From positions 1-33,241 of the IMG/VR virus record IMGVR_UViG_3300050015_000142: a DNA stretch of 33,241 nucleotides; one strand, written 5' to 3'. Positions 1 to 33,241 of this stretch are shown one piece after another. Below the pieces are notes generated by a model that was given only the letters and a program-made list of their open reading frames with translations, did not search any database and was not told where the DNA came from. Every line of letters begins with the position of its first letter. Positions within the stretch are counted from its first letter, which is position 1. The stretch is from a virus. A program made the translations under genes and the position numbers.

Positions 1-209
1 GTATCATATCCAGAACACCGGGTAAAGTTATCCTCGACCCATTTATGGGATCCGGATCGGTTGGGCTGGCAGCGATAAAAAATGACCGAAATTTTATAGG
101 CATCGAAAACGACCCAAAATATTATGACGTTTCAGAAAAGCGCATCGCCCTGGCGCAGATGCAGCCGAATTTATTTGAGACGACACCAGAAAAGGAGAAT
201 GAGAAATGA
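1..209 (+). CDS. DNA adenine/cytosine-N4 methyltransferase, C-terminal end (5' truncated by window)
   Basis: The reading frame is open from base 3 to the TGA at 207-209 and gives 68 residues. It carries DPFMGSGSVGLAA, the AdoMet-binding motif I of beta-class (permuted) amino-methyltransferases, followed by FIGIENDPKYYDVSEKRI, the strand containing the acidic ribose-binding residue. In this class the catalytic DPPY motif lies upstream, so it is outside the window. The family transfers a methyl group from AdoMet to N6-adenine or N4-cytosine in DNA; in phages this usually protects against host restriction. The stop overlaps the next start (ATGA), so the two genes are translationally coupled. The target sequence cannot be inferred. 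Confidence 0.9.
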   Translation, partial: IISRTPGKVILDPFMGSGSVGLAAIKNDRNFIGIENDPKYYDVSEKRIALAQMQPNLFETTPEKENEK

Positions 210-490
210 GCATAACAGGCGACATCATCCATAAAAACCAGGAGCCGACCTGGACGGCAGCTGCGCCAGCGGATATTACGCAGAGCGCAGATCGCGTAGC
301 GTGTTCGACGTGCCACTCGATCATCGGTTGCTATTGGCCTGTCGACGTCCATGGCAAGTCCCGCGTCATGCTGAAGATTGGTTGCGTCATCCTTGAGAGT
401 GCGCACGGGAAATGCGCATGCGGGGCGGAGTGGCATTGGTGCTACACAGATCGGATGCTGGCCGACCTGATTAGCCGGCGTACCGCTTGA
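206..490 (+). CDS. Small Cys-rich protein, possible zinc ribbon
   Basis: This 94-residue protein of unknown function starts inside the methyltransferase stop (ATGA overlap). Seven cysteines are visible. C33-x-x-C36-H37 and C70-x-C72 with a following WHW segment could form a zinc-binding pair, but the spacing does not match a family I recognise. It is probably expressed with the methyltransferase. A promoter-like sequence and a terminator-like hairpin follow immediately, so it is likely the last gene of its transcript. The call rests on an intact frame and tight coupling, not on recognised homology. Confidence 0.6.
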   Translation: MSITGDIIHKNQEPTWTAAAPADITQSADRVACSTCHSIIGCYWPVDVHGKSRVMLKIGCVILESAHGKCACGAEWHWCYTDRMLADLISRRTA

Positions 491-514
491 CAATTCGCCA
501 TTGTGGCTTACAAT
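487..514 (+). promoter_or_regulatory. Sigma70-type promoter candidate upstream of GIY-YIG gene
   Basis: A perfect -35 box TTGACA (487-492) is separated by 16 bases from TACAAT (509-514), one mismatch from consensus. Transcription would start near 521. The promoter sits at the very end of the preceding gene and drives a short leader that meets a terminator-like hairpin about 25 bases later. Confidence 0.55.
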
Positions 515-544
515 GAATCTGAATTCACGGGTATGTCAGAGTTT

Positions 545-581
545 ACCGCCTGGCGCATATTATTTGCGTCGGGCGGTTTTT
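545..581 (+). terminator. Intrinsic terminator hairpin between promoter and GIY-YIG gene
   Basis: Bases 545-557 pair with 565-577 in a 13-position stem (two G-T wobbles, no mismatch) around a 7-base loop, followed by TTTTT (577-581). It can terminate transcripts from the upstream methyltransferase gene or the short RNA started at the promoter just before it. It lies 19 bases upstream of the endonuclease start codon and so should limit that gene's transcription. Confidence 0.75.
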
Positions 582-599
582 GATTCACCCTAGGAGTGT

Positions 600-1277
600 A
601 TGGCTAACGTGCTAGGCGGAATTTATTGCATAGAGAATAGCGCAAGCGGTAAGCGGTATATTGGATCGTCTATTAATCTGGCCCAGCGTCAATACGATCA
701 CTTCAAAAATCTAAGAGGGGGACGGCATCACTCGATACATTTACAGAGAGCATTTGAAAAATATGGCGGTTTCTCATTCAACTTTCGGGTATTAATGTTG
801 TGTGAGCCATTTGAACTTCTGCGTTATGAACAGGCGCTTATAGATTCGTGGCAACCGGAATATAACATTTGCCTCCATGCAGGCAATAGCTTAGGACGAA
901 AGCATACCGAAGCAACCAAAAAGAAAATCAGTAATATTCAATTGGTAACTCATAATACGCCCGAGTTTCACGCTAAGGCGAGTAAATCCCAAACGGGTAA
1001 AAAACGTTCAGACGAATTTAAACAAAAGGTAAGTTTAGCAAATAGCGGAAAAATCGTTTCGGAGGAAACAAGGAATAAACACAGAGAATTCGCCCTAAGA
1101 GATTATCCTAATAAAATAACGAAATTAACAACTGCCAAACTTACCCCTGTACAGGTTTTTGATATTCGCAAGTTGAGACAAGATGGAAAATCGGTTTCAT
1201 ATCTTTCTAAAATATTCCATATTTCCCTGGGGACTATTCGGGACATATTGAAGGGGCGCACATGGCAATCGCTATAG
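600..1277 (+). CDS. GIY-YIG homing endonuclease
   Basis: A 225-residue free-standing homing endonuclease. GIY is at residues 7-9, YIG at 20-22, the likely catalytic Arg at 30 and the metal-binding Glu in the YEQALI segment near 77, followed by PEYNI. A NUMOD3-like DNA-binding segment (HTEATKKKISNIQ) starts near 102, and a helix-turn-helix-like C-terminus (SYLSKIFHISLGTIRDILKG) ends the protein. Such enzymes cut phage DNA lacking the insert and spread by repair. Ribosome binding site AGGAG is at 592-596. The gene is visibly richer in A and T than its neighbours, and its last 16 bases overlap the endolysin start, as expected for an insertion just upstream of the lysis genes. Confidence 0.92.
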   Translation: MANVLGGIYCIENSASGKRYIGSSINLAQRQYDHFKNLRGGRHHSIHLQRAFEKYGGFSFNFRVLMLCEPFELLRYEQALIDSWQPEYNICLHAGNSLGRKHTEATKKKISNIQLVTHNTPEFHAKASKSQTGKKRSDEFKQKVSLANSGKIVSEETRNKHREFALRDYPNKITKLTTAKLTPVQVFDIRKLRQDGKSVSYLSKIFHISLGTIRDILKGRTWQSL

Positions 1278-2269
1278 GTTTTGACGTCAGCAGCTATCAG
1301 TCGCATGTCCCTGCTGGGAACTGGGACTTTGGTATCGCCAAAAACGATAACTGGGCGGAGCGTCACATTAAGTCAATGCAGGACCGTGGAATACCCTATA
1401 CCGGATTGTATCAGTGGGTAGATCCCCTGCTTTCCATACCTACGCAAATTGATAATTTGATAACCCGTGCTCGCAAATGGAATGTCTCGTTTTTGTGGAA
1501 CGATGATGAGCAATGGTGGAGCGACTGGGTTAAATACATGGGCACACTCAGTCACACTTATGCTGGCACAGTGCCACAATTGACCGCGGCCCATATCAGC
1601 GGCGACTTTCTCCAGGCTGCCCAACTCGCCAAAGCCAGCGGGCTACCCTTCGCGAATTACACGGCTCAATGGGTAACAAGATACGCTCCGCAAATGGCGA
1701 CATGGCTGGGCGATTACGACCTGGCCAATGCCTGCTATTTTGATCGCAACGTGAGCAGTGTTTACCATGTTTCGTGGGAACAGCTAGTCACAATTGCAAA
1801 TAACCTGGATAACCTAGGGGTCCTGTCAGGCGTACTGAGCAAAACAGACGTCAAAAGCAAGATCGTCAATTCCAATATCCTTGTTCCCGGGCAGCCTAAA
1901 CAAACATTCCGTCAATTTTCCGACCACATTATTCTACCTGGCGAGACTGAGGTGATGGATCTGGATATTTTCAACGGCGATATGTCCGCATGGATCGGAG
2001 GTGTTGCCCCGGCTCCCGCCCCTTTACCTCCACCTACCATACCTACTTTCCCACAATACAAGTTAAATAGTTGGACGTGGGTGCTGACGATACGCCAGGG
2101 ACCAGGCACGAATTACCCGATCGTGGTCGGCGCGATAGCCGATCAATACCTTACCAAATTATCCCCCCCCGTAACCGCCTACGCGACGCAAAACGGCTGG
2201 GTAAAAATTAGCCAGACGCAAGAGCGCTGGTGTGGGCTAAGCGGTTTATCTCTCGTTACGAAAGGTTAG
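1262..2269 (+). CDS. Endolysin, GH25-like lysozyme with C-terminal SH3-like domain
   Basis: A 335-residue cell-wall hydrolase. The N-terminus reads GFDVSSYQ with Asp8, the entrance of the GH25 muramidase barrel. FLWNDDEQWW supplies a D-x-E pair (Asp81, Glu83) at the place of the catalytic acids, and YTAQWV follows near 133. A proline-rich linker (about 248-264) leads to a C-terminal SH3b-like domain (LTIRQGPGTNYPIVVGAI, then NGWVKI), which in such enzymes binds the wall. There is no signal peptide, so release would depend on a holin. It overlaps the GIY-YIG gene and heads the lysis module. The stop codon is embedded in the ribosome binding site of the next gene. Confidence 0.85.
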   Translation: MAIAIGFDVSSYQSHVPAGNWDFGIAKNDNWAERHIKSMQDRGIPYTGLYQWVDPLLSIPTQIDNLITRARKWNVSFLWNDDEQWWSDWVKYMGTLSHTYAGTVPQLTAAHISGDFLQAAQLAKASGLPFANYTAQWVTRYAPQMATWLGDYDLANACYFDRNVSSVYHVSWEQLVTIANNLDNLGVLSGVLSKTDVKSKIVNSNILVPGQPKQTFRQFSDHIILPGETEVMDLDIFNGDMSAWIGGVAPAPAPLPPPTIPTFPQYKLNSWTWVLTIRQGPGTNYPIVVGAIADQYLTKLSPPVTAYATQNGWVKISQTQERWCGLSGLSLVTKG

Positions 2270-2277
2270 CTAACATG
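2261..2277 (+). repeat. Stop/ribosome-site/start unit, copy 1
   Basis: AAAGGTTAG(C)TAACATG combines the endolysin stop, a Shine-Dalgarno AAAGG and the next ATG; it contains the perfect palindrome GTTAGCTAAC. A near-identical unit lies at 2448-2465, with one substitution. Both upstream proteins end in Lys-Gly-stop because of it. Confidence 0.5.
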
Positions 2278-2457
2278 AAAACTTATGTGAGTGTTTACCC
2301 AACCGAAGACGGACAATGGGGCGTTTATACCCCCATGAATAAGTTCCAGTTCTTTCGGCTCGATCTACGTTTCGGATTGCGCATTGCGATTTACAACTTT
2401 CTTTATGTGTCTGACATTCCCGTGAAATATATTTCATGGATTTATAGGAAAGGTTAG
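2275..2457 (+). CDS. Hypothetical small protein in lysis module
   Basis: A 60-residue protein starting at ATG 2275, behind AAAGG (2261-2265). An upstream in-frame ATG at 2230 lies inside the endolysin and has no better ribosome site. The sequence is aromatic-rich and basic at the end (YISWIYRKG), with an amphipathic stretch FGLRIAIYNFLYV, but no clear transmembrane helix. It is sandwiched between endolysin and holin candidates, so a lysis-related role is possible by position only. No family recognised. Confidence 0.6.
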   Translation: MKTYVSVYPTEDGQWGVYTPMNKFQFFRLDLRFGLRIAIYNFLYVSDIPVKYISWIYRKG

Positions 2458-2465
2458 CCAACATG
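2448..2465 (+). repeat. Stop/ribosome-site/start unit, copy 2
   Basis: This is the second copy of the 17-18 base junction found at 2261-2277 (GAAAGGTTAGCCAACATG). It again fuses the stop of the upstream gene, the ribosome site and the start of the next gene. It suggests a small duplication or selection for the same coupled re-initiation signal. Confidence 0.5.
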
Positions 2466-2648
2466 GCAAGTATTCTAATTACAATTCTTATTCTCGTGAT
2501 CGTGTTCGCTCTTTTGTGGTATCTGATCTCGATCATACCGTTCCCGCCACCCCTGGCGGCTATTCGGTGGGTGTTCTATTGCATCCTGATTATCGTCGCT
2601 ATCGTGGTCCTTCTCGGATATATTCCAGGTTTTCACCTGGCGCTATAA
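2463..2648 (+). CDS. Small two-helix membrane protein, holin candidate
   Basis: A 61-residue, very hydrophobic protein. Helix 1 covers about residues 3-25 (ILITILILVIVFALLWYLI), a short PFPPPLAAIRW turn follows, and helix 2 covers about 36-55. The length and two-helix layout fit small phage holin or pinholin-like proteins, which open the inner membrane so that a signal-less endolysin can escape. Position right after the endolysin supports this. A related layout also occurs in common phage membrane proteins without proven lysis function, so the role is inferred. Confidence 0.65.
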   Translation: MASILITILILVIVFALLWYLISIIPFPPPLAAIRWVFYCILIIVAIVVLLGYIPGFHLAL

Positions 2649-2662
2649 GAAAGTAGGAAAAT

Positions 2663-2917
2663 ATGAAACCATTTTATGCGTCAAAAACCCTATGGTTAGC
2701 CTTCTTCACGTTCCTGTCCGCGATCATTCCCGCCGTGGCCGCATTCGTCAAAGTAATTGACCCCAACACGGCGGTTATTGTTGATTCGGTGGTGTTGCTT
2801 GTTGCGTCCATCGTGGGGGCGATCATCAGGATATTCTTTACTGATACCGTGATCGAAACGCCCGCACGGATGCAAACTGTATACCCGACGCCTGCTGAGC
2901 AAGTTAAATTGCCATGA
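2663..2917 (+). CDS. Two-helix membrane protein, holin candidate
   Basis: An 84-residue protein opening with KPFYASKTLW, a start shared by many phage membrane proteins annotated as holin-like. Two transmembrane segments are visible: about residues 11-30 (WLAFFTFLSAIIPAVAAFV) and about 40-60 (VDSVVLLVASIVGAIIRIF). A polar tail follows. It overlaps the next gene by ATGA (2914-2917). With the preceding 61-residue protein it gives two holin candidates, which may act as holin and antiholin or as a pair. Function rests on topology and context. Confidence 0.6.
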   Translation: MKPFYASKTLWLAFFTFLSAIIPAVAAFVKVIDPNTAVIVDSVVLLVASIVGAIIRIFFTDTVIETPARMQTVYPTPAEQVKLP

Positions 2918-3357
2918 CCCCGAGTGTCTCCACCGCCGTCCTGCTCGAAAAACTGCAATCCATCCAAATAACCGTTTCCAGGATGGAGGGGAAACTTGAC
3001 GCCATGGACGCGCGTATTCATGCCATCGAGAAGAGTGATTCCGACAATCGCGTATTGGATGCAAGCAACTTGACAATGACTACCACAAAACAAGCCGACC
3101 TTATGGCTGCTGGACTTGACAGGGAGACGCGCCTCAAAGCGATTGAGCGTCAAAATTATGCCACTGAGGCAACACTCCCTCTCTGGCGCGTGGACGTGAA
3201 TACCTCGTTGGACGACCACGCTCTCAGGTTGAAGGACATTGAAAAACTCATGCCCTGGCTGCGTGTTTTTATTTGGGTATCGTCGGCGCTGGGAATATCG
3301 GTAATCAGTCTGGTGTGGTCCATAATCACGGGTCACGCGAATATTGTGTTTAGGTGA
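2914..3357 (+). CDS. Coiled-coil protein with C-terminal membrane anchor (XhlA-like)
   Basis: A 147-residue protein. The N-terminal two thirds is predicted coiled coil (SVSTAVLLEKLQSIQITV, MEGKLDAMDARIHAIEK, DDHALRLKDIEKL). One transmembrane helix lies near the C-terminus (about 117-139, LRVFIWVSSALGISVISLVW). Coiled coil plus C-terminal anchor matches haemolysin XhlA-type proteins that accompany holin and endolysin in many Gram-positive phages, although this one is longer than typical XhlA. It is translationally coupled to the holin candidate upstream. A tail-associated role is an alternative. Confidence 0.55.
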   Translation: MTPSVSTAVLLEKLQSIQITVSRMEGKLDAMDARIHAIEKSDSDNRVLDASNLTMTTTKQADLMAAGLDRETRLKAIERQNYATEATLPLWRVDVNTSLDDHALRLKDIEKLMPWLRVFIWVSSALGISVISLVWSIITGHANIVFR

Positions 3358-3367
3358 AGGTGCATCC

Positions 3368-3763
3368 ATGAAACCACAAATGCGAAGGATGGTGCTGGAG
3401 CAGAATGCGCCTGTGCAATTTACCTATCAAGTCCTGGTGACTAACGGTCAGGCAACTACCCCGAAATTTACTTTCGGCGCGGGCGCACCTGCGACCACAG
3501 TTTATTTCGGGGATGGAACCGCGCCGGAAGCCGTGACAAGCGGGGTAGAGATGAGCCATGCTTACGCGGTAGGCGGGACGTATACCGTGGGGTTGGCCAT
3601 GACAAATCAAGAAATATGGCTGACGCAGATCGACCTATCGTCTGATTATGTGGTAGTGCCTGCGGTATGGAACATATTACTAAGATTGCGGGCATTGACC
3701 CGATTGATTGATCTCTGGGCCGTTGGGTTCGGAGAAGTTGGAATTATGAAAGTAGCGAGGTGA
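3368..3763 (+). CDS. PKD-domain (Ig-like) protein
   Basis: Start chosen at ATG 3368, about 6 bases after a GAAGGTG ribosome site; an in-frame ATG at 3344 lies in the preceding gene. The 131-residue product contains a PKD fold signature: VYFGDGT, then MSHAYAVGGTYTVGLAM. PKD domains are beta-sandwiches on surface and virion proteins that bind carbohydrate or protein. The last 40 residues (ILLRLRALTRLIDLWAVGFG) do not look like a continuation of the beta fold, which may reflect a frame change or a truncated larger protein. Placed directly before the tail fibre, it may decorate the tail tip. Confidence 0.6.
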   Translation: MKPQMRRMVLEQNAPVQFTYQVLVTNGQATTPKFTFGAGAPATTVYFGDGTAPEAVTSGVEMSHAYAVGGTYTVGLAMTNQEIWLTQIDLSSDYVVVPAVWNILLRLRALTRLIDLWAVGFGEVGIMKVAR

Positions 3764-3767
3764 TGAT

Positions 3768-5522
3768 ATGACAGTACAAGATAAAGCAACTCTGAAGGGA
3801 TATTTCAACACGGGCGACGTGCCCAGTGAAGCGAATTTTGCGGATTTGGTTGATTCGATGGGGATCATTATCGACGGTATGTATGTGATGTCTACATTTC
3901 AAAGCCTTTTTGGCGCGGGCTTAATTATATTAACATCCAGTAATGGCACAACATGGGATTCTCCCTATGCTGCTCCGGTCTACATTGATGGTGCGATTAT
4001 CTCGCTTCGCGATCCGTCAATTATGAAATACAACAGTGCTTACTGGGTTGCATACACATCAGTCACGAGCGACAATGGGACGGGCGGAGATCAGGTTGGT
4101 GGCATGGTCACTGGGAGTAGTTTTAGAATTGCCAGCGCCCCAAGTCTACGCGGCCCGTGGACGCTTTTGGCAGATGTTGCCACAGGCCTAGGATCAACTA
4201 AGACCTGGGCTCCAGAATGGTTTGTCGATGATGCCGATGGGTCGGTGTCGATTACATTTTCAGCCGGGGCAGCATACCCGAACATGTCCCTATACCTCAT
4301 CACGGCTACAAATACTGCATTGACAACATGGGGAGCGCCGACATTGCTCCTGAGCGCTCAGAAAATTGACCCATTCCTGGTTAAAAAAACAGGAACATAT
4401 TATCTTTGGTATAAAGATGTTACCACTAACCTCATACAATATGCTTCATCCAGTACACGTACCGGAACATATACGCCGCAAACGACTGGAAACTGGGCAG
4501 GATTCGCTGCGGTGTATGAAGGGGAGTGCATTGTACAACTAAATACTACTACGTGGCGTTTGTACATGGATCATTGGATAAGTACACTTGGCATTCATTA
4601 CAGTGATTCCAGCGATAATTGGGCGACATGGAGCACCCCCGTACAAATTAATTATGATCCTGCGGCCAGTACCCACCCGACAGATAACAGCGTGCCTATT
4701 TATGACCACGCGACAATAATTCGTATTGTTGACGCGGATGGTATTCAAAGTGTGCTAGAAGACACCTTGACCCGAGACATCGCACCTCCCGCGACCCCTG
4801 GGATATATTTACGACCAAATTCAAAACACTTTCGGCTGACCAATGAAAGATGGAGTGCCGAAAGTAGACTTGCTATCAAACCCAAAAATGCTACTGACGG
4901 TATGTTTCTGGATTTATTTAGTGGCCCCGCAGATAGCAGCAAGGACATAGGGTTTGCTCTCTTTCCGGGGTCAACCCCTGAAGTTATTGGGTCGGCGATA
5001 TGGGGAGAATTTATCTATAACCACACACTAAATGCGTTCATTTTACATTCGGGTTATTCGGGTGCCACTTGTGTCCCGATTGTACTTTATACCGAGAATA
5101 ACCCCAACCAACTCAGGCTCAATATTGACGGTAGTATCAGTGTTGGATTTGCAACAACTGCCGGAGATTTGTTGGAACTACATAAAAATCAAGCCGCTCC
5201 AACCCGCGTTGTTGTTTACAACAGTGATGCCGGCGGAACAACCGCTTTTGGTCTTCGTTATGGAGCAAATCAGTTTTGGGGAGGCTGGATGCAATATGAC
5301 AACGCGACAAACATTATGTCTATCCAGAACTACCACGGTGGCTCTTTTGGTTTATTGCAGCTTAATCCGTCCGGCGGTAGTGTTGTTATATGTTCGGCCC
5401 TAGAAGGATTTTATAACCATGCAGCCGCAGCTCAACCCACCAAGGCGGGACATAATAACTGGGCCGCCGTGAGTGATGTAGTCGCCGCCCTAGTTGCAAT
5501 TGGCATATTCGATGCGGCATAG
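3768..5522 (+). CDS. Tail fibre / receptor-binding protein with GH43-like propeller
   Basis: A 584-residue protein. The N-terminal 30 residues (KATLKGYFNTGDVPSEANFA) resemble the attachment segment found on many phage fibre proteins. Residues 60-330 look like a five-bladed glycoside hydrolase family 43 propeller. RDPSI (Asp82) fits the catalytic base, TWAPEWF (147-152) the WAP motif, DPFLVKKTGTYYLWYKD (Asp201) the pKa-modulating acid and VYEGE (Glu251) the general acid. The C-terminus is a beta-rich fibre ending in an alpha-helical trimer-like tip (NNWAAVSDVVAALVAIGI). It probably binds and perhaps trims host surface arabinan- or xylan-type glycans. Activity is inferred from motif order; specificity is unknown. 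Confidence 0.75.
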   Translation: MTVQDKATLKGYFNTGDVPSEANFADLVDSMGIIIDGMYVMSTFQSLFGAGLIILTSSNGTTWDSPYAAPVYIDGAIISLRDPSIMKYNSAYWVAYTSVTSDNGTGGDQVGGMVTGSSFRIASAPSLRGPWTLLADVATGLGSTKTWAPEWFVDDADGSVSITFSAGAAYPNMSLYLITATNTALTTWGAPTLLLSAQKIDPFLVKKTGTYYLWYKDVTTNLIQYASSSTRTGTYTPQTTGNWAGFAAVYEGECIVQLNTTTWRLYMDHWISTLGIHYSDSSDNWATWSTPVQINYDPAASTHPTDNSVPIYDHATIIRIVDADGIQSVLEDTLTRDIAPPATPGIYLRPNSKHFRLTNERWSAESRLAIKPKNATDGMFLDLFSGPADSSKDIGFALFPGSTPEVIGSAIWGEFIYNHTLNAFILHSGYSGATCVPIVLYTENNPNQLRLNIDGSISVGFATTAGDLLELHKNQAAPTRVVVYNSDAGGTTAFGLRYGANQFWGGWMQYDNATNIMSIQNYHGGSFGLLQLNPSGGSVVICSALEGFYNHAAAAQPTKAGHNNWAAVSDVVAALVAIGIFDAA

Positions 5523-5532
5523 GAGGATACCG

Positions 5533-5712
5533 ATGGACGAGCAGAAATCAGAACAGCAATTAGCTGAAGAATTTATTGCCGAGTACAAGGCGCTGTGCGA
5601 GAAGCACGGCCTGACGATCAACGTCACGCCCATCTGGAAGCAGTCACTGGATACCGGTGATTGGCGGCTAGTGCTGCAAACCAGCGTACAGAAGTTGCAT
5701 GGGGCACGCTAG
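5533..5712 (+). CDS. Hypothetical small phage protein
   Basis: 59 residues starting at ATG 5533, six bases after a perfect AGGAGG (5521-5526). An upstream in-frame ATG at 5494 lies inside the fibre gene. The protein has an acidic helix (EQQLAEEFIAEYKALCEKHG) followed by a beta-like segment (LTINVTPIWKQSLDTGDWRL). I have the impression of a recurrent small protein near phage fibre genes, but know no function. A fibre chaperone or assembly factor would fit the position; this is inference. Confidence 0.65.
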   Translation: MDEQKSEQQLAEEFIAEYKALCEKHGLTINVTPIWKQSLDTGDWRLVLQTSVQKLHGAR

Positions 5713-5716
5713 CAGG

Positions 5717-5803
5717 ATGGTCCCCGCCAGTTGTGCCCGCGCTGTGGGCGGTGCAGTGAACGCGATTAGCTTCGCCGCCGAGGTGTATAAGGTACAAGAG
5801 TGA
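5717..5803 (+). pseudogene. Truncated duplicate of the following small gene
   Basis: An open frame of 28 codons (ATG 5717, or an internal GTG 5756) ends NAISFAAEVYKVQE. This matches the start of the next protein, TAIRFQAQVFKVQ, at 8 of 13 positions and then stops. The TGA overlaps the GTG start of that gene. It looks like the 5' remnant of a tandem duplicate, or a leader peptide coupling translation. No clear ribosome site precedes it. Confidence 0.4.
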
Positions 5804-6045
5804 GCGAAATTACTGCTATCCGCTTTCAGGCGCAGGTATTCAAGGTGCAAACGATGATTGATGGCGGTATCCGTTTGACACTTGATTTAGTGGAAGTGGT
5901 ACAACCCACCGTAATCGTGGCACTATTTGAGGCGAAGTATCCAGGCATACTATTAGAGGTTGCGGCGCTTGCCGTTGTAAAACAAAAAGGAAACAATGCC
6001 ATTTCGGAAGGGCCAAAGCGGAAATCCAAATGGACGTCCGCATAA
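5800..6045 (+). CDS. Hypothetical small protein upstream of terminase
   Basis: 81 residues, GTG start at 5800 overlapping the TGA of the remnant before it. The core VFKVQTMIDGGIRLTLDLVE is beta-rich and looks like a complete small domain; the C-terminal 20 residues (NNAISEGPKRKSKWTSA) overlap the terminase gene by 50 bases and are basic. Unknown function. Its position before the terminase is where a small terminase subunit often lies, but the fold looks beta rather than helix-turn-helix, so I do not assign that role. Confidence 0.55.
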   Translation: MSEITAIRFQAQVFKVQTMIDGGIRLTLDLVEVVQPTVIVALFEAKYPGILLEVAALAVVKQKGNNAISEGPKRKSKWTSA

Positions 6046-7582
6046 AGACAGAACATTAACCATGATACTTGAGATCGCGGGCAATAGGACGGTTGAAACA
6101 AGCGATGGTAAACACGTCGCTCGTAAACGTTTAATGGCTGATTTACTCTGGAGAGCAATTCACGAAGGCAAGATTGAGCTACCCAATGGTAAAGTCATGG
6201 ATGTTAGCCCCGACGACTGGTTTGGCATGGCGCAATTCTTATATAAGCACATTGACGGTCCGCCTGCACCTCCCTCTGATGTGTCTGACAATCAGACCGC
6301 TGAGGCGCAACCGCTCACCCTACCCGCCGATGCTATCGCCCCCTCGTTCCTAAACGTCTACCGCGACATTCGGGACCGCCGGCATACCGAATACCTGTTC
6401 TTTGGGGGACGTGGATCTACAAAGTCTAGCTTTGTCAGTCTGGTAACGATCTACCTGCTGGTCAATAACCCCGAACTTCATGCCCTTGCCTGTCGCCAGG
6501 TTGGGAATACGTTACGGGATAGTGTGTTCTCGCAGTTGCAATGGGCTATTGGTGAATTGGGGTTGTCTGACAAGTTCAAATGCACGACCAACCCGCTTGA
6601 GATTGAATACCTACCAACAAAGCAGAAAATCTATTTCCGGGGCGCCGATGACCCGTTGAAGATCAAGTCAATCAAACCGGCATTCGGCTATATCGGTATC
6701 TTGTGGTTTGAAGAGTTGGACAGTTTCCACGGCCCCGAGCAGGTGCGCTCGATTGAGCAGTCTGCCATCCGCGGTGGCGACGAAGCGTTTATATTCAAGA
6801 ACTTCAACCCGCCCCGAACGTCACAGAACTGGGCGAACAAATATGTCCAGATCCCGAAGGCGACGCAGTACCAGCACAAGAGCGATTACACGACTGTCCC
6901 CGCTGAATGGCTGGGTAAGACGTTCCTGGAAGAAGCAGAGCATTTACAGGCGGTCAACCCCGCGGCTTACGATCACGAATACCTGGGCATTGTCAACGGA
7001 ACGGGTGGCCAGGTGTTTGAAAACGTGATCATTCGCAAGATCACCGACGAAGAGATTGCACAATTCGACCGGGTAACACATGGCCTTGACTGGGGCTTCT
7101 ACCCCGACCCGGCGCATTATTCGCGGGTGCATTATGACGCAGCCAGGATGACACTCTATATCTTTGGCGAGTATCGAACATGGAAGATGTCCAACAAGGA
7201 TTTATATACTGTCCTATATGGCACGAGAGACGAGAAGGGCAAGGTCATCACAAGGGGCCTGGGCATGACGCCGGAGGATACCCTGATTTGCGATAGTGCG
7301 GAGCCCAAGAGCGTGGCTGACTTCAGGGAGTACGGCGCCTCAGCTCGTGGCGCAGAAAAGGGTCCCGAGTCAGTTAAATACAGCATGAAGTGGCTCGCGT
7401 CCTTAAAGTCCATTGTAATTGACAACGAACGTGCGCCCTATTCGGCTGAAGAGTTCTTGGATTATGAATTTGAACGCACAATTGACGGGGATCTAATTGC
7501 TGATTACCCGGACAAAAACAATCACGCAATCGATAGCGTGAGATATTCAACCAATATGATTTGGAGACGTAGAGGACAATAA
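5996..7582 (+). CDS. terL: Large terminase subunit with N-terminal DUF5681 domain
   Basis: 528 residues. Residues 1-90 match the DUF5681 signature (FRKGQSGNPNGRPHKDRT), usually found on a separate small protein. From about 115 a TerL ATPase follows: Walker A GGRGSTKS (137-144), Walker B ILWFEE (235-240) and a coupling motif FNPP near 270. The RNase H-like nuclease has candidate metal-binding Asp365 (GLDWGFYP), Asp433 (LICDSAEPKS) and Asp513 (HAIDSVRY). It pumps DNA into the prohead through the portal and cuts the concatemer. No separate small terminase is seen, so the fused domain may supply DNA recognition. Ribosome site AAAGGA precedes the ATG. Confidence 0.93.
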   Translation: MPFRKGQSGNPNGRPHKDRTLTMILEIAGNRTVETSDGKHVARKRLMADLLWRAIHEGKIELPNGKVMDVSPDDWFGMAQFLYKHIDGPPAPPSDVSDNQTAEAQPLTLPADAIAPSFLNVYRDIRDRRHTEYLFFGGRGSTKSSFVSLVTIYLLVNNPELHALACRQVGNTLRDSVFSQLQWAIGELGLSDKFKCTTNPLEIEYLPTKQKIYFRGADDPLKIKSIKPAFGYIGILWFEELDSFHGPEQVRSIEQSAIRGGDEAFIFKNFNPPRTSQNWANKYVQIPKATQYQHKSDYTTVPAEWLGKTFLEEAEHLQAVNPAAYDHEYLGIVNGTGGQVFENVIIRKITDEEIAQFDRVTHGLDWGFYPDPAHYSRVHYDAARMTLYIFGEYRTWKMSNKDLYTVLYGTRDEKGKVITRGLGMTPEDTLICDSAEPKSVADFREYGASARGAEKGPESVKYSMKWLASLKSIVIDNERAPYSAEEFLDYEFERTIDGDLIADYPDKNNHAIDSVRYSTNMIWRRRGQ

Positions 7583-7583
7583 C

Positions 7584-8108
7584 ATGACCAGACTTTTGAC
7601 GAATAACGAATATGCACAATCGGTAGTATCAGTAGACGGTGATGGAAATATTGCGATAGTGAGTAAGGGTTTTTCCATCCCCGTTACCCTAACCGTGACG
7701 AATGGTGTGTATACCATTGCGGATGTGGTGGGCGGATTGATAACCTTCGCGGGTGCTGGATCTGCGGCTGGCAAGCGAAGCATGATCCACACCATCACCC
7801 TGGCAGGCGTGGCCGCATTGGCTTACGAGTTGTGGTTCTTCGGCGCTAATATTACAACGCCTGCCGCTGACAATGCGGCTTTCACCCTGGTCGCTGCCGA
7901 TGCAGCGCAGTGCAAGGGTGTTATTCCTATCAACACAAGCGATTACTTCGCTCCTGTGTCTGCGTTCAACGTGGCGTCACTGCGAAGTGTAGGGTTTGAG
8001 TTTACCTGTGTTGCTACAACCCTATACGCCTATCTGAAAGCGGTTGCGGTTACATCGCCGGGAACAACAACCCTGACCTTGACCATCAAAGGCGAATTCA
8101 TTGATTGA
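7584..8108 (+). CDS. Putative structural protein between terminase and portal
   Basis: 174 residues, Ala/Thr/Val-rich with alternating hydrophobic pattern, no charged helices and no signal peptide: typical of beta-sandwich virion proteins. TITLAGVAALAYELWFFGANIT is the most distinctive stretch. It begins two bases after the terminase stop with an AGAGGA ribosome site, and the strong GAGGTGATT site of the portal gene follows. A similar-looking protein lies after the major capsid (13757-14230), with the same composition and with Asp/Ala turns, but I cannot show homology. Likely a head decoration protein; inferred. Confidence 0.6.
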   Translation: MTRLLTNNEYAQSVVSVDGDGNIAIVSKGFSIPVTLTVTNGVYTIADVVGGLITFAGAGSAAGKRSMIHTITLAGVAALAYELWFFGANITTPAADNAAFTLVAADAAQCKGVIPINTSDYFAPVSAFNVASLRSVGFEFTCVATTLYAYLKAVAVTSPGTTTLTLTIKGEFID

Positions 8109-8117
8109 GGTGATTAA

Positions 8118-9707
8118 ATGTTTAGTCGTATCCTCCAATGGGTAAGGGAGTGGCTTAATAAAATGTTAGATAAGGGCTCAGTCAAATCAGCTTTAGGCGT
8201 GAACGTTGTCACGTCCATTTACATGACAAATGCGCTCATGCTGTGGTCGGAGATGTATGTTGGTCGTGCCTACTGGCTCAACCAGGGTACAGCTTACGGC
8301 AGCGGCAACGGTGGCGAGAACATCCGTGATATTCGTTCCCTCAACCTGCCCGCTGCGATTGCAGGTGAGATTGCCAGGGCCGTGACCATTGAGTTAAAGG
8401 TTGAAGTCAGCGGCGGGGCGCGTGGCGACTATCTGCAAGAACAGATCGAAGAGGTCGTGGATAAACTGCGCCAACAGGTAGAGTACGGATGCGCAAAGGG
8501 CGGTTTGATGGTCAAGCCTTATATTAACGGAAAGAATATCAGTGTGGATTATATTCAGGCTGACCAGTTCTACCCCATCGCGTTTGACGCCAACGGGCGC
8601 ATCACCTCTTGTGTATTCAGTGATCAGCGCACCATCGGTGACAAATACTATACCCGCCTTGAATACCATGCCATGATGCCGGACGGGTGCAGCATCCGCA
8701 ACCAGGCATTTAGAAGTCAATCACTTGGCACACTAGGAATGCCCTGTGCTTTGTCCGAGGTGGATGACTGGAAAGATATACAAGAAGAGGCGACTATCAC
8801 CGGGATTGATAAGCCACTCTTTGCATACTTTCGCTTCCCACTAGCTAACAACATCGATCCGACTTCACCTCTGGGCGTTTCGTGCTACTCGAGAGCAGTG
8901 GAGTTAATCGAAAGCGCTGATACACAATGGGGTGATTTGCTTTGGGAATTTGAAAGCGGCAAGCGGGCGCTGTACGTAGATACCCTCGCTTTTGGCAAGG
9001 ATAAGAACGGCAAGGCGATACTGCCTAACAAGCGTCTTTACCGGACGATCGAGCCAAACGATACGACTGCAAATATGTTTGAGGAATGGTCGCCAACCCT
9101 GCGCGAGCAGAACATCATTGCCGGGTTAGATGCAATCCTCCAAAAGATCGAGTTTGTTTGTGGACTGGCATCGGGAACGCTTTGTACTGATACCCACGGC
9201 GATACGGTCCGCACGGCAACGGAGATCAAGATTACCAAACAGCGCACCTATGCCACGATCACGGATACGCAAAAGGCACTTGAGGACGCACTCGAACAAT
9301 TACTCTGGGCTATGGATACGTGGGCGACTATCGGCAAACTCGCGCCTGCCGGAAAGTACGAGGCCGTCTATGATTGGGACGATTCGGTAGTCACAGATCA
9401 TGACGTGCAACTTTCGCAGGATATGCAAGTAACGACCGCTGGATTGATGGCAAAGTATGAGTTCAGGATGCGAAACTATGGTGAGACAGAGACAATTGCC
9501 CGGCAGATGGTTGCTGAGATCCAACGGGAACAGCAGCAGGAGATGAGTTTATTCGCTCCTTCCCCGGGCACAGGTGGGGCCGCGGGAGCGGGGAGTCCTG
9601 GTTCTGCAAATGACCCATTGGCCAAAAAAGAACAGGCGGCGATGGAGCAGGTGGTAGCACCCAGACCAACACCGATACGGATAAGTAGGATTATAGCGGA
9701 TCAATAA
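8118..9707 (+). CDS. Portal protein (SPP1 Gp6-like)
   Basis: 529 residues, a normal length for SPP1-type portals. Visible features are the N-terminal WSEMYVGRAYWLN region, the LNLPAAIAGEIARAVTIEL clip/wing helix, an YIQADQFYPIAFDANGRI strand pair, the EEWSPTLREQNIIAGLDAIL stem helix and the TATEIKITKQRTYATITDTQ helix typical of the family. It forms the dodecameric ring through which TerL packages DNA and to which connectors bind. The C-terminal 60 residues are Gly/Pro/Ala-rich and disordered. Ribosome site GAGGTGATT is near consensus, consistent with strong expression. Followed by a 58-residue coupled protein. Confidence 0.9.
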   Translation: MFSRILQWVREWLNKMLDKGSVKSALGVNVVTSIYMTNALMLWSEMYVGRAYWLNQGTAYGSGNGGENIRDIRSLNLPAAIAGEIARAVTIELKVEVSGGARGDYLQEQIEEVVDKLRQQVEYGCAKGGLMVKPYINGKNISVDYIQADQFYPIAFDANGRITSCVFSDQRTIGDKYYTRLEYHAMMPDGCSIRNQAFRSQSLGTLGMPCALSEVDDWKDIQEEATITGIDKPLFAYFRFPLANNIDPTSPLGVSCYSRAVELIESADTQWGDLLWEFESGKRALYVDTLAFGKDKNGKAILPNKRLYRTIEPNDTTANMFEEWSPTLREQNIIAGLDAILQKIEFVCGLASGTLCTDTHGDTVRTATEIKITKQRTYATITDTQKALEDALEQLLWAMDTWATIGKLAPAGKYEAVYDWDDSVVTDHDVQLSQDMQVTTAGLMAKYEFRMRNYGETETIARQMVAEIQREQQQEMSLFAPSPGTGGAAGAGSPGSANDPLAKKEQAAMEQVVAPRPTPIRISRIIADQ

Positions 9708-9716
9708 GGAGTTTCT

Positions 9717-9893
9717 ATGGACGCAACAGTAAATGCGGCACGCAAGGGAGCGGGCTTACCGCCAATGAGCAAACAGCAGCAGATGGATGAACTCAAAAAA
9801 CAGATGAAAGACCCGAAGTTGACCGACGCAGAACGCGCTGCAATTCAGAAGAAAATGGATGAGTTGATGAAAGAAATGAATAAAGGAAAGTAA
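9717..9893 (+). CDS. Small charged coiled-coil protein
   Basis: 58 residues from ATG 9717, preceded by AAGGAG. The sequence is almost entirely helix-forming and Lys/Met/Gln-rich (MSKQQQMDELKKQMKD, then QKKMDELMKEMNKGK). Its TAA shares a base with the ATG of the next gene (TAATG at 9891-9895), so translation is coupled. Placed between portal and minor capsid genes, it could be a small assembly chaperone or internal head protein. Not recognised. Confidence 0.6.
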   Translation: MDATVNAARKGAGLPPMSKQQQMDELKKQMKDPKLTDAERAAIQKKMDELMKEMNKGK

Positions 9894-10999
9894 TGCTTAC
9901 GGCGGCGCAGTTCGATTCTTTATCAACCCCGATTGTCGATCTCTACGAGACATACAATCAATCCGTAATTAACGATATTGCGCGGCGTCTTGTTAAATTA
10001 AACATGACAAGTACGGCGGCCTGGCAAATGCAACGGCTCACAGAGAGTGGGAAAGTCTACGAAAAGGCGCTGGAAGAATTATCCCGATTGACCGGAAAGA
10101 GTGAAGCAACTTTACGCAAACTGTTTGAGGATGCCGGTGTAAAAGCAATCCGTTTTGACGATGCAATCTATAAGGCGGCTGGACTTAATCCAATTCCCTT
10201 GAATCTATCGCCATCAATGTTGAATGTTCTTTTGGCGGGGCTGCGCAAAACAAATGCAGTCATGCGCAATCTAACTATGACCACCGCGCTGACTGGACAA
10301 CAGGCGTTTGTCAATGCGGCGGACTTGGCTTATATGCAAGTGTCGTCAGGTGCAATGAGTTATGACCAGGCAGTCCGGGCAGCAGTCAAGCAAGTGGCGG
10401 CAGATGGGTTATCGATGATCCAATACGGTGGGAAAGCTGACCAATTGGATGTGAGCATGAGGCGTACCGTTCTAACAGGGGTGGCCCAGACCACCGGCAA
10501 TCTTACAATGGCGCGGGCCGATGAAATGGGTACGGATCTGGTTCAGACAAGCGCACACGCGGGCGCACGACCCACCCATGAGGTATGGCAGGGCAAGGTA
10601 TTCAGTCGGTCGGGAACTAACCCCAAGTATCCAGACTTTGTGTCATCAACTGATTACGGGTCGGTCACTGGTTTATGTGGAATAAATTGTAGGCATTCAT
10701 TTTACCCATTCTTTGAGGGATTGTCCGAGAACGCCTACAGCCAGGAAGCCTTGAATAACGACTATAACGGTCAAACTGTTACTTACCAGGGAAATGAAAT
10801 CGACCAATATAAGGCATCACAGATACAACGGTCGATTGAAGTCAAGATCAGGGATTTCAAGCGCCAGGTAGGGGCGCTTGACGCAGCCGGGTTGGATAAT
10901 TCAGCGGAGACGGCCAAAGTTTCTGCATGGCAGGCGCAGATGCGTGACTTCATTCGTCAGACCGATTTGCAGCGGCAAAGGGTCAGGGAACAGATATGA
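9893..10999 (+). CDS. Phage minor capsid protein 2 (head morphogenesis)
   Basis: 368 residues. The C-terminal half shows the signature of the minor capsid protein 2 family: DLVQTSAHAGARPTHEVWQ, GKVFSRSG, then GLCGINCRHSFYPFFEG, which supplies a His/Cys cluster around the conserved arm. The N-terminal half is helical (IARRLVKLNMTSTAAWQMQRL), as in portal-associated head morphogenesis proteins. It is thought to sit inside or at the portal vertex during prohead assembly. The next gene on the + strand is more than 700 bases away, because an accessory island intervenes. Confidence 0.85.
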   Translation: MLTAAQFDSLSTPIVDLYETYNQSVINDIARRLVKLNMTSTAAWQMQRLTESGKVYEKALEELSRLTGKSEATLRKLFEDAGVKAIRFDDAIYKAAGLNPIPLNLSPSMLNVLLAGLRKTNAVMRNLTMTTALTGQQAFVNAADLAYMQVSSGAMSYDQAVRAAVKQVAADGLSMIQYGGKADQLDVSMRRTVLTGVAQTTGNLTMARADEMGTDLVQTSAHAGARPTHEVWQGKVFSRSGTNPKYPDFVSSTDYGSVTGLCGINCRHSFYPFFEGLSENAYSQEALNNDYNGQTVTYQGNEIDQYKASQIQRSIEVKIRDFKRQVGALDAAGLDNSAETAKVSAWQAQMRDFIRQTDLQRQRVREQI

Positions 11000-11001
11000 G
11001 A

Positions 11002-11397
11002 TTACAACAATCCCAGTACAACCTCGCGCATCTTCTCAGAGTTCTTTCCACTGATAATCGGTATTTCGCGCAATGTACCATCGGTGAGGGTTAACTCAAC
11101 GTGTCTGCCCCAACCTTTCAAGTTGATGCCAGTAATGTTCCTTATCAGGATATCCGATTTCTTGGGGAAGGCCAGAGCCATCGTGCCACCTCGTTTATCC
11201 ACGATGGAAATCCGGTTAGGGTATACCTCCAGGATGAACAAACCGAAGTTATTATATTTGAAAAGCGGGATCAATGGATCAGGCGGCTTTGGAATAGTTA
11301 TCACTGGCGGCTTGATGACTTCTTGCGGAGCGCCACAACTTGGGCATGTTTGGGCATCATCTTTCATTCCACGATTGCAATATCGACAGGTTTTCAT
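11002..11397 (-). CDS. Zinc-ribbon protein with PH-like domain, on reverse strand (moron)
   Basis: 131 residues. An N-terminal zinc ribbon uses C4-x2-C7 and C18-x2-C21 (CRYCNRGMKDDAQTCPSCGA). A proline-rich linker follows, then a beta-rich domain (ISIVDKRGGTMALAFPKK, ITGINLKGWGRHVELTLTDG, REIPI, SEKMREVVLGLL) resembling bacterial PH-like or SHOCT-associated folds. It lies opposite to all surrounding late genes, two bases from the end of the minor capsid gene, with its own AAAGGA site and a TATAAT box upstream. That is the layout of a moron: an autonomous gene expressed apart from the late operon, often a host-altering or exclusion factor. Function unknown. Confidence 0.75.
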   Translation of the reverse strand: MKTCRYCNRGMKDDAQTCPSCGAPQEVIKPPVITIPKPPDPLIPLFKYNNFGLFILEVYPNRISIVDKRGGTMALAFPKKSDILIRNITGINLKGWGRHVELTLTDGTLREIPIISGKNSEKMREVVLGLL

Positions 11398-11440
11398 AGG
11401 TTAATCCTTTGTGAAAGAATAAAATTATTGCAACACAATT

Positions 11441-11446
11441 ATTATA
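11441..11446 (-). promoter_or_regulatory. -10 box of the moron promoter
   Basis: Reverse strand reads TATAAT here, 44 bases before the ATG at 11397. The -35 region 16-18 bases further up is poor. The surrounding 11.40-11.64 kb stretch is AT-rich, so one hexamer match is moderate evidence only. Confidence 0.4.
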
Positions 11447-11477
11447 GCGTTTATTGCCAGTCGGGAGCATAGATTAT

Positions 11478-11594
11478 ATGAGTATTGAGATGCGTTCATT
11501 CCTGATGTTACTCTACTCATTCTGCAAGCAGTATATTTCATGGTATGAAACGCAGATCAAGGTGAAATGTAACATTCAAAGGCAAGAGGTGTAA
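11478..11594 (+). CDS. Possible 38-residue peptide
   Basis: An ATG at 11478 opens a 38-codon frame ending TAA 11594 (MSIEMRSFLMLLYSF, CKQYISWYETQIKVKCNIQRQEV). The product has an amphipathic start and a basic end. No convincing ribosome site precedes it, and it lies between the moron and the next promoter, so it may be a chance frame or a remnant of the interrupted late-gene region. Confidence 0.25.
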   Translation: MSIEMRSFLMLLYSFCKQYISWYETQIKVKCNIQRQEV

Positions 11595-11598
11595 ATAG

Positions 11599-11626
11599 TT
11601 GCATTATTTCACAAATGGTATATAAT
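11599..11626 (+). promoter_or_regulatory. Sigma70-type promoter upstream of structured leader and HNH gene
   Basis: TTGCAT (11599-11604), a 16-base spacer and a perfect TATAAT (11621-11626), with a TGG just ahead of the -10 region. Transcription would start near 11633 and run into the hairpin leader at 11644-11734. Confidence 0.6.
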
Positions 11627-11632
11627 AAGTGT

Positions 11633-11734
11633 GTTACAGCGTCATGCTTTCGGGCAGGGCGCGGCATAAACGAGTGGGACGTGAAAACGCCACGCTTTAC
11701 CAGATTAGAACCTGGCAGAGCGCGGCGTTTTTTT
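11633..11734 (+). ncRNA. Structured attenuator-like leader RNA upstream of endonuclease VII gene
   Basis: About 100 bases between the promoter and the HNH start fold into ordered elements. ATGC (11644-11647) can pair with GCAT (11664-11667). GTGG-GA-CGT (11674-11682) pairs with ACG-CCAC (11687-11693) around a GAAA tetraloop with a two-base bulge. Bases 11687-11703 pair with 11712-11728 as a 17-position stem with two A-C mismatches, followed by seven T. The second and third hairpins share 11687-11693 and exclude one another, as in attenuators and riboswitches. A 14-base direct repeat (11652-11665 and 11713-11726, 12 matches) could also exchange pairing partners. No known RNA family fits. Confidence 0.5.
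11687..11734 (+). terminator. Intrinsic terminator ahead of HNH gene
   Basis: The stem 11687-11703 with 11712-11728 has an 8-base loop and two A-C mismatches, and is followed by TTTTTTT (11728-11734). It stands 12 bases before the HNH start codon, so full-length transcription of that gene requires read-through. Confidence 0.7.
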
Positions 11735-11746
11735 GTTGAGGAGTAA

Positions 11747-12256
11747 ATGGAACAAACTCGAAGATGTAAGCGTTGTGGTCAAGAAAAAATACTAGACGAA
11801 TTTCAACCAGGGTCTTGGGACCCTGGGAATAAGGTGATATGTGCTGAATATCACAAGAATCCCCTGATTGAAATCCGTTGGTGTGTTTCCTGCCAAGAGA
11901 TGCCCCCCGTGTATCAATTGTCCGAAAAGGTAGATGTATCAACGCTGGAATCTAAGGGTAAGTATTTGAAGAGAACATACGAGATATCGCTTAAAAGATA
12001 CGAGGAATTATTCCAGGCTCAATTTGGAGTTTGTGCAATATGTCATAAACCCCCTACAGAAGAAAAGCCTTTTTTGGTTGTAGATCATGACCATGAAACT
12101 GGAAAAGTCAGAGGATTACTCTGCAACAAGTGCAACATGGCAATAGGATTATTTGATGACTTGACGGATAACTTACGCTCCGCAGTCAGATATTTGAACA
12201 CCAGTCATGCTGAAGACTTAAAAAACAGCAGTCCTGATGGCGGAGAGGCCATCTAA
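11747..12256 (+). CDS. HNH homing endonuclease, recombination endonuclease VII type
   Basis: 169 residues. The C-terminal half is the endonuclease VII fold: zinc ligands C96-x2-C99 and C126-x2-C129 flank VVDHDHETGKVRGLLC, with catalytic DHDH at 113-116. The N-terminal part is a zinc ribbon (C7-x2-C10, C46-x2-C49) replacing the usual basic helix. Such stand-alone genes are mobile and cut alleles lacking them. Ribosome site GAGGAG is close to the ATG. The gene is AT-rich compared with the scaffold gene next to it, and sits in an accessory island between minor capsid and scaffold. A relative lies at 30057-30611. Confidence 0.9.
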   Translation: MEQTRRCKRCGQEKILDEFQPGSWDPGNKVICAEYHKNPLIEIRWCVSCQEMPPVYQLSEKVDVSTLESKGKYLKRTYEISLKRYEELFQAQFGVCAICHKPPTEEKPFLVVDHDHETGKVRGLLCNKCNMAIGLFDDLTDNLRSAVRYLNTSHAEDLKNSSPDGGEAI

Positions 12257-12299
12257 AAGATTTTCTTTAGACAGCACGTATAGACAGGAGAACAGGATC

Positions 12300-12854
12300 A
12301 TGAACAAAAAGGAATTAGTTGCTCTCGGAGTTTCAGAAGAAGTTGCAGACCAGATCGTTGTTCTGCATGGTAAGGACATCGAATCGCATAAAGCGAAACT
12401 TGCCACAGCACAGGCTGAAGTTGACGGACTGAAAGGTCAGTTGACTGAGGCCGGGACCGCCATCGAGGGCTTCAAAAAGCTGGACGTGGAAGGCGTAAAG
12501 AAAAGCGCCGATGAGTGGAAGACCAAATACGACCAAGCAACTGCCGACGCCGTGAAACAGGTCTCCTCGCTCAAGTTCGATCATGCACTTGAAAGCGCCC
12601 TAACCGGCGCAAAAGTCAGGGATATGGTATCGGTCAAGGCCCATCTTAAGGCCGACGCGCTCAAGCTCAACGAGGACGGTTCAATCTTGGGCCTGAAAGA
12701 GCAACTCGATACACTCAAATCTTCAAAGGACTTCCTGTTCGAAAGCGACACACCCACCCCTAGGATCGTTTCTGGGGGGCAAAACAGATCAGTTCTTGGT
12801 GATTCGGTAGTAGACGCGGCTCGAAAGGCCGCAGGACTGCCACCCGCCAAATAA
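12300..12854 (+). CDS. Scaffold protein (phage GP20-like)
   Basis: 184 residues from ATG 12300, behind an AGGAG site; an ATG at 12237 in the same frame lies inside the HNH gene. The N-terminal half is a long charged coiled coil (SHKAKLATAQAEVDGLKGQL). The C-terminal half has the conserved pattern of the GP20 scaffold family: FDHALESALTGAKVRDMVSV, KADALKLNEDGSILGLKEQL, then KDFLFES. It directs prohead assembly of the major capsid protein, encoded immediately downstream, and is lost before packaging. Confidence 0.85.
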   Translation: MNKKELVALGVSEEVADQIVVLHGKDIESHKAKLATAQAEVDGLKGQLTEAGTAIEGFKKLDVEGVKKSADEWKTKYDQATADAVKQVSSLKFDHALESALTGAKVRDMVSVKAHLKADALKLNEDGSILGLKEQLDTLKSSKDFLFESDTPTPRIVSGGQNRSVLGDSVVDAARKAAGLPPAK

Positions 12855-12866
12855 GGAAAATAAGTA

Positions 12867-13745
12867 ATGGCAAACTCAATTGCTTTAGTTACCAAATTTA
12901 TGCCCATCCTGGATGAGGTTTACAAGGTTGCGTCCTTGACTGCTCGGATGGATTCTCCCACCAAACCCGTTAATTTTGGTGGGGCGAATGTCGTGGAAGT
13001 GTTTAAAACTTCCGTTGTTGGCCTAGGGACTTATTCCCGTGCGACCGGTTACCCTAAAGGCGACGTGACCGCTACATGGGAAGCGCTGACCCTGGCGGCT
13101 ACTCGTGGCCGTGAGTTCTCGATTGACCGCATGGATGATGAAGAGAGCCTGGGAATGGCTTTCGGCACCCTGGCGGGTGAGTTCATTCGCACCCAGGTGG
13201 CTCCCGAAATTGATGCCTACCGGTTCGCGAAGTACGCCTCTACGGCCAGTGTTCTTACCACCACCGGCGCTGTTCTGACCACCTCAACTGTTCTGGCCGC
13301 TCTCGATGCTGCAAATGCGGCAATGGATGCAGTAGAAGTTCCACCCGAAGGGCGTCTAATCTTTGTGTCCGGTCCCGTCAATCGGATGCTACGGGCTTCG
13401 ATCACCCGTATGCTGGGCAATGATGGCTCTGTAGATCGGCGCGTTCAGACCCTGGATACAAACTCTATTATCCCGGTGCCTCAGACTCGGTTCTATACGA
13501 CCTGCACGCTGGACGCTGGCAGTTCTACGTCCGCTGGCGGATATGCTAATGCTGGCAAGATCATCAACTTTATGATCATCCACCCCCCGGCTGTTATCCA
13601 GGCGACCAAACTCGCTCAGTTGAAAATCTTCGATCCTGAGATCAACCAGTCCATGGACGCCTACAAGCTCCAATACCGGATCTACCACGACGCGTTTGTC
13701 CTCGACAACCACGTCAACGGTGTTTACGTGCACACGACAACTTAA
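12867..13745 (+). CDS. Major capsid protein (HK97 fold)
   Basis: 292 residues, a usual length for a small HK97-fold capsid protein. It follows the scaffold gene. Features are an N-arm rich in hydrophobics (VTKFMPILDEVYKVASLTAR), an E-loop region (VVEVFKTSVVGLGTYSRATG), a spine-helix segment (SLGMAFGTLAGEFIRTQVAP) and an A-domain with GRLIFVSGPVNRMLRASI and IIHPPAVIQATKLAQLKIFD. No N-terminal protease-delta domain of its own is visible, consistent with a separate scaffold. It forms the hexamers and pentamers of the head. Confidence 0.88.
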   Translation: MANSIALVTKFMPILDEVYKVASLTARMDSPTKPVNFGGANVVEVFKTSVVGLGTYSRATGYPKGDVTATWEALTLAATRGREFSIDRMDDEESLGMAFGTLAGEFIRTQVAPEIDAYRFAKYASTASVLTTTGAVLTTSTVLAALDAANAAMDAVEVPPEGRLIFVSGPVNRMLRASITRMLGNDGSVDRRVQTLDTNSIIPVPQTRFYTTCTLDAGSSTSAGGYANAGKIINFMIIHPPAVIQATKLAQLKIFDPEINQSMDAYKLQYRIYHDAFVLDNHVNGVYVHTTT

Positions 13746-13756
13746 GGAGCGATCTA

Positions 13757-14230
13757 ATGCCTAAACAAAATCTAGTCGGAATAGATTGGCTCCAAAAACT
13801 AAATTGTGCCTTTGGCGGAGATGTTGGATTAGGGAGCTTACAAGTGGCGCGGTTCCTCTTCGATACGGGCGCGGTAGCCAATCGCACCGTTGCCGCACAT
13901 GGAACAGGCGTAACCCTTCCAGCCAGTGCGATTGTTGTCGGCGGGTTTCTCGAAGTGCATACTTTGTTCACGTCGGCAAGCACCAACACCGGCACGATTG
14001 CGATCAGCGTTGAGAATACCAATGATATTCAAACCGCCGTAGCTGTGAGCGGTGCACCCTATTCATCGATTGGCCGCAAGGCAATTGTGCCGAAGGCAAA
14101 TACTCCCGAAAGTACCGCGGTAAAAACGACCGTACCCAGGGAAATTACTTGCACGGTTGCTGTGGCAGCGTTAACCGCCGGCGTATTGACCGGTTATCTA
14201 TACTTTGTTGAGAGCCTTGCCTCGGCATAG
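13757..14230 (+). CDS. Putative head decoration / structural protein
   Basis: 157 residues, beta-rich and almost free of charged helices. Recognisable stretches are VARFLFDTGAVANRTVAAHG, VGGFLEVHTLFTSASTNTGT and LTAGVLTGYLYFVESLA. It is placed directly after the major capsid with a short gap and its own ribosome site (AAGGAG). A capsid-decorating or head-fibre function fits this location. The composition resembles the protein at 7584-8108; no direct homology can be shown by eye. Confidence 0.6.
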   Translation: MPKQNLVGIDWLQKLNCAFGGDVGLGSLQVARFLFDTGAVANRTVAAHGTGVTLPASAIVVGGFLEVHTLFTSASTNTGTIAISVENTNDIQTAVAVSGAPYSSIGRKAIVPKANTPESTAVKTTVPREITCTVAVAALTAGVLTGYLYFVESLASA

Positions 14231-14251
14231 TGAGAACTAAGGAGTAATGAA

Positions 14252-14578
14252 ATGACCCGATTTATCATAGAAAAACCCGGTGTTAGAACCGATGTCCCAG
14301 AGAACGAAGCCGTTAATTATTACCGGCTGGGTTACGTGAAAGTGGGCGAGCTACCGGACGCGCTCCCCGAGAAAGACCAACCTTTGACGCCAGAACAGCG
14401 GGCAGTAAACGACGCAGAATTGGCATTGTCAGAGGCTAAATTGGCCTTGTCGGAAGCGGAAAAAGCCAATGCCAAGGCCCAGGCCACGGGATCGACTGTT
14501 CCTGGCGTAGAACCTGTCGTTTACCCGGAACCCGTTGTGAACCCTCAACCTTATCAGCCTTATCAACCTATTGAATAG
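14252..14578 (+). CDS. Hypothetical protein with coiled coil and proline-rich tail
   Basis: 108 residues: a short folded N-terminus (FIIEKPGVRTDVPENEAVNY, YRLGYVKVGEL), a repeated helical segment (ALSEAKLALSEAEKANAKAQA) and a disordered tail rich in Pro, Val and Gln (VEPVVYPEPVVNPQPYQPY). The N-terminal part resembles small proteins next to capsid genes that occupy the head-completion position. Strong AAGGAG ribosome site. Role unknown. Confidence 0.6.
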   Translation: MTRFIIEKPGVRTDVPENEAVNYYRLGYVKVGELPDALPEKDQPLTPEQRAVNDAELALSEAKLALSEAEKANAKAQATGSTVPGVEPVVYPEPVVNPQPYQPYQPIE

Positions 14579-14590
14579 GAGTTATGAGCA

Positions 14591-15010
14591 ATGGCCGTCT
14601 ATGCAACTTACTCGTATTATACTGGTACGTTTTTAGGGACGGCCATTGCTTCGGCTGACTTTGCACGCCTGGCCTTACGCGCAAGCGCAGTGATCGACCA
14701 GGTTACTTTCAACCGGGCAGCTGCAATCGTTCTGGCTGCAACTGAAACCGCAACCATCGACCTGATCAAGATGGCCACATGCGCAGTCGCTGAGGCCTAC
14801 CAGACTAACGAGGCTGATGGCAGCGGGGGCGGCATCAAGAGCGAGAGCATCGGTTCCAACAGTGTGACTTACCGAGACGGAGCCAATGCAACCCTCTCGG
14901 ACAATGAGAAGTTATCGAGGGCGGCCAAACTCTACCTTGCCTCTACGGGTCTGATGTACCCTGGCTTCAACGAAGGCGAATATCACGATAGGCAGAACCA
15001 TGCGTACTAA
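14591..15010 (+). CDS. Head-tail connector / adaptor protein
   Basis: 139 residues, largely helical. FARLALRASAVIDQVTFNRA, IKMATCAVAEAYQTNEAD and SRAAKLYLASTGLMYPGF match the layout of gp6/gp15-type adaptors that form the first ring under the portal. The order capsid, adaptor, closure protein, gp10-like protein, tail completion, tail tube is standard. It overlaps the next gene by 11 bases. Confidence 0.8.
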   Translation: MAVYATYSYYTGTFLGTAIASADFARLALRASAVIDQVTFNRAAAIVLAATETATIDLIKMATCAVAEAYQTNEADGSGGGIKSESIGSNSVTYRDGANATLSDNEKLSRAAKLYLASTGLMYPGFNEGEYHDRQNHAY

Positions 15011-15431
15011 CTGCTTGGCTACCCTGTACAACGGCTATATCAGCGGCGGTGCACAAAAGTACCAGCGCACCGCAATCGGTCTTGTCGCCTGGTTCAACAC
15101 GAAGGCGTCAAACATCCTGCGGTCGGGCTTACTCGCTGCTGATAGCGCCGTGATTTATGTCCCGCTTACCCTCGGTGCGAATTACATTGACCCTAAGCCG
15201 TGGGCTGCGCTGACTAACAAGACCGGCTTCTGGACACTCGCAGTCGGAGATGTGATTGTCAAGGGGCTGGTTACGGACGAGATCCATGACGCGGTTGTTT
15301 CCCCTCCTTCAGCCGCGTTTACTCTCACGAATTTAAAAGCAAAGTATGACGATGTTGTGACCATCAAGAGTTGCGATACATTCGATATGGGTAGCACATC
15401 TATGCGCCATTGGAAGGTGAGTGGACAATGA
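15000..15431 (+). CDS. Putative head closure / minor capsid protein
   Basis: 143 residues. The segments YQRTAIGLVAWFNTKASNIL, SAVIYVPLTLGANYIDPKPW and FWTLAVGDVIVKGLV suggest a small beta-barrel head-closure connector (stopper) that seals the head after packaging. Its place between adaptor and gp10-like gene supports this. It overlaps both neighbours (11 bases upstream, ATGA downstream). Confidence 0.65.
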   Translation: MRTNCLATLYNGYISGGAQKYQRTAIGLVAWFNTKASNILRSGLLAADSAVIYVPLTLGANYIDPKPWAALTNKTGFWTLAVGDVIVKGLVTDEIHDAVVSPPSAAFTLTNLKAKYDDVVTIKSCDTFDMGSTSMRHWKVSGQ

Positions 15432-15835
15432 CACCACCAATTATCGAAACACCACGCGGATCAATCATCATCAACGATGCGTCGATGAAGGCTGAGTTGA
15501 AATGGAATGACGGCGCGTTCAATGGGGGGGGTGGAAGCTGGCAGGGGCGCTATTCTGACGCGCAGAAATTCGTAGACTCGGAAGTCTTGCGGGGTTGCGA
15601 GCCATACACGCCCCTCCTGACAGGGATGATGATAATGTCCGGTATCCTGGGTACAGACGCTGGATCGGGAACCGTCCAATGGATTGCGCCTTACTCAAGA
15701 AAAAATTACTACTCACCCCGTGCGGTCGGATCGGCCACCGGGCCATTAAGAGGCCCATTTTGGTTTGAGCGCTGGAAGGCCGTTAGCGGCCAAACTACCA
15801 TAACGGGCGCCAGGCGCATTGCAGGAGGCAAATGA
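15428..15835 (+). CDS. Minor capsid / HK97 gp10-like neck protein
   Basis: 135 residues from ATG 15428, whose ATGA overlaps the previous stop; an ATG at 15410 in frame is less likely. The motifs AQKFVDSEVLRGCEPYTPLL, TGMMIMSGILGTDAGSGTV and APYSRKNYYSPRAVG, ending in GPFWFERW, are typical of minor capsid proteins of the gp10/neck type: N-terminal helix, then a beta hairpin containing YAR-like residues. It probably binds the closure ring and the tail terminator. Confidence 0.75.
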   Translation: MTPPIIETPRGSIIINDASMKAELKWNDGAFNGGGGSWQGRYSDAQKFVDSEVLRGCEPYTPLLTGMMIMSGILGTDAGSGTVQWIAPYSRKNYYSPRAVGSATGPLRGPFWFERWKAVSGQTTITGARRIAGGK

Positions 15836-16011
15836 TGGGTAAACACACAATCGAGATCCGGGTACATGTTGAAGGCGAGGAAAACAAGGTTGTCATTGAT
15901 GGGATGGATTTATCAAAAGGCAAAGTAAAACATTTAACTCTGACATGGGATGCCGTCCGGGGACAATGGGAATATGAGATTCTGAGTTATACGCTTGAGG
16001 AAAAAGGATGA
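15832..16011 (+). CDS. Small beta-rich hypothetical protein
   Basis: 59 residues starting at the first of two adjacent ATG codons (15832 or 15835), behind GGAGG. It reads as alternating beta strands (HTIEIRVHVEGEENKVVIDG, then VKHLTLTWDAVRGQWEYEI). It is coupled at both ends (ATGA with the previous and next genes). Located in the head-tail joining cluster, so a minor neck component or chaperone is possible. Not recognised. Confidence 0.65.
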   Translation: MMGKHTIEIRVHVEGEENKVVIDGMDLSKGKVKHLTLTWDAVRGQWEYEILSYTLEEKG

Positions 16012-16433
16012 GTGTCCTCTCTGCAGTCAAGGATTATCTCTTGACATACAGCGGCCTGGAGGCGGGCGTTCAGTTAGGGGTTGATTTCCTGGGGTCTAAC
16101 TCAACAGGATACTCGATTGTTTCTTTGCCGGGTACGAAAGTTGTCGAAAAATATATTGACGGTGGGTCTATGCGGGCGTTTACGTTTATGTTTCTGGCCT
16201 CTTTCTCAACAGCCGACGAACAGGTCCGCTTGGAAAATCTCGACTTTTACGAAGACTTATCGGACTGGTTTGATACACAGACCGAGGCCGGAACATTGCC
16301 AACCCTGGCAACTGGAAAAACAGCAACGGCAATCGAGGCGATGGGATGGGGCTTTGTTTACGAGCAAGGTCAATCCGAGACCGGAATTTACCAATTAATC
16401 TGCAAGCTCACATATGAGCAAATAGCACCATAA
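16008..16433 (+). CDS. Tail terminator / tail completion protein
   Basis: 141 residues. It begins with a helix (VLSAVKDYLLTYSGLEAGVQ), then beta strands with TGYSIVSLPGTKVVEKYIDG, FTFMFLASFS and YEDLSDWFDTQTEAGTLP, ending IYQLICKLTYEQ. This matches the minor capsid C / tail-completion family of phages of this type, placed just before the tail tube genes. It caps the tube at the head-proximal end and stops its growth at the length set by the tape measure. Confidence 0.75.
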   Translation: MSVLSAVKDYLLTYSGLEAGVQLGVDFLGSNSTGYSIVSLPGTKVVEKYIDGGSMRAFTFMFLASFSTADEQVRLENLDFYEDLSDWFDTQTEAGTLPTLATGKTATAIEAMGWGFVYEQGQSETGIYQLICKLTYEQIAP

Positions 16434-16445
16434 GGAGTTAATACC

Positions 16446-16931
16446 ATGGCCGGAACAGATGTTAAGAGATCACAGTTCAAAACGTTTATCAACACCACAC
16501 CGTTGAGCACGGCTACTTACGTGCTGCTCGGTGATGGCATCAAGTCAGGCAAGATCGCCTATAACCCCAAGCTCACCGACGAGACTTATATCTCGAATGA
16601 CACGGCGACCATCAGCGTGGATAGCTACGCTCCCAAGATGCCGCTCTCGGGTAAAGCGAAGGTGGGGGACGCGGCATTCACGTTCCTGGATAACCTGCGC
16701 ATTACGCGCGCCGTTGGACCGGCTGCACAAACCGACATCCTCAATATCTGGTTATATCAGACTGGTGGACCGACTGCGTACCCTGCCGAAAAACAGACCG
16801 TATCCATTTCCTTCGAGGACTTTGGCGGCGATGGTGGTACTCCCGTTGAATATTCCGCAACAGTCAACTATGCCGGTGATCGGACAGCGGGCACGTTCAA
16901 TTCAAGCACGTTGGCATTCACCGCGAGCTAA
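16446..16931 (+). CDS. Major tail protein, short form (tube subunit)
   Basis: 161 residues. It forms a tail-tube beta barrel: GDGIKSGKIAYNPKLTDETY leads into SNDTATISVDSYAPKMP, followed by VSISFEDFGGDGGTPVEYSA. It is paralogous to the next gene along its whole length: residues 29-66 are identical to residues 28-65 there, while the DNA differs at most codons. It lacks the C-terminal domain present in the second copy. It probably polymerises into hexameric rings around the tape measure. Confidence 0.85.
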   Translation: MAGTDVKRSQFKTFINTTPLSTATYVLLGDGIKSGKIAYNPKLTDETYISNDTATISVDSYAPKMPLSGKAKVGDAAFTFLDNLRITRAVGPAAQTDILNIWLYQTGGPTAYPAEKQTVSISFEDFGGDGGTPVEYSATVNYAGDRTAGTFNSSTLAFTAS

Positions 16932-16940
16932 GGAGTTACC

Positions 16941-17711
16941 ATGGCGACAGATGTAAAACGTAGTTTATTCAAGTCATTTCTCAACACCGGGACGCTCATC
17001 TCGCCGGTCTGGTCGTTGATTGGAGACGGTATCAAGTCCGGCAAGATTGCCTACAATCCGAAATTGACGGATGAGACGTACATTTCAAACGATACCGCCA
17101 CGATCAGCGTGGACTCCTATGCGCCCAAAATGCCGATTGCGGGTAAACGAAAGTTTGGGGATGCGGTCTCCGACTTCTTGGATGCATCCCGGATTGCCCG
17201 CGATGTTTCAGGCGATGCGGTCACCCAACTTTGCAATGTCTGGTTATATCAGACGCCGGCGGGTGGGTATTACAAAGCTGAATACCAGCCAGTCTCCGTG
17301 TCTTTTGATGACTTCGGTGGGGATGGCGGAACACCCGTAGAACTCGGAGCCACTATCAATTTCGAAGGCGATCCTACCTGGGGCATCTTCAAGCCTGCTG
17401 CCACTGCAACCTTCAAGGCGAAGCCTGTGCTGGCGGTCCTGACAACTCTGACCCTTGGTTCTGGTACGTTGTCGCCTCTGTTCGCCGCCGATCACTACAA
17501 CCAGCTTTATACAACCTCAATCGCAGCGTCAACAGTCACCATGGCGTCAACCCTGGCGACCGCAACTATTGTGCAATATGCTGACAATGATGATGTAGTA
17601 GTGCAGAGCGGCGCGGCTGCGCTGACCATGGGCCTGAATCACCTCAAGATCAAGGTCACCTTGGGCTCTGAAGAGGTTTGGTATTACATAGACGCGACAA
17701 GGACGGCCTAA
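16941..17711 (+). CDS. Major tail protein, long form with C-terminal cadherin-like beta-sandwich
   Basis: 256 residues. Residues 1-155 are a paralogue of the preceding tail tube protein. Residues 160-256 add a domain with TTLTLGSGTLSPLFAADHYN, ALTMGLNHLKIKVTLG and WYYIDATRTA, the pattern of cadherin-like/Ig-like beta-sandwich domains. Such domains decorate the tail surface in lambda gpV and the minor form of SPP1 gp17.1. Here the plain and decorated subunits are separate genes rather than products of one gene. Ribosome site AAGGAG. Confidence 0.85.
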   Translation: MATDVKRSLFKSFLNTGTLISPVWSLIGDGIKSGKIAYNPKLTDETYISNDTATISVDSYAPKMPIAGKRKFGDAVSDFLDASRIARDVSGDAVTQLCNVWLYQTPAGGYYKAEYQPVSVSFDDFGGDGGTPVELGATINFEGDPTWGIFKPAATATFKAKPVLAVLTTLTLGSGTLSPLFAADHYNQLYTTSIAASTVTMASTLATATIVQYADNDDVVVQSGAAALTMGLNHLKIKVTLGSEEVWYYIDATRTA

Positions 17712-18149
17712 ATGGAATCAATCCGAATTGACACTGGCGTCAAGAAAATCCAGATTAACGACGGCCCGGAATACATTGAATTTAACCCGTCGGACATTAA
17801 TTTTGTTGACAAATATTACCGTATCTATGGCGAGCTAAGTCAACAACCTATCGACAAGGAACGTCTAAATAAAATTGATGCCAATACCGCCGTTGACGAA
17901 AACGGAACTCCGCTAAACATTCCAGATAAGCTTGAAATTTATCGGGAAGTAAACAATATTATAAGAACAAAAATCGATGATCTGTTTGGGAAAGGAACTT
18001 CTCAAAAGGTGTTTGGGGATATGGTTTCCGTCAATATGGAAATCTACAAACAATTCTTTGAAGGTATCACTTCGTTTGTGGCACCTGCCAGAACCCAAAA
18101 GGTAGCGAAGTATCAGAAGGTGCCGCACAAAAAGCGGGTGATGTCATAA
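17712..18149 (+). CDS. Tail assembly chaperone (upstream, G-like)
   Basis: 145 residues. The segments FNPSDINFVDKYYRIYGELS, IRTKIDDLFGKGTSQKVFGD and NMEIYKQFFEGITSF are the typical tail assembly chaperone core. It binds the tape measure before tube polymerisation. The basic end QKVAKYQKVPHKKRVMS contains a slippery sequence C AAA AAG (18128-18134). A -1 shift there would continue into the downstream frame and yield a G-GT type fusion. It starts immediately after the tail protein stop. Confidence 0.8.
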   Translation: MESIRIDTGVKKIQINDGPEYIEFNPSDINFVDKYYRIYGELSQQPIDKERLNKIDANTAVDENGTPLNIPDKLEIYREVNNIIRTKIDDLFGKGTSQKVFGDMVSVNMEIYKQFFEGITSFVAPARTQKVAKYQKVPHKKRVMS

Positions 18150-18161
18150 ACATCCTAACCG
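18128..18161 (+). promoter_or_regulatory. Probable -1 ribosomal frameshift site with stem-loop
   Basis: Slippery heptamer C AAA AAG (18128-18134) lies in the zero frame of the chaperone. Five bases later GATGT (18140-18144) pairs with ACATC (18150-18154), extended by GGT with ACC (18037 position analogue 18137-18139 with 18058 analogue 18158-18160). The zero-frame stop is at 18147-18149. The -1 frame is open from 18062 to 18715, with no ATG or GTG before the conserved region of the downstream protein. Confidence 0.6.
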
Positions 18162-18715
18162 ATGAACTTCCGACGTTTGTTTTGATAGGGGATATTGAGT
18201 ATCCTATCGAAACTGACTTTCGTGACTGCCTTCGGGTTAGCCTGGCTTACGAAGATCCCGATCTTACCGGGTACGAGAAGCAATTGATTATGCTGAGTAA
18301 CCTGTACCCGGAACCCATCGAGGACGTGCAGGGCGCACTTGAACAGGGTGCAAAATTTCTAAACGGCGGGAGAGTGGCAACCGAGGACGAAGAAGGTCTT
18401 AGGTTGTTCTCGTTCGAGAAGGATGCGAACCTGATATTTTCTGCATTTCGTCAGACGCATGGAATAAATCTCGAAACAGCCAAACTCCATTGGTGGGCTT
18501 TTCTAGCCCTTTTTGCCGATCTGGGTGCTGATACTGTGTTTTGTAACCTGGTAAGTATGCGCAAGCGGGTTAAGAACGGCACAGCCTCAAAAGAGGAACG
18601 CCATGCCGCCGAGGAAATGGGCGAAATGTTTATCATACCTGATCATGACGATCGTACGCCCGAAGAGAAGGAACAGGAACGGGCGTTTCTGCAACAAACC
18701 AACGGAGGTAGATAG
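18134..18715 (+). CDS. Tail assembly chaperone extension (Gp15-like, T-like), expressed by -1 frameshift
   Basis: The conserved Gp15-like domain opens with LPTFVLIGDIEYPIETDFRD, which encoded residues begin before the only available start codon, TTG 18182, and no ribosome site precedes it. This argues for translation by -1 frameshift from the upstream chaperone, giving a fusion of about 334 residues. The domain continues with SLAYEDPDLTGYEKQLIML, RLFSFEKDANLIFSAFRQTH and INLETAKLHWWAFLALFADL, and ends in a charged helix (EEKEQERAFLQQ). It recruits tail tube subunits to the tape measure. The TAG overlaps the tape measure GTG. Confidence 0.75.
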   Translation, partial: AGDVINILTDELPTFVLIGDIEYPIETDFRDCLRVSLAYEDPDLTGYEKQLIMLSNLYPEPIEDVQGALEQGAKFLNGGRVATEDEEGLRLFSFEKDANLIFSAFRQTHGINLETAKLHWWAFLALFADLGADTVFCNLVSMRKRVKNGTASKEERHAAEEMGEMFIIPDHDDRTPEEKEQERAFLQQTNGGR

Positions 18716-21339
18716 TGGCAGGTGGATATGACGGCACCATTAAAATTGATACTTCCCTGGACTCGACCGGCTTTAACAAAGGCGTAGGTGGTATAAGCGG
18801 TGCCTTAGGCGGATTGATGGGCGCGCTCAAAGGTGTAGCCGCCGCCATTGGTATCGCCTTCGGTGTAGCAGCTCTTATCTCATTCGGCAAGGCGGCGGCT
18901 AAAGCTGCCTCCGATATGCAGGTAATAATGAATATGTTCCGGGGGGTATTTGGCGCTCAATCCAATTACGCAATACAGCAATTAAGCGCGCTAGCCGCCA
19001 AAGTGAATATGGCCGACGATGATTTATTTCGCCTGGCAGCGACCCTTCAAAATGCCGCCGTAGCCATAGGGTTTACAGGTAGACAATCGGCAGATATGTC
19101 CATCCAACTCACAAAGCTGACTGAAGACCTGGCTACTTTCTACGGTGTCACCGATACCGAAATGGCGCAAACATTGATGATGGCCATGCAGGGCATGACG
19201 CGGGGATTGAAACAGCTGGGTATCAGCATAAGCGAAGCCGATATAAAAAACAAGGCGCTGACACTTGGATTATATACCGGCGCTGGGGCTGTTTCCGAGA
19301 CCGCAAAAGCATCCGCAATCCTGGCGCTGATTACAGATAAAACCGCCGCCGCTCAGGGGAATGCGGAAAAGACTGCTCATACCTGGGCCGGTGAAATGCG
19401 CGGTCTTACGGGCGCATGGGGACAATTCAAAGAAGCCTTTGGCAATTCCATTATTATCTTTGCGCCGGTGATTGCGGCCATAACGTCGGTCATCAAATGG
19501 CTGACTGTCCTGACTCAATATTTTGCCGCGGTCGTGGGTGCGTTGTTTGGCCTATCCCTGGATACCGGGGCAATCGCCGCAAATACTCAGGCCGCTGCTA
19601 CTGGAACTGGTGATCTGGCGGACAATACCGTGGCGGCTGGTAAGGCTGCTAAGGGCGCGCTTGCTGCCTTTGACCAACTCAACGTTTTAAAACCAGAAGA
19701 TACGGGAACTGGTGGCGGTGGCGGAGTTGGCGTTGATACAGGTGCCCTGGATGCAATGAAAGCTAAAGTGGCCGAGTTTGTGAAAGCGTTGAAGGAGTTC
19801 TTCGCCCCCCTGGAAGCACCCCTAGCGCGGCTGGGTGCAGCATTTGCCGCTTTAGGCGGAACTATTGGTTTGGCTCTGGGCTGGGTATGGGACAATATAC
19901 TCAAGCCTTTTGGCGATTGGTTAGTTCGAACGGCAGGTCCCGTATTTCTAGATATGCTTACTGCAGCTGTAAATCTACTCAACACGGTACTTATTGCCCT
20001 TCAGCCCCTGGGGATCTGGCTGTGGGAAAACTTCCTGAAGCCCTTAGCCGCCTGGACTGGTCAAGCTATCCTGGATGCTCTGAAGTGGCTAACAGCTCGC
20101 TTGAATGACGTGAGTGCATGGATCAAGGCTAACCCCGAGGCATTCCGAAACATGGTCTCGGTCTTATTGGTATTCGTGGCAACATGGTTGGTGGTGAACG
20201 CCGCCATAGCCATTTGGACACTTATTGCCGGTGTCGCCACGACAGTAACAACGGCATTTGGGGCAGCGGTCCTGTTCTTAACGTCGCCGATAGGAATAGT
20301 CATTCTGTCAATTGTCGCTCTGATTGCTGTAATCATTCTGATTATCCATTACTGGCCTCAAATATCACAGGCAGCTTCGGATGCTTGGGCGTGGATACAG
20401 CAAGCATGGAAAGATGCTGGTAAGTGGTTTGCCGACAACGTAACCGGACCAATCGGTGGGTTGTTCAATGCCTGGCGTGATGACATGCCGATCATTGCAG
20501 CCGCTGCTTGGCAATATGTAGTAGACAAATGGAATGGAGCCAAGCAGTGGTTCACCGACAACGTAACTGCACCAATTACGGGCCTCTTTGCTGCCTGGCG
20601 TGACGATATGCCGATTATCGCGGCGGCTGTATGGCAGGGAATTGTAGACAAATGGACAGGCGCTAAGCAATGGTTTGTTGATACTGTAACCGGTCCAATA
20701 GGCGGTCTTTTTAACGCCTGGCGTGATGACATGCCAGGCGTTATGGCGACTGCCTGGACAAATGTAGTGAATGCCTGGTTAGGTGCTAAAACCTGGTTTT
20801 ATGATTACGTGACCAAGCCGATACAAGACGCATTTGGCATCGCATTAAGTGGATCTGCGAATGGAAATGGTACTGGTGGCATCGTAGGGTTTTTCACTGG
20901 GTTGTGGAATACCGTAACAGGTGCGGCTAAAACAGCCTTGAACGGTATCATCGACCTCATGAACCTTCTTATCGGTAAGATAACACATGGAATAAATAAC
21001 ATTATTGATAGTGCCAATAGTGTCGGAAGCCTTGTAGGTTTACCAGGGATATCACGTGTAACCATAGGGACAATACAACATCTAGCTGCGGGCGCAGTCG
21101 TTCCCCCCAACGCGCCCTTTATGGCTATGCTTGGGGATAATAAATCCCAAAACGAAATTCTTGCTCCCGAAGATATGATACGGAGAATCGTTCGGGAGGA
21201 AACACAAGGAATGGGTAACCAGAATATCAATGTCACTTTCGGCGGTAGCATGGGCGAACTGATTCGATTGATGAAACCCAGTATTGATCGTGAAAATACA
21301 CGCGTTGGTTCCAGTCTCGTTACCAGGAGTTCGGGATGA
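18715..21339 (+). CDS. Tape measure protein
   Basis: 874 residues, GTG start overlapping the preceding TAG, with a GGAGGT site. It is the longest gene in the window, as usual for the length-setting tail protein. Hydrophobic segments occur near residues 35-60, 240-290 and 475-550 (LLVFVATWLVVNAAIAIWTL, then IVILSIVALIAVIILIIHYW). A four-unit repeat of 41 residues spans about 565-705, each unit holding WFxDxVTxPIxGLFxAWRDD. The C-terminus LAAGAVVPPNAPFMAMLGDN is shared by many tape measures. In known phages length scales at about 0.15 nm per residue. It may also aid DNA entry across the membrane. Confidence 0.93.
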   Translation: MAGGYDGTIKIDTSLDSTGFNKGVGGISGALGGLMGALKGVAAAIGIAFGVAALISFGKAAAKAASDMQVIMNMFRGVFGAQSNYAIQQLSALAAKVNMADDDLFRLAATLQNAAVAIGFTGRQSADMSIQLTKLTEDLATFYGVTDTEMAQTLMMAMQGMTRGLKQLGISISEADIKNKALTLGLYTGAGAVSETAKASAILALITDKTAAAQGNAEKTAHTWAGEMRGLTGAWGQFKEAFGNSIIIFAPVIAAITSVIKWLTVLTQYFAAVVGALFGLSLDTGAIAANTQAAATGTGDLADNTVAAGKAAKGALAAFDQLNVLKPEDTGTGGGGGVGVDTGALDAMKAKVAEFVKALKEFFAPLEAPLARLGAAFAALGGTIGLALGWVWDNILKPFGDWLVRTAGPVFLDMLTAAVNLLNTVLIALQPLGIWLWENFLKPLAAWTGQAILDALKWLTARLNDVSAWIKANPEAFRNMVSVLLVFVATWLVVNAAIAIWTLIAGVATTVTTAFGAAVLFLTSPIGIVILSIVALIAVIILIIHYWPQISQAASDAWAWIQQAWKDAGKWFADNVTGPIGGLFNAWRDDMPIIAAAAWQYVVDKWNGAKQWFTDNVTAPITGLFAAWRDDMPIIAAAVWQGIVDKWTGAKQWFVDTVTGPIGGLFNAWRDDMPGVMATAWTNVVNAWLGAKTWFYDYVTKPIQDAFGIALSGSANGNGTGGIVGFFTGLWNTVTGAAKTALNGIIDLMNLLIGKITHGINNIIDSANSVGSLVGLPGISRVTIGTIQHLAAGAVVPPNAPFMAMLGDNKSQNEILAPEDMIRRIVREETQGMGNQNINVTFGGSMGELIRLMKPSIDRENTRVGSSLVTRSSG
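20407..20832 (+). repeat. Tandem 123-bp (41-residue) repeats in tape measure gene
   Basis: Units begin at the TGG codons 20407, 20530, 20653 and 20776, exactly 123 bases apart; the fourth is partial and diverged. Each encodes W-x6-KxWFxDxVTxPI-xGLFxAWRDDMP. Repeat number should change tail length in 41-residue steps. Confidence 0.85.
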
Positions 21340-21716
21340 TCGTCATCGATACCATAAGTTATGATCTTCCAATCAAGGTTGTTAGCCGCACGGCCAGTTC
21401 ATTGTTCAAGGTGGCCGAGCGAACTGCTGACGGAAATCTTCACACGGAGACTATCGGGTGGTTCTACAATTTTGAGGTGGAAGTCGGTCAGTCGGCGAAT
21501 AACGCCGTTGATTATGCCGCGCTTTGGGTGAAACTAACCGAACCCGTCGAGAGTCACGAAATCACCATGCCAAACGAAGGCGGTGATTTGACCTTTGAGT
21601 GTTACTTTGCGGGCATAAGTGACACTGTTTTCAAATGGAACGAAGGCGGCGTCAACTATTTCAAGAATCTGAAATTCTCCGTGATCGCCATATCCCCAGC
21701 AAGGATACCCCTATGA
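21336..21716 (+). CDS. Distal tail protein (Dit-like position)
   Basis: 126 residues, beta-rich: ISYDLPIKVVSRTASSLFKV, TETIGWFYNFEVEVG, LTFECYFAGISDTVFKW and NYFKNLKFSVIAISPARIPL. It overlaps the tape measure stop by ATGA and the next gene likewise. In siphophages the gene after the tape measure encodes the distal tail or tail-tip adaptor protein. The size is smaller than classic Dit, so this is a positional assignment with moderate support from the beta-barrel pattern. Confidence 0.6.
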   Translation: MIVIDTISYDLPIKVVSRTASSLFKVAERTADGNLHTETIGWFYNFEVEVGQSANNAVDYAALWVKLTEPVESHEITMPNEGGDLTFECYFAGISDTVFKWNEGGVNYFKNLKFSVIAISPARIPL

Positions 21717-23167
21717 CCGCGACGAAACCGAGCATCTCGCTTGTCGTCACGACTGGCGACACGATGGAGTTTTCCGGCTCCGAGGTCATCAGCGCCACGA
21801 TTTTGCGCGAGGTGAGTCCCATCAGTACGGAGCTTCCGATCTCGACTGTCGAATGCAAGGTGCTGAATGAGGATGACACCTTTAGCATGTTCCAGGGTGA
21901 CCGCTTTCAGTTGTTATCAGAACGCCTACCACTGACGGTCTACGAGAGTGTTGCTGGCGTCCAGCAGTTCCTTGGTAAATTTTATTTGCTGGCATGGAAA
22001 AATGTCAGCGAGAAAGTCTACCAATTCGACGGCATCGATTTGTTGGGCGTCCTCGATGCAACCGATTTTGATGGCATGTTTTGGGAAACACCGACGCTAC
22101 TCAGCGCCATTCTCAGCGACATACTATCTCCCCTTTCGGTTGCATTTGATTTGGACTATACATTCGACGCCGTTACGCTTTACGGTTGGACGCCGCCTGG
22201 TAATTGTCGTCAGGCGTTACAGCAGGTACTATTTGCCGCAGGCGCAAAGGTATCGACTGCACATAGCGACAGGCTTGATATCGTCCCGTTAAACCTGCCT
22301 TATAACTACAGGATCACAGATCCGGACATGGGCACTATTCTTGACCCGGACGGTGGTGTTATTCGAGATGATGATCCGCTAGAGGGTTGGGTCGAGAGTT
22401 ATATCTTTGCAATTGAGAGTCCGGACATCGAAAACATACTTGACCCGGATAGTGGCACTATTGACGACGGAGAATCTACTGCCATGTTGACTATCTACCC
22501 GGTGGGGAAACTGCGCGATCAGCCAATTGAGTTGCTACCGCTCGTGACCAGCATCGAACTGGTATCACATAACTACAGCGAGTCAACCGTCCTGGATACA
22601 ATATTTGACAAATATCTCGAAGCAGGTTCGCATAAAATAATTTTTGACAAGCCGTATTATGTACCGTCGATTGTGATTACCGGGCCAGGCTATACCCCGG
22701 TGGAGTTAGTGACTGAGGGCGAAGTTTTGTTCGTGACCGAGAACGGCGATACCCTCGAAGCTGGCGGCGAATATGACATCGGCCCGGATAACCTGCGCCT
22801 GTCAATGGACACCGCTGACACCGTGACCATTACCGGGTATTCATGGATTGACAGTAAAAAATCGTACTTGTTTACAGAAACCGGGATCACTAATTTCGTC
22901 AACAAGAATGCGCTGGTCGTATCCGGAGCGACGATGGTCAATACCGACAATGCCGATCTTGTGTTGGCGCACCTGCGTGACTATTACCGGTTGCGCTACA
23001 AGCAGAACGTAAAGTTGTTACCGTCCACGTTGGAGGTTGGCAACAATGTCCTGAATGGCACGCTATATGGAAAGCAAATATTTGGCGAGATCACAAAGAT
23101 GGACATGGATCTGACTGCTGGATTTATTTCGGTGACTGATATTGTAGGAATGGAGTACACAGGATGA
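21713..23167 (+). CDS. Baseplate hub / tail-tip protein
   Basis: 484 residues from ATG 21713 (ATGA overlap); in-frame codons upstream lie in the preceding gene. The region TVYESVAGVQQFLGKFYLLA, then VYQFDGIDLLGVLDATDFDG and GWTPPGNCRQALQQVLFAAG, resembles gp27/gpD-like tail hub proteins that close the tube at its tip. Residues 205-265 hold two similar acidic segments, PDMGTILDPDGG and PDIENILDPDSG, which may bind calcium. The C-terminal part is beta-rich. It likely carries the fibres encoded downstream. Confidence 0.65.
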   Translation: MTATKPSISLVVTTGDTMEFSGSEVISATILREVSPISTELPISTVECKVLNEDDTFSMFQGDRFQLLSERLPLTVYESVAGVQQFLGKFYLLAWKNVSEKVYQFDGIDLLGVLDATDFDGMFWETPTLLSAILSDILSPLSVAFDLDYTFDAVTLYGWTPPGNCRQALQQVLFAAGAKVSTAHSDRLDIVPLNLPYNYRITDPDMGTILDPDGGVIRDDDPLEGWVESYIFAIESPDIENILDPDSGTIDDGESTAMLTIYPVGKLRDQPIELLPLVTSIELVSHNYSESTVLDTIFDKYLEAGSHKIIFDKPYYVPSIVITGPGYTPVELVTEGEVLFVTENGDTLEAGGEYDIGPDNLRLSMDTADTVTITGYSWIDSKKSYLFTETGITNFVNKNALVVSGATMVNTDNADLVLAHLRDYYRLRYKQNVKLLPSTLEVGNNVLNGTLYGKQIFGEITKMDMDLTAGFISVTDIVGMEYTG

Positions 23168-23775
23168 CAACAATCAAACTTAGCGCGCTTGCAGCGAACC
23201 CAGATACCCTGCTGACCGCCCCAGTCTTTGCTGATTTGCTGCTTATCAATGACATCAGTGAGCCTCTAACCATCAACAAAACCAAAGCCATGACGTTGTC
23301 TTCTCTGGCGGCGATGTTGGCTCCTCTGATGGAGGGCATCAAGGTAAATGGGCTCTATCTCTCGACTGAAGCCACAAATCCAGCGACTTCGCTCGGTTAT
23401 GGAACTTGGGTTGCCTATGCTGCTGGGCGTGTGCCAATTGGTGTAGGCACATCTGACGCGGTTTACGGTGCCGGGTCAACTGGTGGTGCCAGTAACCATA
23501 CAAATACTTCCGCAGAGATGCCTGCTCACGCGCACGTTCAGAACGCCCATAACCACACGCAGAACGCGCATAACCACAATATCAATGCAGTAACAACAAG
23601 CCCCAGTGGGACCATTGGATCAATTTGGGGGTACAGCATCGGTACTGTCACTACTGACACCCGAGTCGCCACTAACAATGTCGCAACTGCCACCAACCAA
23701 AATACCGGTAGCGGAACGGCTTGGGACAACACGATGCCTTGGATTGGCGTCTATATTTGGAAACGCATTTCGTAA
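23164..23775 (+). CDS. Tail fibre / collar-domain protein with His repeats
   Basis: 203 residues, ATGA overlap with the hub gene. The N-terminal 60 residues (LLINDISEPLTINKTKAMTL) resemble a fibre attachment segment shared in concept with the next gene. GTWVAYAAGRVPIGVG is the phage tail-collar signature. AHAHVQNAHNHTQNAHNHN follows, alternating histidines like those that bind iron along T4 gp12/gp37-type fibres. The C-terminus MPWIGVYIWKRIS is the usual end of these receptor-binding domains. It probably forms a short trimeric fibre at the tail tip. Confidence 0.8.
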   Translation: MTTIKLSALAANPDTLLTAPVFADLLLINDISEPLTINKTKAMTLSSLAAMLAPLMEGIKVNGLYLSTEATNPATSLGYGTWVAYAAGRVPIGVGTSDAVYGAGSTGGASNHTNTSAEMPAHAHVQNAHNHTQNAHNHNINAVTTSPSGTIGSIWGYSIGTVTTDTRVATNNVATATNQNTGSGTAWDNTMPWIGVYIWKRIS

Positions 23776-23788
23776 ATAGGAGAATACT

Positions 23789-24361
23789 ATGCCTTTATGG
23801 ACTGATTACTCACTACAAACCACTCCCGACGATGCTGATACCCTGCTCGCACATGACGTGAGCGAGACGACCGTCGGGCAGAAAATGAAACGTACGACCT
23901 GGGCGAACATCAAGGCGGCAATACTCGGAGGAACGGGACATGTCAATGTGGGTGTGTTCACCCTGACCGTCCCTGCCACGGGCGCTGCGGCGCTGCTGGG
24001 AACGGCGAATGTGTTTACCGACACGCAAAATCTGCCTACATATAGCCTCGTTACCGGATGGGGTGGGTTTATTCAGGGTCAAGGCTTATCCCTGAACGCT
24101 AATGACGCGATTGTGTGGGCCGAGTTCCTCGGTATGCTATTGATTTCTAACGTTACGGATGACACCACTCAACTGATTATTTGCAGCAAGGCAGGTTCGT
24201 TTACAAGCGTTGCTAGCCAGGGATTGAGTTGCACGCTTGGGTCTGACGCGGGCGGAACCTTGTCGGTTTACCATGGGATGACAGGCACTAATATCTACAT
24301 CAAGAATCGATACGGCGTGACAAAAACTATCCGCGTCCAAATATTTGGGAATAACTGGTAA
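23789..24361 (+). CDS. Minor tail / fibre protein
   Basis: 190 residues. The N-terminus DDADTLLAHDVSETTVGQKM, followed by KRTTWANIKAAIL, is the attachment motif found on many phage fibre proteins and resembles the start of the preceding protein (TLLTAPVFADLLLINDIS). A VFTLTVPATGAAALLGTANV segment follows, and the rest is beta-rich, ending IRVQIFGNNW. It probably assembles with the collar-domain protein. Clear ribosome site AGGAG. Confidence 0.7.
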   Translation: MPLWTDYSLQTTPDDADTLLAHDVSETTVGQKMKRTTWANIKAAILGGTGHVNVGVFTLTVPATGAAALLGTANVFTDTQNLPTYSLVTGWGGFIQGQGLSLNANDAIVWAEFLGMLLISNVTDDTTQLIICSKAGSFTSVASQGLSCTLGSDAGGTLSVYHGMTGTNIYIKNRYGVTKTIRVQIFGNNW

Positions 24362-24413
24362 TGGCAGACCCGTCATTACCCCTTCCGTAGAAACGCACAC
24401 AAAGGAGCCATCA

Positions 24414-24479
24414 TTGAAAGTTGAACAGAACGGCAACGTAATCAGCGTGTACCAGGGGGTAGCATGGACGCAATCATAA
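24414..24479 (+). CDS. Possible 21-residue coupled peptide before metallophosphoesterase
   Basis: A TTG at 24414 stands six bases after a strong AAAGGAG and opens 21 codons (KVEQNGNVISVYQGVAWTQS) ending TAA 24479. The metallophosphoesterase ATG (24464) lies within it and lacks its own good ribosome site, so this may be a leader peptide that delivers ribosomes to that gene. Confidence 0.4.
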   Translation: MKVEQNGNVISVYQGVAWTQS

Positions 24480-25279
24480 CCATCAGTGACACTCACGTTG
24501 GGTCGTTGAGCGGGCTTTGTTCTACATGGGGCATCCGCCAGGACAACGGGGCAAGGTTTTCACCGTCAAAATTTCAGGACTATACCTGGAACGCCTTTAC
24601 CCATTTCTGGCGTGAGTATGTGCCAGCCGTCACCAAGGGCGCCCGTAAAATCGCGGTTGTCATCAATGGCGATCTGGTAGACGGCAATCACCACAACGCG
24701 GTAGATATCATTCCCAATATCGCCAGCCAGGAAGAGGCAGCGGTCGAAATGTTCGGACCCATTGCGAAAATATACCAAATAGTAGTAATTCGTGGAACGG
24801 AAGCCCATGGCGGTATCAGTGAGCAGTCAACAGAACGGGTCGCCCGTGAATTACACGCTGTCAAGGACGAATCTACGGGCAACAGCTCCTGGTGGCAATA
24901 TTGGGTAGAGGCCGGGGATCACCTGTTCCAATTCGCCCACCATATCGGCACGACAGGCAGTACAGCCTATGAGACCACGGCCCTGACCAGGGAGCTGACC
25001 GCAGGTATGAGCGAAGCGACGCAGTGGGGAACGCGGATGCCCGATACGATGGTCAGGTCACACAGGCATCGCTTTAGTCAGGTAATACTACCTAGTGCAC
25101 GCGGGCGCATCCAATTAGTCGTAACCCCTGGATGGCAACTTCGTACCCCATTTGTTGAAAGAATAGACCGTATACGGCTCCCCCACATTGGGGGAGTTGT
25201 CTTTTTATGTGAGGATGGACAATGCCAAGTGAAAGAAAAAATGTATCCTCTGCCGCAACCGAAAGTGAACCGACTTTGA
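24464..25279 (+). CDS. Calcineurin-like metallophosphoesterase
   Basis: 271 residues. Motifs in order are SDTHVGS (Asp9, His11), INGDLVDGNHH (Asp70, His76), RGTEAHGG (111-117, where the usual GNHD/E reads GTEAH), FAHHIG (His159) and SHRHRF (His200, His202). These give the two-metal site of calcineurin-like phosphatases and nucleases. The substrate is unknown; phage relatives are thought to act on nucleic acid or nucleotide. The gene follows the tail genes and overlaps the next gene by 58 bases. A terminator-like hairpin is embedded near its end. Confidence 0.82.
   Translation: MDAIITISDTHVGSLSGLCSTWGIRQDNGARFSPSKFQDYTWNAFTHFWREYVPAVTKGARKIAVVINGDLVDGNHHNAVDIIPNIASQEEAAVEMFGPIAKIYQIVVIRGTEAHGGISEQSTERVARELHAVKDESTGNSSWWQYWVEAGDHLFQFAHHIGTTGSTAYETTALTRELTAGMSEATQWGTRMPDTMVRSHRHRFSQVILPSARGRIQLVVTPGWQLRTPFVERIDRIRLPHIGGVVFLCEDGQCQVKEKMYPLPQPKVNRL
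25178..25206 (+). terminator. Terminator-like hairpin inside the metallophosphoesterase gene
   Basis: CTCCCCC (25178-25184) and GGGGGAG (25190-25196) form a perfect 7-bp stem with a 5-base loop, followed by TTGTCTTTTT. It lies just upstream of the ribosome site and ATG (25222) of the winged-helix gene. It would end or attenuate late transcription before that gene. Confidence 0.55.
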
Positions 25280-25518
25280 CATTCGGCTACAATGAGTTAG
25301 AGGAATATCTGCGAGAGCAGTATTATCACACCGCCATGGAACCAGACGAAATGACCACCGAGGACTGCGCCCATGTCATGGGCATATCCAAGAGGGCAGT
25401 CGCTGAAAGATTGAAGTTGGACGTTGAGAAGGGCACGATCACGGCACGTAAGGCGCGTATGGCCAATGGAAATATTGCGGTGGTTTATCGGCTACGCAAG
25501 GCGGGCGAGGAGATATAG
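25222..25518 (+). CDS. Winged-helix-like DNA-binding protein
   Basis: 98 residues. MTTEDCAHVMGISKRAVAER with LKLDVEKGTITARKARMANG and NIAVVYRLRK reads as helix-turn-helix plus wing. It overlaps the phosphoesterase gene in another frame for 58 bases and is the last + strand gene before the convergence zone. A regulator of late or convergent transcription, or a packaging accessory, would fit. The fold is inferred from pattern only. Confidence 0.6.
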   Translation: MPSERKNVSSAATESEPTLTFGYNELEEYLREQYYHTAMEPDEMTTEDCAHVMGISKRAVAERLKLDVEKGTITARKARMANGNIAVVYRLRKAGEEI

Positions 25519-25555
25519 TCCTCGAAAATGATGACCTGGCGGGGGCGGACTAAAC

Positions 25556-25577
25556 ACCTGTACACAAACGTACAGGT
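25556..25577. repeat. Perfect inverted repeat (operator or terminator candidate)
   Basis: ACCTGTAC and GTACAGGT face each other across six bases. There is no T-run on either side, so a protein-binding site is as likely as a terminator. It lies 38 bases after the last + strand gene. Another inverted repeat, CACATCA/TGATGTG with a 5-base loop, lies at about 25618-25636, just beyond the tRNA 3' end. Confidence 0.45.
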
Positions 25578-25645
25578 TAAGCGAATGGTGTCAGGTTGGG
25601 TTACATATTTGTCTACCACATCAGCGCATGATGTGAGATACAAGG

Positions 25646-25729
25646 TGGGCGGTGAAGGATTCGAACCTCCGAAGGCGTGTCGCCAACTGATTTACAGTCA
25701 GTTTCCTTTGGCCGCTTGGATAACCGCCC
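25646..25729 (-). tRNA. tRNA-Tyr (anticodon GTA)
   Basis: On the reverse strand the acceptor arms GGGCGGT/ACCGCCC pair perfectly. The D-arm is TCC-AAGCGGCCAAA-GGA. The anticodon stem ACTGA/TCAGT closes a CTGTAAA loop with anticodon GTA. A long variable arm (GGCG-ACA-CGCC) marks a class II tRNA, as for bacterial tyrosine tRNA. The T-arm is GGAGG-TTCGAAT-CCTTC with one wobble. Base 25646 is the A discriminator; CCA is not encoded. A promoter-like pair lies upstream at 25875-25903. Confidence 0.95.
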
Positions 25730-25874
25730 TAAAAGAAGCGGGCGGCCAATGCTGGGGCCGCCGCCTACCCTCGCGTTGCCAGCCGCGATAACCCTTCCGG
25801 TACCAGTCGGGTTAGCCAATTTGAGCTTGCCGTCGTTAGTAAGGGCGGTAGAAGGCTCGGCGGGTGATACGCTT

Positions 25875-25903
25875 ATTATACTCGATATCTGCAAACATGG
25901 AAA
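25875..25903 (-). promoter_or_regulatory. Promoter candidate for the tRNA-Tyr transcript
   Basis: On the reverse strand TTTCCA (25903-25898), 17 bases, then TATAAT (25880-25875). Start near 25868 leaves a leader of about 138 bases before the tRNA. The leader contains a GGCGGCC/GGCCGCC hairpin immediately ahead of the tRNA 5' end. Confidence 0.5.
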
Positions 25904-25909
25904 AGCTAA

Positions 25910-25938
25910 TTGACACTTATGGGGGTAATTTGTAAAAT
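25910..25938 (+). promoter_or_regulatory. Strong promoter-like sequence pointing into the reverse-strand operon
   Basis: A perfect TTGACA (25910-25915), 17-base spacer and TGTAAAAT (-10 TAAAAT at 25933-25938). It stands back to back with the tRNA promoter, six bases apart. Transcription would start near 25945, pass through the hairpin and run antisense to the early genes. Confidence 0.5.
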
Positions 25939-25962
25939 AGAAAGCCCCTTATCCAGGGGCTT
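25932..25962 (-). terminator. Intrinsic terminator of the reverse-strand operon
   Basis: AAGCCCCT (25942-25949) and AGGGGCTT (25955-25962) form an 8-bp stem with a 5-base loop. Read on the reverse strand it is followed by TTCTATTTT. It lies about 27 bases after the last reverse-strand stop codon (25989). Confidence 0.8.
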
Positions 25963-25988
25963 GCAGTGCATGGTGGTGATAAGAATTA

Positions 25989-26639
25989 TTATGGGAAGAA
26001 CGAAAGTATATCTTTTATCGTCTTTTGCCTAGTTGAATCGTTATCGGGAAGGTTATAATTATTCGTGATGTTTGTGTTCATCCCCTCCTTTGGCCCATCA
26101 ATTGCGTCCATTTCGCCCCTCAGTCTTTCAATCTCTTTGAGCAGGGACGTTTCCCTGGCTTCGTAATGACTCTTGAACTCCATATCGGTGTCTATAAGAT
26201 TGTCAAAAGATCTGTGCCACTCCTCTGCATTATGTTGTGCATTATTCCGGTCAATCGCAAGATCGTGACTGGATTTATGTACTATTTCGCCATCCTCGAT
26301 AAATGGGTGGCACCAACAATCGTTGGCGTTTATGTGATTTTGGTCTCTCGTTTCGGTTTCTATAAGCTTGTCGAATGATGCTTTCCAGGTACGCTCCCCT
26401 GCCTCTGCTAGAGACAATTTTTTCTCTAGCACAACAACCGCAGCGTCTGGTATGTACGCCTGCGCAGCTAGATATTCAATATACCTATCCTTATGTTTTT
26501 CTAGTGGGCGGTCATTCCATTCCTCGAAGGGAATTGACACATAGTGCAGGGAACACTCTTTATTTGAGCAATAACAATTGCTCTCGTTTTTTTCGTGTGC
26601 ATCTTCACCGCACAGTGGGCATAGCTTTAAAGGGGTCAT
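25989..26639 (-). CDS. Lar-like zinc-ribbon protein with coiled-coil extension
   Basis: 216 residues. Residues 1-45 form a zinc ribbon of the restriction-alleviation (Lar-like) type: C7-x2-C10, C24 and C29, then FEEWNDRP, the family's closing WNxR motif. The middle holds two related helical segments, WKASFDKLIETETRD (85-99) and WHRSFDNLIDTDMEF (141-155), separated by NDCWCHPFIEDGEIVHKS. The C-terminus is a coiled coil and a disordered Asn-rich tail. Lar proteins of Rac prophage blunt type I restriction; for this longer protein that role is only suggested. It is the last gene of the early operon. Confidence 0.7.
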   Translation of the reverse strand: MTPLKLCPLCGEDAHEKNESNCYCSNKECSLHYVSIPFEEWNDRPLEKHKDRYIEYLAAQAYIPDAAVVVLEKKLSLAEAGERTWKASFDKLIETETRDQNHINANDCWCHPFIEDGEIVHKSSHDLAIDRNNAQHNAEEWHRSFDNLIDTDMEFKSHYEARETSLLKEIERLRGEMDAIDGPKEGMNTNITNNYNLPDNDSTRQKTIKDILSFFP

Positions 26640-26848
26640 TTCATCTCCTGTGGTGCAACTATAGATACGATGCCAGATATTAATCTGGCCCTCATTACTG
26701 CCTCAAATTCCCGTTGCTGATGCTCGTCAACGATGGAATATTGATTAAAATACTTCTCCCAGTTATCAATAAGTTCTTTCTTTTGAATGTCGGTGGGCTT
26801 TGCCACTTCCGCCAAAAGTAGAATTTTGTTTTTTAATTCGTTATTCAT
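26636..26848 (-). CDS. Hypothetical small helical protein
   Basis: 70 residues from ATG 26848, one base after the stop of the upstream gene; a longer frame from 26884 would lie inside that gene. The sequence is helical and acidic-to-neutral (NKILLLAEVAKPTDIQKKEL, then DNWEKYFNQYSIVDEHQQRE). It overlaps the next gene by ATGA. AT-rich. No recognised family. Confidence 0.6.
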   Translation of the reverse strand: MNNELKNKILLLAEVAKPTDIQKKELIDNWEKYFNQYSIVDEHQQREFEAVMRARLISGIVSIVAPQEMK

Positions 26849-26849
26849 T

Positions 26850-27239
26850 TCATTTCTTTGACTTTGCCAGGACATCCAGGGCAAAAGCTAGGGCGTAGGT
26901 ATCGTTACCGCGAAGCCATTCCGCGACAACGGCCTCAGCCGCATCCGCGCGCGCACGGGCGGCCGCCAGCTCCGCGCGCAGGTCTTCGGCCTCTTTCCAT
27001 CGTTTATCCGGACAGCAGAATATGGCGATATTCATCTGCTCAACGGCGTGGGCAAGGGTGGCGCGGAGGGTGTCCTCAATCGGGCGTTGGTTATAAATGT
27101 GCCGTAATACTCTAAAATTCGTTTTACAGTCAGGGCATTTCAAAAAAAGTACGTGGCCCTTATCAGTAATCACCAACGAATTGTAACCAACGCTTTGTCC
27201 CTTGCAGAACGGACATTGTTTCAATTCTGTTTCGTTCAT
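26850..27239 (-). CDS. Lar-like zinc-ribbon protein with coiled coil
   Basis: 129 residues from ATG 27239, with a GGAGG site; the in-frame ATG at 27287 lies in the upstream gene. Zinc ribbon C9-x2-C12 and C35-x2-C38 (KQCPFCKG, KCPDCKTNF), then YNQRP, resembling the Lar-type ending. A long Ala/Arg-rich coiled coil follows (EAEDLRAELAAARARADAAE). Its C-terminal module RADAAEAVVAEWLRGND resembles RADLAEEIVERVIGGRN in the protein at 28391-28636, so the two share a duplicated element. Coupled (ATGA) to the upstream gene. Confidence 0.65.
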   Translation of the reverse strand: MNETELKQCPFCKGQSVGYNSLVITDKGHVLFLKCPDCKTNFRVLRHIYNQRPIEDTLRATLAHAVEQMNIAIFCCPDKRWKEAEDLRAELAAARARADAAEAVVAEWLRGNDTYALAFALDVLAKSKK

Positions 27240-27592
27240 ATTTCCTCCAATCGCTTTTCTATTATTATACCCAGTTCTTTTCTCCAATCTGGGCGCGGAG
27301 CGGGCTTATTCGCCGTGCAACGTTTGGTCGTGTGGACGGCGCCGCACTTCGGGCAGGCTGGGGTTGGGATAAGTGCGGGCAAGTTCAAGATGGTCCGATA
27401 ACGCAGGCTCTTTGGTTCCCGCCCCTTCGCAATGGACCAAAGCGTACCCGCTGGAATGCCCCTAAAATCGGGCATAGCGGCGATTTCGCGCCAGGACATA
27501 TCGGAATGCCTATTCAGTAGCTCCGTGCAAATTTGTGCCATGTCCGTGGTTTGGACGCGGTCTGTGGTTTGAGTTGTCGTTTGGTTCGTCAT
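27236..27592 (-). CDS. HTH-like protein with C-terminal zinc-knuckle motif
   Basis: 118 residues. SWREIAAMPDFRGIPAGTLW, then SIAKGREPKSLRYRTILNLP, reads as a helix-turn-helix of the kind that reads short DNA sites. CPKCGAVHTTKRC adds a possible zinc site. The N-terminus is a Thr/Gln-rich stretch. Overlaps both neighbours by ATGA. A regulator of early transcription is possible. No function known. Confidence 0.65.
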   Translation of the reverse strand: MTNQTTTQTTDRVQTTDMAQICTELLNRHSDMSWREIAAMPDFRGIPAGTLWSIAKGREPKSLRYRTILNLPALIPTPACPKCGAVHTTKRCTANKPAPRPDWRKELGIIIEKRLEEI

Positions 27593-28194
27593 TTCAAGTC
27601 CTTTATCCCAAGACCTGCCTCATATTGAAATTGCGTTCTCCCATTTGTCGTCCAGTGCTTCGGCGTATTCGGCTGACCGCCGGCATACTGTTTTTCAAGG
27701 ATGTGTTGGATGCAGATGGTTGCATATTTGCGACAGTTGCCGCCGTCGTTCCAGGTCTGGCCTTCCGCGTAAAAGCGCACCGGCCTGACAAAGTTAGGGT
27801 CGCTGTGTTTGATAAAGTCCTCGATAAAGTCTTGCGGCACCTCACCAAAGAGGAGGCGCACTTTTGTGATGGGTTGGCTGCCTTTGGCGTCAATGACCAA
27901 TCCGCGTTCGCTCATCAGGTACGGCCATCCCTCGCGGGGAATGCGCGTGTAGAGTTCAAGCCGTTTCAGGTCCTTATCTTTCAGTATTTCAATTCGTGCC
28001 AGTTGTTCCTCAATTTCGAGGTGGCGATCATCAACGACGACAAGGAATATGACGAGAGCCGCCAGGCCAAAGATGATCGCCCATGCGAAGCCCAGCGTAT
28101 GCAACCAACCCGGCTCGAATTTTACCAACACGACAAATAGGATGATGGTCACGCTAATTCCTGCGCAAACGATAGACCAAAATAGTTTCATCAA
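27589..28194 (-). CDS. Membrane protein with cytosolic domain, unknown function
   Basis: 201 residues. Two transmembrane helices lie at about 4-25 (LFWSIVCAGISVTIILFVVL) and 33-54 (TLGFAWAIIFGLAALVIFLV). A coiled coil (EIEEQLARIEILKDKDLKRL) leads to a soluble domain with ITKVRLLFGEVPQDFIEDFI and HSDPNFVRPVRFYAEGQTWN. ATGA overlap with both neighbours. An early membrane protein could serve in superinfection exclusion, but nothing in the sequence proves that. Confidence 0.65.
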   Translation of the reverse strand: MMKLFWSIVCAGISVTIILFVVLVKFEPGWLHTLGFAWAIIFGLAALVIFLVVVDDRHLEIEEQLARIEILKDKDLKRLELYTRIPREGWPYLMSERGLVIDAKGSQPITKVRLLFGEVPQDFIEDFIKHSDPNFVRPVRFYAEGQTWNDGGNCRKYATICIQHILEKQYAGGQPNTPKHWTTNGRTQFQYEAGLGIKDLK

Positions 28195-28394
28195 ACCCCT
28201 CCCCCACCGCTATCCTTTTTGCTAAAATTGGTGTTTATGCGTGCGCCAAGCACACCTAGCCTCGCCTTATACTCAGCCTGCGCCCGCAAATGCCGTGCCT
28301 TGCGCAGCATGGGGGTGACGAAGGAGTAGATCAGGATGGCGGGGATGACGAATAACGCGAGGGCGGCAAGCCATTGAAGGGCGGCGAGGGTCAT
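28191..28394 (-). CDS. Small single-pass membrane protein
   Basis: 67 residues: one transmembrane helix (about 5-27, ALQWLAALALFVIPAILIYS), then a basic segment (LRKARHLRAQAEYKARLG) and a Gly-rich end. The basic segment puts the C-terminus in the cytoplasm. It overlaps the next membrane-protein gene by ATGA, so the two may act together. Not recognised. Confidence 0.6.
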   Translation of the reverse strand: MTLAALQWLAALALFVIPAILIYSFVTPMLRKARHLRAQAEYKARLGVLGARINTNFSKKDSGGGGV

Positions 28395-28636
28395 GGCTTA
28401 CTACCGCCTTTTGCTTTTTGCCATGCCTCGATCAGCTCCCTATCTGTTGTCTTGTCGTATGGATTTCTTCCCCCAATAACACGCTCAACAATTTCCTCGG
28501 CTAAGTCGGCGCGTTTACTGGCTTTCGCCAACACCACGCGCAAACGCTCTATTTCGTGCACCGCGTCTGCTAGGGCTATCCCAGGAACAGTTGGATTTTT
28601 AGCTAACATTTTCAGTGCGTCTAATTCCCATTTCAT
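28391..28636 (-). CDS. Hypothetical helical protein
   Basis: 81 residues, mostly helical: KWELDALKMLAKNPTVPGIA, then AVHEIERLRVVLAKASKRAD and LAEEIVERVIGGRNPYD. The last part resembles the coiled-coil module of the Lar-like protein at 26850-27239. ATGA overlaps on both sides. Function unknown. Confidence 0.6.
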   Translation of the reverse strand: MKWELDALKMLAKNPTVPGIALADAVHEIERLRVVLAKASKRADLAEEIVERVIGGRNPYDKTTDRELIEAWQKAKGGSKP

Positions 28637-28830
28637 TTCGCCTCACTTGCGCGGAGCACTTCCGCATAACAGAATATCACCGCATTCAATTTCTGCCCGT
28701 CGTCTACCCGCACGCCGAGCATGGGACGCCCGTTGCAATCCGTAACGAGGGTCGCCACGACGCGGCCGGGGCGGTTGTCGGGGCAGATGACCAGGGCGCC
28801 CAGGGGGTATTGCGCGGGGCTGGTAGTCAT
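28633..28830 (-). CDS. Small SH3/KOW-like beta protein
   Basis: 65 residues: YPLGALVICPDNRPGRVVAT, LVTDCNGRPMLGVRVDDGQK and LNAVIFCYAEVLRASE. The pattern of turns and short strands resembles a small SH3- or KOW-like barrel. ATGA overlaps on both sides. No function recognised. Confidence 0.6.
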   Translation of the reverse strand: MTTSPAQYPLGALVICPDNRPGRVVATLVTDCNGRPMLGVRVDDGQKLNAVIFCYAEVLRASEAK

Positions 28831-29009
28831 TTCTTCGCCGCCTGCTCTAAGGTCTTTATTTTTTTATTTAGCCGATCTATTTCGTTCAGCAGCGGGAATA
28901 ATACGGCTACACAAAGAGCGTGAAACTCGACCAAGTTTTTGTCGGTGAAGTCGTCCATTTGGTTTAATTTCTTGATACGTTCGATATTTGTCCTGGTCTC
29001 GTTGTTCAT
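28827..29009 (-). CDS. Small coiled-coil protein
   Basis: 60 residues, entirely helical: RTNIERIKKLNQMDDFTDK, then LCVAVLFPLLNEIDRLNKK and IKTLEQAAKK with a heptad pattern. ATGA overlaps both neighbours. Could oligomerise with the other early coiled-coil proteins. Unknown function. Confidence 0.6.
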   Translation of the reverse strand: MNNETRTNIERIKKLNQMDDFTDKNLVEFHALCVAVLFPLLNEIDRLNKKIKTLEQAAKK

Positions 29010-29386
29010 TCCTCCTCCTCGTCCTTCGCTTCAAGATGATACGCAAATAGCGCGCGCTTTCCGCAGTTCGGACAAAAAGTGACATTGTTGTCCTCTGGTC
29101 CCCCGTCGATAAATATCCAGGATAGGCCACACGCCGTATCCCATTCGCCGCCGTCTGCCCCTTCGCGCCACAAACAAGTGGCTGCGTTTGCATCGCGCAA
29201 AGAGACCAACTCAGCGCGCAATGTGGTAGCCTCCTCAGTGAACGCTTTGCGTAGTGCATTCAGTTCAATCCCCGCTTGCCATGCCCTGTGAAATTCATCA
29301 TTGCAATTTTTCCTAAGCGCGTCGCATCTGGCATTCGCGCGATCAAGGTCGGCTTGTAAATGCGTAATCAGTTCGTTATAGCTCAT
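29006..29386 (-). CDS. Coiled coil plus zinc-ribbon protein
   Basis: 126 residues. The first 65 are a coiled coil (THLQADLDRANARCDALRKN, KAFTEEATTLRAELVSLRDA). A zinc ribbon follows with C71, C86, C105 and C108 (CLWREGADGGEWDTACG, then NVTFCPNCGKRA), a pattern I associate with small phage proteins of unknown role. The C-terminus is acidic (EAKDEEEE). ATGA overlaps on both sides. Confidence 0.65.
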   Translation of the reverse strand: MSYNELITHLQADLDRANARCDALRKNCNDEFHRAWQAGIELNALRKAFTEEATTLRAELVSLRDANAATCLWREGADGGEWDTACGLSWIFIDGGPEDNNVTFCPNCGKRALFAYHLEAKDEEEE

Positions 29387-29826
29387 TTCTCACTCTCCTC
29401 GGGCGCGGCGGGTAATGGCCGCCAGTGAGTGATGCCGTCGCAAATGAAGTGCGGTGGAGGACATCCCTCAATTCCATCCCCAGGGAAAAATGCCCTTAGA
29501 TGTTGTTTGCGATAGGCTAAAACCAAATATATACCGTACACTTCCGGCAACCTCTCCCCTACGGGTACCCACGCATTCGCCGCGCGCAACTTTGCCAGCT
29601 CCGCGTTGACGGCAGCCAGCAAATTGTGCAAATGATCGTCTTGCGTACCAAAAGTCTCGCGCAACTGCGCCAGCTCAGCGGCCTGCGCGTCAATCCATTC
29701 GCTCGACATTTTGGACTGCGCGGCAAGTTCCACCTTCAATTCTTCGATTGTTTCACCACGAGAATCGACAATGGCGTGCAATCTTGTTATCTCAGCGACT
29801 CGATCAATATCGTCAAACATGGTCAT
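29383..29826 (-). CDS. DUF551 domain protein
   Basis: 147 residues from ATG 29826, with a GAGAGGA site. Upstream in-frame codons lie in the next gene. The first 80 residues are coiled coil (AAELAQLRETFG, LLAAVNAELAKLRAANA). The C-terminal DUF551 domain runs from WVPVGERLPEVYGIYLVLAY to GITHWRPLPAAPE, with the characteristic W-P-ERLPE and THW-LP motifs. DUF551 occurs on many phage early proteins; the activity is not known. The ATG shares a base with the upstream stop (TAATG). Confidence 0.75.
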   Translation of the reverse strand: MTMFDDIDRVAEITRLHAIVDSRGETIEELKVELAAQSKMSSEWIDAQAAELAQLRETFGTQDDHLHNLLAAVNAELAKLRAANAWVPVGERLPEVYGIYLVLAYRKQHLRAFFPGDGIEGCPPPHFICDGITHWRPLPAAPEESEK

Positions 29827-30056
29827 TATTCCTCTCTCTCGGATGGCTCGGGCAAATCCTCGTATTCCACATAGCCGGTACCGTGGCACTTTTCGCACTC
29901 GACATAATCGGGCCATGACAGGTCTACGTCAAAGTCCGGGAAAGCTCCCTGCCCGTCGCAATCCGGGCATTCCTCCCGGCGTATATCACCACCCCATTCG
30001 CCACGGCGGGGGGCCTCAAAGTGGGGGTCCGCGGGAACATCGTAGTTTGTGTTCAT
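29826..30056 (-). CDS. DnaJ-type zinc-finger protein
   Basis: 76 residues with two CxxCxGxG motifs, C30PDCDGQG and C54EKCHGTG, as in the cysteine-rich domain of DnaJ. There is no J domain, so it is a stand-alone zinc finger. The ends are acidic and disordered. It begins right after the stop of the endonuclease VII gene. AGGAGG ribosome site. Possibly a protein- or nucleic-acid-binding adaptor. Confidence 0.7.
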   Translation of the reverse strand: MNTNYDVPADPHFEAPRRGEWGGDIRREECPDCDGQGAFPDFDVDLSWPDYVECEKCHGTGYVEYEDLPEPSEREE

Positions 30057-30611
30057 TCAGACCTCCTGTTTTTCGGGAACATTAAACGACGCGAATTCGC
30101 CGAATAATTTTCTGGCGGCGGCGTCGTAAGCAAGGGCAGCCTCGTTGGGAGTTAGGTAATCTATCATTTTTATTAAGATAGTTGTATTGTCGTTAACTAA
30201 TCCAAGCGCCACATTGCATCTCCGACAAAGTAGGCCGCGTATTTTCCCGGTCTTGTGGTCGTGGTCAACACACAGGTATCCTTTTAGCGAAGTTTCTGAA
30301 CTTCCGCAAGCAGCGCACAACCCACTCTGCTTTTCGAATAGGTCGTTATATTCGTCCTCTGTAATTCCGTAGTTTTTAGATAGGGCCAATTTTCGATCTC
30401 TGGTGTGCGTTTCGTTCGGGTGAGTTAGGCGATTTCTCTTTGCATAGTCCCTTGCACACTCACGCACTTTTTCTAGGTTGGCCACCCTATATTTTGCGCT
30501 TGCTATTCGACCGGTCTCTGGGTGTTCCAGGCGGTAAAGACGGTTATACTCTCGCTTATACTCCATACTTGATGCAGGATAATCGCTTTTAATTGCGTGT
30601 GTTTTTGGCAT
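30057..30611 (-). CDS. HNH homing endonuclease, recombination endonuclease VII type
   Basis: 184 residues. Residues 15-70 are a basic helix (EYKREYNRLYRLEHPETGR). The endonuclease VII core follows: LFEKQSGLCAACGSS (C99, C102), YLCVDHDHKTGKIRGLLC (DHDH at 116-119) and CRRCNVALGL (C129, C132). It is related to the gene at 11747-12256 over this core but not in the N-terminus. It is inserted in the early operon, with 37 non-coding bases upstream rather than the ATGA overlap typical of its neighbours, as expected for a late-arriving mobile gene. Confidence 0.9.
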   Translation of the reverse strand: MPKTHAIKSDYPASSMEYKREYNRLYRLEHPETGRIASAKYRVANLEKVRECARDYAKRNRLTHPNETHTRDRKLALSKNYGITEDEYNDLFEKQSGLCAACGSSETSLKGYLCVDHDHKTGKIRGLLCRRCNVALGLVNDNTTILIKMIDYLTPNEAALAYDAAARKLFGEFASFNVPEKQEV

Positions 30612-30648
30612 ATTTATTCAACCTTGCCTTGTGTGAGAGGAATTGTTT

Positions 30649-30882
30649 TCATTTCTCGCATTCCTTTATTTTTTGACAAATTGCACGAAAGGTATCCATT
30701 GCGGTCTGATCGTCGGGCAGCGTGGAATAGAACGTGTACAGTTCGACCTCACTCAGCGCACCATCCAGGATAAGGGCGGCTTCCTCGGTCTGCTCTTTCC
30801 AGTAGGGGTTGTCGGGGTTATCGAGGTTGTCGATGTTTACGCCGCGGATATCCCCGCCGCGTAATTGTTTGATGTTTGCCAT
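30649..30882 (-). CDS. Hypothetical early protein
   Basis: 77 residues from ATG 30882, behind AAGGTGG; a longer frame from 30996 lies inside the next gene. Segments are ANIKQLRGGDIRGVNIDNL, WKEQTEEAALILDGALSEVE and LPDDQTAMDTFRAICQKIKE. Helical and acidic. Coupled closely to the upstream gene (one base apart). No family recognised. Confidence 0.6.
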   Translation of the reverse strand: MANIKQLRGGDIRGVNIDNLDNPDNPYWKEQTEEAALILDGALSEVELYTFYSTLPDDQTAMDTFRAICQKIKECEK

Positions 30883-30883
30883 G

Positions 30884-31147
30884 TCATCCACCTTTCGCGT
30901 TGTAATCGCCATGCGGTTTAACGCCGTGGAAGTATTCGGCATAGGATTTACCGGCCTGGACTTCTTCGGGAACGGCGGCCTTGATTTCATCCTCAATTGC
31001 TACGATAAGTTCCGCCTTGATCTGTGTGCGCTTTCTGATCGCCTCTACGTGATGGGGCTGGCCATCTTCGCGCTGGCCTGAATAAAATCCAGTATCATAG
31101 GCCGATCCAATCAGGCAATCAATTAACTCTCTGGTGCGTTGGTTCAT
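30884..31147 (-). CDS. Hypothetical early protein
   Basis: 87 residues, with a GGAGAAAA ribosome site about 8 bases before ATG 31147. ELIDCLIGSAYDTGFYSGQR, then HHVEAIRKRTQIKAELIVAI and EDEIKAAVPEEV, is helical and mildly acidic. It follows the RecT gene by 57 bases. No function recognised. Confidence 0.6.
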   Translation of the reverse strand: MNQRTRELIDCLIGSAYDTGFYSGQREDGQPHHVEAIRKRTQIKAELIVAIEDEIKAAVPEEVQAGKSYAEYFHGVKPHGDYNAKGG

Positions 31148-31204
31148 TATGTTTTCTCCAATCCGCCCAGGCTGTTACCCCTGGACGGCGGTAAGGGAAT
31201 TGGA

Positions 31205-32323
31205 TTATTTAGCCGGCTTATGATCCAGGTGGTAGTCGATCAGCGCTACCACATCCTCAGGCGCCTTGTCGCCGGCAGGTCGCTCCTGCTGTAATATGCC
31301 GTCAACCTCAAAGACATTGCAGCGGGTATAACCTGCCAACATCTTGGCCCATGCCGAGGGGTATTCGTGCTTCCCGATTTTCACGCCGCGCTTGCCGTTG
31401 TTCGGATCGTAGACTTCCTCGGCGGGCGCCAGGGTCTCGTCCCATTCGGGGGTCGAGGAGGCCGGCGCGGGAGCCTGGGTAGTCTCGGGCTTGTGTCCGT
31501 TGCCGCTGGCTGGTTTCTTTTCAGGCTCATAACCCAACCTGGCCATAGCTTCCTCGACCGTGCGCTGCTCGGGTTCGACATGCGTGACTTCGCTTTCGTC
31601 GGGTAATTCGCTGCCCCGATCAAGCCACCCTTGCGCATTCTCGATCTCGTTGACCAGATCCAGATCGCCCTGGTTGAAGCGTCCCCACTTGCGCAGGCCG
31701 TTCACAAGGACGGTTTTGCGTTCCATCTTAGGCCGCTCGAACTTGTCATTCCACTTGGATTTGGGCGAGTTATAAGCCTTGCTGTAACGGCGAGCGTGCT
31801 GCTCGATTTCTTCAGACGTCATGTAGAAAGTCTTTTCGAAACCGTTAAATAACTGGAAATACAGCATCCGGCCAATGACCTTGCTGTCATAAGCCTTGCG
31901 ATTTCCCGTAAGCGTGTGCATCCCGGTCATGCGATTCTCTTCGACCTGCTCCCCATCGTACACGTCGATAACGTTGATAAAGCGATAATAATTGGTACGT
32001 TGCGCCAGTTCATAAACACCCTTGTAACCCAGTTGGAATGTGGCCACGCCATTGTATGGGATAATCCAGGCCTGTCCTTGCGCCGGGTCAACGGAAAGTT
32101 TCAGGCTGGCCGCACGCATGGCTGAGATAAGGATTGACTTGGGAGAACATTTCTGGAGTTCGTCGCTATTTGCGACCAGGATCATGACCTGATTCAGATA
32201 GTAAATCCCGTTGGTGCCCATCATGTCGGAAAAGCGCTCTTTGACCTCGGGTGACAGAATGTAATTCTTGATTGTATCCATCTGCGTGGGCTGCTGATTG
32301 GCTAATTGCTGTGTTTGTTCCAT
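31205..32323 (-). CDS. recT: RecT-family single-strand annealing protein
   Basis: 372 residues. The RecT core spans about residues 15-200: SPKSILISAMRAASLKLSVD, PAQGQAWIIPYNGVATFQLG, YKGVYELAQRTNYYRFINV and YMTSEEIEQHARRYSKAY, with FERPKMERKTVLVNGLRKWG near 195. The remaining 150 residues are a disordered Pro/Glu-rich linker and a short C-terminal domain (YPSAWAKMLAGYTRCNVFEV). RecT anneals complementary strands during phage recombination and usually works with a 5'-3' exonuclease, not seen here; it may be encoded upstream, beyond the window. AGGAGG ribosome site. Confidence 0.92.
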   Translation of the reverse strand: MEQTQQLANQQPTQMDTIKNYILSPEVKERFSDMMGTNGIYYLNQVMILVANSDELQKCSPKSILISAMRAASLKLSVDPAQGQAWIIPYNGVATFQLGYKGVYELAQRTNYYRFINVIDVYDGEQVEENRMTGMHTLTGNRKAYDSKVIGRMLYFQLFNGFEKTFYMTSEEIEQHARRYSKAYNSPKSKWNDKFERPKMERKTVLVNGLRKWGRFNQGDLDLVNEIENAQGWLDRGSELPDESEVTHVEPEQRTVEEAMARLGYEPEKKPASGNGHKPETTQAPAPASSTPEWDETLAPAEEVYDPNNGKRGVKIGKHEYPSAWAKMLAGYTRCNVFEVDGILQQERPAGDKAPEDVVALIDYHLDHKPAK

Positions 32324-32332
32324 TTCATCCTC

Positions 32333-32596
32333 CTAAAACATTTCAAAATAATCTGGGTTGTCGGCATTCGCCGGCATGTGGTGAACCGGCTCAATTTCTT
32401 TGGCCATCATACGCGCCGTGAATTCGGCCTCGGTTTCTTCTAGGTCTACCGCCGGCCGCATGTAGGGGAACCGCGCGTAATATTCTGCCAGCAGCGCCTT
32501 GAACTCGGGGCTGTCCTGCACCGTCAGCGCGGCCTCGGGCGTCAGCGCCAGGCTGCGGATCGGGCGGGGTTGGTAATAACCGTAACGGGCTGTCAT
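32333..32596 (-). CDS. Hypothetical early protein upstream of RecT
   Basis: 87 residues with PRPIRSLALTPEAALTVQD, then SPEFKALLAEYYARFPYMRP and ETEAEFTARMMAKEIEPVHH. Helical, acidic C-terminus. Coupled by ATGA to the upstream gene and followed closely by RecT. Placement next to RecT makes a recombination partner possible, but no nuclease motif is present. Confidence 0.6.
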   Translation of the reverse strand: MTARYGYYQPRPIRSLALTPEAALTVQDSPEFKALLAEYYARFPYMRPAVDLEETEAEFTARMMAKEIEPVHHMPANADNPDYFEMF

Positions 32597-32874
32597 GATT
32601 GCTCAGCTTTGGCAATGGCGGCCTGGACACGATCAGCCACTTCTTTAGCTAGTTCTGTCGCGCCATTGCCATACTGATAACTTCTCAGCGCAGATAACGC
32701 AGATTGACACACTTCGAGCAGGTCGGGAGCGGCGGCGATAAGGAGGGCGTCGTCAATAAATTTCGGGTTGCCGGATTTGTGCAATTCACAAATTAGTTGG
32801 GTGTCAGAGGTAACGCCTGCTATTCGTCCACTATTCGAAAGATACATTGTCCAATTTCTCTGTGTGAGTCTCAT
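32593..32874 (-). CDS. Hypothetical early protein (IAAAPDLLE motif)
   Basis: 93 residues from ATG 32874, with AGGGGGA in front; a frame from 33006 lies in the neighbouring gene. NWTMYLSNSGRIAGVTSDTQ is beta-like, and DDALLIAAAPDLLEVCQSAL carries the AAAPDLLE motif seen in many small phage proteins of unknown function. A C-terminal helix (ELAKEVADRVQAAIAKAE) closes it. ATGA overlaps on both sides. Confidence 0.65.
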   Translation of the reverse strand: MRLTQRNWTMYLSNSGRIAGVTSDTQLICELHKSGNPKFIDDALLIAAAPDLLEVCQSALSALRSYQYGNGATELAKEVADRVQAAIAKAEQS

Positions 32875-33065
32875 GCTATCCCCCTGCTGGTCATCCACAC
32901 GCTCACCGTCCCAACGCCGATCAGCGCGATCACCACCAGCCATAACACCGCCGTCCAAAACGGGATGGCGAATATGGCCGATACCCCCCAGGCTGCCAGC
33001 GCCCACAGCGCCAGCGAGAACGGGGCAAACAGGATCATGGTTTGTAACGGGTTCGTGATTTTCAT
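32871..33065 (-). CDS. Small two-helix membrane protein
   Basis: 64 residues from ATG 33065, with GGAGG in front; the frame from 33107 lies inside the next gene. Helix 1 (about 10-32, ILFAPFSLALWALAAWGVSA) and helix 2 (about 37-57, WTAVLWLVVIALIGVGTVSV) span the membrane. ATGA overlaps. Unknown role. Confidence 0.6.
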   Translation of the reverse strand: MKITNPLQTMILFAPFSLALWALAAWGVSAIFAIPFWTAVLWLVVIALIGVGTVSVWMTSRGIA

Positions 33066-33241
33066 GCTGTTGCCTCCAAATATTCCAACATCTTCGCTGC
33101 TTGCCATTTTTCTTCGGCGGCCCTAGCGGCGTCCCTAGCGGCGTCCCCAGCGGCGTCCCCAGCGGCGTCCCAAGCGGCGGCCCTAGCGGCGGCCCTAGCG
33201 GCGTCCCTAGCGGCGGCCCAAGCGGCGTCCCTAGCGGCGGC
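33062..33241 (-). CDS. Ala-rich repeat protein, C-terminal end (5' truncated by window)
   Basis: The reverse frame is open from 33241 to TGA 33064-33062 (59 residues in the window). Residues run as tetrapeptides [A/D]-A-A-[R/W/G], then AAEEKWQAAKMLEYLEATA. I associate this with phage proteins that end in Ala/Arg/Trp helical repeats and carry a short conserved tail; a role is not known. Overlaps the next gene by ATGA. The N-terminus lies outside the window. Confidence 0.75.
   Translation of the reverse strand, partial: AAARDAAWAAARDAARAAARAAAWDAAGDAAGDAARDAARAAEEKWQAAKMLEYLEATA
33116..33241 (-). repeat. 12-bp tandem repeats in coding sequence
   Basis: About ten copies of a 12-base unit (G[A/C]CGCCGCT[A/T/G]GG on the reverse strand) run to the window edge, each encoding one tetrapeptide. 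Variation is confined to two positions (second and tenth bases), giving Ala/Asp and Arg/Trp/Gly. The unit keeps the frame and can vary in number. Confidence 0.9.

Follow-up and report, generated by a model that had tools for sequence, protein, structure and literature searches.

A promoter followed within about 100 nt by a terminator, in the midst of the head genes of a tailed phage, raises the question of which genes the intervening RNA serves and whether it can act as a switch. The window studied here is the whole of a 33 kb (33,241 nt) tailed-phage virus record from IMG/VR, and a preliminary description of it had either placed the adjacent endonuclease gene under the control of the leader or taken the leader for a separate small RNA. 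Comparison with related phages points instead to the capsid genes. The leader is probably a cis-acting transcription attenuator of the phage capsid operon, which an endonuclease gene would have invaded at a later time.

The locus and its promoter

The gene order in the window is portal, minor capsid (9893-10999), a minus-strand zinc-ribbon gene, the leader, an Endonuclease VII-type HNH gene, scaffold, and major capsid. The HNH gene (11747..12256, plus strand) encodes 169 aa and matches Pfam Endonuclease_7 with an E value of 6.9e-25. Behind it are the scaffold gene (12297..12854, plus strand; Pfam Phage_scaffold, E 3.3e-43), which is the likely regulated gene, and then the major capsid gene (12867-13745, plus strand; PHROG major head protein, E 2.1e-81). 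The small zinc-ribbon gene (11002-11397, minus strand), which separates the minor capsid gene from the leader, runs against the plus-strand head genes that surround it.

The sequence upstream of the leader contains a candidate sigma-70-type promoter (11599..11626, plus strand), with its elements as first described: TTGCAT at 11599-11604, a 16-nt spacer, and TATAAT at 11621-11626. It has nine of twelve consensus matches and was passed over by a promoter site scan, TTGCAT matching TTGACA at only three of six positions. Promoter-like sites were no more frequent in that scan than in shuffled sequences. Among the 19 members of the RNA family described below, most have an exact TATAAT 7-16 nt 5' of the RNA, and the best promoter score averages 9.3 of 12, against 7.8 in shuffles.

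Folds of the leader RNA

Covariance models R1 and R2 delimit an attenuator-like leader RNA of about 97 nt (11635..11731, plus strand), scoring 84 bits at the window leader, which was itself part of the training alignment. Minus-strand matches of the models, arising from the terminator palindrome, are weak (24 bits or less). Three helices can be drawn on the plus strand. P1, the 5' hairpin (11639..11662), consists of the stem GCGUC/GGCGC, a conserved A.G mismatch, the upper stem UGCU/GGCA and a UUCG loop. P2 (11672..11697), the predicted antiterminator hairpin, has a conserved GG/CC and one bulged A on each side. P3 (11687..11734), identified by folding and covariation, is an intrinsic terminator hairpin with seven T; its stem at 11687-11728 and the T run at 11728-11734, 12 nt 5' of the ATG at 11747, were found as previously noted. 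The 5' strand of P3 (11689-11697) is the 3' strand of P2.

Two elements of the preliminary description required revision. The hairpin with a GAAA loop exists, but not in the register GTGG/CCAC with a two-base bulge; the register that covaries pairs 11672-11678 and 11680 with 11689-11691 and 11693-11697, leaving A11679 and A11692 bulged. The 14-base direct repeat is likewise present (11652-11665 and 11713-11726, 12 of 14 matching), but the pairing switch proposed for it was discarded for want of conservation: the repeat occurs in the window alone, with at most seven matches in any other family member. A leader peptide was also rejected as a candidate, the short frame that begins at an ATG inside the window P1 not being kept; L037 and others have ACG there.

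The 107-nt transcript has a folding energy of -44.6 kcal/mol, compared with -31.9 for shuffled sequences (z -3.84). For transcripts that end before the 3' strand of P3, the predicted fold is P1 together with P2 or a closely similar hairpin; for the full transcript it is P3. The overlap of P2 and P3 in the window alone is no better than chance (shuffle p 0.35). Since a hairpin overlapping a GC-rich terminator arm is expected by chance, a single sequence establishes no switch. P3 is the most stable fold and far more stable than P2, so that the unaided leader should mostly terminate, which counts against a switch.

A family of related leaders

A major capsid protein search of viral contigs gave 80 loci, several of which have the same leader directly 5' of the scaffold gene with no endonuclease in between. 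The family was widened by protein scans, DNA-pattern scans and covariance-model searches of the collected loci; a very permissive hairpin descriptor gave chance matches by the hundred, and the covariance models were used in its place. The leader RNA family now consists of 19 distinct sequences, the window and 18 other phage contigs. Two members that were absent from the training set were found by the model at the expected place (L215, 37.7 bits; L226, 33.4 bits), and three others, likewise absent from it, were found by DNA pattern and later scored about 77 bits with the model (L260, L263 and L266).

Covariation in the competing helices

P1 and P2 were evaluated together on A2, a plain MAFFT alignment of 14 sequences. 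In this alignment 94.9% of cells are paired, compared with 27-50% when the partner strand is slid, and 10 of 17 pairs have changes on both sides, against 5.3 expected from shuffling. P1 has nine pairs, with 94-96% of cells paired and both-side changes in five to six pairs. The eight pairs of P2 are 95.5% paired and have double changes in five pairs (nine cells), compared with 2.0 pairs (2.4 cells) in shuffles. For the P3 core, also of eight pairs, the corresponding figures are 96-97% paired and four pairs (six cells) with double changes, against 1.2 (1.3) expected, shuffle expectations here and throughout being ones that ignore relatedness and are not to be read as probabilities.

To reduce circularity, each competing helix was counted on a 19-sequence alignment fitted to the other two. 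On the alignment fitted to P1 and P3, P2 is 92.8% paired with nine double-change cells (2.1 expected), and on that fitted to P1 and P2, P3 is 97.4% paired, again with nine (2.3 expected). A tree made from the remaining columns, those of P2 and P3 being left out, places the double changes of P2 in five separate lineages (L035, L051, L057, L066 and L190). The common strand covaries with both of its partners; its change from CCACGCUU to CCAUGUCUU in L051 is accompanied by AAGAUAGG upstream, in P2, and by ACAUGG downstream, in P3. The pairing of P2 is in a shifted register in L011, L215 and L226, which counts against the switch.

The attenuator layout that had been proposed, of mutually exclusive hairpins and a terminator, is thus borne out by the homologues, in which compensatory changes keep both competing stems. 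The leader lies between a promoter and the gene it probably regulates, it ends in an intrinsic terminator, and it contains a conserved alternative helix that excludes the terminator helix, P2 and P3 sharing one strand and both covarying. Compensatory changes in P1, P2 and P3 argue that both exclusive folds are under selection, and the predicted switch architecture has strong comparative support. The most constant bases of the family include unpaired ones, namely ACAG before P1, the A.G mismatch in P1, AAC after P1, and GGAC with the bulged A of P2. Such constancy is as expected if the P1-P2 structure is recognized by something.

The endonuclease gene and the GP20-b-like element

Control of the endonuclease by the leader did not survive the comparison. 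The interval from the terminator to the next gene lacks the endonuclease in all 18 relatives that carry this RNA, and in 15 of them that next gene is a scaffold gene. A leader tied to the endonuclease was ruled out, since no other family member has that gene directly behind the terminator. The endonuclease gene seems to have entered later, 3' of the terminator and ahead of the GP20-b-like/scaffold region, as a passenger that may be co-regulated with the capsid genes by its position only. An endonuclease of 47% identity is found at this site in L087 too, on a contig that is too short to reach the leader position; the spot has therefore been occupied more than once or since an older event. The window contains a second Endonuclease VII-type gene (30057-30611, minus strand), which is 37% identical over 122 aa to that at 11747-12256 on the plus strand, and the L087 gene is a third relative.

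In most relatives, an element that matches or resembles GP20-b (RF03003) lies between the terminator and the scaffold gene; it is above threshold in L051, L064 and L078. The window appears to have a diverged counterpart before its scaffold gene (12205..12290, plus strand), with a sub-threshold match at 12210-12258 (12 bits, against a cut-off of 36.2), which aligns with the element in L048, L051, L037 and others. The reading frame of the endonuclease ends inside this element. GP20-b RNA is a cis-regulatory candidate found before phage scaffold/GP20 genes and, like the new RNA, belongs to the leader 5' of the same scaffold genes, but it is a separate element 3' of the terminator and the two do not match. 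In L104, L260 and L263, moreover, the new RNA is present without a visible GP20-b-like element.

Downstream genes and genomic context

Of the 18 relatives, 15 have a Phage_scaffold-like gene 3' of the RNA, in most cases with a GP20-b-like element ahead of it. The corresponding gene in L104 is weakly scaffold-like (E 0.003). In the near-identical L260 and L263, the RNA is followed by a large gene of 826 and 740 codons, respectively, after portal, Mu-F-like and neck-type genes, and its position suggests a protease-capsid fusion. The L260 protein had no naming match among profiles, phage proteins or solved structures, and its single-sequence structure prediction had a mean pLDDT of 31.6. Comparison reveals a family that stands before apparent capsid-assembly genes, with both exclusive helices evidently under selection.

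The slot itself is more widespread than the RNA. At 37 of 75 distinct scaffold loci, a -10-like box lies 20-150 nt 5' of a terminator before the scaffold gene, and other scaffold loci have TATAAT about 100 nt 5' of the gene and lack a terminator in the interval. Because the box is there even without a terminator, the promoter appears to serve the scaffold and capsid genes. Terminator-bearing loci outside the family have unrelated leader sequences, most without a clear antiterminator, and a regulated switch seems not to be universal among phages of this group. Different promoter-terminator leaders were seen in the same slot in L005, L013, L044, L050, L055, L061 and others, several of them beginning with AACTGAATAG or similar. 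In L084 and L086, the promoter-terminator slot 5' of the scaffold gene contains a short four-cysteine zinc-finger frame that resembles Com of phage Mu and has its apparent start within a few bases of the transcript start.

The closest capsid relatives in cellular assemblies are largely in Anaerolineales/Chloroflexi bins. The leader was not found in those genomes, apart from one weak match (G004, 24.2 bits) that on inspection looks like an ordinary terminator behind a cellular gene. A search of 396 genomes from the class to which the Leptolinea MAG belongs found no convincing copy of the leader, with two weak matches of 27.7 and 23.9 bits. An Anaerolineales/Chloroflexi host of the window phage is accordingly no more than a candidate.

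Comparison with known RNA families

The supposition that the leader belongs to no known family held up: no Rfam family reaches threshold there. A search of the whole window at the gathering threshold found a tRNA only, matches to the leader region in E-value mode were at chance level, and in the loci of the relatives the leader was without any Rfam match. HEARO, the omega RNA of IscB-type HNH systems, has no Rfam match at the leader, and the HNH protein is an Endonuclease_7. GP20-b (RF03003) likewise has no match at the leader and lies downstream, at the scaffold gene. We found nothing relevant in the literature on a phage capsid attenuator. On comparative grounds, the leader is a new RNA family of the predicted attenuator type, tied to capsid-assembly genes.

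With bacterial transcription attenuators and riboswitch expression platforms, the leader shares an exclusive antiterminator and terminator that use one common strand directly behind a promoter. It differs from them in its place in a phage head-gene operon, and no known aptamer, T-box, leader peptide or protein site was recognized in it. In lambda, pR'-tR' (6S RNA) with Q provides a promoter, a short leader and a terminator before the late genes, opened by antitermination. That arrangement resembles ours, but no Q-type site or protein was identified in the leader system, which appears to have a conserved RNA switch instead.

Proposed mechanism and alternatives

In the attenuator that we propose, RNA polymerase would start at the promoter and make P1 and then P2. 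While P2 persists, the 5' strand of the terminator would be held, and the scaffold and major capsid genes would be transcribed by read-through; displacement of P2 would let P3 form, and the transcript would end after about 100 nt. A probable docking site for a putative factor that tips this balance is formed by P1 and the conserved unpaired bases (ACAG, AAC, GGAC and the bulged A); a phage protein produced late in infection could, for instance, be that factor. As a later insertion between the terminator and the scaffold gene, the endonuclease gene would be under the switch by position only. The direction in which control works, its effector and its timing are what we infer from this arrangement. 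Expression of phage capsid genes has to come late and be abundant, and a conserved RNA switch at the start of the scaffold/capsid operon, if real, would mean that this timing does not rest on promoters alone. The leader, about 100 nt long, is a defined RNA, and it joins the uncharacterized GP20-b motif as a second conserved one. More speculatively, and with considerable doubt, we suggest that P1-P2 could represent a new class of phage RNA sensor. On recognizing a specific signal, which would be a phage late protein, a modified polymerase or a metabolite, it would control capsid synthesis from a sigma-70-type promoter, and would do so in phages whose head modules differ.

The main rival, which we judge unlikely, is a stand-alone small RNA of about 100 nt with its own promoter and terminator, which would sit among the late genes like a noncoding moron and act in trans on targets of the host or the phage. 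A purely trans-acting terminated RNA needs no conserved P2 that is destroyed by its terminator, yet P3 is by far the stablest fold, the leader is a complete transcription unit, and the same slot in relatives holds unrelated promoter-terminator units, including that with the zinc-finger frame in L084/L086. Against this, the family always stands immediately 5' of genes in the capsid position, and many relatives have no terminator between the promoter and the scaffold gene that it drives. The unrelated leaders, mostly lacking an antiterminator, are the main reason that we leave some probability to a stand-alone terminated RNA or to protein-mediated antitermination.

Antitermination, which we consider a good deal less probable still, would involve a site acting on RNA polymerase, like put of phage HK022, or a phage-protein loading site, like that of lambda Q at pR'/tR'; P1-P2 would make polymerase ignore P3 and later terminators rather than merely compete with P3. 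To our knowledge, put stems do not double as a terminator arm; in the leader, P2 is in direct competition with P3. The put RNAs have two stem-loops and a length of about 70 nt, and putL lies just behind its promoter (PMC9378689). The leader is likewise a phage RNA in which P1 starts a few nt from the predicted 5' end and P1-P2 form a two-stem RNA of about 60 nt, within the 60-70 nt range of this comparison (PMC9378689), a likeness of layout only. P2 overlaps the terminator in the leader, and put is found in early operons, whereas the leader is at capsid genes. A strong terminator that only insulates the capsid genes, with incidental upstream hairpins, would fit the chance overlap expected in any single sequence with a GC-rich terminator arm (p 0.35 for the window), but it is very improbable, already weakened by covariation of P1 and P2 well above shuffled and slid controls and by the invariant unpaired bases.

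Other features of the related contigs

Two contigs that have the attenuator-like leader also contain other structured RNAs. A tRNA gene (L051:4080-4150, plus strand) lies directly 5' of the leader in L051. A type II hammerhead ribozyme, which scores 45.7 bits and so exceeds the Rfam threshold, is found in L266 (1027-1092, minus strand).
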